From Candidatus Cloacimonadota bacterium (GTDB taxonomy: Bacteria; Cloacimonadota; Cloacimonadia; Cloacimonadales; TCS61), in assembly GCA_018645365.1 (NCBI GenBank), contig JABGOP010000011.1, positions 1-43,534 of the forward strand: DNA of 43,534 nucleotides, written 5' to 3'. The notes under the pieces were generated by a model, which saw only the letters and a list, made by a program, of their open reading frames with translations, ran no database searches and was not told the DNA's origin. Position numbers and translations under genes: made by a program. Shown piece after piece: positions 1-43,534 of the stretch. Each line of letters begins with the position of its first letter. Within the stretch, counting starts at the first letter, position 1.

Positions 1-6
1 TAACAT
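1..6 (-). CDS. First two codons of a gene running off the left edge
   Basis: On the minus strand a strong Shine-Dalgarno, AAGGAGG, lies a few bases before an ATG at position 6, and a TTGACA box lies 92 nt upstream. Only ATG-TTA is inside the window, so the product cannot be named. The leader CCAAGGAGGATAAA is nearly the same as the one before the 246-aa unknown gene that starts at 7060. Confidence 0.5.
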
Positions 7-69
7 TTTATCCTCCTTGGGATATTATACATTAAATGATTATCTCTTGATGGAACTTTCGAACAATTC

Positions 70-98
70 GAAAAAAAACCACAAGAAATATTTGTCAA
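70..98 (-). promoter_or_regulatory. Candidate promoter for the left-edge gene
   Basis: TTGACA on the minus strand (93-98) is followed about 15 bases later by a run of eight T. This matches the box seen before other genes in this window, but the distance to the start codon (92 nt) is longer than the usual 52-58 and equals that of the sigma-factor gene at 8684 (90). Confidence 0.4.
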
Positions 99-131
99 AG
101 AATATTTAATGAATTACTCTTTATATAAAAT

Positions 132-157
132 AACCGCTCCTTTTGGAGCGGTTTTTT
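132..157 (-). terminator. Rho-independent terminator of the beta-helix gene
   Basis: A perfect 9-bp stem (132-140 with 145-153) with a four-base loop lies just after the stop codon at 166. A T-rich tail follows on the minus strand and four more T on the plus strand, so it may work in both directions. Confidence 0.7.
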
Positions 158-165
158 GTTTGTAG

Positions 166-2568
166 TTACTTCAACAAGATCATCTTCTTTGTATCGACAG
201 CAATACCATCTACCACAAGTTTGTAGAAATAAACACCGTTGGCGAAATTATTTGCGTTCCAAATAATTTGTTGATTTGGTGAATTTGTGATTTGGAGATT
301 TTCCACCTTCTGTCCTCTGATGTTAAAGATTTCAATTCGTGCTTTTTCGTGTAAATTCGTGGTCAAAGAAAAAGAAATCGTGGTCTCACCTGTGAATGGA
401 TTGGGATAGTTACCGAGTAGCTGCATCACCTGCGGTGGATCTGTTGGTTCACCACCTTCGAAGCGAATGGCAGAATAGTCTTGTCTGCCAGGAGTAATGT
501 TACCCTTCACATAGTCGCCCACTTTCTCATCATAGACGGTGTAGTTGTTTAGTGGCACTGCTCCACTTCTGCCATAAACAAGTTGGAAGGTAAAGACGGT
601 TTCGTCACGGTTCATACGGTCGGAATAGACCAAGATTTGTTCTGCGTCTTCGTCTGTGACCACCGCACCTACGCAACGGTCATCTTGATAGACACCAATC
701 TCAACCACATCCTCGGGAATATCCAAAACATCAATCACTTCGTAATCTGCTTTCTCTTCGTACTCGAAGTATTGAGGTTCAAGACGAACGAATGGTTCTG
801 CTTCCTGCTCGAAATTATTATCCCATTGGAAATTATCAACATCTTCATAGAAAGTAACGATGTACATTTGCTCAGGTTCGAGGGAGTGTATCGTGGAACT
901 TGGACCATTTGTATTTGCAACATAATACCAGTCTTGGGCTTCGATAGTAATGACATTGTCCCAGTTATTGCCGAATGCATCCTCGCAACTAAATCTTTCT
1001 TCCAAGAAATAACCCATCCACTGTTCACAGTTAGCTTCAAGGGGAGGAAAATAAGTATAGGGAGATGCTAACCAGCCCGACATTTCCAGATTTGCCTCCA
1101 CATTATCTTGCATGCGGAATTTATAGCCCTGTACACTAGTGAATTCGTGGGTTAGGTTAGACCATGCATTATTAAGATCATTCCGCTGGATGAAGTCATC
1201 CTCAGTATGATTAAACTCTCGCCACAGTGCGTGGTCTAAATCGGAATATTGAGGACTTTGGTTACTAATAATATCTGCCAGCATGTGTTTTGCGATATCA
1301 CCATTTTTGTAAACATGGTCTAAGATAGGGAAGCAGAGCCATGTCCACCCGCTCTCTAATCGACGGTCGTAGTAATCGTGGTCTATAGTAGGGACAGCGC
1401 CCATGTCGGCAGGAGTGTCATCTATATCCCATTCACTATCTGGGTTACCCGTGTCGATACAAGGTGATTTGGTATCTGTTGTCCACATTGGTTGATAGTT
1501 TACATCAAGCAGAGGGTCGGCATCGATGTTGCCTTCTCCCTCGTAGCCACCTTCGATGTCGGAGTAGTCAATTGTGAGAGTATTTATCTCTCCAACTGGT
1601 GATAGATCGATGAAACCGTCCCAAACGATACTGTTCTCGAAGGTGGTGGTGCTACCTTCAAACAAGTATAGGGCAGTGTTTTGACTGGCAATGTTTTTGA
1701 CAATAGTAGTATCGTCGCAGTTTACTTCGCAATTACCGCTACAAAGTGCCGCACCGTAAGTGAGGACGGTTACATTATTACTAGCTACATTATCACCTAT
1801 TACAACTTTATTTAAGTTGGCAACATAATTATTGGATGAAGAGGCGGGTTTTCCCAAAAACATACCTGCTCCCGCCGCCGTAACGCTGTTGTTTAGAATG
1901 GTTACTTCATCTAAATTCAAATTTGATGCAAACGAAAAGATACCTCCGCCAAAACCGAGAGCCATTTGCTCTGTCGTGATGGTGTTGTTACGGATGACGG
2001 AATTGCTAATATCGAGAGTGCTATATTCGCAATAGATACCTGCTCCCAAACCGAGACCACCATCACCAATCGGAACTGATATGTCATTTTCAGCAATTGT
2101 TAGGTTAGATAGCGTAACATTAGAATTGACGCAATAAATCCCGCTACCACGAGCTGAATCAATTGCACGGCCACCATCAATAAGTCCACTTTCAACGAAG
2201 AATTCGTAAACTTCGTCTTCCGCACGACCACCAGAGTCATCTACAAAATTTAAACCATTAATGATAGTGAGGTTAGAAAGCGTTGAATTGTTGCAGTTAT
2301 CAATCGTAATTACCCTACTACCTTGGTTTCCATCAATGATTACACCTGCATTTTCCGCACCAACGAGAGAGATACTCTTTCTTTTTATTTTGATGTTTTC
2401 TACATAAATACCTGCTGCTACAATGATTCTATCTCCACTTCTCGTCACATTAATTGCGGCTTGGATTGTCGTAAAATCTTTCGTACCATCTTGATTCACA
2501 TAATATGTTGTGCCAAATACCCCTACTGTTACCAATAACAGCATTAAAACTACTAAAATCTTTTTCAT
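166..2568 (-). CDS. Secreted beta-helix protein with C-terminal sorting domain
   Basis: This 800-residue protein starts with a clear signal peptide (MKKILVVLMLLLVTVGVFG). Residues about 25-400 are repetitive, with many N-rich strands such as SNLTI and SNVTL and repeated GGG/GAGIY turns, as in right-handed parallel beta-helix (pectate-lyase-like) proteins. A middle domain of about 300 residues is rich in W, Y and acidic residues. The last 85 residues are a Por/type IX-like sorting domain: LGNYPNPFTGETTISFSL, then IFNIRGQKV, NGVYFYKL and KKMILLK. It is probably exported across the outer membrane and displayed or released. The ligand or substrate cannot be told, and no catalytic motif was recognised. 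It is monocistronic, with a terminator directly behind it. Family assignment rests on repeat pattern and the C-terminal domain. Confidence 0.85.
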   Translation of the reverse strand: MKKILVVLMLLLVTVGVFGTTYYVNQDGTKDFTTIQAAINVTRSGDRIIVAAGIYVENIKIKRKSISLVGAENAGVIIDGNQGSRVITIDNCNNSTLSNLTIINGLNFVDDSGGRAEDEVYEFFVESGLIDGGRAIDSARGSGIYCVNSNVTLSNLTIAENDISVPIGDGGLGLGAGIYCEYSTLDISNSVIRNNTITTEQMALGFGGGIFSFASNLNLDEVTILNNSVTAAGAGMFLGKPASSSNNYVANLNKVVIGDNVASNNVTVLTYGAALCSGNCEVNCDDTTIVKNIASQNTALYLFEGSTTTFENSIVWDGFIDLSPVGEINTLTIDYSDIEGGYEGEGNIDADPLLDVNYQPMWTTDTKSPCIDTGNPDSEWDIDDTPADMGAVPTIDHDYYDRRLESGWTWLCFPILDHVYKNGDIAKHMLADIISNQSPQYSDLDHALWREFNHTEDDFIQRNDLNNAWSNLTHEFTSVQGYKFRMQDNVEANLEMSGWLASPYTYFPPLEANCEQWMGYFLEERFSCEDAFGNNWDNVITIEAQDWYYVANTNGPSSTIHSLEPEQMYIVTFYEDVDNFQWDNNFEQEAEPFVRLEPQYFEYEEKADYEVIDVLDIPEDVVEIGVYQDDRCVGAVVTDEDAEQILVYSDRMNRDETVFTFQLVYGRSGAVPLNNYTVYDEKVGDYVKGNITPGRQDYSAIRFEGGEPTDPPQVMQLLGNYPNPFTGETTISFSLTTNLHEKARIEIFNIRGQKVENLQITNSPNQQIIWNANNFANGVYFYKLVVDGIAVDTKKMILLK

Positions 2569-2736
2569 CTAAAACTCCTTAATTTGTTTTTTATTTTTTT
2601 GCGGAGCAAAAAAACTTCTAATTTTTTAAAAAGTAACGATTTTGTTACTCTTTATACTAATAGCATGTTAAAAAAAATCACGCTCGGGCTTGCCGTTTCC
2701 ACCCATGCTGTTTAGCAAAAGCTAAACAGCCCCAAG

Positions 2737-2856
2737 CTAAGGGAATTTTAGTTTACCAACAAAGATTACCATCTTTGCTTTTATAAAGATTAACATCTTT
2801 GCTTCTATAAAGATTAACATCTTTGCTTTTATAAAGATTAACATATTATTATTCAT
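2737..2856 (-). CDS. Possible 39-aa repeat peptide
   Basis: A minus-strand ATG at 2856 is preceded by AGAGGATGTAAAA, a usable Shine-Dalgarno, and opens a 39-codon frame ending in TAG at 2737. The product is MNNN, then three copies of the octapeptide MLIFIKAK (one with E for K), then MVIFVGKLKFP. The 24-bp repeat unit is exactly eight codons, so any frame stays open and the ORF may be a by-product of the repeat. The peptide is hydrophobic and basic. Expression is unproven. Confidence 0.25.
   Translation of the reverse strand: MNNNMLIFIKAKMLIFIEAKMLIFIKAKMVIFVGKLKFP
2761..2847. repeat. 24-bp tandem repeat, about 3.6 copies
   Basis: Units start at 2761, 2785, 2809 and 2833 (last one partial) and differ by one or two bases. 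Each unit contains the inverted repeat AAAGAT-TAAC-ATCTTT, so every copy can form a small hairpin. There are no variable spacers, so this is not a CRISPR array. Confidence 0.9.
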
Positions 2857-2990
2857 TTTTACATCCTCTATTATATAAGAGTCATCTGTTTGCCTTTTGT
2901 CGCCCCACATAGCAGATAAGTGCTTCTAATATAAACAAATAAAATTTATTTTTTTGCAAAACATCAACCTTAGTCTGTCGCTTGGCGGTA

Positions 2991-3025
2991 TGGTTTGTAT
3001 CCCCCCGCCAAAGCGGAGAGAGGGG
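2991..3025 (-). repeat. Palindromic hairpin repeat, copy A (eroded)
   Basis: It shares TGGTTTGTATC, the CCCCGCC half-site and the GAGAGGGGGA tail with copies B-D, but the stem is broken (CAAA loop, mismatches next to a 4-bp core). It lies downstream of the LytTR gene's stop codon on the coding strand. Confidence 0.7.
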
Positions 3026-3071
3026 GACAATTAACTGGTTTTAGGTTTCTTATGCTAAACAAAATCATCTA

Positions 3072-3422
3072 CTACTTAAAATATTCTATGATTTCTTGAA
3101 AGGTAGTTTTAGTTAATGGGATTTCCATACCATTTTCCATGGTGAGTAGATATTTCTTCCGAGTCAAAGGTCTGATTTTCTTTATCCTCTTCATATTGAT
3201 AATGTATGATTTGTGCGGTTTGATAAAGTAATTTGGTAATTCGTCTATGATGGAGCAAAGTGAACCAGTTAAGAGACAAGATCTTTTGGGATTAAAAATC
3301 CTAATGTACTCCTTTTCAGATGTTATTGCGATAATATGCTTTGTTTTGCAAAAGAGATATGAGTCATTATCCGATGCAACAATCAATTTAAGCTTTTTTG
3401 ATATTTTTAAGTTTTTATTCAT
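3072..3422 (-). CDS. Stand-alone LytTR-domain DNA-binding protein
   Basis: This 116-residue protein is essentially one LytTR domain. Residues 26-60 give the first strands (TKHIIAITSEKEYIRIF), followed by FIKPHKSYIINMKRIKKI and the end NGMEIPLTKTTFQEIIEYF, which match the family's conserved R/KxHRSYxVN and G..IPLS/T regions. LytTR domains bind direct repeats in promoters, usually as response-regulator outputs. Here there is no receiver or membrane domain, so the signal input must come from elsewhere. A good AGGAGG lies 16 nt before the ATG, which is too far to be ideal; a stop codon just upstream blocks a longer start. It sits between hairpin copies A and B and could regulate the neighbouring cassette genes. 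Confidence 0.8.
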   Translation of the reverse strand: MNKNLKISKKLKLIVASDNDSYLFCKTKHIIAITSEKEYIRIFNPKRSCLLTGSLCSIIDELPNYFIKPHKSYIINMKRIKKIRPLTRKKYLLTMENGMEIPLTKTTFQEIIEYFK

Positions 3423-3453
3423 TTTGTTGAGTGGCTATCCTCCTGCCTTATTC

Positions 3454-3491
3454 TTTGGTTTGTATCTCCCCGCCGTAGCGGGGAGAGGGGG
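3454..3491 (-). repeat. Palindromic hairpin repeat, copy B
   Basis: A perfect 9-bp stem (3465-3473 with 3478-3486) is preceded by TTGGTTTGTA. On the minus strand, which is the coding strand here, the loop is UACG closed by C-G, a UNCG-type tetraloop. It lies between the GIY-YIG-like stop (3502) and the LytTR start (3422). Confidence 0.85.
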
Positions 3492-3501
3492 AGTTGTTTC
3501 A

Positions 3502-3792
3502 TTAATTGTCTTCATTACCTTGTTTGTTATATTTTGGCTTAGTTCGTTTTATTATTCTGGTCTCTTTTTCTTTTGCTTCTGCGATTGAAGGCATTTGCTC
3601 AATTTCAACCTTTATACCTTTTATTTCTTCGCTATTCAGATGCTCTTTCAATCTTTCTTGAATTCTTCCTCGTTTTGCTACACCAACATAATTTGTAGTT
3701 CCTGCATTTGTTTTGATTTTATACAAAACTGGTTTATCCTTTGGTAATTTATCAATATTTGATACATTAAACTTAACTGTCTTTTTTCCCAT
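3502..3792 (-). CDS. GIY-YIG-like small protein
   Basis: This 96-residue protein has the order of elements of a minimal GIY-YIG nuclease fold: VLYKI (residues 22-26) in place of GIY, NYVG (34-37) in place of YIG, the basic helix AKRGRIQERLKEHL (39-52), a possible metal-binding Glu at 75 or 77, and the terminal PKYN (86-89). The family covers homing endonucleases, UvrC and repair or defence nucleases. The first motif is degenerate (LYK for GIY), so activity is uncertain. It is preceded by AAAAGGAGAAGG inside a two-hairpin leader almost identical to the one before the NACHT gene. It may be a defence or repair accessory protein. Confidence 0.65.
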   Translation of the reverse strand: MGKKTVKFNVSNIDKLPKDKPVLYKIKTNAGTTNYVGVAKRGRIQERLKEHLNSEEIKGIKVEIEQMPSIAEAKEKETRIIKRTKPKYNKQGNEDN

Positions 3793-3870
3793 CTTTCCTT
3801 CTCCTTTTATTGGTGGCTTTGTTTACAAAGCACCAACCGTGGTTTGTATCTCCCCGCCGTAGCGGGGAGA
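3793..3870 (-). promoter_or_regulatory. Two-hairpin leader before the GIY-YIG-like gene
   Basis: Read on the minus strand, it holds the UNCG-type hairpin, then a stem made of TTGGTGCTTTG and CAAAGCCACCAA with one bulged C and loop TAAA, then AUAAAAGGAGAAG and the ATG at 3792. A nearly identical copy lies at 6199-6273 before the unrelated NACHT gene. Confidence 0.75.
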
Positions 3871-3874
3871 GGGG
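3838..3874 (-). repeat. Palindromic hairpin repeat, copy C
   Basis: A perfect 9-bp stem (3849-3857 with 3862-3870) has loop UACG on the minus strand. It is preceded by GTGGTTTGTA and followed by GGGG on the plus strand. It lies between the NACHT stop (3925) and the GIY-YIG-like start (3792) and forms the upstream half of that gene's leader. Confidence 0.85.
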
Positions 3875-3924
3875 TTATCGCCAATCGATTGAACCGCTGA
3901 TATGTTTGTTAGGGGCATTTCAAG

Positions 3925-6198
3925 TTATGTTATTTTTTTTAAGGAAATTGCATTTTTATGCAAAGATTCAATATCTTTGTTTGGTAAATTGCTCAATCTT
4001 CGATGAATTCTTTTTACTTGTTTCTTTATAATCTTACTTGTATCTTTCAATTTATCTCCTTCGTAATAAAAACCAAATTGAAGATTTAATGGCAAATCCG
4101 TTTTATGATTACTTATAAGATATTCAAATGAGTCTGAATTCCCAAGTTCTAAAAAAACTAAACTAGAGAAAAATAAAGCATAAAGTTTTGTATCTTGTTC
4201 TTCTGAAGATTCTTCAATTTTTAAAATGGTAGCATCAAGTGCTTTTTCGAAATATTCATAAGAGTAACTTTCTCGTAATATGTATTGAATCCACCAAAGT
4301 AATGATATTTCAGATAAAAATCCAAAAGGAGAATCAATTTTCTTTCTTATAATATCCAGATAAAGTTTAGCTGCATATATCATTAGCTTAAACAAATTAT
4401 CCTCAACAATTATATAAGGAGTTGAATATCCAGCCAAGAAGTAATTTGACATATTAATCAATTTTAACCAAGCCTGAGACTCGTTTTTTGGATCAATACT
4501 GACAATATCTTGTAATAGTTCAGGACAATCCTGCTTCAGACCAATATAGAAAAAACAGATATTCATCCAATACAAATCGAAAGCTTTGTCATTGATTACT
4601 AGTGAATTTTCTTTATTTTTAGATTTGGCATAATAGTATTCTGCAAATGTTCTATGAGAGAACATAATTTCGTTTGTAATGTTATTTTTACTAAGAATAT
4701 TTGATCTTTTTATAACCTTATCATATAATTGTTTAGAACTTATTTCAGTATTTCTTTCAGAGAGATAATCATCGAAATAGGAAAAACACTCAGAATCTGA
4801 TATTGAAACAACATTTTCATCAATAAAATGTTCTGCTATGTTTGAAATAACTGTTTCAGATATTTGATATTCTTTTTGAGTTTCTAAATCTAAGTCTTTA
4901 TCAATGTCCCATCTCCCTAACATTAACTCAAGATATTTTGAGTATAACTCAGTCATATTTGCAGGTAAATCTTTTGTGTTTTCTTGCAATAATTTAGCAA
5001 GTAATATTGCAGCAATAGGGCTTCTAGGTAATTCTTTTAATAGAGTTGATTTTTTTAAATCCTCAAAAATCCTTTGGCTAATATTGATGGATTTACAAAT
5101 CTTTTCTAAAAATTCGATAGTTTTTTTTAAAGACAAAGGTGCAATTTCATATCTCTCACAAGAGCAAATTTCTGATTCTTTTTCAATAAAACCACTAAGA
5201 AATCTGGTTGTTAATATTATCTTTCTCTTTTCTGATGCTTGTTCAGAAATTTTATTCAATTCAGTTAATTTATCTTTCTCAGATAACTTTTCATCAAATC
5301 CATCAATCAGAATTACAAAATTGTTATCTAACAATTCTTTGTGTTGATAAGTATTGAGGAATGAAGTGATAGTATCATCAATTGAAGAATTGAATTTATC
5401 ATAAAAATCTACATAGCTCACAAATACTGGAATTCTCTCAAATTTAACATAATTGTCGATAGATGAATAATCTAAACATACTTTTCTTAACAATTTAGAT
5501 TTACCTGCACCCATACCTCCTTCTATCAACAAAAAATTATTATCTTCAATTTCTTTATTTATTATTAATTTTTTTCTTTTAGTATTTTCAGTATTATATT
5601 CATTTTCGTATTGTTTAAGTATTTCCTGCTCAATGTAAAATGAATTATTTTCAATTGTTACAAGTGATAAACTTCTATCAATATCTTGAATTTGTAAGTT
5701 TACTTTATTAATTAAATCACTTACTTCAATATCTATATCCATCCAATAATCTTGGATATGTTTATCAATTAGTTTTATTATTGAACTATCACGAATAAAT
5801 TTAATGTTTTTTGTTTTAAATTTATTATTTATTATTTTCTCAGCGTTGCTTGTAAAGCCTTCATTGGTTATGACCCAAATGACATTTAAACTAATTTGCT
5901 TTTTCCCATTAATAGCGAATCTATCAATATTACATTCACGAATCTGTTTATCAATACCATTGATTCTTGATTGGTTTATATTTCCAGTTTTAACAATTAC
6001 ACCAATGTATTCTGTTTCACAAAGAATATCATCAAGAGAAGTTAATACGAAATCAGCTCCTAGTTCATTTGAACCGTGAGTATAATCAACATTTTGAATT
6101 TTATCCATATTCTTAAAAAGTTGCTCTAAAACAGGATGAAATTCTTTTACTTCTTTAGACAATGAATTTATTTTACTTTTTTTTTCTTGATATTTCAT
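3925..6198 (-). CDS. NACHT-type NTPase with REase-like N-terminal domain
   Basis: This 757-residue protein looks like a STAND defence protein. Residues 1-150 form an alpha/beta domain with GADFVLT (D49) and YIGVIVKTG (K70) followed by a Q-rich helix, as in restriction-endonuclease-like (Mrr-type) N-termini; the usual E or Q two residues before the Lys is Ile, so catalysis is doubtful. The NACHT core has Walker A GGMGAGKS near residue 229, Walker B FVILIDGFDEK near 299 (the DGxDE form typical of NACHT) and a sensor-like KIILTTRF. About 350 helical C-terminal residues of no recognised family would be the sensor region. Known bacterial NACHT proteins give phage protection by oligomerising on a phage cue; the same role is inferred here. 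It is markedly AT-rich, has the two-hairpin leader, and lies in an accessory block. Confidence 0.75.
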   Translation of the reverse strand: MKYQEKKSKINSLSKEVKEFHPVLEQLFKNMDKIQNVDYTHGSNELGADFVLTSLDDILCETEYIGVIVKTGNINQSRINGIDKQIRECNIDRFAINGKKQISLNVIWVITNEGFTSNAEKIINNKFKTKNIKFIRDSSIIKLIDKHIQDYWMDIDIEVSDLINKVNLQIQDIDRSLSLVTIENNSFYIEQEILKQYENEYNTENTKRKKLIINKEIEDNNFLLIEGGMGAGKSKLLRKVCLDYSSIDNYVKFERIPVFVSYVDFYDKFNSSIDDTITSFLNTYQHKELLDNNFVILIDGFDEKLSEKDKLTELNKISEQASEKRKIILTTRFLSGFIEKESEICSCERYEIAPLSLKKTIEFLEKICKSINISQRIFEDLKKSTLLKELPRSPIAAILLAKLLQENTKDLPANMTELYSKYLELMLGRWDIDKDLDLETQKEYQISETVISNIAEHFIDENVVSISDSECFSYFDDYLSERNTEISSKQLYDKVIKRSNILSKNNITNEIMFSHRTFAEYYYAKSKNKENSLVINDKAFDLYWMNICFFYIGLKQDCPELLQDIVSIDPKNESQAWLKLINMSNYFLAGYSTPYIIVEDNLFKLMIYAAKLYLDIIRKKIDSPFGFLSEISLLWWIQYILRESYSYEYFEKALDATILKIEESSEEQDTKLYALFFSSLVFLELGNSDSFEYLISNHKTDLPLNLQFGFYYEGDKLKDTSKIIKKQVKRIHRRLSNLPNKDIESLHKNAISLKKIT

Positions 6199-6273
6199 CT
6201 CTTCTCCTTTTATTGGTGGCTTTGTTTACAAAGCACCAACTGTGATTTGTATCTCCCCGCCGAAGCGGGGAGA
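6199..6273 (-). promoter_or_regulatory. Two-hairpin leader before the NACHT gene
   Basis: It matches 3793-3870 over almost its whole length (UNCG hairpin, TTGGTGCTTTGT-type hairpin, AAAAGGAGAAG Shine-Dalgarno) and ends at the ATG at 6198. The few differences include UUCG against UACG in the tetraloop, both members of the UNCG class. Confidence 0.75.
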
Positions 6274-6276
6274 GTT
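6241..6276 (-). repeat. Palindromic hairpin repeat, copy D
   Basis: The 9-bp stem (6252-6260 with 6265-6273) carries a UUCG loop closed by C-G on the minus strand. On the plus strand it is followed by seven T, so this copy alone also looks like a plus-strand terminator. A weaker related palindrome follows at about 6283-6307. Confidence 0.85.
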
Positions 6277-6319
6277 TTTTTCTACCCTCAGCTAAAGCAG
6301 GGGGTAATTTTTCTCAATT

Positions 6320-7060
6320 TTAATTAGCTTCGCTGGTTTCACTGCGTTCAGTTCCTAATTCTGTCTCTTCTCCTGGTTCGCCTATTGCAAAGCTAAAAGT
6401 AGCACCGTAGGTTCGCATAATGCGTCTTTGGCTCGGTGCATCTTTTTTTCTTAGCGTAAAGCGAAGTTCGTCCATCACCTCTTGAATGAGAGAATCTGCT
6501 GGTGCACGCAAATCAGCAATTTCTTCTTGTGCTTCATCATACTTTCTGTCTGCGATTGCCACATCGTCATATTCTGCCAAAGCAATTGTAAGCATTTCGT
6601 TAACTTCTAATGCAGTTGGGTTTTCGATGGCATCATAACCCGCCGCCACCGCCGCCACATCACCCTCAATCACTTTTTTTGCTATTGTTAACCACGCACC
6701 ATTGGTGGTTAGGTTCGGCGTTACGCCGTCCAATGGCAATTGGTAGAAAGAAAATACTTCCGCTGGCTCATTAAGTCGGTACACTCTTCTTTTCAAAACA
6801 GCCCAAAGGTCGCGAGTATATGTAGATAATTTTTCGATGGCAGCTTGTTGTTCGCGTACCTCTTTGGCTCTACCACTCAATTTTTTGTTAATAGCAATAA
6901 GCTTTGTTTCAAAATTGGGCAATAGTATAGAAATCTCATCAATTAAACTTTGAGAGATATACGGGTTACCTGCGGCAATGTCTTGTTCAGCTGTAATCTT
7001 TGCTTGTCTCATAAAAGACATCCTCGCATCATCACTTCTAGGTTTCTGATAGATAGGCAT
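6320..7060 (-). CDS. Unknown 246-aa cytoplasmic protein
   Basis: I do not recognise this family. There is no signal peptide or membrane segment. Residues 1-80 are helical and charged (KPRSDDARMSFM, then LIDEISILLPNFE and SGRAKEVREQQAAIEKL), the middle is Ala-rich (VAAVAAGYDAI), and a conserved-looking tail has APSQRRIMRTYGATFSF followed by an acidic end with repeated E/T/S. It is richer in G and C than the neighbouring NACHT gene. The start at 7060 has AAGGAGG a few bases before it, in the leader CCAAGGAGGATAAA also seen at the left edge of the window. The upstream region is a 42-bp minisatellite, so its promoter must lie within or beyond that repeat. Confidence 0.75.
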   Translation of the reverse strand: MPIYQKPRSDDARMSFMRQAKITAEQDIAAGNPYISQSLIDEISILLPNFETKLIAINKKLSGRAKEVREQQAAIEKLSTYTRDLWAVLKRRVYRLNEPAEVFSFYQLPLDGVTPNLTTNGAWLTIAKKVIEGDVAAVAAGYDAIENPTALEVNEMLTIALAEYDDVAIADRKYDEAQEEIADLRAPADSLIQEVMDELRFTLRKKDAPSQRRIMRTYGATFSFAIGEPGEETELGTERSETSEAN

Positions 7061-7424
7061 AATTTATCCTCCTTGGTTTTTTTATGCACCTTACATCAAT
7101 TTTAGTTGACTCAGAAATCGATACTCAGAGCTCTAGGACTACATTTCTCTGCTCGGAAATCGATACTCAGAGCTCTAGGACTACATTTCTCTGCTCGGAA
7201 ATCGATACTCAGAGACATAGGACTCCATTTCTCTGCTCAGAAATCGATACTCAGAGCTCTAGGACTACATTTCTCTGCTCGGAAATCGATACTCAGAGCT
7301 CTAGGACTCCATTTCTCTGCTCAGAAATCGACACTCAGAGCAGTTAATTGCGTCATTGTTTCACTAATGTTTGATTTATGTAGATAAACACTAGATAAAA
7401 CAGGCTTGTTACTTTTGCTTGGGA
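7061..7424. other. Intergenic stretch dominated by a minisatellite
   Basis: There is no supported gene here. Bases 7110-7341 are the 42-bp tandem repeat; the plus-strand open frames across it are products of the repeat (14 codons per unit, no ribosome-binding site). Bases 7342-7424 show no feature I can name. Confidence 0.75.
7110..7341. repeat. 42-bp tandem repeat, 5.5 copies
   Basis: Units begin at 7110, 7152, 7194, 7236, 7278 and 7320 (last partial) and are nearly identical; small differences alternate (CTCAG/CTCGG, CTACA/CTCCA) and unit 3 has GACATAG for GCTCTAG. Each unit carries the palindromes ATCGAT and AGAGCTCT. Such high identity implies recent expansion or homogenisation. Confidence 0.95.
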
Positions 7425-7652
7425 TTAATTAGCTGGCTTCTCAACATAGTAAATTTTACCTTTGATAATGACCACAATGTAACCATCACCTTCTCCTAAA
7501 CAAATAATCTCATCACCATCAGCTTCCGCTTCTGCTAATATGCTAATGTTACTCAGTGATCCACTGTACTCCGATGCGGTTAATACAGAGGCACCCATCA
7601 ACAAACAACCCAACAACCCAATCAATACTTTTTTCCTTAAACTAAAAAACAT
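7425..7652 (-). CDS. Small secreted peptide, NVEALA-like
   Basis: This 75-residue protein has a basic N-terminus (FFSLRKKVL), a hydrophobic stretch IGLLGCLLMGASVLTA, and a likely cleavage after it. The mature part of about 45 residues begins SEYSGSLSNISILAEAEA; NIxxLAxxE resembles the NVEALA motif of small exported Bacteroidota peptides, but this match is loose. It ends in a short beta-rich segment (GYIVVIIKGKIYYVEKPAN) with one Cys. It lies 81 bases downstream of an ECF-type sigma factor on the same strand with no visible promoter between, so co-transcription is likely. AGGAGG lies 5 nt before the ATG but both sit inside a strong hairpin. Function unknown: a signalling or bacteriocin-like peptide is possible. 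Confidence 0.7.
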   Translation of the reverse strand: MFFSLRKKVLIGLLGCLLMGASVLTASEYSGSLSNISILAEAEADGDEIICLGEGDGYIVVIIKGKIYYVEKPAN

Positions 7653-7699
7653 CTTTTCCTCCTAAATAAGTTTCTTACTTATTTGACTGAAAAGATGTT
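7648..7699 (-). promoter_or_regulatory. Hairpin enclosing the start codon and SD of the peptide gene
   Basis: On the minus-strand RNA, AACAUCUUUU (7690-7699) pairs over 10 bp with AAAAGAUGUU (7648-7657), which contains the AUG. Inside, AAAUAAGU pairs over 8 bp with ACUUAUUU around a five-base loop. The AGGAGG Shine-Dalgarno lies in the internal loop opposite CAGUC, where G-C, G-U and tandem A-G pairs could hold it. This is the architecture of a translational switch or RNA thermometer. Confidence 0.65.
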
Positions 7700-7733
7700 A
7701 TTTCTTGTACTGGCTTTGGGCTAATTTATTGTC

Positions 7734-8684
7734 TTATAGTGTTTTATCCTCCAAAAAATTGAAAATTTTTTTCGCCTCTTTTTTGCTTTGTACATGTAAT
7801 CCTTTTCGTTTTACGCGAAATTCATCCATCAAAGTTACATCTTCAGATTCTAACTTTAAGGGTGGTTGTAAGTAAAACTTTGTTATCACAATTTCACTAA
7901 GCTGATTGGTCTTAAAATCTAAAAAACAAAAATTTATGGTGCCTTGGGAATTTTCATAGGGGATATAGACATCATAGCTACCATTTGCAAGTAGGTGAAT
8001 GTTATAGGTGAATGTTTCCACAATGTCGAGTTGGGGAATTTTGTCAGTATCTATTTTCCGAAAGTAGTTATGCATCGAGGCGAGTCTATTTTCTTTCATT
8101 TTTTTTACTAATTTATTGATAAAAATTAGAATTTTACGGTGCATATAAAAATCAACAATTTTTCTAGAACCACCGTAGCCCTCTTTACGATATTTGGCAG
8201 CACTGAGATTTCTTTTCATACGATGCGTAGCACCATAAACATAGGATGTAGATTTATTTAGTTTCCCGGCAATTTTGCCAGAGTCATGGTTATATTTCAG
8301 TGCCAGCTGGTAGAGTTGAAAGTCTTTTGGAGAAAGCAGCTCTTTGACTTCTTTCAAATCAACCGCTTCAATGCCAATAATATCTTCTTGTTTGATGCTG
8401 TTATTATATTGTATAACTTCTATCTTTCCCATATCGCCGTAAGAGATGTTCCGTCTTTTGGCATAATCTATTGCTTCATTATGTGCAGTTCTATTTACCC
8501 ATGCTTGTGAGTTTTCGATGGAGTCTATATTTTGCAGATACTTCATGCATACGGTTTGGGCTACATCTTCGGCATCATCTCTGTTTTTGAGAATTCTTTG
8601 TGCAACTCTTAAGGCAATCAGGCGTAAATCATAATAGATTTTTTCTATTTCAATGTCACTTAACTTCGATAGATTTGCCCCCAT
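7734..8684 (-). CDS. ECF-type sigma factor with long C-terminal extension
   Basis: This 316-residue protein has sigma-70 region 2 at about residues 25-80 (ALRVAQRILKNRDDAEDVAQ, then AWVNRTAHNEAIDYAKRR) and a region 4 helix-turn-helix at about 115-160 (FQLYQLALKYNHDSGKIAGK). A typical ECF factor ends near residue 180; here about 150 more residues follow, with a basic segment and a beta-rich part (YDVYIPYENSQGTINFCFLDF) that I do not recognise. Such extensions often sense signals or replace an anti-sigma factor, and no anti-sigma gene is nearby. AGGAGG lies 5 nt before the ATG. The promoter block upstream is shared with the gene starting at 10295, suggesting common control, perhaps by this factor itself. 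Confidence 0.8.
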   Translation of the reverse strand: MGANLSKLSDIEIEKIYYDLRLIALRVAQRILKNRDDAEDVAQTVCMKYLQNIDSIENSQAWVNRTAHNEAIDYAKRRNISYGDMGKIEVIQYNNSIKQEDIIGIEAVDLKEVKELLSPKDFQLYQLALKYNHDSGKIAGKLNKSTSYVYGATHRMKRNLSAAKYRKEGYGGSRKIVDFYMHRKILIFINKLVKKMKENRLASMHNYFRKIDTDKIPQLDIVETFTYNIHLLANGSYDVYIPYENSQGTINFCFLDFKTNQLSEIVITKFYLQPPLKLESEDVTLMDEFRVKRKGLHVQSKKEAKKIFNFLEDKTL

Positions 8685-8735
8685 GTTATTCCTCCTGTAG
8701 TGCGTCTTGCTCTTATTACTCCTCTCTCATTCTTT

Positions 8736-8778
8736 CCTCATTACCGAACAAAATAATCTTTCTTTTGTTGTCAAATAG
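8736..8778 (-). promoter_or_regulatory. 43-bp promoter-like block before the sigma gene
   Basis: The minus strand reads CTATTTGACAACAAAAG, then a purine run, TTATTTTGTTCGGT and TGAGG. It is identical to 10314-10356 at 40 of 43 positions. It contains TTGACA followed by the TTATTTTG tract. Confidence 0.7.
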
Positions 8779-8842
8779 ATTCTGCCAGAAAAATAGAAAG
8801 CCTAATTTGATTTAGTAGGACAGTTCTATTGTCAAAAGATGA

Positions 8843-10003
8843 TTATTCATGAATTTTGTTGGCAGTTGTAGTTTGTTTTTGATATGCATCGATTAAATCT
8901 TTCGTTTTATTTATGTAGAACATAGGTGTTACCTCTTTCCCATAATCTTCGTAAGAGAAATTTGGGATTGTTTTTGTTATTGCAGGCTCAATTTGGGTGC
9001 CTTCGTGCCATTCATTAAATGAGGTAATAGCGATATAGTCAGGGTTTAGTTCAGCAGCACACTTGAACATATTTTCGTAGTAAACACCCTCTTCTCGCTT
9101 TTTTAGATTTTGTGCATTCCAAGGTCGAATGCGAGTATCATCGTATCCTGGTCCAACGGATGGAATAAAAATCAAATCGTTCTGGGTTGCAAATTCTGAA
9201 AGATGTTGCCAATTCGAGGTTGTGCTTCCATATACAAAGCCGTCACTTGCAAAGTATGTGTAGAATCCATCAAAGCCAGAATCAACAAAGAAGTTACCTT
9301 CGTTTGCATGCACCCACAATCCTATCATAGTTGCATCGAGGGGGGTGTTTCTTATGCTCAGTAAACCTTCTGGTTTTAATAATTTTGACCACTCTTTGCC
9401 ATTTATTTTGTAAGAGTCATACAGGTAGTGAAGAGGTTTATTGTTTGATTTGAAAATAGCAGGATGGTTGCCGTATTGTGCGTGTATGTACTCTAATTGT
9501 TCCCTAAGTTCCTCTACGGATTTATAAAAAGGTTCTATGTGGAAAGCTACTTTTATCCCATATTTATGGGCAATAGTTAGATATTTTGGAATTGATCTAT
9601 CCTCGAAGCTATTTTTGCCCCACCATGAAATTACGCAAACACCAATTCCCGCTTTCCGAATTAATTTGAAGTGCTCTGCAATGGTTTTTGGGTCATTGGA
9701 ACTGTAGCATCCTAATTCTGGATAGAAATTGGCTCCAATATCATTACCGCCTGCATATCCGCCCGCATTGTTCCAAGTAGTGTCCGACCAATGTGGCAAA
9801 ATATCATGATTCCAATGAAAATATTTTTTATCATGCTCGGGTGTCCCATACCAATTGTAATAAAAAGTGTGAACTTTTTCTGTTGTCATTTCCAAATCTC
9901 CACTATTTTGTTTGCACGAGGCAATTAGTAGCACCGAACTTAGTAATAATGAATATAAAAATTTACTTGTCATAAGAATTTTAATTGCCCTGTAGATTAC
10001 CAT
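8843..10003 (-). CDS. GH99-family endo-mannosidase-like lipoprotein
   Basis: The protein (386 residues) has a lipoprotein signal with lipobox LIASC near residue 30, so it is probably anchored in a membrane facing the periplasm or cell surface. The body matches glycoside hydrolase family 99 (endo-alpha-1,2-mannanase/mannosidase): TFYYNWYGTPE near residue 46, GIGVCVISWWG, FHIEPFYKS and the catalytic loop SFNEWHEGTQIEPA, whose two Glu three residues apart correspond to the family's catalytic pair. Length fits the family. The start at 10003 has TTTGGAGATACA before it; an inner Met at residue 11 lacks a Shine-Dalgarno. No SusC/D partners or other glycosidases are in view, so it is not part of a visible polysaccharide locus. 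It would cut mannan-type glycans, possibly from eukaryotic material. Confidence 0.85.
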   Translation of the reverse strand: MVIYRAIKILMTSKFLYSLLLSSVLLIASCKQNSGDLEMTTEKVHTFYYNWYGTPEHDKKYFHWNHDILPHWSDTTWNNAGGYAGGNDIGANFYPELGCYSSNDPKTIAEHFKLIRKAGIGVCVISWWGKNSFEDRSIPKYLTIAHKYGIKVAFHIEPFYKSVEELREQLEYIHAQYGNHPAIFKSNNKPLHYLYDSYKINGKEWSKLLKPEGLLSIRNTPLDATMIGLWVHANEGNFFVDSGFDGFYTYFASDGFVYGSTTSNWQHLSEFATQNDLIFIPSVGPGYDDTRIRPWNAQNLKKREEGVYYENMFKCAAELNPDYIAITSFNEWHEGTQIEPAITKTIPNFSYEDYGKEVTPMFYINKTKDLIDAYQKQTTTANKIHE

Positions 10004-10103
10004 TGTATCTCCAAATTTTCTTTTATTATTGCACGAAAGATTATTCGTGAAAAATCCTTCGAAGCTGGGAAAGAGAAAAACACGCCACCAAGCTACAGAT
10101 GCA

Positions 10104-10295
10104 TTAATTTTCTACTGCTATTTTCTCCACAACAAGGATGCAATAGACTTTTGCAGTTGCTCCTGCCAATGTGAATGTAGGTTGCACATTTGGCATTACA
10201 GAAATTACTTCACCTTTTAGTTCGTTGATAAATTGCTCTAACTTTTCTTGCATATTATTGTTTTTCACATTAACGCGATGTACTTTATACTTCAT
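10104..10295 (-). CDS. DUF4177-like small protein
   Basis: The best start is the ATG at 10295, preceded by TGGAGGCAAG; a longer frame upstream would be read through the promoter block and is rejected. The 63-residue product begins MKYKVHRVNVK, has a helix LEQFINELKGEVISVMPNV, and ends in a beta strand with VYCILVVEKI. The pattern of strand, helix and final strand resembles DUF4177 proteins, whose function is unknown. It shares its promoter block with the sigma factor at 8684. It lies on the same strand as the GH99 gene, 100 bases upstream of it, with a 6-bp inverted repeat (10032-10037 with 10044-10049) between. Confidence 0.65.
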   Translation of the reverse strand: MKYKVHRVNVKNNNMQEKLEQFINELKGEVISVMPNVQPTFTLAGATAKVYCILVVEKIAVEN

Positions 10296-10313
10296 CTTGC
10301 CTCCACTTTTTTC

Positions 10314-10356
10314 CCTCACCACCGAACAAAATAACCTTTCTTTTGTTGTCAAATAG
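10314..10356 (-). promoter_or_regulatory. 43-bp promoter-like block before the DUF4177-like gene
   Basis: It matches 8736-8778 at 40 of 43 positions. TTGACA (10347-10352) starts 57 nt before the ATG at 10295, the usual distance in this window. Confidence 0.75.
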
Positions 10357-10430
10357 TTTTTTCAGTATAATTGTTGCGTATTGAAAGTGTAATGAAAGTG
10401 TTAACTATCTATTACAGCCGAAAAGTTTAG

Positions 10431-11531
10431 CTAGACAAACTCCATAAGGATTTCGTTCGAGATGAAATATGCACTCGGTTGGAACTTGATGTAGCCATTT
10501 TCTATGGTGAAATAATTGCGATGTTTTTTTAAGATATTAGCATACTTGTCTAAAAATGTAATTTTGAATTTTTGTTTGAATTCAGTTAAACTTATGCCTT
10601 CAGTTTTTCGTAAGCCAGTCAAAATAAAGTCAATCTCATGATTTGTTTCAGCAAAATCGTTGGTCTGCCAATTTTGTAGATTAGTCAAATTTTGGTAGCG
10701 ATATTTTTTCTTGTTTTTACCAAAATAACCAGCAGCAGCTGGACCAAACCCCAAATAAGATTTATCGCTCCAATAGGCTAAATTGTGTTTTGAAGCAAAG
10801 CCCTTTTTAGAAAAGTTGGATATTTCGTACTGTTGGAAATTATTTTTCATCAATTTTTCGCGGATGAAATGGTAAAATTCAGCAACTTTTTCATCAGTCG
10901 GAATAAATTGTTTTTGAGGAAAAAGTGGCACATCTTCTTCTAAGCTCAAACAATAAATCGAAATGTGTTCTGGTTGTAAATTGATGATTTTTCCGAGAGA
11001 AAATGCGACATCCCCTTTGGTCTGATTTGGTAAACCGTAGATTAAATCTAAAGAGATATTATGGAACTGATGTTTTCGTAAAAGCTGAAAAGAATTAGAA
11101 ACTTTTTGCGTATTGTGTAGTCTGCCGAGATTTTCTAGTTCCGCATTTAGAAAAGATTGCACCCCTAAACTGATTCTATTTACAGCAGTTTCGGCAAGTG
11201 CTGCGATGTAGCTTTCATCAAGCGTGGCGGGATTGCATTCCAGGGTAATCTCTTCGATTTCGGTGAGGTCAAATTTTGAGATAATTGCTTGAATTTGTTT
11301 TGCCGAAAGGAGTGAAGGAGTGCCACCACCGAAGTAAATGGTTTTTGGGATTATTTGGAATTTTTGAGAGAATAGCTCAATTTCTTTCTGTAAATTCTCC
11401 CAAAAAGCACGAACTTTGGCGAGAGAATAATTTTCCGAATAAAAAGAGCAATAGCCACACTTTTTTTTGCAAAACGGAATGTGGATGTAGATGTGTCGAA
11501 CTATTTGATTATTTTGAAAGTCCGATTCCAT
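10431..11531 (-). CDS. hemW: HemW-like radical SAM protein
   Basis: This 366-residue protein starts with the radical-SAM cluster motif CKKKCGYC (CxxxCxxC, residues 21-28) preceded by YIHIPFC, then YFGGGTPSLL, ECNPATLDE, RISLGVQSF, LDLIYGLPNQT and YEISNFSKKGFASKHNLAYW. This is the order found in the HemN/HemW group. The extra Cys of CxxxCxxC-F-C is absent (CGYCSF), which fits HemW, a heme chaperone or heme-binding radical SAM protein, rather than the true coproporphyrinogen dehydrogenase HemN. Length fits. It overlaps the end of lepB by 31 bases, so translation is probably coupled. No other heme gene is in view. Confidence 0.85.
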   Translation of the reverse strand: MESDFQNNQIVRHIYIHIPFCKKKCGYCSFYSENYSLAKVRAFWENLQKEIELFSQKFQIIPKTIYFGGGTPSLLSAKQIQAIISKFDLTEIEEITLECNPATLDESYIAALAETAVNRISLGVQSFLNAELENLGRLHNTQKVSNSFQLLRKHQFHNISLDLIYGLPNQTKGDVAFSLGKIINLQPEHISIYCLSLEEDVPLFPQKQFIPTDEKVAEFYHFIREKLMKNNFQQYEISNFSKKGFASKHNLAYWSDKSYLGFGPAAAGYFGKNKKKYRYQNLTNLQNWQTNDFAETNHEIDFILTGLRKTEGISLTEFKQKFKITFLDKYANILKKHRNYFTIENGYIKFQPSAYFISNEILMEFV

Positions 11532-12328
11532 CTAAATTTTGTTTTTTCTTTGGAACGGCGTTGCGATTGCAAGATAAATTCAGCGTAATTTTCGGCTGGT
11601 TTTTGACCGATAGAAAAAGTGACGATTGCCGGTGAACCGGTAATGTCGAATCTATCCAAAAATCCCCAATAACGACTATCCGCACTCACATCTCGGTTGT
11701 CACCCATTACAAAATATTTACCTTCTGGCACGGTAACAGGTCCCAAATTATCGCGACTTCCCATAAATTTTTTGTCCCAATAAATACGTCCTTGATATTT
11801 GGGGATTATTTTCGAATGAATGTGTTGAGCGTAATCTCGTTCAAACAATTCGTCGTTCACATAAACCTTTTTGTTGCGAATTTCAATGGTGTCGCCTGGC
11901 ATTCCAATGATTCTTTTTACCACATTTTTTTTGGAATAATACGTTAACCCAAATGCAGTGAACGAACGCAGATCGAATAATTTCTCGGTATTTAAATATA
12001 AGGGTGGCAGGATTTTTTTGTATTCTCCATTTTTCAATGCGTAAGGTGCGTTAGTGGCATCGTTTGGATCCACTGGGTCATCTGGGTAACGGAAGATGAC
12101 AATGTCTTCTCTTTTTGGTTCTGTAAAGTAATAGCGCATTTTATTTCCCACCAAAAAATCGCCAATTAATAGCGTTTTTTCCATCGATGAAGATGGTATT
12201 TTGAACATTGTGATGGTATAATTTCGAATAATCATCGCCACGACAAATGCGAATAAAATTGCTTCAATGTATTCCTGAATCGTACTTTTTTTTCGTTTTA
12301 TTTTCTTCTCTTTTTTCTTTCCGAACAT
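11501..12328 (-). CDS. lepB: Signal peptidase I
   Basis: Start at 12328 (MFGKKKEKK) is chosen because GAGGA lies 6 nt before it and a TTGACA box 56 nt before it; a TTG twelve bases earlier has neither. The 275-residue enzyme has a basic N-terminus, one membrane segment (YIEAILFAFVVAMIIRNY), the catalytic Ser in KIPSSSMEKTLLIGD and the catalytic Lys in KNVVKRIIGMPGD, then box E MGDNRDVSADSRYWGFL. It removes signal peptides of exported proteins on the periplasmic side of the inner membrane. An insert of about 50 residues between boxes C and D is common in this part of the tree. The C-terminus is basic and overlaps hemW. Confidence 0.95.
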   Translation of the reverse strand: MFGKKKEKKIKRKKSTIQEYIEAILFAFVVAMIIRNYTITMFKIPSSSMEKTLLIGDFLVGNKMRYYFTEPKREDIVIFRYPDDPVDPNDATNAPYALKNGEYKKILPPLYLNTEKLFDLRSFTAFGLTYYSKKNVVKRIIGMPGDTIEIRNKKVYVNDELFERDYAQHIHSKIIPKYQGRIYWDKKFMGSRDNLGPVTVPEGKYFVMGDNRDVSADSRYWGFLDRFDITGSPAIVTFSIGQKPAENYAEFILQSQRRSKEKTKFRWNRTFKIIK

Positions 12329-12354
12329 ATCTTTCCTCAAAAATTTTCTATGAT

Positions 12355-12384
12355 GCCATCAAAATTTTATAGTTTTGGTGTCAA
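12355..12384 (-). promoter_or_regulatory. Promoter of lepB-hemW
   Basis: TTGACA at 12379-12384 starts 56 nt before the lepB ATG. AATTTTG follows at about the -10 distance; no good TATAAT is correctly spaced. Confidence 0.55.
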
Positions 12385-12392
12385 GAAAATAG

Positions 12393-13085
12393 TTATTTCT
12401 GTTTTTTTTGAATTTTTATCAATTGCTTAATTCCGCGTTTTGCCAATTTTAACATTGCCTTTAATTCTGCGTCAGAAAATGGGTTTGCTTCCGCTGTTCC
12501 TTGAATCTCGATAAACTTTCCACTTTCGGTCATCACCACGTTCATATCGACTTCTGCCGTAGAATCTTCCTCGTAACAAAGATCGAGAACTGGTTCATTA
12601 TCCACAATGCCAACGCTAATGGCAGCAACCCATTCTTTAAGCGGATTTTCGGTGATTTGTTTGTTTTTTATCATTGTTTGAAAAGCATCATTCACCGCAA
12701 TGCACGCACCGGTAATAGCTGCAGTTCGCGTTCCACCGTCTGCTTGAATAACATCGCAATCTATCATAATGGTGTAATCTGGAATTTTTTCTAAATCTAC
12801 CACAGCTCGTAACGAACGGCCGATTAATCTTTGAATTTCAGCGGTGCGACCTTTCACTTTTCCACTCACGGATTCGCGTTTCATGCGGGAATTAGTACTG
12901 CGTGGCAACATGCCATATTCGGCAGTTAACCAACCGCGATTTTCATTTACCAAAAAAAGTGGCACACCTTCTTGAATGGTAGCGGTGCAGATTACTTTTG
13001 TGTTACCCGTTTCGATGAGAACCGAACCTTCGGGATGTTGCAAATAATTGCGTGTAATGGTTGTTTTTCTTTTTTTTTGTTTCAT
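12393..13085 (-). CDS. rph: Ribonuclease PH
   Basis: This 230-residue phosphorolytic exoribonuclease trims tRNA 3' ends. Visible family regions are [76 protein letters not shown] and [19 protein letters not shown]. The usual N-terminal R-x-D-G-R segment (about 10 residues) is missing; the protein starts [10 protein letters not shown] with AGGA 7 nt upstream, so this looks like real shortening rather than a wrong start. It follows the rmuC-like gene after 21 bases. Confidence 0.92.
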
Positions 13086-13106
13086 AGATTTCCTACCTTA
13101 ATGGAA

Positions 13107-14273
13107 TTATTCCTTAAAATCAATTTCAGCTACTATTTCAGGAATATTTCTAATTTCAATTTCTTTTTTAATTTCTGTTGATTTTTCTTTTAAGTCTTTA
13201 ACAGTAATCTGTTTTTTCCGTTTTTCCATAGGTGGATTTAGTTTTTCAGCTAATTCAAATTCTACTGTTGTGTTTAAAAATTTTTCTGGAAGTTGTGAAT
13301 CGGCTTTGCGTAAAATGTCCAAAAATTCTGTCGCAAAAAATTGATCAATTTGGATTCGTCTTTTTGTGGTGTGGGCAAATTTTCCGATGACTCTACAAAC
13401 ATTATCTCTCTCTTCTGGACTTAATTTATCAGCAAATTCATAATCTTCTATTTTTTTGAGACTTAGGATGATTGGTTCGAGAGCATCTTTCGTAATGATA
13501 TAAACATTATAGTCGCCAATGTTGTAAGTAAATTGAGCTATGACATGCAAAGTATTTGCTGGAATTACCAAAAATAGATCATTTTTCACATCATCGTGCT
13601 TAGCGTATTTTTTCAAATTTTCTGTTTGTAACTTGATGTATTTTGGAAAATTTTTCAAATCATCATTAGCTGGACTTTTGGCATCAAAAATGATGAACTG
13701 GTCCATGATTTCAATGGAGTTATCTGGTTTGTTGCGTGGATGGGGGAAATTTTCTTGGCTGATATACTTAATGGTGTTAGTCTTGCAAATTAATTGAATA
13801 TGTTGCTCGACATCTTTTTCGTGTTCTCTCCATTTTAATTTCATCGCTTCCAATTGTGCTTTAGCTTCTTGAACCCTTTCATCATTCAGTCTTTCTTTTT
13901 CTTTTGTTAAACTTTCTCGTAGTATGTTAGACGATTCAATTGATTTTCTTAAAGTTTCATTGCGGTTGTCTTCCTCTTTTTTTAAGGATGTGTTTTCATT
14001 TTTCAATTGATTTCTTTCTTGTTCAACGGACTTTAATCTCTCTTCAATTTGGATTTTTTCTGTTTTCAACTGTCCAAAGGAGCCCATTTTTGCATCTAAT
14101 ACGTTTTTTTCTGATTGTAAATGTTTTATTGCTTCTTCTTTGGATGTGATGTTTTTTTCTAACTCCAAAATCTTCTGTTTGTCCTCTTTCGAAGTGTCTT
14201 CTTTTTCTTCAGTTTTCTTAAAAAAAGTGGCTAATGCGATAACAATTAACAGTCCTAATAATCCAATTTCCAT
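13107..14273 (-). CDS. rmuC: RmuC-like DNA recombination/limiting protein
   Basis: The 388-residue protein has an N-terminal membrane segment (IGLLGLLIVIALATFF), a coiled coil from about residue 30 to 155, and a C-terminal domain with QFIIFDAKSPAND and YAKHDDVKNDLFLVIPAN. In RmuC the nuclease-like core carries a D-A-K motif, seen here as FDAK, which fits the PD-(D/E)XK-like fold. RmuC limits inversions and other recombination at short inverted repeats in E. coli; the biochemical activity is not well defined. GGGAG lies 6 nt before the ATG. The match in the core is moderate, so the gene name is tentative. Confidence 0.7.
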   Translation of the reverse strand: MEIGLLGLLIVIALATFFKKTEEKEDTSKEDKQKILELEKNITSKEEAIKHLQSEKNVLDAKMGSFGQLKTEKIQIEERLKSVEQERNQLKNENTSLKKEEDNRNETLRKSIESSNILRESLTKEKERLNDERVQEAKAQLEAMKLKWREHEKDVEQHIQLICKTNTIKYISQENFPHPRNKPDNSIEIMDQFIIFDAKSPANDDLKNFPKYIKLQTENLKKYAKHDDVKNDLFLVIPANTLHVIAQFTYNIGDYNVYIITKDALEPIILSLKKIEDYEFADKLSPEERDNVCRVIGKFAHTTKRRIQIDQFFATEFLDILRKADSQLPEKFLNTTVEFELAEKLNPPMEKRKKQITVKDLKEKSTEIKKEIEIRNIPEIVAEIDFKE

Positions 14274-14288
14274 AATAATCTCCCAAAA

Positions 14289-16085
14289 TTAATCTTGCAT
14301 TGGTTTGAGTGCAGTTGCTTTAATTTTCATATTCTTCAAAATAGTGTTCAAAAGGTTAATCGCTCGAATGATGTATGGACCTTTGTTTAGCATTACGCAA
14401 TCGGCACGTTGAGCCATAATTGTGTCCGTGATTTCTGCTCTAGATGGGATTCCTTTTTTCGCCAAATTTTCCAAAACTTGGGTAGCCCAAACACTTGTAA
14501 TGTGAGCTGATTTGCAAATTGATAAAATCTCTTCTTGGATTCTGCCAATTTTATCCCAACCAACTTCAACAGCGAGATCACCGCGTGCAATCATCACGCC
14601 AATCGGGTAGATTTTCATTGCTTCCAGAATGATTTCTGTTAAATTTTCAAAACCAGATACGGTTTCAATTTTCAAAATAATGCCAATTTGACGTTCTATA
14701 TTTTCAGTTTCTAAAATGCTCAAAAGTTCGCTAACATCCTGCGAACGGTTTACGAACGACATATCGATAACATCACTATTTTGCAGGACGAAAGGTAAAT
14801 TTTCCTTGTCTTTTTCTGATAAACTCGGGAGGTGTAAATCACTTTTCGGGAGGTTAATTCCTTTATCTGCTTTGAGTTTGCCACCTTTTAACGGAACGCG
14901 CGTGATGCGAATTTTCAATTCTTCGGAGGTGAGATTTTCGATGATTCCTTCAATTTCACCATCGTCAAAAAGAATTGGTTCACCGACTTTTACCATCGCG
15001 AAAATTTGCGGTGCAGTACACGAGATATAGGCGGGGTTTTCCACTTCGTTTTCGATTGAAATGGTGGCTCTTCTACCTTCAACTTGTTCTTTTTTGATGA
15101 GCAAAATATCATTTTCTTGTAGAAAAATTGGTTTTCGTTTCTCATCGAGTTCGCCGATAAAAAATTGATGAGAATTGTCTATTTTGATGGGGAATCCAGT
15201 TTCAAAAAAAGTTGTTTTTGTGATTTCACCGATAAATCCAGTTTTATCCATTTTTTTTACTTTAATTTTTCTGATTTTGAAATAAACATCCGTAAAGGTT
15301 AATTCATCATTTTCTTTGATAAAATCTGGATTGTAGTTTTGGAGTGGAATTGAGGGCAATTCAGAGTCATTTGTTTGTTCACCAAAAAATATTTGAATTG
15401 ATTTTATCTCTTTACCCAAAATATTTGTGGAACGCTGTACTTTGATAACCTTTGCATCTTTCGCAATTTTTCCTGTGCGTATTTTAGGACCTCCCAAATC
15501 CATCGAAATTTTACATTTTTTTTGTAAATGTTGCGATGCCATTTTGACATTATCAACCATTTTTTGCCATTCAGTTTTGTCATCGTGCCCGCAATTTATG
15601 CGTGCACAGTTCATTCCGTTTTGAATCAAATTGTGTACAAGTTGATAGTTGTCGGCGGCTTCTGTCGGAAGTGTGACCATAATGCGAGTACGCCGACCTT
15701 TCGAGCGATAGCCCAACAGTGTTTTCGTGTTTTTGTTTTGGAGTCTGCGACTTTTTTTGAAGGAAAGTGAATGTTTTGGAAATGTAATTTTTTCATTCAA
15801 CATGCTTAAAATAATAGCTCGAGTTGTTCGTAAACTTGCCATTATGTGTGCTTCTGATTCACTTAATTTTGAAAGTCCAAAATTGCCCAATCGTTTTTGC
15901 AAATTATTTAGTTTTTTTGTTTTTAGTGCTTGATAATACACAAGATTTTTGGCACTTTCTACATATTTTGGGTGAACTTGCTGGATTTTTTCGCTAAAAT
16001 GTTCTTCACATTCCAAAATAAATTGGATTAATTCTTCAATTTCAGTGAGCAGGACTTTTAATTTATCTTCGCGTGTTAATTTCAT
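14289..16085 (-). CDS. Pyruvate-kinase-like protein with N-terminal extension
   Basis: The 598-residue protein has a helical extension of about 125 residues, then a pyruvate kinase barrel: RIMVTLPTEA, ARINCGHDD (active-site R and N kept, the following Ser replaced by Gly), SMDLGGPKIRTG (D kept), IGIILKIETVSGFENL (catalytic Lys and metal Glu kept), MIARGDLAVEVG (metal Asp kept) and SVWATQVLENL (Thr kept), then PSRAEITD. The B domain between is large (about 190 residues), and the usual C-terminal regulatory domain is absent, so fructose-bisphosphate type control is unlikely. Key residues suggest activity on phosphoenolpyruvate, but it could be a related family with another acceptor. It overlaps the adenosine deaminase stop by 4 bases (ATGA). 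Confidence 0.8.
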   Translation of the reverse strand: MKLTREDKLKVLLTEIEELIQFILECEEHFSEKIQQVHPKYVESAKNLVYYQALKTKKLNNLQKRLGNFGLSKLSESEAHIMASLRTTRAIILSMLNEKITFPKHSLSFKKSRRLQNKNTKTLLGYRSKGRRTRIMVTLPTEAADNYQLVHNLIQNGMNCARINCGHDDKTEWQKMVDNVKMASQHLQKKCKISMDLGGPKIRTGKIAKDAKVIKVQRSTNILGKEIKSIQIFFGEQTNDSELPSIPLQNYNPDFIKENDELTFTDVYFKIRKIKVKKMDKTGFIGEITKTTFFETGFPIKIDNSHQFFIGELDEKRKPIFLQENDILLIKKEQVEGRRATISIENEVENPAYISCTAPQIFAMVKVGEPILFDDGEIEGIIENLTSEELKIRITRVPLKGGKLKADKGINLPKSDLHLPSLSEKDKENLPFVLQNSDVIDMSFVNRSQDVSELLSILETENIERQIGIILKIETVSGFENLTEIILEAMKIYPIGVMIARGDLAVEVGWDKIGRIQEEILSICKSAHITSVWATQVLENLAKKGIPSRAEITDTIMAQRADCVMLNKGPYIIRAINLLNTILKNMKIKATALKPMQD

Positions 16086-17158
16086 ATAATCTCTTCAATG
16101 ATTACTTTATCATTTAGTTCATTTTTCTCTATTTCATCCATTTCGGCGAGAGCATTGTGCAGTAATTCGACCTTTTCGCGGTACGGTAAAAATGCACTTT
16201 TGAAACCGTTGATAATGATATTTTTAATTTCAGTGTAATCTAACTTAAAATTTTTTGTTGCCAGCAGAAATTCATCTGTCAAAGTAGTGCTTGAAATCAG
16301 ACGATTATCAGTATTCAAGGTGACGCGTAAGCCGTAATCCAAATAGAAATGGACGGGATGATCTGCAATGCGTTTCACAGATTTTGTGTGCAAATTACTT
16401 TTGATGCAAATTTCGAGAGGAATGCGATGATCATTCACATAATTGAGTAAATCGCCATCTTCAATGAGGCGTGTTCCGTGTCCGATGCGGTGAGTACTGC
16501 AATAGTGCAAGGCTTCGTGAATGCTTTTGGGGCCGTATGCTTCCCCCGCATGAACAGTTATATTTACATTATTATTTAAGGCGAGATAAAACGCTTCCTT
16601 ATGCTCTTTTGCAGGATGGTTATATTCTGCTCCAGCGAGATCAAATCCAATAACGCCTTTATTTTTGTAGGCAACTGCGAGTTCGGCGAGTTTCAAAGAA
16701 GTTTCTGGTTTCATGTTGCGTATTCCGCAAATTATTACATTTGTTTTGATGTTGAATTTTCGTTCTGCTTTTTTTAATCCTTTCAAAACTGCATCAGAAA
16801 TTACCGTCAGTTTCAAACCATTTTGAGTGTGTAAAATGGGAGAATAACGCACTTCCATGTAGCGAATATTCTCTTTTGCAGCGTCTTCGGCGAGTTCATA
16901 TGCCACTCTAATGAGTGCATCTTTTGTCTGAAGCACGCTCAAAGTTACCGCAAATCCTTTCAAATATTCGTCTAAACTACTGCAATTTTCATCACAACAA
17001 ATTATTTTTTGCAAATCAACTTCATTGTCTGCTGGTAGTGTTATTTTGTTTTTTTGGGCGAGTTCAAGGATGGTTTTGATGCGAAGTGAACCATCAAGGT
17101 GAACATGCAAATCTGTTTTTGGTAGCTTTTCGATAAATTCTCGACTAATTTTTTTCAT
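16082..17158 (-). CDS. add: Adenosine deaminase
   Basis: The start at 17158 (MKKISREF) is preceded by GGAG 7 nt upstream and follows the nitroreductase stop directly; an ATG four codons earlier overlaps that gene and lacks a Shine-Dalgarno. The 358-residue enzyme has the metal site TDLHVHLDGS, then HAGEA, CSTHRIGHGTRL and TLNTDNRLIS. The last is the NTDNR form found in part of the family instead of NTDDP. It converts adenosine (or deoxyadenosine) to inosine in purine salvage. A related substrate such as an adenine nucleoside derivative cannot be excluded. Confidence 0.9.
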   Translation of the reverse strand: MKKISREFIEKLPKTDLHVHLDGSLRIKTILELAQKNKITLPADNEVDLQKIICCDENCSSLDEYLKGFAVTLSVLQTKDALIRVAYELAEDAAKENIRYMEVRYSPILHTQNGLKLTVISDAVLKGLKKAERKFNIKTNVIICGIRNMKPETSLKLAELAVAYKNKGVIGFDLAGAEYNHPAKEHKEAFYLALNNNVNITVHAGEAYGPKSIHEALHYCSTHRIGHGTRLIEDGDLLNYVNDHRIPLEICIKSNLHTKSVKRIADHPVHFYLDYGLRVTLNTDNRLISSTTLTDEFLLATKNFKLDYTEIKNIIINGFKSAFLPYREKVELLHNALAEMDEIEKNELNDKVIIEEII

Positions 17159-17160
17159 AA

Positions 17161-17718
17161 TTAACTCCATTTTTCGTATGAAATGATTTCACTTAATTCT
17201 TTTCTTTTTTTACTTTTAGCAAATGTTTTTACCGCTTTTGCATAAAAACCATCCTTGTTTTTTGGATAGCCAAAGGGGCTGATTGCAACGACTTTCATCT
17301 CCTCTGGAATTGCCAAGTTTTTCTTCACTTTTCCTTCGTTGAAAGCACCGAGCCAACAACTACCGATGCCAAAATTCCAAGCTGTCAACATCATTTGTTG
17401 AAACGCAATCGCAGTGTCAACTAAATAATAATTTTGATTATTCATCATTCCACTTTTGATTGGGCTTGCACACGCCACGATGATGATTGGTGCGTCTTTG
17501 ATGAAAAAATTTACGGTGCCAATAAGTCCACTTTGAAGTGCGAGCTGTTTGCGTTTTTCTTTATTTTTGATGACGATAAAATGCCAACATTGTTTATTTT
17601 GCCACGATGGAGCCAATCTGCCTGCTTCCAAAATTTGTTGTAAAATATCGTTTGAAATTGTTTTATCTTGAAAACTGCGTACGCTTTTACGCGAAAAAAT
17701 TACATCCAAAAAATCCAT
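17161..17718 (-). CDS. Nitroreductase-family flavoprotein
   Basis: The 185-residue protein has the FMN-binding start FSRKSVRSFQDKTIS, AGRLAPSWQNKQCWHFIVI, GIGSCWLGAFNE and AISPFGYPK, all typical of NfsB/FRP-like nitroreductases. These are NAD(P)H-dependent FMN enzymes reducing nitro, quinone or other electron-poor compounds. The true substrate is not shown. Its ATG overlaps the preceding stop codon by one base, and it is followed closely by adenosine deaminase, so it is in one transcript with them. Confidence 0.9.
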   Translation of the reverse strand: MDFLDVIFSRKSVRSFQDKTISNDILQQILEAGRLAPSWQNKQCWHFIVIKNKEKRKQLALQSGLIGTVNFFIKDAPIIIVACASPIKSGMMNNQNYYLVDTAIAFQQMMLTAWNFGIGSCWLGAFNEGKVKKNLAIPEEMKVVAISPFGYPKNKDGFYAKAVKTFAKSKKRKELSEIISYEKWS

Positions 17719-18641
17719 CAGAAAGAAATCCCAAAACCGGCATTAAGCGTGTTGTATTCACTTACGGTATAATCGGTGTAAAATTTTAACAATAAAATAC
17801 TGTAACGAATTCCAGCTGTCATTCGCACCTCATTTTCACCTTCGATTTCAAATTCAACAGTTTTATTGTTTTGAAAGATTGTCCCAATTTCATCAATGTC
17901 ATCGTAAGTGTAATTATATTCGAAAGATACATTTGTTTTGTCGATGCCAACACCGCAATATCCTGTTAGCATCAAAAGTTTTTTACTGACTTGTAAATTT
18001 GCATTAATATTGGTCGATTTGAGAATGTCGCCAACATACAAATTTTGGTAAATTCCTTGAATTGCAATATCGATTGGAAATAGTGAAATGTACTGGTCAA
18101 TGCTGTGTTTCAGACCAACTCCCCAAAAACCAAATTCTCCGAAGTCTTTATCAATTTCTGTTTTTGGAAAGCCTCGAATTAGAAGTTCATTTCCACCAGG
18201 TAAGCCTAAATTAAACTGTGGCATCGCAAATGGAACAGCTGGGATATTCAAACCGTCTGGCATTTGAAGGTCTGTGATTCCTGGATAATTTGATGTAAAT
18301 CTTCCTCCATCTTCACCAAAAATTGTGGCAGTTTCAATTGTTTCTTCTTCATAAAGGTTTTGTCCTAAAAATGAAATATCCGGTCTTTTGGCGATAAAAG
18401 TTTTATCCTCATTCGGGACAAAAGCCATCATTACATTTACATTTAAACCAAAAGTAAACGGTTTCAAAACTTTGGCAGTATGATAAAAACCAGTATTCAT
18501 CGTTGTTCCAAAAGCATTTACCAACGGTTGTACAAATAGTTTGGCATTTTCGCTTTCGAATTGCTCAATCTTATTTTGAATATCAGCAAAAATATTTGAA
18601 ATCGTTAAGATTAACCCTAAAATAATTGTAAGTTTTTTCAT
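17718..18641 (-). CDS. DUF6588-like outer membrane beta-barrel protein
   Basis: This 307-residue protein has a signal peptide (MKKLTIILGLILTISNIFA) and beta-strand-rich body with many Gly and aromatic residues, ending in GFGISF, with the C-terminal Phe expected of outer membrane barrels. Regions NAFGTTMNTGFYHTAKVLKP, GLPGGNELLIRGFP and FWGVGLKHSIDQY are typical of the DUF6588 family. It probably sits in the outer membrane; cargo is unknown. GGGAG lies 6 nt before the ATG and a TTGACA box 55 nt before it. First gene of the minus-strand run ending in the pyruvate-kinase-like gene. Confidence 0.8.
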   Translation of the reverse strand: MKKLTIILGLILTISNIFADIQNKIEQFESENAKLFVQPLVNAFGTTMNTGFYHTAKVLKPFTFGLNVNVMMAFVPNEDKTFIAKRPDISFLGQNLYEEETIETATIFGEDGGRFTSNYPGITDLQMPDGLNIPAVPFAMPQFNLGLPGGNELLIRGFPKTEIDKDFGEFGFWGVGLKHSIDQYISLFPIDIAIQGIYQNLYVGDILKSTNINANLQVSKKLLMLTGYCGVGIDKTNVSFEYNYTYDDIDEIGTIFQNNKTVEFEIEGENEVRMTAGIRYSILLLKFYTDYTVSEYNTLNAGFGISF

Positions 18642-18667
18642 TTAATTCTCCCTTTTCAACTCTGTGA

Positions 18668-18696
18668 AACTGAAAAAAAATAGATAATTATGTCAA
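18668..18696 (-). promoter_or_regulatory. Promoter of the outer membrane protein operon
   Basis: TTGACA (18691-18696) starts 55 nt before the ATG at 18641, followed by a run of eight T and then CAG near the -10 distance. Confidence 0.55.
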
Positions 18697-18712
18697 TAAA
18701 AAACAAAATTAC

Positions 18713-18745
18713 TTTACAAAAAAGAGGTTAAAATTTGAATGAAGA
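18713..18745 (+). promoter_or_regulatory. Weak promoter of coaBC
   Basis: TTTACA at 18713-18718, one base off TTGACA, starts 56 nt before the ATG at 18769. AATTTG lies downstream. It diverges from the outer membrane protein promoter. Confidence 0.4.
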
Positions 18746-18768
18746 CCATATTTTTGGGAGATAGGGAA

Positions 18769-19935
18769 ATGTTAAAAAATAAAAAGATTTTGTTAGGAAT
18801 TACGGGCGGTATTGCAGCTTACAAAGCCGTTGATTTGGCAAGTAAATTGGTGAAAGAAGGTGCAATTGTCAAAACTATCATGACCAAAAATGCGTGCGAA
18901 TTTATTTCACCGATAACCGTAAAATCGATTACACACCAAAGTGTATCGACCAAAATGTTCGATGCAGAAGCACAAATTGAACACATTTCATTGGCAGATT
19001 GGGCGGATATTGTGATAATTGCACCAGCAACTGCGAATATTATTGGAAAAACTGCAAATGGCATTGCCGATGATTTGTTATCCACCACGATTATGGCTTC
19101 CACAGGACCTATTTTATTCGTTCCAGCAATGAATGTCCATATGTTTGAAAATGTGATAGTTCAAAAAAATATCGCAAATTTAACGAATTCAGGTTACTAT
19201 TTTATGGAACCCGAAATTGGAAAACTTGCGTGTGGTTACGAAGGAAAAGGGCGTTTCCCAAAAGTTACGGAAATAATTTATTATATCAAAACGCATTTGA
19301 ATTATCCACGTAATTTTGTGGGTGAAAAAGTTTTAGTTACAGCTGGTGCTAACCGTGAAAAATTAGATCCGATGCGGTTTTTGACAAATCATTCTTCTGG
19401 AAAAATGGGGCTTTCAATTGCACGAGCTGCTGCAATTCGGGGGGCAGATGTGACGCTAATTTACGGAAATGTTGTCGCAGAAATTCCGTCGTATTTAGGC
19501 AAAGCTATTTTTGCTGAGAGTGCTGTTGAAATGGATAAAATGGTGAATTTAAAATTTTCAGAAAATAAAACAATCATAATGGTAGCTGCAGTTAGTGATT
19601 ATACTCCGGCAAAAGCTGAAACACAAAAAATCAAGAAAAACGGTAATTTAAATTTGAAATTGATTCGGACAAAAGATATTTTAGCGGAACTTGGCAAACA
19701 GAAAAAAGCAGATCAAGTTTTGGTTGGTTTTGCGGCAGAATCGGAAAATATTGTTGCCAACGCACGCAAAAAGTTAAAGATAAAAAATCTCGATTTTATC
19801 GTGGCAAACAATCTTGCTGTTGCAGGAAAAAATGAAACAAATGTTACATTAATTGATTCCCAAAATGAACAAAAAATTAACGGTTGTAAATTTGAAGTAG
19901 CACACAAAATTTTGGATAAAATATTTTCAAAATAA
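18769..19935 (+). CDS. coaBC: CoaBC: PPC synthetase / PPCDC bifunctional enzyme
   Basis: Start at 18769 (MLKNKKILLGITGG) agrees with the family, with GGGAG 8 nt upstream; an ATG ten codons earlier is less likely. The N-terminal half is the flavin decarboxylase CoaC: ITGGIAAYKAVDLASKL, the active-site His in QIEHISLADWAD, APATANIIGK, FVPAMNVHM and the Cys in LACGYEGKGR. The C-terminal half is CoaB: LVTAGANREKLDPMRFLTN, SSGKMG, AAVSDYTP and the Lys-rich IKKNGNLNLKLIRTKDIL. Together they join cysteine to 4'-phosphopantothenate and decarboxylate it, two steps of coenzyme A synthesis. It leads a long plus-strand run. Confidence 0.95.
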   Translation: MLKNKKILLGITGGIAAYKAVDLASKLVKEGAIVKTIMTKNACEFISPITVKSITHQSVSTKMFDAEAQIEHISLADWADIVIIAPATANIIGKTANGIADDLLSTTIMASTGPILFVPAMNVHMFENVIVQKNIANLTNSGYYFMEPEIGKLACGYEGKGRFPKVTEIIYYIKTHLNYPRNFVGEKVLVTAGANREKLDPMRFLTNHSSGKMGLSIARAAAIRGADVTLIYGNVVAEIPSYLGKAIFAESAVEMDKMVNLKFSENKTIIMVAAVSDYTPAKAETQKIKKNGNLNLKLIRTKDILAELGKQKKADQVLVGFAAESENIVANARKKLKIKNLDFIVANNLAVAGKNETNVTLIDSQNEQKINGCKFEVAHKILDKIFSK

Positions 19936-20693
19936 TGGGCAAAATAATGATGAATAAAGCGATTATAATAACAGGTGCAAACGGAAATATTGGGTCATTT
20001 TTTGCCAAAAGATACTTTAAAAAAGACGATAAATTAATTTTGTGTATTCACGAAAATTCGGACAGAATTGCGAATATTTTAGATAATGAAAATGTACGAA
20101 TTATCAAAACAAATTTAGTTGATTTATCCAATTTTCAAACGCAATTGAACGAAATTTTAACAGAAACAAATTGGCACCTCGACCGCATGATTCACACTAC
20201 CACAATTCGCAGTCACGATTTCAAGCCGCTCGCCGAAACGGATGCGAAGCTTTGGGAGAATATTATTAGGGTAAATGTGATGGGTACTTTCAACATTTTG
20301 AAGACGCTCATTCCCGTTTTTCGGAAAAATGGTGCTGGGAAAATTGTTCTTTTTGGTTCGAATGTAACACGCATTGGATTGCCATTTGGGTCTGCTTACT
20401 CCGCGTCAAAAGCGGCTTTAGCGAATATCACGCGTACAGTAGCCGCCGAAGAAGCACAAAATAATATTATTGTGAATATCATTTCGCCAGGTCCGGTGAA
20501 AATCGATGACAGTCATTTTTCGGAAAGTTATCGGAAATTTCGGGAAGAGTATTATCGCAAAAATTTACGCGAAATTCCATTGCAAAGGTGTGCTTCTTTT
20601 GAAGATCTTTTTGGACTTTGCAATTTTTTGTTGTCAGCAGAAAATTCTTACATAACTGGTGAAGAATTTTTTGTAACCGGTGGCAAAGTTTAA
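19935..20693 (+). CDS. Short-chain dehydrogenase/reductase
   Basis: The 252-residue protein is a classical SDR: cofactor loop TGANGNIG near residue 14, NVMGTFN, GKIVLFGSN, the active-site YSASK near residue 155, then IIVNIISPGPV, and a C-terminal GEEFFVTGG as in FabG-like enzymes. The start overlaps the coaBC stop by one base; two ATG codons five and six positions in are also possible. The substrate is unknown. The Tyr and Lys of the triad are present, so an NAD(P)-dependent oxidoreductase is expected. The place between coaBC and queA does not point to a pathway. Confidence 0.85.
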   Translation: MGKIMMNKAIIITGANGNIGSFFAKRYFKKDDKLILCIHENSDRIANILDNENVRIIKTNLVDLSNFQTQLNEILTETNWHLDRMIHTTTIRSHDFKPLAETDAKLWENIIRVNVMGTFNILKTLIPVFRKNGAGKIVLFGSNVTRIGLPFGSAYSASKAALANITRTVAAEEAQNNIIVNIISPGPVKIDDSHFSESYRKFREEYYRKNLREIPLQRCASFEDLFGLCNFLLSAENSYITGEEFFVTGGKV

Positions 20694-20704
20694 GCATAAT
20701 TTTA

Positions 20705-21436
20705 ATGAAAAAAATATTATTTTTATTGTTTTTAAGTATGAAACTTTTTGCTTTTCAAGTTGGCGAAGAACTAACTTTTGACCTCAATTATGGAATCATA
20801 AATGCAGGTCAATCGACCATTAAAATATCGGAAACGGTTTATCGTGATTCGATAAAATGTCTGCAGATTGTATCCGAATCACGCACGAATAATTTTTTCG
20901 ATAAAATTTTTAAAGTACGCGATAAAATTGAATCAATTTGGGATTTAGAAAATTTTTCATACAAATTTTCCAAAAATCTAAAAGAGGGTAAATATCGTCA
21001 ACGCCGTATCCATTTTTATTATCCCGCACAAAAGTTTAGTTTATATCTAAAAAAAGACAAAAAAGCAACAAAATTTACTGAAACAAAAATTCCAATTTTT
21101 GGAAAAACACATGATATGCTGAGTGGTTTTTATTGGATGCGATTGCAGAGATTAATCGTTGGAGATACAGTGTTTACTAATGTTACAGTAGATGGCAAAA
21201 ATTATGATGCGGGAATAAAAGTTTTACGAAAAGAGAAAATTCAGAGTATTTTTGGGCAGACAGAATGTCTGGTGTTAGAACCAATTTTGAAGGGTGATTC
21301 TATTTTCAAACAGTCTGGCAAAATGTTAATTTGGGTCACAAATGATGATAATAAAATCCCATTAAAAATTGAAAGTAAAATTATTTTCGGTCATTTCCGT
21401 GCGACATTGAAAAAGGTGAAAAATGCGTTTAACTAA
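20705..21436 (+). CDS. DUF3108 exported protein
   Basis: The 243-residue protein has a short signal peptide (MKKILFLLFLSMKLFAF) and a beta-rich body beginning VGEELTFDLNYGIINAGQST, the hallmark of DUF3108, with YRQRRIHFYYP, DMLSGFYWMR and KMLIWVTNDDNKIPLKIESK. These proteins are predicted periplasmic or envelope beta-barrel-like proteins resembling lipoprotein-carrier folds; their role is not established. The last 14 bases overlap the start of queA. Confidence 0.85.
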   Translation: MKKILFLLFLSMKLFAFQVGEELTFDLNYGIINAGQSTIKISETVYRDSIKCLQIVSESRTNNFFDKIFKVRDKIESIWDLENFSYKFSKNLKEGKYRQRRIHFYYPAQKFSLYLKKDKKATKFTETKIPIFGKTHDMLSGFYWMRLQRLIVGDTVFTNVTVDGKNYDAGIKVLRKEKIQSIFGQTECLVLEPILKGDSIFKQSGKMLIWVTNDDNKIPLKIESKIIFGHFRATLKKVKNAFN

Positions 21437-22454
21437 ACGAAGTAGTTATTTTTATGATTTGCCAACTGAGCTTATTGCACAAGAACCAAAAAATCAGCGT
21501 TCTGAATCCAGATTAATGCATTTAAATAGGGAAAATGGCGAACTTTCTCATCAGAAATTTAGCAAAGTTATTGATTTTTTAAAACCAACAGATATTCTCG
21601 TTTTAAACAAAACTAAAGTAATTCCAGCTCGTCTTTTTGGTAAGAAACGAACAGGTGCAAAAGTGGAGATATTTCTATTAAACCAGCGTTCAAATTCTAC
21701 TTGGGAATGCCTTGTGAAACCAGGTAGAAAATTAAAAATAGGTGTAGAAATTATTTTTTCAGAAAATTTTAAAGGAAAAATAATTGCATTTGCTGATGAA
21801 GGTGCAAGGATTATAAATTTTTTTTGGCAAGGTGATTTTTGGGAAAATATTGAAAATTTGGGTAAAGTGCCGTTACCACCCTATATCAAACGCGAATCTA
21901 CAGAAAAAGATAAGCAAGCATATCAAACTGTTTATGCGAAAGACCGTGGTTCAGTTGCTGCTCCCACTGCTGGTTTGCATTTTACAGATGAATTAATTAA
22001 TGAAATTAAAGCAAAAGGTGTGCAGATAGCAGAAGTTTTGTTGCATGTTGGATTAGGAACATTTCGGCCTGTGAAAACAGATGATATTTTGGAACATAAA
22101 ATGCATCGCGAATTATGCACGATTTCCCCAGAAACTGCGAAAAAAATTAATTTGGCAAAACAAAATAGACAAAGAATAATTGCGGTAGGAACTACTACTA
22201 CAAGGACATTAGAGAGTTTTGCGGAGAATGGAAAACTAAAATATGGCTCGCACTGGACAGAAATATTTATTTATCCTGGCAAAAAAATAGAAATGATTGA
22301 TGGTCTGATAACAAATTTTCATATGCCAGAATCTACTTTGATGATGCTTGTCTCTGCTTTTGCAGGCTATGAAAATATTATGAATGCATACAAAATCGCA
22401 GTTGCCGAAAAATATCGTTTTTTTAGTTACGGTGATTCAATGCTGATTTTATAG
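21423..22454 (+). CDS. queA: tRNA preQ1(34) S-adenosylmethionine ribosyltransferase-isomerase
   Basis: The 343-residue protein matches QueA from end to end: YFYDLPTELIAQEPKNQR, DILVLNKTKVIPARLFG, VPLPPYIKR, GSVAAPTAGLHFTDEL, EVLLHVGLGTFRPVK, VGTTTTRTLES and LITNFHMPESTLMMLVSAFA. It transfers and isomerises the ribosyl part of SAM onto preQ1 in tRNA to give epoxyqueuosine. AAGGTG lies 4 nt before the ATG. queC is 2.2 kb downstream in the same run, so part of the queuosine pathway is grouped here; queD, queE, queF and tgt are not seen. Confidence 0.96.
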   Translation: MRLTKRSSYFYDLPTELIAQEPKNQRSESRLMHLNRENGELSHQKFSKVIDFLKPTDILVLNKTKVIPARLFGKKRTGAKVEIFLLNQRSNSTWECLVKPGRKLKIGVEIIFSENFKGKIIAFADEGARIINFFWQGDFWENIENLGKVPLPPYIKRESTEKDKQAYQTVYAKDRGSVAAPTAGLHFTDELINEIKAKGVQIAEVLLHVGLGTFRPVKTDDILEHKMHRELCTISPETAKKINLAKQNRQRIIAVGTTTTRTLESFAENGKLKYGSHWTEIFIYPGKKIEMIDGLITNFHMPESTLMMLVSAFAGYENIMNAYKIAVAEKYRFFSYGDSMLIL

Positions 22455-22461
22455 GAATTAT

Positions 22462-23196
22462 ATGGAAAAGTTTACACACAAATTATTTGATGAAATTATT
22501 GAGCTAAAAAGTATAAATAGCACCTCAAAATTCGCTGAAAAATTAATCAAAAACAAAGAAATAAACGGCAATTTTTTGGTGATTTCAGAAACACAAACTG
22601 CCGGTAAAGGGCGTAATAAAAACAGTTGGTTTTCACCAGAAGGTGGTATCTGGATGACCGCTGCACTTTACAGTTTGCCATCTGAAATGGGATTGACAAT
22701 ATTTATGGGAAACTGCATTCATCGAGCAATTAGCGAGTTATTCCCTAAATTGAAATTACAGATAAAATGGCCGAACGATATTTTTTTGGAAAACGAAAAA
22801 TTGTGTGGCATATTATCATCGCAAATGAGCTATTTTAACTATCATTTAATTGGCATTGGCATTAATACAAATGTAGAAAAATTTGCAGAAAATTTGAATG
22901 CCATTTCTTTGAAAAATGTAGTTGAGAAAAAAGTGCAAAATAACCTAATAATCGAAAAAATATTTGAGATATTTACAGAAGATTTCCCATTTTTTATCGA
23001 GAATGGAATTGATGTAAAATACTTTCAAAAATTTGATTATCTTAAAGGCAAAAAGGTAGTTTTGGATACAGATTTTGACAGATTTGAAGGTGTTGTAAAA
23101 GGCATCAACAAGACAGGTGCTATCTTATTAAAATTAAAATCAGGCATGATTCAGCCATTTTATGCGGGCTCAATTTTGACAGAAAATGAAATATAA
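22462..23196 (+). CDS. birA: Biotin-protein ligase (catalytic type)
   Basis: This 244-residue enzyme has SINSTSKFAEKL, the biotinyl-AMP loop QTAGKGRNKNSWFSPEGG (family GRGRxGR), KWPNDIFLENEKLCGIL and GIGINTN, and a C-terminal SH3-like end (GVVKGINKTGAILLKLKSG). The DNA-binding N-terminal domain of E. coli BirA is absent, so it should only attach biotin to carrier proteins and not repress genes. AGGA precedes the ATG. Its last bases overlap the next gene by 11. Confidence 0.93.
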   Translation: MEKFTHKLFDEIIELKSINSTSKFAEKLIKNKEINGNFLVISETQTAGKGRNKNSWFSPEGGIWMTAALYSLPSEMGLTIFMGNCIHRAISELFPKLKLQIKWPNDIFLENEKLCGILSSQMSYFNYHLIGIGINTNVEKFAENLNAISLKNVVEKKVQNNLIIEKIFEIFTEDFPFFIENGIDVKYFQKFDYLKGKKVVLDTDFDRFEGVVKGINKTGAILLKLKSGMIQPFYAGSILTENEI

Positions 23197-24628
23197 ATAT
23201 TTAGCAGATTGGGCTACAAGTCAAACCGAAAAACTGGTTTTTAAGGAAGTGAAAAAATTCGAAGACCAAATTGCAATAATTTTCAAAAAAACAAAGAAAT
23301 TTTTGCAGATAAATCTTGCATCGGAAGATAGTTTCTGTTTTTTTACCGAAAATAAAGAATTACCATTTGAGTCGGCAAAAATGTACTCAAATTTTAATAT
23401 CCATCTTGCTAGTTCTCATTTGCAAAAAATTGAAATTTCAGACTCAGATCGTATCGTATTTTTCCATTTTGAAAAAGTTGATATTTATGGGCAAAAAGTG
23501 CGATATCGTCTAATTATCGAGCTTATTTCACATTATCAAAATGTGATTTTGGAGCGTGATGTTATCATTGATTGTAAGAAAAAAATTAGCTTTGCGGAAA
23601 ATCGCCACCGTCAAATTTTGCCTAATTTAGAATATGCGCAGCCCAATTCAATTTACAAAAATGAAAAGGAAAAAATTAACTTTCCCGTTGCGATTAATGC
23701 ACAAAATAAGCTTGTAGAAAATGCGGAAATTACGCCTAATTTTAAATGTATGAATTTATTGTTCGAGGAGCTTTACTACAACCACATTTTACAAAATAAG
23801 GTTATCAAAATAAAATCGCAAAAAATTGCTGTAATCCAAAAGCAAATCAAAAAAAAAAGTCGAAAGATTACCAAACTTGAAGCGGAATTATTGATTGCAA
23901 AAGATGAAGAAAAATGGAAGCAATTAGCCGAGCTTTTAAAAGCAAATTTTTCAAAAATAAAAAGAGGTGCTACTTCAATTTTACTGAAAAATTATTACGA
24001 AAGTGCTTTTCCAAAAATTGAAATCGTTCTCTTTGCGGATAAAAATGCACAACAAAATATTGACTATTATTTCAAAAAATATCGAAAAGCACGCGATGGA
24101 AAAGTGAAAATAGCACAACAAATTCAAGTTACGCAAAATGAAATTATCGAACTCGAAAGAGATGTTTTCGATGTTGAAGAGAGTGATATTTCATCATTAA
24201 GGTCAAGTGACTCAAAAATAGTAAAAAAACAAAAGAAAAATTATAAAAAAATTTGGATTAGCGAAGATTGGGAAATATTTATTGGCAGGACGAGTAGCGA
24301 GAATGATTTGTTGACCACAAAATTGGCGAAGCCACACGACTGGTGGTTTCATACGCGAATTTTTAGAGGTACCCACATTATTTTACGGAATTATAAAAAA
24401 CAGGATTTGCCAGAAAATTTGAAGCTGATTTGTTGCAAATTGGCAGCGTATTTTAGCAAAGCAAAAAAATCTTCGAATGTGCCAGTCGATTTTACCCAAA
24501 TTCGATATGTGCGTAAACCGAAGGGTAGTCCAGCGGGTTATGTGATTTATCAAAATCAAAAAACGATTTATGTGGATCCAATTTCGATGCGGGAAGCGGT
24601 AAAAATAATTGATAATTTCAAGCGATAA
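23186..24628 (+). CDS. NFACT-family protein (RqcH-like)
   Basis: The 480-residue protein ends in a clear NFACT-R domain: WEIFIGRTSSENDLLTTKLA, KPHDWWFHTRIFRGTHIIL and VRKPKGSPAGYVIY. A coiled coil lies at residues about 200-255 (KSQKIAVIQKQIKKKSRKI) and the N-terminal NFACT-N half is more diverged. RqcH binds obstructed 50S subunits with peptidyl-tRNA and adds alanine tails for degradation. It is shorter than typical RqcH (about 560-580), mainly in the N-terminal half, and I cannot confirm the residues that recruit tRNA-Ala. The grouping with tRNA-modification genes suits a translation role. Confidence 0.85.
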   Translation: MKYKYLADWATSQTEKLVFKEVKKFEDQIAIIFKKTKKFLQINLASEDSFCFFTENKELPFESAKMYSNFNIHLASSHLQKIEISDSDRIVFFHFEKVDIYGQKVRYRLIIELISHYQNVILERDVIIDCKKKISFAENRHRQILPNLEYAQPNSIYKNEKEKINFPVAINAQNKLVENAEITPNFKCMNLLFEELYYNHILQNKVIKIKSQKIAVIQKQIKKKSRKITKLEAELLIAKDEEKWKQLAELLKANFSKIKRGATSILLKNYYESAFPKIEIVLFADKNAQQNIDYYFKKYRKARDGKVKIAQQIQVTQNEIIELERDVFDVEESDISSLRSSDSKIVKKQKKNYKKIWISEDWEIFIGRTSSENDLLTTKLAKPHDWWFHTRIFRGTHIILRNYKKQDLPENLKLICCKLAAYFSKAKKSSNVPVDFTQIRYVRKPKGSPAGYVIYQNQKTIYVDPISMREAVKIIDNFKR

Positions 24629-24651
24629 ATTTTGAATTAAACGAGGTTAAA

Positions 24652-25332
24652 ATGAAGGGAATTGTGTTGGTTAGTGGCGGAATGGATAGTCTGGTAGTGG
24701 CTGCTATTGCCCAAAAAGAGTGTGATGAGATTTATTTTTTACATTTGAATTACGGTCAAAAAACGGAAGTTCGAGAATTGAGAGCATTTCAGCAAATGCG
24801 GGGATTTTTCCAACCCAAAGATGTTTTGGTGGTTGATGTGAGTTATTTGAAACAAATTGGCGGTTCGAGTTTGACCGATAGGAAACTTGAAATTAAGGAT
24901 TTTGCGGGTGATGACGGTGTTCCAAATTCTTATGTGCCTTTTCGTAATGCACATTTAGTCACGATTGCGACGAGCTGGGCAGAAGTTATTTGTGCCAACA
25001 GAATTTACATCGGGGCGGTGGAAGAGGATAGCTCTGGCTACCCAGATTGTCGTGAAAATTTTTATAAAGCACTCGAAAAAGCAATTGATTTAGGCACGAA
25101 AGATGAGACTAAAATCGAAATTTGCACACCGATTATTCACAAACGAAAAGCAGAAATCATCCAAATTGGCGATAAATTTGGTGCACCGCTTCATTTTAGC
25201 TGGAGTTGTTATCGCGATAACGAAATTGCGTGTGGAACTTGTGATAGCTGTGTTTTACGTATCAGTGCTTTCAAGGAAGCAGGACTTATTGACCCGATTA
25301 AATATGCAATCGAGATTGACTGGAAAAACTGA
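24652..25332 (+). CDS. queC: 7-cyano-7-deazaguanine synthase
   Basis: The 226-residue enzyme has the PP-loop VLVSGGMDSLVVAA at the N-terminus, HLNYGQKTEVRELRAF, PFRNAHLVTIA, IGAVEEDSSGYPDCRENFY and the zinc site CYRDNEIACGTCDSC with four Cys. It converts 7-carboxy-7-deazaguanine to preQ0 using ATP and ammonia in queuosine synthesis. CGAGG lies 5 nt before the ATG. It follows the NFACT gene after 23 bases and precedes trmFO after 3. Confidence 0.96.
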   Translation: MKGIVLVSGGMDSLVVAAIAQKECDEIYFLHLNYGQKTEVRELRAFQQMRGFFQPKDVLVVDVSYLKQIGGSSLTDRKLEIKDFAGDDGVPNSYVPFRNAHLVTIATSWAEVICANRIYIGAVEEDSSGYPDCRENFYKALEKAIDLGTKDETKIEICTPIIHKRKAEIIQIGDKFGAPLHFSWSCYRDNEIACGTCDSCVLRISAFKEAGLIDPIKYAIEIDWKN

Positions 25333-25335
25333 ATT

Positions 25336-26628
25336 ATGAAAAAAATCAAAATTATTGGTGGTGGTTTGGCGGGTTGTGAAGCGGCTTTGCAATTAGCAGA
25401 AAACGGTTGGAAAGTAAAACTTTTCGAAATGCGACCGGCTGTGCAAACGGAAGCGCACCAATCGGGAAATCTAGCGGAATTGGTTTGCAGCAATTCGCTA
25501 AAATCTAAATTACAAACGACAGCATCAGGTTTACTGAAGGAAGAACTGAAATTTTTAGGTTGTAAACTTTTGCCGATTGCAGAAAAGTGTAGCGTTCCGG
25601 CTGGAAATGCACTCGCGATTGATCGTGAAAAATTTGCCCAAAAAGTCACAAAAATTTGCCAGAGCCATCCAAATATTGAGGTGATTCGCGAAGAAATTTC
25701 AAAGTTAGATGATGAACTGACGATTGTGGCAACCGGTCCTCTTACTTCCGCAAAATTAACGCATGAATTGATTCAAATTATTGGCAATAAACATTTGTAT
25801 TTTTTCGATGCAATTGCACCAATTGTGGCGACTGACAGTTTAGATTTTTCCAAAATTTATCGCAAAACGAGATATGACAAAGGTGATGCAGATTATTTGA
25901 ATTGCCCTTTTTCAGAAGAGGAATATTATGATTTTGTGGATGCATTAAACTCTGCTGAAAAACATACTGCAAAAGAGTTTGAAACACATTTTTTTGCTGA
26001 CATTAAATTCCAATTTTACGCAAATTGTACCCCAATTGAAGAATTGGCACGCCGCGGAAAAGATACGCTTCGTTTTGGCGTGATGCGCCCGGTTGGCTTG
26101 GAAGATCCAAAAACTGACAAACGACCTTTTGCGGTTATTCAGCTTCGCACCGAGAAAAATGACAAGACTTCTCACAATTTGGTGGGTTGCCAAACGATGC
26201 TCAAATACGGTGAACAAAAGCGAATTTTACGCAAAATTCCAGGTTTAGAAAACGCAGAATTTTTACGATTTGGTTCGATTCACCGTAATACATATTTGAA
26301 TGGTCCACAAATTTTGAATGAAAATCTTTCGCTCAAAAATAAACCAAATATTTTCATTGCCGGTCAACTTGCCGGAGTAGAAGGTTATGTAGAATCAATT
26401 TTCGGTGGATTGTTAATTTCAAAAATTATAATCGAAAATTTCCAAAAATTACCGCAAACAACTATTGCCGGGCAACTATGGCGACATCTTGTGACAGCAC
26501 AAAAGAATTTTCAACCGATGAATGCTAACTTTGGACTGTTGCCACCACTTGCGGAAAGAGAGCGCGATAAAAAAATAAAAAAACAAAAATATGCAATTCG
26601 AGCAATAAAAGATTTGACAGAAATGTGA
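25336..26628 (+). CDS. trmFO: Folate/FAD-dependent tRNA m5U54 methyltransferase
   Basis: The 430-residue protein is a typical TrmFO: FAD loop IIGGGLAGCEAALQLAENG, EMRPAVQTEAHQSGNLAELV, the catalytic Cys in VCSNSLKS, LDFSKIYRKTRYDKGDADYL, GVMRPVGLEDP, GCQTMLKYGEQKRI and FIAGQLAGVEGYVES, ending NANFGLLPPL. It methylates U54 in the T loop of tRNA using methylene-tetrahydrofolate instead of SAM. Length fits exactly. It closes the coaBC-to-trmFO run; the region behind holds no clear trmFO terminator. Confidence 0.97.
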   Translation: MKKIKIIGGGLAGCEAALQLAENGWKVKLFEMRPAVQTEAHQSGNLAELVCSNSLKSKLQTTASGLLKEELKFLGCKLLPIAEKCSVPAGNALAIDREKFAQKVTKICQSHPNIEVIREEISKLDDELTIVATGPLTSAKLTHELIQIIGNKHLYFFDAIAPIVATDSLDFSKIYRKTRYDKGDADYLNCPFSEEEYYDFVDALNSAEKHTAKEFETHFFADIKFQFYANCTPIEELARRGKDTLRFGVMRPVGLEDPKTDKRPFAVIQLRTEKNDKTSHNLVGCQTMLKYGEQKRILRKIPGLENAEFLRFGSIHRNTYLNGPQILNENLSLKNKPNIFIAGQLAGVEGYVESIFGGLLISKIIIENFQKLPQTTIAGQLWRHLVTAQKNFQPMNANFGLLPPLAERERDKKIKKQKYAIRAIKDLTEM

Positions 26629-26796
26629 AGTTGGTAATTTTTACCCACGCAGAGTGAGAAGTGGGGATTTCTCCTCTCGAAAAAAAAGGATTTGATCTTT
26701 AGAAATTTTAGAAACTAAATTTTTCATGAAATGTTGTGAAAATTAGTTTGCATTGTTTTTACTTTGTTCTGTTCTGAAAATTCGGCAAAATTTTTG

Positions 26797-26912
26797 GTAC
26801 GGCGGAGCAGGTAGAAAGGAATGCGTCCAGTATGGACGCTACTTTCTGCGTCTTGCTGTACAGGTTGCCGATACCTCAGAACAGGATGTAACGAAAGTTG
26901 CGTCCCTTTTTT
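26797..26912 (+). ncRNA. Candidate structured RNA or attenuator leader
   Basis: Nested pairings occur in correct order: GTAC (26797-26800 with 26858-26861), AGCA/TGCT (26806-26809 with 26854-26857), AGAAAG/CTTTCT (26813-26818 with 26842-26847) and GCGTCCA/TGGACGC (26823-26829 with 26833-26839). A small AGGT/ACCT hairpin and a terminator follow. It could be a small RNA or the leader of the lipoprotein operon starting at 27066. I recognise no Rfam family by eye; it is not the signal recognition particle RNA core. Confidence 0.4.
26884..26912 (+). terminator. Intrinsic terminator with GAAA tetraloop
   Basis: GGATGTAAC (26884-26892) pairs with GTTGCGTCC (26897-26905) over nine bases, two of them G-U, around a GAAA loop, followed by C and six T. 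It ends the structured element and is separate from the trmFO stop by 256 bases. Confidence 0.65.
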
Positions 26913-26934
26913 ATTTCGAGATGGAGGTATTCTA

Positions 26935-26964
26935 ATGAATACAATAAAGTCACACCCGCCGTAA
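26935..26964 (+). CDS. Possible nine-codon leader ORF
   Basis: ATGGAGGTATTCTAATG places GGAGG 7 nt before an ATG that opens MNTIKSHPP and stops at TAA. It follows the terminator-like hairpin and precedes the lipoprotein gene by 100 bases. It ends in two prolines, a context that can stall ribosomes, so a leader peptide is possible, but it may equally be a remnant of a longer repeat-derived frame. Confidence 0.25.
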   Translation: MNTIKSHPP

Positions 26965-27065
26965 AGTTGTTTTTGTAAACAAGTTTTGGAAAATAACCGT
27001 AAGAGTGGATTGTTCCACCTTAAATTAAATTGAATGAAAACAAACAAAAAATTAAGGAGTTGTAA

Positions 27066-27458
27066 ATGAAAAAAATATTATTATTAGGAATGCTTGTGGT
27101 TTTATTAGGAGCATTTTTTGGATGTAGCGAAGAGACAACAGAAGTGCCAAAAGAGGCAAAATTGGAATTTGTATCCGCAAGTGTGGAAATAACAAATTGG
27201 GATACAGATGAATACACGGTTTCTTTTACTCTACAAAATACAGGCAATGCAACTGCAACTAACATTCAAGGTAGAATTGGTTTTACTTTTGAAGGCGAAA
27301 CAGAGGCAACTTGGTCACCTTATGTGCCATTAGGAGTCGATATAACAGCTGGTTCAACATATTCAGAAACAATGGTGGATTATGCTGAAGATGAAGCAGA
27401 AGCATTGATAATTTTGGCTGCTGAGATTACAATGGAATTTACTTGGGAAACTGAGTAA
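27066..27458 (+). CDS. Lipoprotein with immunoglobulin-like domain
   Basis: This 130-residue protein has a lipoprotein signal (MKKILLLGMLVVLLGAFFGC, lipobox AFFGC-type) and a single beta-sandwich-like domain with VSFTLQNTGNATATNIQGRI, the pattern of FxLYD/CARDB-type domains. The C-terminus is acidic. AAGGAG lies a few bases before the ATG. It probably sits on the inner leaflet of the outer membrane; no function can be given. It heads a three-gene lipoprotein group. Confidence 0.8.
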   Translation: MKKILLLGMLVVLLGAFFGCSEETTEVPKEAKLEFVSASVEITNWDTDEYTVSFTLQNTGNATATNIQGRIGFTFEGETEATWSPYVPLGVDITAGSTYSETMVDYAEDEAEALIILAAEITMEFTWETE

Positions 27459-27496
27459 AATTGTCTATTGCGATGAAACAAGTGTCGAGAGATAGA

Positions 27497-28084
27497 ATGT
27501 CGAATTATTGCAAGTTAGGAACATTATTTTTTGTTTTAATGTTAAATGTTTTAGCGTGTGCAAACTCGAAAGAGTCAGCTGAATCAGTTATATTTAATGT
27601 GGATTCATTACTTATCGACGAGGTATTTATTGATAATGAAATTAATGTTTCATTTCATCCACCGATAAATTGGACAAAATTACCTAAAGAACAATTTCAA
27701 ATAATTGCAGAAAAAATTTCGACACTTGATTCTTTAGAAATTGAGGTTATTCTGAAGCAAATCTTTGTTTCAAAAGAAGAACAAAATGTGTGTGTAATTT
27801 CAAATATTGTAAAAGATGATGTTTTGATTATCGCTCAATATGTCGATTTGTTGCGAAATCAACACGAAATTCTACAAGAACTTGATTTTGCCTACAATGG
27901 GTTTTTGTTCAAACAAATTTCAATAAATAACGATGAGAAAATAATGTTAAAATTTCTTATCTATAATGATAACAAAATATTTATGATAGATTATTTATTG
28001 AAAACAAATTTGTATCCAAATCAAGTTAGAGCTATTGAATCATCTATTGGTTCTTTAAGCAAAATAAATAAGGAGGAAATATGA
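27497..28084 (+). CDS. Unknown lipoprotein
   Basis: The start at 27497 (MSNYCKLGTLFF) is chosen because it gives a normal 20-residue lipoprotein signal ending LNVLAC and has GAGAG 5 nt upstream; a TTG at 27461 and an ATG at 27473 have no Shine-Dalgarno. The mature protein of about 175 residues is mixed alpha/beta with HPPINWTKLPKEQF, which resembles PsbP/TPM-type or DUF1795-like periplasmic proteins only loosely. It has no visible catalytic motif. Its stop overlaps the next ATG (ATGA). Confidence 0.7.
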   Translation: MSNYCKLGTLFFVLMLNVLACANSKESAESVIFNVDSLLIDEVFIDNEINVSFHPPINWTKLPKEQFQIIAEKISTLDSLEIEVILKQIFVSKEEQNVCVISNIVKDDVLIIAQYVDLLRNQHEILQELDFAYNGFLFKQISINNDEKIMLKFLIYNDNKIFMIDYLLKTNLYPNQVRAIESSIGSLSKINKEEI

Positions 28085-28359
28085 AAAAATTAATGACACT
28101 AGCTTTATTGATTGCATTGGTGTTGATGATTGGTTGTTCAGCGAATGTGCACACTGTAGGTAACGGTCCACAAAATGGTAAAGTTACCACTGCTCGTCAA
28201 TGGTATCTCATTTCAGGACTTGTCCCTATGAATGAAGTTGATATGACAGTTGCAACTACAAATTATGAAATTAAAACTGAACAGACATTTGTAGATGGAT
28301 TTATCAGTTGGTTTACTGGTAATCTCATCACAGTTAGAACAGTAACAATAACAGAGTAA
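28081..28359 (+). CDS. Bor-family-like lipoprotein
   Basis: The 92-residue protein has the signal MKKLMTLALLIALVLMIGC and the short mature part HTVGNGPQNGKVTTARQWYL, then SGLVP and TEQTFVDGFISWFTGNLITVRTVTI. The order V-G-x-G/K-P, aromatic strand, -SG-, QTFV-G and a final T-V-x-V strand matches Bor/Iss lipoproteins of phage lambda and E. coli, which raise serum survival and sit in the outer membrane. In non-pathogens the role is unknown. AAGGAGG lies 5 nt before the ATG. A strong terminator follows. Confidence 0.7.
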   Translation: MKKLMTLALLIALVLMIGCSANVHTVGNGPQNGKVTTARQWYLISGLVPMNEVDMTVATTNYEIKTEQTFVDGFISWFTGNLITVRTVTITE

Positions 28360-28386
28360 GAGAATAAAACCGTAGTTCTAACTAAC

Positions 28387-28417
28387 AAAAGGCAGGAGAT
28401 TATCCTGCCTTTTGTAT
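28387..28417. terminator. Bidirectional terminator between convergent genes
   Basis: A perfect 11-bp stem AAAAGGCAGGA (28387-28397) with TCCTGCCTTTT (28403-28413) has loop GATTA. A and T runs at both ends let it serve the lipoprotein group on the plus strand and the TPR gene on the minus strand. Confidence 0.85.
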
Positions 28418-28430
28418 TTACACATTTTCC

Positions 28431-30023
28431 TTAAAACGCACTATTTTTTGTAGCATTTTTTAGTTGCTTGAGCATTTTTTTACGGCTGTTAATTTCTTTG
28501 AGAACTGTATCAATTTGGCAGCGTTCAACTGCTTTTACCAAAAGATTTTCTGCCTCGATGAAGAGGTTGTGAGCTTCTACTTTCACAGCGTCTCTTTTTG
28601 CCACAAGTTCATCTGCTTTTGTTCCGTAATAAATTGATTTATCTTTGTATTTTTCTTCATAATCAAGATATTTTTCGTACTTCACATAACCTAAACTTTG
28701 TTTTATTAACGCCAAAATTTGGTAAGATTCGTAAAGTGTTGCGTCTAATTCAATTGCTTTATTTGTGGCTTCGATTGCTTTTGCGTAACCTTTCAAAACA
28801 ATGTAAACATCTGCCAGTCGGAAATAAACTTTGGGCATTAGCGGTGCGATTTTTTTCAATTGCAAAAGAATGTCGAGTGCTTTTTCATTTTGCTCGGTAA
28901 CGCGGTATGCGCCCGCCAAATTCAAATATGCAGAGACATTTTCTGGCTGTTCGGCGATTAGTTGTTGATATTGCAAAATAGCGGCGTCCAACTTTCCCGC
29001 TTTGTGATAGCATTTTGCCAATTTTTTTTGCAAATGTTCCACCTCTGCAAATGCTTTTGTGGCAAATTCAAGTGGTTCAATCGCTTCTTCAAAAAGATCT
29101 TGATTGAACAATAGCACTCCCAAAGCGTAAAATGCTTCGCTATATTCGGAATCCTCTTCGATGGCGGTTTCATACGATTCTTGTGCTTCGTCAAAATATT
29201 CAATTTCGCTGTAAATATTACCAATTTTAAGCCAAATTTCTTTACCATTTTCCGAAAAATCTGCCATTGTTTTCAGTGTTTCAACTGCATTGTCATAGTC
29301 TTCTAATTTCAAATAAGCTTTGCTCAAATAATCTAAATAATCAATATTTTCTGCATCAAATTCGAGTGTCTTTTGGAAATAATTTACCGCAGTGTCAAAA
29401 TCGTTTTCGATGAATGCAATGATTCCCAAAAAGAAATAGCCATCGACATCGTTTGTGTCGAGCTGAATCAATTGTTCAAACGCTTCTTTTGCAGAAGCAA
29501 TTTCTTTGTTATTAAAATATTGAATTGCGATATTTTTTATTTTTTCAATTTCCGCTCCTGCGAGCTCGGTTAATCTTGGTAAAAGCTTGTCTTTAAGCGC
29601 GTCTCGACGTTGTTCACTTTTTCCTTTCATCGTGAAATTTAATGTTGAGACATCGTTTGAATTGGCACTGAAAATTTTAGCTAAAACCTTAAAATCAGTA
29701 TTGGAAATTGATGTTACATCACCCCAAACGAGAATGTTAGCTTCCATTTTAAGGGCTAATTCGGCAAGTTGTTCATTTGTGATGTAAGATAAATTCTGGA
29801 TACCCGATTTTTTGATATTTTTACTCACACTTTTTGCGTCAACTAATTCGAGATTTTCTACTCCTTCAAAAATTGGTTTGAAATCGCGTTTCATCATGTT
29901 TTTCACGATGTTTCCACTTTGACGGTCTTTGCTCTCGAAATCCAAGATTGCGATTTTTTGAACGGTTCCAAAAACTAAATTTGCAATTAAAATAATCGCC
30001 AAACAAAATATAATTTTTTTCAT
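28431..30023 (-). CDS. Exported TPR-repeat protein
   Basis: This 530-residue protein has a signal peptide (MKKIIFCLAIILIANLVFG), an N-terminal domain of about 140 residues starting QKIAILDFESKDRQSGNIVK (similar to the N-terminal part of CsgG/FlgO-like domains), then at least seven tetratricopeptide repeats from about residue 170 to 450, such as VDGYFFLGIIAFIENDFDTA and SEAFYALGVLLFNQDLFEEA, and a charged helical tail. Such proteins are periplasmic or outer-membrane scaffolds. GAGAGG precedes the ATG. The next upstream gene is thiamine pyrophosphokinase, 64 bases away. Confidence 0.85.
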   Translation of the reverse strand: MKKIIFCLAIILIANLVFGTVQKIAILDFESKDRQSGNIVKNMMKRDFKPIFEGVENLELVDAKSVSKNIKKSGIQNLSYITNEQLAELALKMEANILVWGDVTSISNTDFKVLAKIFSANSNDVSTLNFTMKGKSEQRRDALKDKLLPRLTELAGAEIEKIKNIAIQYFNNKEIASAKEAFEQLIQLDTNDVDGYFFLGIIAFIENDFDTAVNYFQKTLEFDAENIDYLDYLSKAYLKLEDYDNAVETLKTMADFSENGKEIWLKIGNIYSEIEYFDEAQESYETAIEEDSEYSEAFYALGVLLFNQDLFEEAIEPLEFATKAFAEVEHLQKKLAKCYHKAGKLDAAILQYQQLIAEQPENVSAYLNLAGAYRVTEQNEKALDILLQLKKIAPLMPKVYFRLADVYIVLKGYAKAIEATNKAIELDATLYESYQILALIKQSLGYVKYEKYLDYEEKYKDKSIYYGTKADELVAKRDAVKVEAHNLFIEAENLLVKAVERCQIDTVLKEINSRKKMLKQLKNATKNSAF

Positions 30024-30087
30024 AATTCCTCTCTTATTTTTTTATGCTTTCAATAATTTTATAATATTCTTTTGCGACAAGTGTTTT

Positions 30088-30705
30088 TTACAAGTTTTTG
30101 ATAAAAAACAATTTTCCAGTTTTGAATTTTACCTCACAATCATTTTGTAAAATTTCATTACTTACACCGATAAAATTGTTTTGAAAAGTTTCATTTAAAA
30201 GTGGATATTTGAATCCTATCAGCGTTAATTTTTCGATTTTATCGAATGAAAAAAGTGAAATAGTTTGTCCTATTTCTTGATTTTTTAAAAAATAATTTCC
30301 AGCTTCCAAAATTATCATTTCGCTATTTTTTTCGAGAATTTTCAGTTTTGCTTTTCCTGAAAAATTTTGGAAAATTAGCAAATTTGCAATTGAATGATCT
30401 TCTCTTTTTCCAAAAGCAGAAATAACCAAAATTTCAGTTGGGTTCAATTTTTCTGCAAAATTGAGAGATTTCTGTAAATCAGTCAGATTTTGGTCAGTTA
30501 TTTGGATGAGAGATTCATTCTTTATTTTGCAATTTAGCTTGATAGAATCAAGGTCCCCGATGATGAAGTCTGGCGAAATGTTGTTGTCTAAACAAAAATT
30601 AGCACCGCCATCAGCTGCGATGACGGTGTCTACATTTTTCAAGATTTCGGTTAAATTATCGATTCGTTTGCCGTTACAAACGATGGCAATTTTATGATTA
30701 TTCAT
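30088..30705 (-). CDS. thiN: Thiamine pyrophosphokinase
   Basis: The 205-residue enzyme has DTVIAADGGANFCLDN, PDFIIGDLDSI, DQNLTDLQKSLNFA and AFGKREDHSIANLL, all conserved in bacterial thiamine pyrophosphokinase. It makes thiamine diphosphate directly from thiamine and ATP, so this organism can salvage thiamine as well as use the ThiC/ThiE/ThiD genes at 39610-42235. It is 9 kb from that operon with no riboswitch before it. Its start overlaps the preceding gene by 8 bases. Confidence 0.93.
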   Translation of the reverse strand: MNNHKIAIVCNGKRIDNLTEILKNVDTVIAADGGANFCLDNNISPDFIIGDLDSIKLNCKIKNESLIQITDQNLTDLQKSLNFAEKLNPTEILVISAFGKREDHSIANLLIFQNFSGKAKLKILEKNSEMIILEAGNYFLKNQEIGQTISLFSFDKIEKLTLIGFKYPLLNETFQNNFIGVSNEILQNDCEVKFKTGKLFFIKNL

Positions 30706-31075
30706 TTTGCGAAGAAATAATTTCCGAAGTCGTGCCGATTATTTTCAAAGTTGTACTATTTTCTGCTGAAATAAAGAGAGTATCGTCCTCTCTTTTGAGA
30801 GAGTAAATACGTTTTTTAATGGAAAAACAGTCTGTTTTTTCATTATATTCAAAATCGCAAAATTTGCCAAAATTATCAATATTGGTCGTCCACGATTTTT
30901 CACCGCCGCCGTAAATTGTTGGCTTTTTGTAAAAGGTGAGAGCATCGGCGGCGATTTTTTCTAAATCACCGATAATATTTTGTTGATGCTGAATTTTGGC
31001 TTTGTTTTTGAAATGAAAAACGGTTCCAAAAATAACAGCAATAAGAACAACAATTAACACGGTTTTGATTTTCAT
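30698..31075 (-). CDS. Pseudopilin-like small membrane protein
   Basis: The 125-residue protein has one N-terminal membrane segment (KTVLIVVLIAVIFGTVFHF), then a helix with IIGDLEKIAADALTFY and a loop with PTIYGGGEKSW. This arrangement resembles short pseudopilin-like proteins found in related bacteria (N-terminal helix, then AAxA-Y and GGG motifs), though no prepilin peptidase site G|FTxxE is present. It may be anchored in the inner membrane with a periplasmic beta domain. Function is not known. It lies between rocD and thiN. Confidence 0.6.
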   Translation of the reverse strand: MKIKTVLIVVLIAVIFGTVFHFKNKAKIQHQQNIIGDLEKIAADALTFYKKPTIYGGGEKSWTTNIDNFGKFCDFEYNEKTDCFSIKKRIYSLKREDDTLFISAENSTTLKIIGTTSEIISSQNE

Positions 31076-31086
31076 ATTTTGATAAA

Positions 31087-32325
31087 TTAACTCATTTCCA
31101 AGATTGTTTTTCGGATGATTTCAATTGCTTCCATCAGCTCTGTTTCTGTGATTACAAGTGGTGGAGCAAAACGAATAATGTGTTGGTGAGTCGGTTTTGC
31201 CAAAAGTCCATTTTCTTTCAATTGTATGCAAACATCCCACGCTTCTTTTCCGTTTGTAGGCTTGATAATGACAGCGTTTAAGAGCCCTTTTCCACGCACA
31301 AGTTCAACCATCTTTGAATCTATTTTTCTCATTTCAGCACGAAATATTTTACCTAGCTTTTCAGCTTTTTCAGTCAAATTTTCTTCATCGACTACTTCGA
31401 GTGCCGCTTTTGCAACTGTGCAAGCAAGTGGAAATCCACCAAAAGTGGAACCGTGTTCTCCTGGTTTGATGCAAAGCATAATTTCTTTGCTAGAAAGAAC
31501 AGCTGAAACTGGCAAAACACCACCGGAAATTGCTTTTCCTAAAATCGTGATGTCTGGTTTGATACCAGCATACTCGCTACAAAGAAGGCGACCAGTTCTA
31601 GCGATGCCAGTTTGGACTTCATCTGCGACAAAAAGAACATTGTGTTTTTTGCAAATGTCAAAGCAATCTTTTAAATAATTTTCATCTGGCACGAAAACAC
31701 CAGCTTCACCTTGAATTGGTTCAACGATAAAAGCAGCAATTTTTTCACCTTTTTCGGAAAGTAATCTATCGAGAGCGTTTACATCGTTATAAGTAATTAT
31801 CGCAATTCCAGGTGTGAATGGGCCGAAATCTTTGCGACAATCTGGGTCTGTTGAGGCGGAGATAATTGTGGTAGTTCTGCCGTGAAAATTTCCTTCCGCA
31901 AAAACGATGATAGCTTCATTTTCTGAAATCCCTTTTTTTTCGTAACCCCATTTTCTAGCAAGTTTGAAGGCAGTTTCTACTGCTTCTGCACCTGTATTCA
32001 TTGGTAGAACCATTTCATAGCCAAAAAAATCGGTTACAAATTTTTCGTATTCACCGAGCTTATTATTGTAAAATGCGCGTGATGTGAGGGTCAAAGTCTT
32101 GGCTTGTTCGATGAGAGCATTGATGATTTTTGGGTGGCAATGTCCTTGATTTACCGCCGAATATGCCGAAAGAAAATCGAAATATTCTTTTCCTTCTGGG
32201 TCCCAAACTTTGGCACCTTCGCCCTTCGCCAAAACGACTGGAAGCGGATGATAATTGTGTGCACCGTAAGTTTCTTCTAAACGCATCGCCTCTTTACTAC
32301 TGATGTTTCCATAAATTAGATTCAT
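31087..32325 (-). CDS. rocD: Ornithine aminotransferase
   Basis: Start at 32325 ([14 protein letters not shown]) has GGAG 7 nt upstream and a TTGACA box 58 nt upstream; a longer frame adds eleven basic residues and is rejected. The 412-residue PLP enzyme has [80 protein letters not shown] and the PLP Lys in [17 protein letters not shown]. It moves the delta-amino group of ornithine to 2-oxoglutarate, giving glutamate semialdehyde, so it links arginine/ornithine to proline and glutamate. No arginine genes are adjacent. Confidence 0.95.
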
Positions 32326-32354
32326 TTTTCTACTCCAATTTTTTTCTTTTATCC

Positions 32355-32383
32355 TCAAATTCTGCGATAGTTTTTAATGTCAA
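32355..32383 (-). promoter_or_regulatory. Promoter of rocD
   Basis: TTGACA (32378-32383) starts 58 nt before the ATG at 32325; ATTTGA lies at the -10 distance. Confidence 0.5.
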
Positions 32384-32420
32384 ATATTTTCTTTTTTGAA
32401 TAAAAATTTAGAATAAATTC

Positions 32421-32448
32421 TTGACATAAGATTCCGAAAAATCCCTTT
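32421..32448 (+). promoter_or_regulatory. Promoter of the GT2-surE-COG2426 run
   Basis: TTGACA (32421-32426) starts 56 nt before the ATG at 32477; CCCTTTTCC follows at about the -10 distance. Confidence 0.5.
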
Positions 32449-32476
32449 TCCATTCAAAAAAAATCTAAAGGTGAAA

Positions 32477-33160
32477 ATGAAGGCAAATTGGCAAAATACA
32501 GCAGTTGTGATACCTGTTTTTAACTCGGTAAAATACTTGCCAGAATTACTTGATCGAATTTTGGAAAATTTTCCACAAACGCAAATTTTTGTTGTTGATG
32601 ATGGTTCTGTGGATAATTCGGTGGAAATTTGTAAAAAGTATGAAGTGAATTTAATTGAGCTTTCGCAAAATTATGGCAAAGGAAAAGCACTCCAAATTGG
32701 TTTTGAAGCTGCACTTAATCAGAAATTTAAGTTTGCTTTTTCGATAGATAGTGATCTTCAGCACGAACCGGAAGATTTTGCAAAATTTATTCAAAAACAA
32801 AACGAAGTTGATGCAGATATGGTAATTGGTAATCGCACTTTTTCCATTGAGAAAATGCCATTTATGCGCATTTTGAGCAATAGAATCACAAGCGGAATTG
32901 TCTCACTTGCAAGCGGAAATAAAATCTATGATTCGCAGTCTGGTTATCGACTTTACAGTCTGCAAAAAATGGAAAATATGAAATTCAAATCAACACGTTA
33001 TCAATTTGAAACTGAAATAATTTTAAAATTTGCGAAAACAGATGGAAAATTTGCATTTGTGCCAATTAAAACAATTTATGATGGACAAAAAAGCTATATT
33101 TCACATTTTCGTGACATCAAAGATTTTGTGAAAATAATTCTAAATAAAAGGAAAATATGA
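32477..33160 (+). CDS. Family 2 glycosyltransferase
   Basis: Start at 32477 (MKANWQNTAVVIPVFN) has AAAGGTG a few bases upstream. The 227-residue protein is a single GT-A domain: VVIPVFNSVKYLPELLDRIL, FVVDDGSVDNS, NYGKGKALQIGFEAA, the metal-binding IDSDLQHEPEDF and MVIGNRT. The length and lack of membrane segments resemble small polyprenyl-phosphate sugar transferases (dolichol-phosphate mannose synthase type) as well as other short GT2 enzymes. Donor and acceptor are not known. It overlaps surE by 4 bases. Confidence 0.88.
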   Translation: MKANWQNTAVVIPVFNSVKYLPELLDRILENFPQTQIFVVDDGSVDNSVEICKKYEVNLIELSQNYGKGKALQIGFEAALNQKFKFAFSIDSDLQHEPEDFAKFIQKQNEVDADMVIGNRTFSIEKMPFMRILSNRITSGIVSLASGNKIYDSQSGYRLYSLQKMENMKFKSTRYQFETEIILKFAKTDGKFAFVPIKTIYDGQKSYISHFRDIKDFVKIILNKRKI

Positions 33161-33906
33161 AGATTTTATTAACGAACGATGATGGCTTTGATGCTGATGG
33201 TATCACCATTTTGGCTGATGAATTACAAAAAAATGGACACGAAATAATAATAGCTGCACCGTTGACGCAACAAAGTGCAAAATCACATTCAATCTCACTT
33301 TTTAAACCGATGCAGATAATTGAGAAAGGCGAAAAATATTTTGCAATTAGCGGTACGCCAGCGGATTGCATGATTTTAGCTTCTCAACTTTTGGTTGATG
33401 ATTCGATTGATTTAGTGATTTCTGGCATCAACGCAGGGCAAAATATGGGAGAAGATGTACTTTATTCTGGCACCGTTGCGGCGGCGATTGAAGCGATGTT
33501 TTTGGGTTTTAAATCAATTGCTATTTCGATTGCATCATATCAAAACCAAAAATTTGAAACAGCTGCAAAATATTTGTGCGAAATGCTTAAAAACGGTATC
33601 CAGCAAGAAATTGGTAAAAACGAAATTTTGAATATTAATGTGCCCAATTTGAAATATGATGAAGTAAAAGGTTTCAAAACAACTTGTATAGGGCACCGAA
33701 AATATTATAATTTTGTGCGTACCGAAAAAAGTGAAAATGGTGAAACAGTTTATTTTATTGGAGGTGATGAACCGCATTGGAGTGAAATCGAAAATTCAGA
33801 TGCAAATGCCGTCAAAGAAGGATATATCTCTATCACACCAATTGCACCTGATTTCACCAAAAAAAAAATAATGCCGAAATTACAGAAATGGATTGAAAAA
33901 TTATGA
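33157..33906 (+). CDS. surE: 5'/3'-nucleotidase SurE
   Basis: The 249-residue enzyme starts MKILLTNDDGFDADGI with the metal-binding Asp pair, has QQSAKSHSISL, ISGTPADCMILAS and VISGINAGQNMGEDVLYSGTVAAAIEA. SurE removes phosphate from nucleoside monophosphates in stress and stationary phase. AAAGGAAAAT precedes the ATG. It overlaps the genes on both sides by four bases (ATGA). Confidence 0.95.
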   Translation: MKILLTNDDGFDADGITILADELQKNGHEIIIAAPLTQQSAKSHSISLFKPMQIIEKGEKYFAISGTPADCMILASQLLVDDSIDLVISGINAGQNMGEDVLYSGTVAAAIEAMFLGFKSIAISIASYQNQKFETAAKYLCEMLKNGIQQEIGKNEILNINVPNLKYDEVKGFKTTCIGHRKYYNFVRTEKSENGETVYFIGGDEPHWSEIENSDANAVKEGYISITPIAPDFTKKKIMPKLQKWIEKL

Positions 33907-34526
33907 AAAAATTAGTGCTAATTGTTATTTTATTGGCTTGTGTTTCTCTCTTTGCTGAGCACTCTTTCAAAAAAAATATCGAAAACAAAATTGATGCAAT
34001 TGAAATTTCAGCAGAAATGAAGGTATTTTTCATCTCAATGGTGCCAATTTTCGAACTTCGAGGTGCAATTCCAATCGGTATTCATCACTATAAATTGCCT
34101 TATTGGAAAGTGATTTCACTGGCGATTTTTGGTAACATGATTCCCATTTTTTTCATTCTTTTGTTTTTCGAATTGATTACGAAAATTTGTTTTAAAGTGC
34201 CAATTTTCAAAAAAATATTAGAAACTATTTTTGCGAGAACGCGGCGTAAAAGTGCAATAATAGAAAAATATGAAGAAATTGGACTGATGTTTTTTGTGGC
34301 GATTCCATTGCCGATAACTGGTGCGTGGACGGGTTCGCTCGCTGCCTATTTGATGGGTTTGAATTTTTGGAAATCAATTCTTTTTATATTTTTAGGAGTG
34401 TTGATTGCCGCGGGGGTAGTTACATTTTTAACTTCCTTAAAATGGATAGGTTTAGCGGTTGCAGTATCAGCTATAGTACTTTTAAGTATCAGGGGAATAT
34501 TCAAAAAAAAGAGCAATAAAATTTAA
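33903..34526 (+). CDS. COG2426 small-multidrug-export-like membrane protein
   Basis: The 207-residue protein has an N-terminal hydrophobic segment or signal, ELRGAIPIGIHHYKLPYWKV with the E-x-R-G-A-I-P motif of COG2426/PF06695, and at least three more membrane segments (LAIFGNMIPIFFILLFFEL, GLMFFVAIPLPITGAWTGSL, SILFIFLGVLIAAGVVTFL). The family name suggests drug export, but this is weakly supported in the literature, and a relation to the DedA-like superfamily is likely. It follows surE with overlapping ends. Confidence 0.85.
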   Translation: MKKLVLIVILLACVSLFAEHSFKKNIENKIDAIEISAEMKVFFISMVPIFELRGAIPIGIHHYKLPYWKVISLAIFGNMIPIFFILLFFELITKICFKVPIFKKILETIFARTRRKSAIIEKYEEIGLMFFVAIPLPITGAWTGSLAAYLMGLNFWKSILFIFLGVLIAAGVVTFLTSLKWIGLAVAVSAIVLLSIRGIFKKKSNKI

Positions 34527-34530
34527 TTTG

Positions 34531-34558
34531 TTGACATTTTTCCAACATTTTATTTTCA
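34531..34558 (+). promoter_or_regulatory. Promoter of the SPT/KBL-like gene
   Basis: TTGACA (34531-34536) starts 57 nt before the ATG at 34588; ATTTTATTTTC follows at about the -10 distance. Confidence 0.55.
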
Positions 34559-34587
34559 AGAATCAGAATAATAATGGCGAGGTTTAA

Positions 34588-35769
34588 ATGAGTTTATTAG
34601 ATAAAGTTGGTAATTTCACAATTGCAAAAGAGTACATGGCGATGGGATATTATCCATATTTTCGCATCATCGATTCAGAACAAGATACCGAAGTTATTTG
34701 TAATGGCAAGAAGATGTTGATGATGGGTTCAAACAGTTATTTGGGACTCACAAACCATCCACGTGTTATTGAAGCAGCTAAAAAAGCAACCGATAAATAT
34801 GGAACTGGCTGTGCTGGATCTCGTTTTTTGAACGGCACCTTAGATATTCACATTGAGTTAGAAGAACGGCTCGCAAAGCTCGTTGGAAAAGAGGCATCTC
34901 TTGCTTTTGCCGCTGGCTATATGGCAAATTTAGGCACGATTTCCGCAATGGTAGATCGCGGTGAATACATTGTTACAGATAAATATGATCACGCCTCTAT
35001 TTTAGATGGCTGTATGCTCTCGATGGGAAAAATGGTTCGTTTTAACCACAATAACATGGAACATCTCGACTCAGTTTTGAAAAATAAAGTTTCTGGCAAG
35101 AATGCACTCATCGTTGTTGACGGGATTTTCAGTATGGAAGGTGATGTTGCTGATATTCCGAATATTTGTAAAATTGCTAAAAAATATGGTGCTAGTGTGA
35201 TGGTAGATGAAGCTCATTCTTTGGGTGTTCTTCACAAAACTGGTGCTGGAGCGGCGATGCATTTTGGCTGTACCGATGAGGTGGAGTTGCTCATGGGAAC
35301 TTTTAGTAAATCGCTTGCTTCTGTGGGTGGTTTCATTGCAGGCAGTAAGGAAGTTATTCATTATTTGAAGCATCACGCTCGGTCATTAATTTTTAGTGCT
35401 TCACTTCCGCCAGCTTCTGCTGCTACTGTGATTGAGGCGATGAACATAATGGCAGAAGAACCTGAACGCATTGAAAAACTTTGGGACAATACGCACTATA
35501 TGGCGGAAAATTTCAAAAATATGGGCTACGATATTGGACCTTCGACGACGCCAGTTATTCCGCTTCATGTGGGCGACATGATGAATGCTTTCAAAATGTG
35601 GAAATTGTTGGATGAAGAAGGTGTGTTTATAAACCCAGTTGTACCGCCGGCTGTGCCACCAGCAGATACGCTTATTCGTACCAGTTTTATGGCGACACAT
35701 ACTAGAAAACAGCTTGACGAAGCACTGGAAAAATTTGAGAAAGTCGGTAAAAAAATCGGAATTATTTAA
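34588..35769 (+). CDS. Serine palmitoyltransferase-like / KBL-type PLP enzyme
   Basis: This 393-residue alpha-oxoamine synthase has GSNSYLGLTNHPRVIEAA, GTGCAGSRFLNGTLDIHIEL, VDEAHSLGVLHKTGAGAAMH, the PLP Lys in GTFSKSLASVGGF and VVPPAVPPADTLIRTSFMAT. The family includes serine palmitoyltransferase, 2-amino-3-ketobutyrate CoA ligase and 8-amino-7-oxononanoate synthase. N-terminal YPYFRIIDSEQDTEVICNGK and the VPPxDTLIR tail are closest in my judgement to the Bacteroidota serine palmitoyltransferases that start sphingolipid synthesis. No threonine dehydrogenase or biotin gene is adjacent. GCGAGG precedes the ATG. The stop overlaps the convergent yigZ stop by 4 bases. Confidence 0.8.
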   Translation: MSLLDKVGNFTIAKEYMAMGYYPYFRIIDSEQDTEVICNGKKMLMMGSNSYLGLTNHPRVIEAAKKATDKYGTGCAGSRFLNGTLDIHIELEERLAKLVGKEASLAFAAGYMANLGTISAMVDRGEYIVTDKYDHASILDGCMLSMGKMVRFNHNNMEHLDSVLKNKVSGKNALIVVDGIFSMEGDVADIPNICKIAKKYGASVMVDEAHSLGVLHKTGAGAAMHFGCTDEVELLMGTFSKSLASVGGFIAGSKEVIHYLKHHARSLIFSASLPPASAATVIEAMNIMAEEPERIEKLWDNTHYMAENFKNMGYDIGPSTTPVIPLHVGDMMNAFKMWKLLDEEGVFINPVVPPAVPPADTLIRTSFMATHTRKQLDEALEKFEKVGKKIGII

Positions 35770-36368
35770 GTTATAAAACTTAACTTTCCAGCTTTTTCTA
35801 GTTCTGCGAGGTATTTTCCTAGCTCATCTTTTTGGTGTGTTTCGATGGAGATTTCTAAGCTGACTTTTTCAGCATAATCGACATTCGCGATGTTGCCATT
35901 TATTTTTTCAATTTGATATTTTAACTGTTCCGCAAAATCGTAAGTTGTGATGATTTTGAATTCAGAAAGTTTCACTAATTTGAGCAAGATATTACTGTTT
36001 ATTGCAGTTTCTGTCACCGAACCGTAAGCGTCGATTAATCCGCGAACACCTAATTTTACACCGCCAAAATAGCGTGTTACGACAGCAACAATGTTGGTCA
36101 TTTTGTGTTTTGATAAAGCATTTAAAATTGGTTTTCCAGCAGTTCCGGTAGGTTCACCTGCATCAGATGAATGAAAGGTTTCGCCTTTTTCACCAACAAT
36201 GTAAGCCCAACAATTATGATTGGCGTTTTTGTGTTTTTCCCCGATTTGTGTAATGTATTTTTTGGCAGTTTGCATTGTTTCAACATATTGCAAATGAGCG
36301 ATGAAAATCGACCTTTTAATTTTTGTTTCCTCGCAGATTTCGTTTTTGACGGAATAGAAATATTTCAT
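35766..36368 (-). CDS. yigZ: YigZ/IMPACT family protein
   Basis: The 200-residue protein has RSIFIAHLQYVETMQTAKKY, HNCWAYIVGEKGE, SSDAGEPTGTAGKPILNALS and VVTRYFGGVKLGVRGLIDAY, the core of the UPF0029/IMPACT family, and a C-terminal DUF1949-like half. Eukaryotic IMPACT proteins regulate Gcn2; the bacterial role is unclear, with RNA or ribosome binding suggested. It starts one base after the SNF2 gene's stop, so the two are cotranscribed. Confidence 0.93.
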   Translation of the reverse strand: MKYFYSVKNEICEETKIKRSIFIAHLQYVETMQTAKKYITQIGEKHKNANHNCWAYIVGEKGETFHSSDAGEPTGTAGKPILNALSKHKMTNIVAVVTRYFGGVKLGVRGLIDAYGSVTETAINSNILLKLVKLSEFKIITTYDFAEQLKYQIEKINGNIANVDYAEKVSLEISIETHQKDELGKYLAELEKAGKLSFIT

Positions 36369-36369
36369 C

Positions 36370-39300
36370 TTAATTTTCTAGGATTTTTTGAAGTTCGTTC
36401 ACGTCAATTTTTTTCAAAACATTTTGTCCGTCTTCGATAATATTTTCGAACATTTCTCGTTTTTCTTTTTGTAGTGCCACAATTTTTTCTTCGATAGAAT
36501 TTTTGGTAATGAGCTTGTAAATCATCACTTTTTTAGTTTGCCCGATACGGTGAGCACGGTCGATTGCTTGGTTTTCCGTCATTGGGTTCCACCAAGGATC
36601 GACGATGATGACAGTATCCGCAGCGGTTAAATTAAGTCCGTAACCACCGGTTTTTAAACTAATTAAAAAAGCTCGAATATTGTTGTTGTTATTGAAATTT
36701 TCGATTCGTTCCTGACGATTCTTGGTTGAACCGTCCATATATTCAAATTTAATTTTTTCTTTTTGAAATAGTTTTTTGATGATTTGAAGCATTTGTACAA
36801 ATTGGCTAAAAATAAGTATTTTTTTGTCATTTTCGATGGCTTCTAAAACGATTTCGCGCAGAGTTTCCAATTTGCCAGAAAGCATAAAATCGTCATTCAT
36901 CGTTTTTTCTAATAAAGCCGGATGATTGCAGATTTGGCGTAGCTTTGTAAGGGCAGCCAGAAGATGAATGTAGTTTTTATCACGTTGCTGTTGGAGATAA
37001 TCTGTTTTGATTTTTTCCAAAAGTTGGAGATAAATTTTTTCCTGAATTTTCGCCATTTTGCAAAAAACTATTTGTTCTTGTTTATCTGGCAATTCGATGA
37101 GAACTTCGTTCTTTTTTCGGCGTAAAATAAACGGTGAAATGAACATTTTCAGCTTATTTTGTGCGTCAATTTTTCCATCGATGGATTCAATAAAACTGTT
37201 TTTGAATTTTTTGATAGGCGGTAAAAATCCAGGCATTAAAAAATCAAAAATTGACCAAAGTTCAAGTGGATGATTTTCGATAGGTGTACCAGAAAGTGCC
37301 ATTTTATTTTTTGCAGTTAACTCTTTAATCGCTTTTGTACGCATTGCTGTCGCATTTTTAATGTGTTGAGCTTCGTCCAAAATAATGTATTCAAAATCTA
37401 TTTTTTCGAGCTGCTTAATATCGTTTTGAATAATTGAATATGATGCAAAAAGGATGTTCGTATTCAGATTTTTCAAAATATTCGCACGCTCTTTTTTACT
37501 TCCTTCATAAATTTGATACGAAAGATTTTTACCAAATTTATCTATTTCGTTTGCCCAATTGAAAAGCAAAGTTTTGGGGCAAATCACTAAACTGACAGAA
37601 GTTGTGTTCAAGGTAGAAAGAACCGAAATGGCTTGAATGGTTTTTCCCAACCCCATATCATCCGCTAAAATTCCCGACATACCGTATTTTTTCAGCATCA
37701 TTAGCCATTGAAATCCAGCTTTTTGATAGCTTCTCATAATTGGTTGCAAATTAAATGGCAACCCATACTCTGGCGTTGATTTTTGCTTCAAGATTTCGAT
37801 AAACATATTTTGAAGATATTCATCACCAATAATGCTAATTCCTTTATTTACGGAATTTAGCTGATAAACGAAAGGCAAATTGTAGATGGAAAGCTTATAG
37901 CTTTCACCGTGTTCTTTTTTGCTTTTTTTCAGTAAAATATCTACTTCATCGAAAGCATCTCTGTTCTCGAAAAAGAGGAGTCGTCCATCTTTTAATTTGT
38001 GGAATTTTTCTTTTGTTTTGAAAATTTTTTTCAGTTCGGAATGGGTAAATTTAACATCTTTGTAATTGTATTCAACCTGGTATTCAAACCAATTTGTTTT
38101 ACCAGTAGATTTAGTTTTGATGATGGGTTTCAACTCAACTTTATAGATGAATTCTTTTTTTAATTCATCGCAAAGTTCGATATTCCAATCTGATTTTCCA
38201 AATTCAAAAATTACTTTTTTGAGAATTTCGATGTTTTCTTTTCCTTCAAAAATTAATTGTGATTTTTTCTTTAATTCAGTTGTTGTTGCTTGTGGTAACT
38301 CTTTTGCAAACTGCCTAACTTCAAATTTAGTTTGGGGCGGAATATAAAACCAGCGTACCTTGTTTTGTTGGTCAAAACGGACCAATTCAACTGGCAATAA
38401 AATTGTTGACATTGGAATTCGCAGACCATCTTTGTAATCGAGCAGACCTTCCATAATAACGGTATCATTATTTTTTTTGAGCTGATAAGTGATGATGGGG
38501 GTGTTGTGGTGAACTTCATCAATTTCAATGTCTTCGTCAAAATCGAGAAAGCATTTTGCCAATGCCAATTGGCGTGCCACAACTGAAGAAAGATAAACTA
38601 AATCTGATTGTTTTAATAAAAATCCAGTCGAAAATATATCTGCAATTACTTTTTCTTTGAAAGGTAAAATTAGTGGAAAAACTGTGTTTTTCTTAAAAAT
38701 GTAAGTGGTACTTCCAGAGTAGGCAACGGAGATATTTTCTTTGTTGGCAAGGGTTAAGCTGTATTTGTCGTCACCTATTTTATGAACCCGAAAATTTATG
38801 CGGAGCTCTTCATCTGAAAAAATGAGTTTATCTCCCGTTTCACGCACGAAAATTCTTTCGTGAAGATTTTTTAAAGTAGGTAACAGGTTGATAAAATTAG
38901 TTTTATAAATGGTAAAAAAACTATTTTTCCGACTGAAAGAACATTTGTTTTTTTGCAATAACTTGAATAATTCTAACTCGGCAGAGGAAAGTGCTTTCAT
39001 CTGTCTTTCAGCTTTCGGCAAAATTTCTAGGTCTTCATTATCAATTTTATGTCCTGCCAAAATAATGGAAATTAGGCGAACTTCGAGTGGTTTATAGCTT
39101 TTTAAATAGAAGCGAATTTTATCGGAGGATTGGTTGTAAATATCGGCGATTTCAATTTTTGCATTCAGAACGGTGCGTTGCCAAAATTCATTGTAATTTA
39201 GTAAATTTGAGTGGTAAGTTTGAATTATTTTTTCGTCTAATATCTCGGTGGAGAGAAATTTGTATGCATAATTTAAGACTGAAAGATAGTGTTTACACTC

Positions 39301-39540
39301 TTCTTTACCACATTTTGAACAGCGGTGTTGCAGGATTTTATGGGCGTTTTTATCGTAAATTATTTCAATTTTCACATCAAAATATTTGGTGGAATTTGGT
39401 TCAAATTTGAATACGATATTTCCATTTTCATTGAGATAATTCTGTGAAGTTAACTCGTTATTTTTCAAGTGAATAATCGAGCTTTTGAAGAACCATGAAT
39501 TGGAATGCCCATGAAACTCTTTGCCGAAAAGTCGTGCCAT
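36370..39540 (-). CDS. SWIM-type SNF2 family helicase
   Basis: Start at 39540 (MARLFGKEF) is chosen: GAGGGG lies 7 nt upstream and a TTGACC box 58 nt upstream; an ATG five codons earlier has neither. The 1056-residue protein has an N-terminal zinc site CSKCGKEECKH of SWIM type near residue 80, about 450 residues of mixed fold, then an SNF2 ATPase: ILADDMGLGKTIQAISVL near 630, VICPKTLLFNW, the DEAQ box YIILDEAQHIKNATAMR near 722, LSGTPIENHPLELWSIFDFL, and helicase C with ISLKTGGYGLNLTAADTVI and RAHRIGQTKKVMIYKLI near 1000. Bacterial SNF2 proteins of this kind resemble HepA/RapA-like ATPases and may act on DNA-bound complexes. Downstream yigZ is in the same transcript. Confidence 0.93.
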   Translation of the reverse strand: MARLFGKEFHGHSNSWFFKSSIIHLKNNELTSQNYLNENGNIVFKFEPNSTKYFDVKIEIIYDKNAHKILQHRCSKCGKEECKHYLSVLNYAYKFLSTEILDEKIIQTYHSNLLNYNEFWQRTVLNAKIEIADIYNQSSDKIRFYLKSYKPLEVRLISIILAGHKIDNEDLEILPKAERQMKALSSAELELFKLLQKNKCSFSRKNSFFTIYKTNFINLLPTLKNLHERIFVRETGDKLIFSDEELRINFRVHKIGDDKYSLTLANKENISVAYSGSTTYIFKKNTVFPLILPFKEKVIADIFSTGFLLKQSDLVYLSSVVARQLALAKCFLDFDEDIEIDEVHHNTPIITYQLKKNNDTVIMEGLLDYKDGLRIPMSTILLPVELVRFDQQNKVRWFYIPPQTKFEVRQFAKELPQATTTELKKKSQLIFEGKENIEILKKVIFEFGKSDWNIELCDELKKEFIYKVELKPIIKTKSTGKTNWFEYQVEYNYKDVKFTHSELKKIFKTKEKFHKLKDGRLLFFENRDAFDEVDILLKKSKKEHGESYKLSIYNLPFVYQLNSVNKGISIIGDEYLQNMFIEILKQKSTPEYGLPFNLQPIMRSYQKAGFQWLMMLKKYGMSGILADDMGLGKTIQAISVLSTLNTTSVSLVICPKTLLFNWANEIDKFGKNLSYQIYEGSKKERANILKNLNTNILFASYSIIQNDIKQLEKIDFEYIILDEAQHIKNATAMRTKAIKELTAKNKMALSGTPIENHPLELWSIFDFLMPGFLPPIKKFKNSFIESIDGKIDAQNKLKMFISPFILRRKKNEVLIELPDKQEQIVFCKMAKIQEKIYLQLLEKIKTDYLQQQRDKNYIHLLAALTKLRQICNHPALLEKTMNDDFMLSGKLETLREIVLEAIENDKKILIFSQFVQMLQIIKKLFQKEKIKFEYMDGSTKNRQERIENFNNNNNIRAFLISLKTGGYGLNLTAADTVIIVDPWWNPMTENQAIDRAHRIGQTKKVMIYKLITKNSIEEKIVALQKEKREMFENIIEDGQNVLKKIDVNELQKILEN

Positions 39541-39569
39541 AAATTTACCCCTCAAATTTTTAAAGTTTC

Positions 39570-39598
39570 GACTGATATTCCAATGGTTTGAAGGTCAA
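39570..39598 (-). promoter_or_regulatory. Promoter of the SNF2-yigZ pair
   Basis: TTGACC (39593-39598) starts 58 nt before the ATG at 39540; GGAATATCAG lies near the -10 distance. It lies between thiD (stop 39610) and the SNF2 gene. Confidence 0.4.
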
Positions 39599-39609
39599 GA
39601 GATATTTTG

Positions 39610-40347
39610 TTATTTTGATGAGTTGAATTTTTTGTAGAGTTTTTCCACCAATTTGGAAGCTTTTTGAGAAGCAACTTCTGAATTGATTTCGGTGGTCAGG
39701 AAACAAGTAAAAGCACTCGAAAACGCACAGCCAGTACCGTGTTTATATTGATAGCTCCATTTTTCCTTTTGGAAAATTTGCGTCTTGTTTTTGGTAATTA
39801 ATGCCTCTTTTCGTTCGGCGAAATGTCCCCCCGTCAAATAGATGGATGAATCGTATTTTTGGACGATGTTTTTGCCGATTTTTACAGCTTCTTCAAAAGT
39901 ATAAATTTTTTGGTTGGCAATTTTTTCGAGCTCATCTTTATTCGGGGTGATAAAAGTCGAAAGTGGCATCAATTCATTTTTAAATAGTTCGATATTTTTA
40001 ATGAAATTGTCGCCGTTTGTAGGAGCAAAAACAGTGTCGAGAACGATTATTTTTGGCTGGTATTTTTTGAGCAACTTCACGATGATTTGTAAATTTTCAT
40101 TACTACAAATTGCACCAATTTTGACACTATTAACATCAAATGATCGAAAACATTTTTCAATTTGTGCTTTTAATATTTGTGGATTTGTAGGATGAATTTT
40201 ATCTAAACCATCAAAATCTTGCACCGTCAATCCAGTAATTGCGGAAAGTCCCCAAAAACCAAGTTTTTCGGCTACTCGTAAATCTTGTTGAATACCAGCA
40301 CCACCGCTGTTATCAGCGGCGGCGATAGTGAGAAAACATGCTTGCAT
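39610..40347 (-). CDS. thiD: Hydroxymethylpyrimidine (phosphate) kinase
   Basis: The 245-residue kinase has AAADNSGGAGIQQDLRVAEK, GLSAITGLTVQDFDGL, VLDTVFAPTNGDNF, FITPNKDELEKIA and the catalytic end YKHGTGCAFSSAFTCF. It makes HMP diphosphate, the pyrimidine substrate of ThiE. It overlaps the thiC stop by one base and is the last gene of the riboswitch-controlled operon. Family kinases often accept pyridoxal also, but the operon points to thiamine. Confidence 0.93.
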   Translation of the reverse strand: MQACFLTIAAADNSGGAGIQQDLRVAEKLGFWGLSAITGLTVQDFDGLDKIHPTNPQILKAQIEKCFRSFDVNSVKIGAICSNENLQIIVKLLKKYQPKIIVLDTVFAPTNGDNFIKNIELFKNELMPLSTFITPNKDELEKIANQKIYTFEEAVKIGKNIVQKYDSSIYLTGGHFAERKEALITKNKTQIFQKEKWSYQYKHGTGCAFSSAFTCFLTTEINSEVASQKASKLVEKLYKKFNSSK

Positions 40348-41621
40348 TAGTCTAGGTTTCTATCCGTTTTTACAGCACAAAGCTTACCACACATACTGCA
40401 TGCGTCGTCATCTGCACCTTCCGATTCCATTTTTCTTTTGCGAGCCAGTTCAGGATTAATTGCATTTTTGTAAATTGCGTCCCAGTCAAGTTCTCGTCTT
40501 GCTTTTGAAATAGCTAAATCTCGGTCGCGTGCACCGTTCACATTTTTGACAATATCACCACTGTGAGCTGCAATTTTACTGGCAATTACACCTTCTTTGA
40601 CATCATCGATATTCGGTAAACAAAGATGTTCTGCTGGCGTTACATAACAGAGGAAGTCAACGCCGTGTGAGGCAGCAATTGCACCACCAATTGCACCAAC
40701 TATATGGTCGTAACCAGGTGCAATATCGGTAGTCAATGGACCTAAAACATAAAAAGGTGCATCGTGGCAAACGCGTTTCATCAGTTTCACATTCATCTCA
40801 ATTTGATCGAGTGGGACATGTCCAGGACCTTCCACTAAAACCTGAATGCCGCGTGCAAAGGCGCGCTGAGTGAGTTCTCCAAGTACAAGCAATTCCGCTA
40901 ATTGTCCGCGGTCAGTTGCGTCTGCACCAGCACCAGGGCGTAAGCTGTCGCCCAAACTGATGGTAATATCGTATTTCTCGCAAATATCTAAAATGCGATC
41001 ATACTGTTCATAAAGTGGGTTTTCGGCATCATTATCGATCATCCATCTCTTCAAAAGTGAACCACCGCGACTGACGATTCCCCCAACCCGTTCGTGATTA
41101 TCTAAAAATTCCAAAGAACGCCGTGTAACACCGCAGTGCAAAGTCATGAAATCTACGCCTTGTTTTGCTTGGGCTTCAATTTCATCAAAAAGCATATCAG
41201 CGGTCATGTTTTGGAAGCGAATATTCTTTTCAGCAAGACGGGTCATCACTGGGTAAATTGGTACGGTTCCAATCATAACGGGTGAATGTTCGATAATTAA
41301 GCGACGAATTTCATCGAGATTTCCACCGGTAGAAAGATCCATGACTGCATCTGAACCATATTTGACAGCGACATCAAGTTTTTCTAACTCTTCTTGTAAA
41401 TTGCAATGTAAACCACTCGTACCTATGTTTGCATTGATCTTTGTTTTTAGTCCATTTCCGATGCCGCGTGCTTCAAAATTGTGATTGATGTTCTTGGGAA
41501 TCGCAATGCGGCCGACTGCCACTTCTTGTCGAATCCATTCAACATCTAATCCCTCATAAGCAGCTACTTCGCGCATCTCTTTCGTAATTTTGCCAGCTCT
41601 TGCCATTTGCATTTGAGTCAT
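40347..41621 (-). CDS. thiC: Phosphomethylpyrimidine synthase ThiC (short form)
   Basis: The 424-residue enzyme has KINANIGTSGLHCNLQEEL, SDAVMDLSTGGNLDEIR, FMTLHCGVTRRSLEFL, GDSLRPGAGADATDRGQLAE, VEGPGHVPLDQIEMNVKLMK, GPLTTDIAPGYDHIVGAIGG and the C-terminal CSMCGKLC that binds the radical-SAM 4Fe-4S cluster. It lacks the extra N-terminal domain of E. coli ThiC (631 aa), as in many anaerobes. It makes the HMP phosphate from aminoimidazole ribotide. GAGG lies 9 nt before the ATG. It lies between thiE and thiD. Confidence 0.97.
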   Translation of the reverse strand: MTQMQMARAGKITKEMREVAAYEGLDVEWIRQEVAVGRIAIPKNINHNFEARGIGNGLKTKINANIGTSGLHCNLQEELEKLDVAVKYGSDAVMDLSTGGNLDEIRRLIIEHSPVMIGTVPIYPVMTRLAEKNIRFQNMTADMLFDEIEAQAKQGVDFMTLHCGVTRRSLEFLDNHERVGGIVSRGGSLLKRWMIDNDAENPLYEQYDRILDICEKYDITISLGDSLRPGAGADATDRGQLAELLVLGELTQRAFARGIQVLVEGPGHVPLDQIEMNVKLMKRVCHDAPFYVLGPLTTDIAPGYDHIVGAIGGAIAASHGVDFLCYVTPAEHLCLPNIDDVKEGVIASKIAAHSGDIVKNVNGARDRDLAISKARRELDWDAIYKNAINPELARKRKMESEGADDDACSMCGKLCAVKTDRNLD

Positions 41622-41626
41622 AAAGA

Positions 41627-42235
41627 TTACCTCATCTTTTCTTTTATTTTTTTCAATCTATTTTCAAAATCAGAAGTTTCCATAAAGTGGCGAACGAGAC
41701 AAAGATTTTTCGCACCAACTTGGAGAACTTCATCTATATTTCCTGGAAAAATTCCTCCAATTGCAATAACTGGAATTTCAGCAAATTTCAAAACTGTTTG
41801 CAGATTCTTCGTACCAACGGTTGGGTCTGGAATTATCTTTGTGGTAGTTGGAAAAACTGGTCCAAAACCAATGTAATCTGGCTTTTGTGAGATTGCATCT
41901 TGTGCTTGTTGAATGGAATGAGTGGAAAGTCCTATCTTTATCTTTTTGCCGACAATTTTGCGTGCTTCCGAGATGGTTAAATCGGTTTGTCCCAAATGCA
42001 GATAGTCTGCATTGCAAAGCATCGCAATGTCGGGTCTGTCATTGATGACAAAATTTGTCTTTGTCCCTTTTGTGATACTAATAATCTCGCGTGCCGCTTG
42101 CAAAAGCTGACGGTCTGTAAGATGTTTTTCGCGGAGTTGAAGCATCGTAACTTCATTTCTAACGCAAATTTCTGCGATTTCACGGTACGACAACACCGGT
42201 TTGGTGATAATAACATAAATTCCAAAATTTTCCAT
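41627..42235 (-). CDS. thiE: Thiamine-phosphate synthase
   Basis: The 202-residue enzyme has MLQLREKHLTDRQLLQAARE, FVINDRPDIAMLCNADYLHL, GQTDLTISEARKIVG, GFGPVFPTTTK and VIAIGGIFPGN, the ThiE core. It joins HMP diphosphate with thiazole phosphate to give thiamine phosphate. First gene of the operon, directly behind a TPP riboswitch. Thiazole-branch genes (thiG, thiH, thiF, thiS) are not in view. Confidence 0.96.
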   Translation of the reverse strand: MENFGIYVIITKPVLSYREIAEICVRNEVTMLQLREKHLTDRQLLQAAREIISITKGTKTNFVINDRPDIAMLCNADYLHLGQTDLTISEARKIVGKKIKIGLSTHSIQQAQDAISQKPDYIGFGPVFPTTTKIIPDPTVGTKNLQTVLKFAEIPVIAIGGIFPGNIDEVLQVGAKNLCLVRHFMETSDFENRLKKIKEKMR

Positions 42236-42267
42236 TTATATCCTCAAGTTTGAGGAACTTCAAAATA
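42236..42267 (-). promoter_or_regulatory. Translational expression platform of the TPP riboswitch
   Basis: On the minus strand TCCTCA pairs with TGAGGA (42241-42256), which is the Shine-Dalgarno GAGGA six bases before the thiE ATG. The same TTCCTC can instead pair with GAGGAA of the aptamer (42281-42286). This gives a choice between masked and free Shine-Dalgarno. Confidence 0.75.
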
Positions 42268-42352
42268 GCAAAGATTTGCCTTCCTCCGCCAGCATTATCT
42301 GGATCAGGTCAAAGGGTCTAATCTCAGCCCGTCTTCGAGCACCCCACTTTTG
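42268..42352 (-). promoter_or_regulatory. TPP riboswitch (THI element)
   Basis: The minus strand has the conserved pieces in order: GGGGTGCTC, GGGCTGAGA, CCCTTTGACCTGATC, CAGATAATGCTGG and CGGAGGAAGGC. These match the thiamine diphosphate aptamer. It lies between a TTGACG box and thiE, so it controls thiE-thiC-thiD. The outer P1 boundaries are approximate. Confidence 0.95.
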
Positions 42353-42357
42353 TGCCA

Positions 42358-42384
42358 ACTTCTTCATAAACTTTGTGACGTCAA
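42358..42384 (-). promoter_or_regulatory. Promoter of the thi operon
   Basis: TTGACG (42379-42384) lies just before the aptamer, with TTTATGAAG downstream. The position is right for transcription starting a few bases upstream of the riboswitch. Confidence 0.4.
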
Positions 42385-42406
42385 CAAAAATAGTGCAGTT
42401 TATGAT

Positions 42407-42434
42407 TTGACAGAATTTTCGAGATTTTGTGAGT
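42407..42434 (+). promoter_or_regulatory. Promoter of mnmA
   Basis: TTGACA (42407-42412) starts 52 nt before the ATG at 42459; GATTTTG follows 11 bases after the box. It diverges from the thi promoter. Confidence 0.5.
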
Positions 42435-42458
42435 TACATTCACAGAAGGAGATTTTTG

Positions 42459-43487
42459 ATGAAAAGTGTGTTGGTTGGCATGAGTGGGGGTGTGGATAGT
42501 GCTGTAGCCGCATTATTACTGAAAAAACAGGGATATAGAGTAGTCGGTTATACTCTGAAATTCGGAGAAGAAAACAACAAATGTTGCAAAGTAGATGACG
42601 CACGCTTAGTTTCAAACCAAATTGGGATTGAATATCTAACCATCGACATTTACGAAGAATTTGAAGAAAATATCATTCAATACTTCATTGCAGAATATTT
42701 GCATGGGAAAACACCGAGTCCGTGTCCTATCTGCAACCTTTTTAAATTTGGGGTAGGACTTCAATATGCCCAAGAAAATGGGATAGATTTTATTGCGACT
42801 GGACATTATGCAACGATTGAAAACGATAAACTTTATGCGGCACCCTCGCCGAAAGACCAAGCTTATTTTTTGAGCCGACTATCCAAAAATATTTTCGATA
42901 AAATTTTACTCCCGCTCGGTGAATATTCAAAAAATGAAATCCGTGAAATTGCGGAAAAAAACAACTTAATCGTTGCTAATAAAAAAGATAGCCAAGATAT
43001 TTGTTTTGTGGAAGATGACTATCGAGACTTTTTGCAAACGCGAAATGTAAAACCAAAGACAGGTGAAATTATCAATGTGGATGGCGAGAAGATTGGCGAG
43101 CATTTGGGGGTTTGGAACTTTACGGTTGGGCAGAGATTTCGAAAGGGTGGTCTCCCTCAAAAGATGTATATAACCGCAATAAACGCTACAGAAAATCAAA
43201 TTACGATTGGGGAAGAAAGCGAATTGTTCAAAGACGAGATTTACTGTTCAGACTTGAATTTACTCGTTGATGAAAGCTTCTTCAAAAAACAACTTTTCGT
43301 CAAGGTGCGCTCGCGCGATGAATATCACCCGTGTGTTGCCAAAACACTGGAATCAAATGGCGTAATTATCAAATTTGACGACCCTGTTCGCGACATTTCG
43401 GCGGGACAACTGGCAGTTTTATATCACAAAGCGTCGGACGAAAAGATGATGGTGGTGGGGAGTGGCTGGATAGAAAAAGGCAACTAA
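42459..43487 (+). CDS. mnmA: tRNA-specific 2-thiouridylase
   Basis: The start at 42459 (MKSVLVGMSGGVDS) has AAGGAG 7 nt upstream; a longer frame begins in the promoter and is rejected. The 342-residue enzyme has the PP-loop GMSGGVDSAVAALLL, the catalytic Cys in TPSPCPICN, ATGHYATI, DQAYFLSRLS, the second catalytic Cys in KKDSQDICFV, and FTVGQRFRKGGLPQKMYI. It adds the 2-thio group to U34 of tRNA for Lys, Glu and Gln. Length is a little short of the usual 360-370. The last 47 bases of the window show nothing else. Confidence 0.96.
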   Translation: MKSVLVGMSGGVDSAVAALLLKKQGYRVVGYTLKFGEENNKCCKVDDARLVSNQIGIEYLTIDIYEEFEENIIQYFIAEYLHGKTPSPCPICNLFKFGVGLQYAQENGIDFIATGHYATIENDKLYAAPSPKDQAYFLSRLSKNIFDKILLPLGEYSKNEIREIAEKNNLIVANKKDSQDICFVEDDYRDFLQTRNVKPKTGEIINVDGEKIGEHLGVWNFTVGQRFRKGGLPQKMYITAINATENQITIGEESELFKDEIYCSDLNLLVDESFFKKQLFVKVRSRDEYHPCVAKTLESNGVIIKFDDPVRDISAGQLAVLYHKASDEKMMVVGSGWIEKGN

Positions 43488-43534
43488 CCACTCCGCACTT
43501 TCTCCAAGCAAGAAGCATTAAATAAGTTAAAACC

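What the first reader, a model, noticed from the sequence alone, without database searches (positions are those of the whole stretch)
2991..6276. Three accessory genes separated and flanked by copies of one RNA-style hairpin
The order on the minus strand is hairpin D, NACHT, hairpin C, GIY-YIG-like, hairpin B, LytTR, hairpin A. B, C and D have perfect 9-bp stems; the loops on the coding strand are UUCG or UACG closed by C-G, that is UNCG tetraloops that differ only at the free N position, while A is eroded. This argues that the structure is kept at the RNA level on the gene strand, not just as a DNA palindrome. Seen directly: stems, loops and gene order. Inferred: the genes came as cassettes sharing this element, or the hairpins act as processing or terminator sites between cistrons. 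I know no described system with this layout.
Basis: partly seen in the sequence, partly recalled or inferred. Interest (0 to 1): 0.72.

Follow-up and report, generated by a model that had tools for sequence, protein, structure and literature searches.

The report
Repeated RNA hairpin before accessory genes
A short hairpin sequence is repeated seven times in this bacterium's genome, always just upstream of a gene and four times around a small foreign-looking defence-type gene cluster; it looks like a modest, species-specific repeat that is probably read into RNA, not a new genetic system.

Summary
Four copies of one stem-loop lie at 3000-3021, 3465-3486, 3849-3870 and 6252-6273, around and between a LytTR, a GIY-YIG and a NACHT gene, all read on the minus strand. 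Three more copies lie elsewhere in the genome, upstream of genes for secreted proteins, so the element is not tied to accessory genes. All seven point the same way relative to the next gene. Six of seven have a UNCG loop on the gene strand (UUCG x3, UACG x2, UGCG x1). The 'eroded' copy A still pairs 9 of 9 on that strand through two G-U wobbles, but only 4 on the other. There is no U-tract on the gene strand, no covariation, and no relative in the databases searched. The copies come from only about four independent contexts, so the orientation and loop arguments are suggestive, not strong. Best reading: a low-copy, species-specific interspersed hairpin, copied with short 5'-leader segments and probably acting, if at all, as an RNA processing or stability barrier. 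An inert REP-like repeat is the close rival; the cassette idea is weak.

The parts
3000..3021 (-). Hairpin A: TCTCTCCGC-TTTG-GCGGGGGGA on the gene strand; 9 of 9 pairs with two G-U; downstream of LytTR
3465..3486 (-). Hairpin B: perfect 9-bp stem, loop UACG; 15 nt after the GIY-YIG stop codon and 42 nt before the LytTR start
3849..3870 (-). Hairpin C: perfect 9-bp stem, loop UACG; 54 nt after the NACHT stop and 56 nt before the GIY-YIG start
6252..6273 (-). Hairpin D: perfect 9-bp stem, loop UUCG; 53 nt before the NACHT start
3798..3871 (-). 74-nt leader of the GIY-YIG gene: hairpin C, ATACAAA, second inverted repeat (3810-3836), Shine-Dalgarno
   Evidence: 96% identical to 6201-6274
6201..6274 (-). 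74-nt leader of the NACHT gene: hairpin D, ATACAAA, second inverted repeat (6213-6239), Shine-Dalgarno
3072..3422 (-). LytTR-domain protein, 116 aa
   Evidence: Pfam LytTR 67 bits; best match in 59 relatives 28% identity
3502..3792 (-). Small GIY-YIG domain protein, 96 aa
   Evidence: Pfam GIY-YIG 25 bits; 57-61% homologues only in two distant genomes
3925..6198 (-). NACHT/NLR-like protein, 757 aa, probable defence type (activity inferred)
   Evidence: NCH1 148 bits, NPHP3_N 27.9 bits above its cut-off, NACHT and NB-ARC below theirs; 33-34% homologues over most of the length on plasmids and a phage-type contig

Best explanation
The hairpins are one low-copy, species-specific interspersed element of about 29-35 nt, on the gene strand CTCTCCCCGC-UNCG-GCGGGGAGAUACAAA. 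Its copies travelled as parts of short 5'-leader segments (shown for C/D and for C10/C15/C30 by shared flanks). In the cluster it lies in the gaps between closely spaced same-strand genes and is probably transcribed with them (inferred). As RNA it forms a very stable capped stem upstream of the next ribosome-binding site. The likely effect is that of an mRNA-decay barrier or processing boundary that gives each downstream cistron its own protected 5' end (inferred). That the three genes are horizontally acquired is supported by their absence from relatives.
For: Seven copies, all in one orientation to the next gene. One copy (C30) lies between divergent genes, so the element goes with the downstream gene's 5' side there. 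UNCG loops in 6 of 7 on the gene strand. A keeps 9/9 pairs on the gene strand through G-U, against 4 on the other. Strong folds, z about -5.4 to -5.6 for B, C, D. The 74-nt module of C and D runs from the hairpin to the Shine-Dalgarno and identity drops outside it. B sits in a 79-nt intercistronic gap, 15 nt after a stop codon and 42 nt before a start. Intercistronic hairpins of this type are known to stabilise downstream cistrons, e.g. papBA (PMC5927463).
Against: No compensatory changes and covariation no better than shuffles. About four independent contexts only. No transcript data. In the leader2 group the hairpin lies about 95-150 nt upstream of the start codon and may be outside the mRNA if a promoter lies between. 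No conservation outside this genome, so selection cannot be shown.
Confidence: 0.42

Rival explanations
1. An inert or selfish small interspersed palindrome (REP/MITE-like) without function, multiplied by past transposition or recombination; orientation and loop pattern reflect common descent of a few copies.
For: Species-specific, few copies, no covariation. The genome holds other intergenic repeats (leader2, tandem arrays). Two of seven copies are degraded (A loop, C30 5' arm). Small repeats of this sort are common in bacteria (PMC3733652, PMC3049150).
Against: Same orientation to the downstream gene in 7 of 7. The changes in A keep pairing on the gene strand only. No target-site duplication seen by eye at the C and D module edges. 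No dedicated transposase: the only Y1_Tnp domain is fused inside a methylase gene on C23, where no copy lies.
Confidence: 0.4
2. Intrinsic terminators or attenuators at the ends of the preceding genes.
For: Five of seven copies lie 15-54 nt after a same-strand stop codon.
Against: No U-tract after the stem on the gene strand in any copy; D and C10 have a T-run on the opposite strand only. Other strong palindromes in this genome have A/T tracts on both sides, as terminators do. C30 has no upstream same-strand gene next to it.
Confidence: 0.1
3. Cassette boundaries: recombination sites (integron attC-like or other single-strand hairpins) by which the three genes were inserted one by one.
For: Three genes without close relatives in the family, same orientation, a hairpin at each boundary, C and D leaders nearly identical.
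Against: Three copies precede secreted-protein genes elsewhere. B lacks the leader. The NACHT homologue loci read (two plasmids, one phage-type contig) have no GIY-YIG or LytTR neighbour. No attC-type core sites seen by eye. The integrase content of the genome was not searched.
Confidence: 0.05

Closest known systems
REP elements and RAYT-associated palindromes (GTAG and CGTC super-families; PMC3733652, PMC2817692)
   Same: Short GC-rich palindrome, intergenic, repeated within one genome, species-specific, probably transcribed
   Different: No GTAG or CGTC tag (the unpaired side reads GTAT), 7 copies instead of tens to hundreds, no RAYT gene flanked by it, always in one orientation to the next gene
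Intercistronic mRNA stability hairpins (papBA, puf; cited in PMC5927463)
   Same: Stable stem between cistrons upstream of the next gene's ribosome-binding site
   Different: Those are operon-specific structures with measured effects; here one sequence is reused at seven places and no effect is measured
Pneumococcal BOX and RUP repeats (PMC3049150)
   Same: Small interspersed repeats forming stem-loops if transcribed; BOX is modular, as is the hairpin plus second inverted repeat here
   Different: Many more copies (70 BOX and 65 RUP listed upstream of at least one gene in one genome) and BOX termini resemble those of an insertion sequence; no sequence relation was tested
Bacterial NACHT (NLR-like) defence genes (PMC12169576)
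   Same: The 757-aa protein has the NCH1 domain and homologues on plasmids and a phage-type contig
   Different: Not tested for defence; GIY-YIG and LytTR neighbours are not part of a described system and were not seen in the homologue loci read

Membership tests
REP (GTAG/CGTC super-families) | GTAG (or GTGG) or CGTC tetranucleotide at one end of the palindrome | tested here: not met
   The side opposite the gene reads TTTGTATC in six of seven copies
REP (GTAG/CGTC super-families) | High copy number | tested here: not met
   7 copies in 1.79 Mb
REP (GTAG/CGTC super-families) | Cognate RAYT gene flanked by the repeat (GTAG type) | tested here: not met
   Only one Y1_Tnp domain in the genome, inside a methylase ORF on C23, where no copy lies
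Intrinsic terminator | GC-rich stem followed by a U-tract on the transcribed strand | tested here: not met
   No U-tract on the gene strand in any of seven copies; T-run on the opposite strand in D and C10
Intercistronic mRNA stability hairpin | Stem located between co-directional cistrons | tested here: met
   B and C lie between co-directional genes with gaps of 79 and 132 nt
Intercistronic mRNA stability hairpin | Co-transcription and a measured change in mRNA half-life | not testable with these tools
   No transcript data
Integron cassette (attC) | RYYYAAC and GTTRRRY core sites at the ends of the hairpin | tested here: inconclusive
   Read by eye in the C and D modules only, none seen; no dedicated search was run
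Bacterial NACHT defence protein | NACHT-type NTPase with C-terminal helical domain | tested here: met
   NCH1 148 bits; NACHT itself below its cut-off at 20.8 bits; homologues annotated NACHT on plasmids
Bacterial NACHT defence protein | Protection against phage | not testable with these tools
   Only a weak PADLOC match (mads_8)

The most novel reading that the evidence does not exclude
The hairpin plus second inverted repeat plus Shine-Dalgarno (74 nt) is a portable 5'-leader that foreign genes acquire on entering this genome, giving each captured gene an insulated, self-stabilised transcript.
Probability: 0.08. Interest if true: 0.6.

Novelty: new member of a known kind. Interest (0 to 1): 0.3.

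Why it matters
If the hairpins are read into RNA and control decay, this would be a small repeat reused as a portable mRNA insulator next to a horizontally acquired defence-type cluster. If not, it is one more species-specific interspersed palindrome. Either way, the seven copies and the two duplicated leaders give a compact natural test set.

Tried and rejected
Exact-pattern scans of one genome for each of 84,980 species and of IMG/VR for CCCCGCNNNNGCGGGGAGATACAAA: nothing. A looser stem pattern in viral contigs gave ten hairpins without the ATACAAA tail. Hairpin searches in relatives (58 and 98 genomes besides this one): other GC palindromes, none with the stem and tail together, and nothing in the two same-genus genomes. 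Rfam: no credible match. Link between the 246-aa gene upstream of D and the gene upstream of the C10 copy: no similarity. LytTR half-site at the leaders: one match in D only, near what chance gives, and no second half-site. Matches to leader2 in other species were short and AT-rich, without its TTTGACAGAAAG core. NACHT relatives in genome contigs by short peptides: none confirmed.

Full report
OBSERVATION. The four stem-loops are at 3000-3021 (A), 3465-3486 (B), 3849-3870 (C) and 6252-6273 (D). B, C and D are perfect 9-bp stems. Markov simulations of the window produced no such GC-rich 9-bp, 4-loop palindrome in 200 runs; the window has one other, terminator-like, at 132-153. Folds on the gene strand beat dinucleotide shuffles by z of about -5.4 to -5.6 for B, C and D.

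GENOME CENSUS. The genome (1.79 Mb, 59 contigs, about 97% complete) holds seven copies: the four here and one each on contigs C10 (7742-7763), C15 (31074-31095) and C30 (about 7826-7851, 5' arm truncated). The gene-strand core is CTCTCCCCGC-TNCG-GCGGGGAGATACAAA. Loops on the gene strand: UUUG (A), UACG (B, C), UUCG (D, C10, C15), UGCG (C30). In all seven the next gene on the ATACAAA side is read away from the hairpin; for A this is a 39-aa ORF at 2737-2856 or the gene at 166-2568. The C30 copy lies between divergently read genes, so at least there it cannot be the 3' end of an upstream gene.

WHAT TRAVELS WITH IT. C and D share 74 nt at 96% identity: hairpin, ATACAAA, a second inverted repeat (3810-3836 and 6213-6239) and the Shine-Dalgarno. 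Outside this module identity drops, to 37% over the 60 nt upstream. C10, C15 and C30 share a different leader (leader2, 81-93%); it precedes genes for proteins with a Por_Secre_tail sorting domain (in C10 a short ORF lies between) and occurs four more times without the hairpin. So the hairpin is separable from either leader. The seven copies amount to about four independent contexts: A, B, C/D and C10/C15/C30.

STRAND ARGUMENT. For RNA on the gene strand: UNCG loops in six of seven with three different bases at N; copy A keeps all nine pairs through two G-U wobbles, -13.6 kcal/mol against -6.0 on the other strand, where four pairs survive. With RNA letters, the model gives gene-strand loops UACG/UGCG -19.3 and UUCG -18.4 kcal/mol against -17.5 for their complements in the same stem (the per-copy values of -17.5 for both strands in that call were computed with T in place of U and miss the loop bonus). 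Against: no compensatory changes, and the covariation score is no better than shuffles. In its longer context A also has another fold of similar or better energy. A single stem substitution keeps pairing on a given strand in 9 of 54 cases, or 9 of 18 among transitions, so copy A alone is worth about 1/36 to 1/4. Orientation over four contexts is worth about 1/8. This is suggestive only.

TERMINATORS. No copy has a U-tract on the gene strand. D and C10 have one on the opposite strand. Terminator-like palindromes in the stretches read look different, with A/T tracts on both sides.

THE GENES. The three genes have no close relatives in the family. NACHT is missing from 195 other genomes; 33-34% homologues lie on a Pseudomonas and an Enterobacter plasmid and on a viral contig, downstream of what I read as a terminase gene. 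GIY-YIG has 57-61% homologues only in two distant genomes. LytTR has at best a 28% match. The NACHT homologue loci examined have no neighbouring GIY-YIG or LytTR gene, so there is no evidence of a conserved three-gene system. The NACHT protein resembles bacterial NLR-like defence proteins (NCH1 domain; PMC12169576 for the family); its activity is inferred from family.

DISTRIBUTION. No copy was found in the two same-genus genomes or the other relatives, nor by exact pattern in the species genomes or IMG/VR. The element is specific to this species as far as could be searched; very near strains may be left out of those collections.

MECHANISM. Shown: a repeated, stable, directional stem-loop, twice duplicated with leaders. 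Inferred: it is transcribed in the cluster (B lies in a 79-nt gap between cistrons, 42 nt before the LytTR start) and acts as a decay barrier or processing boundary, as known for papBA (PMC5927463). The close rival is an inert REP/MITE-like repeat; formal REP membership fails on tag, copy number and RAYT association (PMC3733652, PMC2817692). Cassette and terminator readings are unlikely.

VERDICT. Observation confirmed and refined, interpretation partly supported, novelty modest.

Noticed in passing
G000 contig C23, about 257096-260284 (L060 1-3189): The only Y1_Tnp (REP-associated transposase type) domain found in the genome lies in frame inside an Eco57I/TaqI_C-type adenine methylase ORF (stop-free frame 1245 codons), between its DPACGSGAF and NPPY motifs. 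A search for papers on such a fusion gave nothing to the point.
   Followed up: partly
L060, in the same ORF, e.g. palindrome at 1783-1804: In-frame short peptide repeats (GHVPLSK, AEVPLST, VNVPLSK; AEPTKGHVDAELTRGHVPLSK), with a DNA palindrome ACAAGGGGACATGTCCCCTTGT, as if small palindromic repeats had been inserted in coding sequence.
   Followed up: no
window 2761-2844 and 7110-7341; L024 4734-5028; L025 4932-5021: Tandem arrays with periods 24, 42, 21 and 21 nt, all multiples of three, lie within about 1 kb of hairpin copies; the two in the window flank the accessory cluster.
   Followed up: partly
window 2737-2856, minus strand; L049: A 39-aa ORF, MNNN then MLIFIKAK-type units then MVIFVGKLKFP, made by the 24-nt array; a one-unit version MNNMLIFIGKLKFP can be read on contig C27 upstream of a leader2 gene.
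   Followed up: partly
C15, C10, C30, C23, C27, C45, C4 (L045-L051): A repeated 5' region, leader2 (core TATTTGACAGAAAG), seven copies at 80-93% identity, several upstream of genes for secreted proteins; three of them abut the hairpin.
   Followed up: partly
window 6320-7060, minus strand: A 246-aa protein of unknown family directly upstream of hairpin D, with two 40-42% homologues in one other genome of the family (G008) and no Pfam match.
   Followed up: partly
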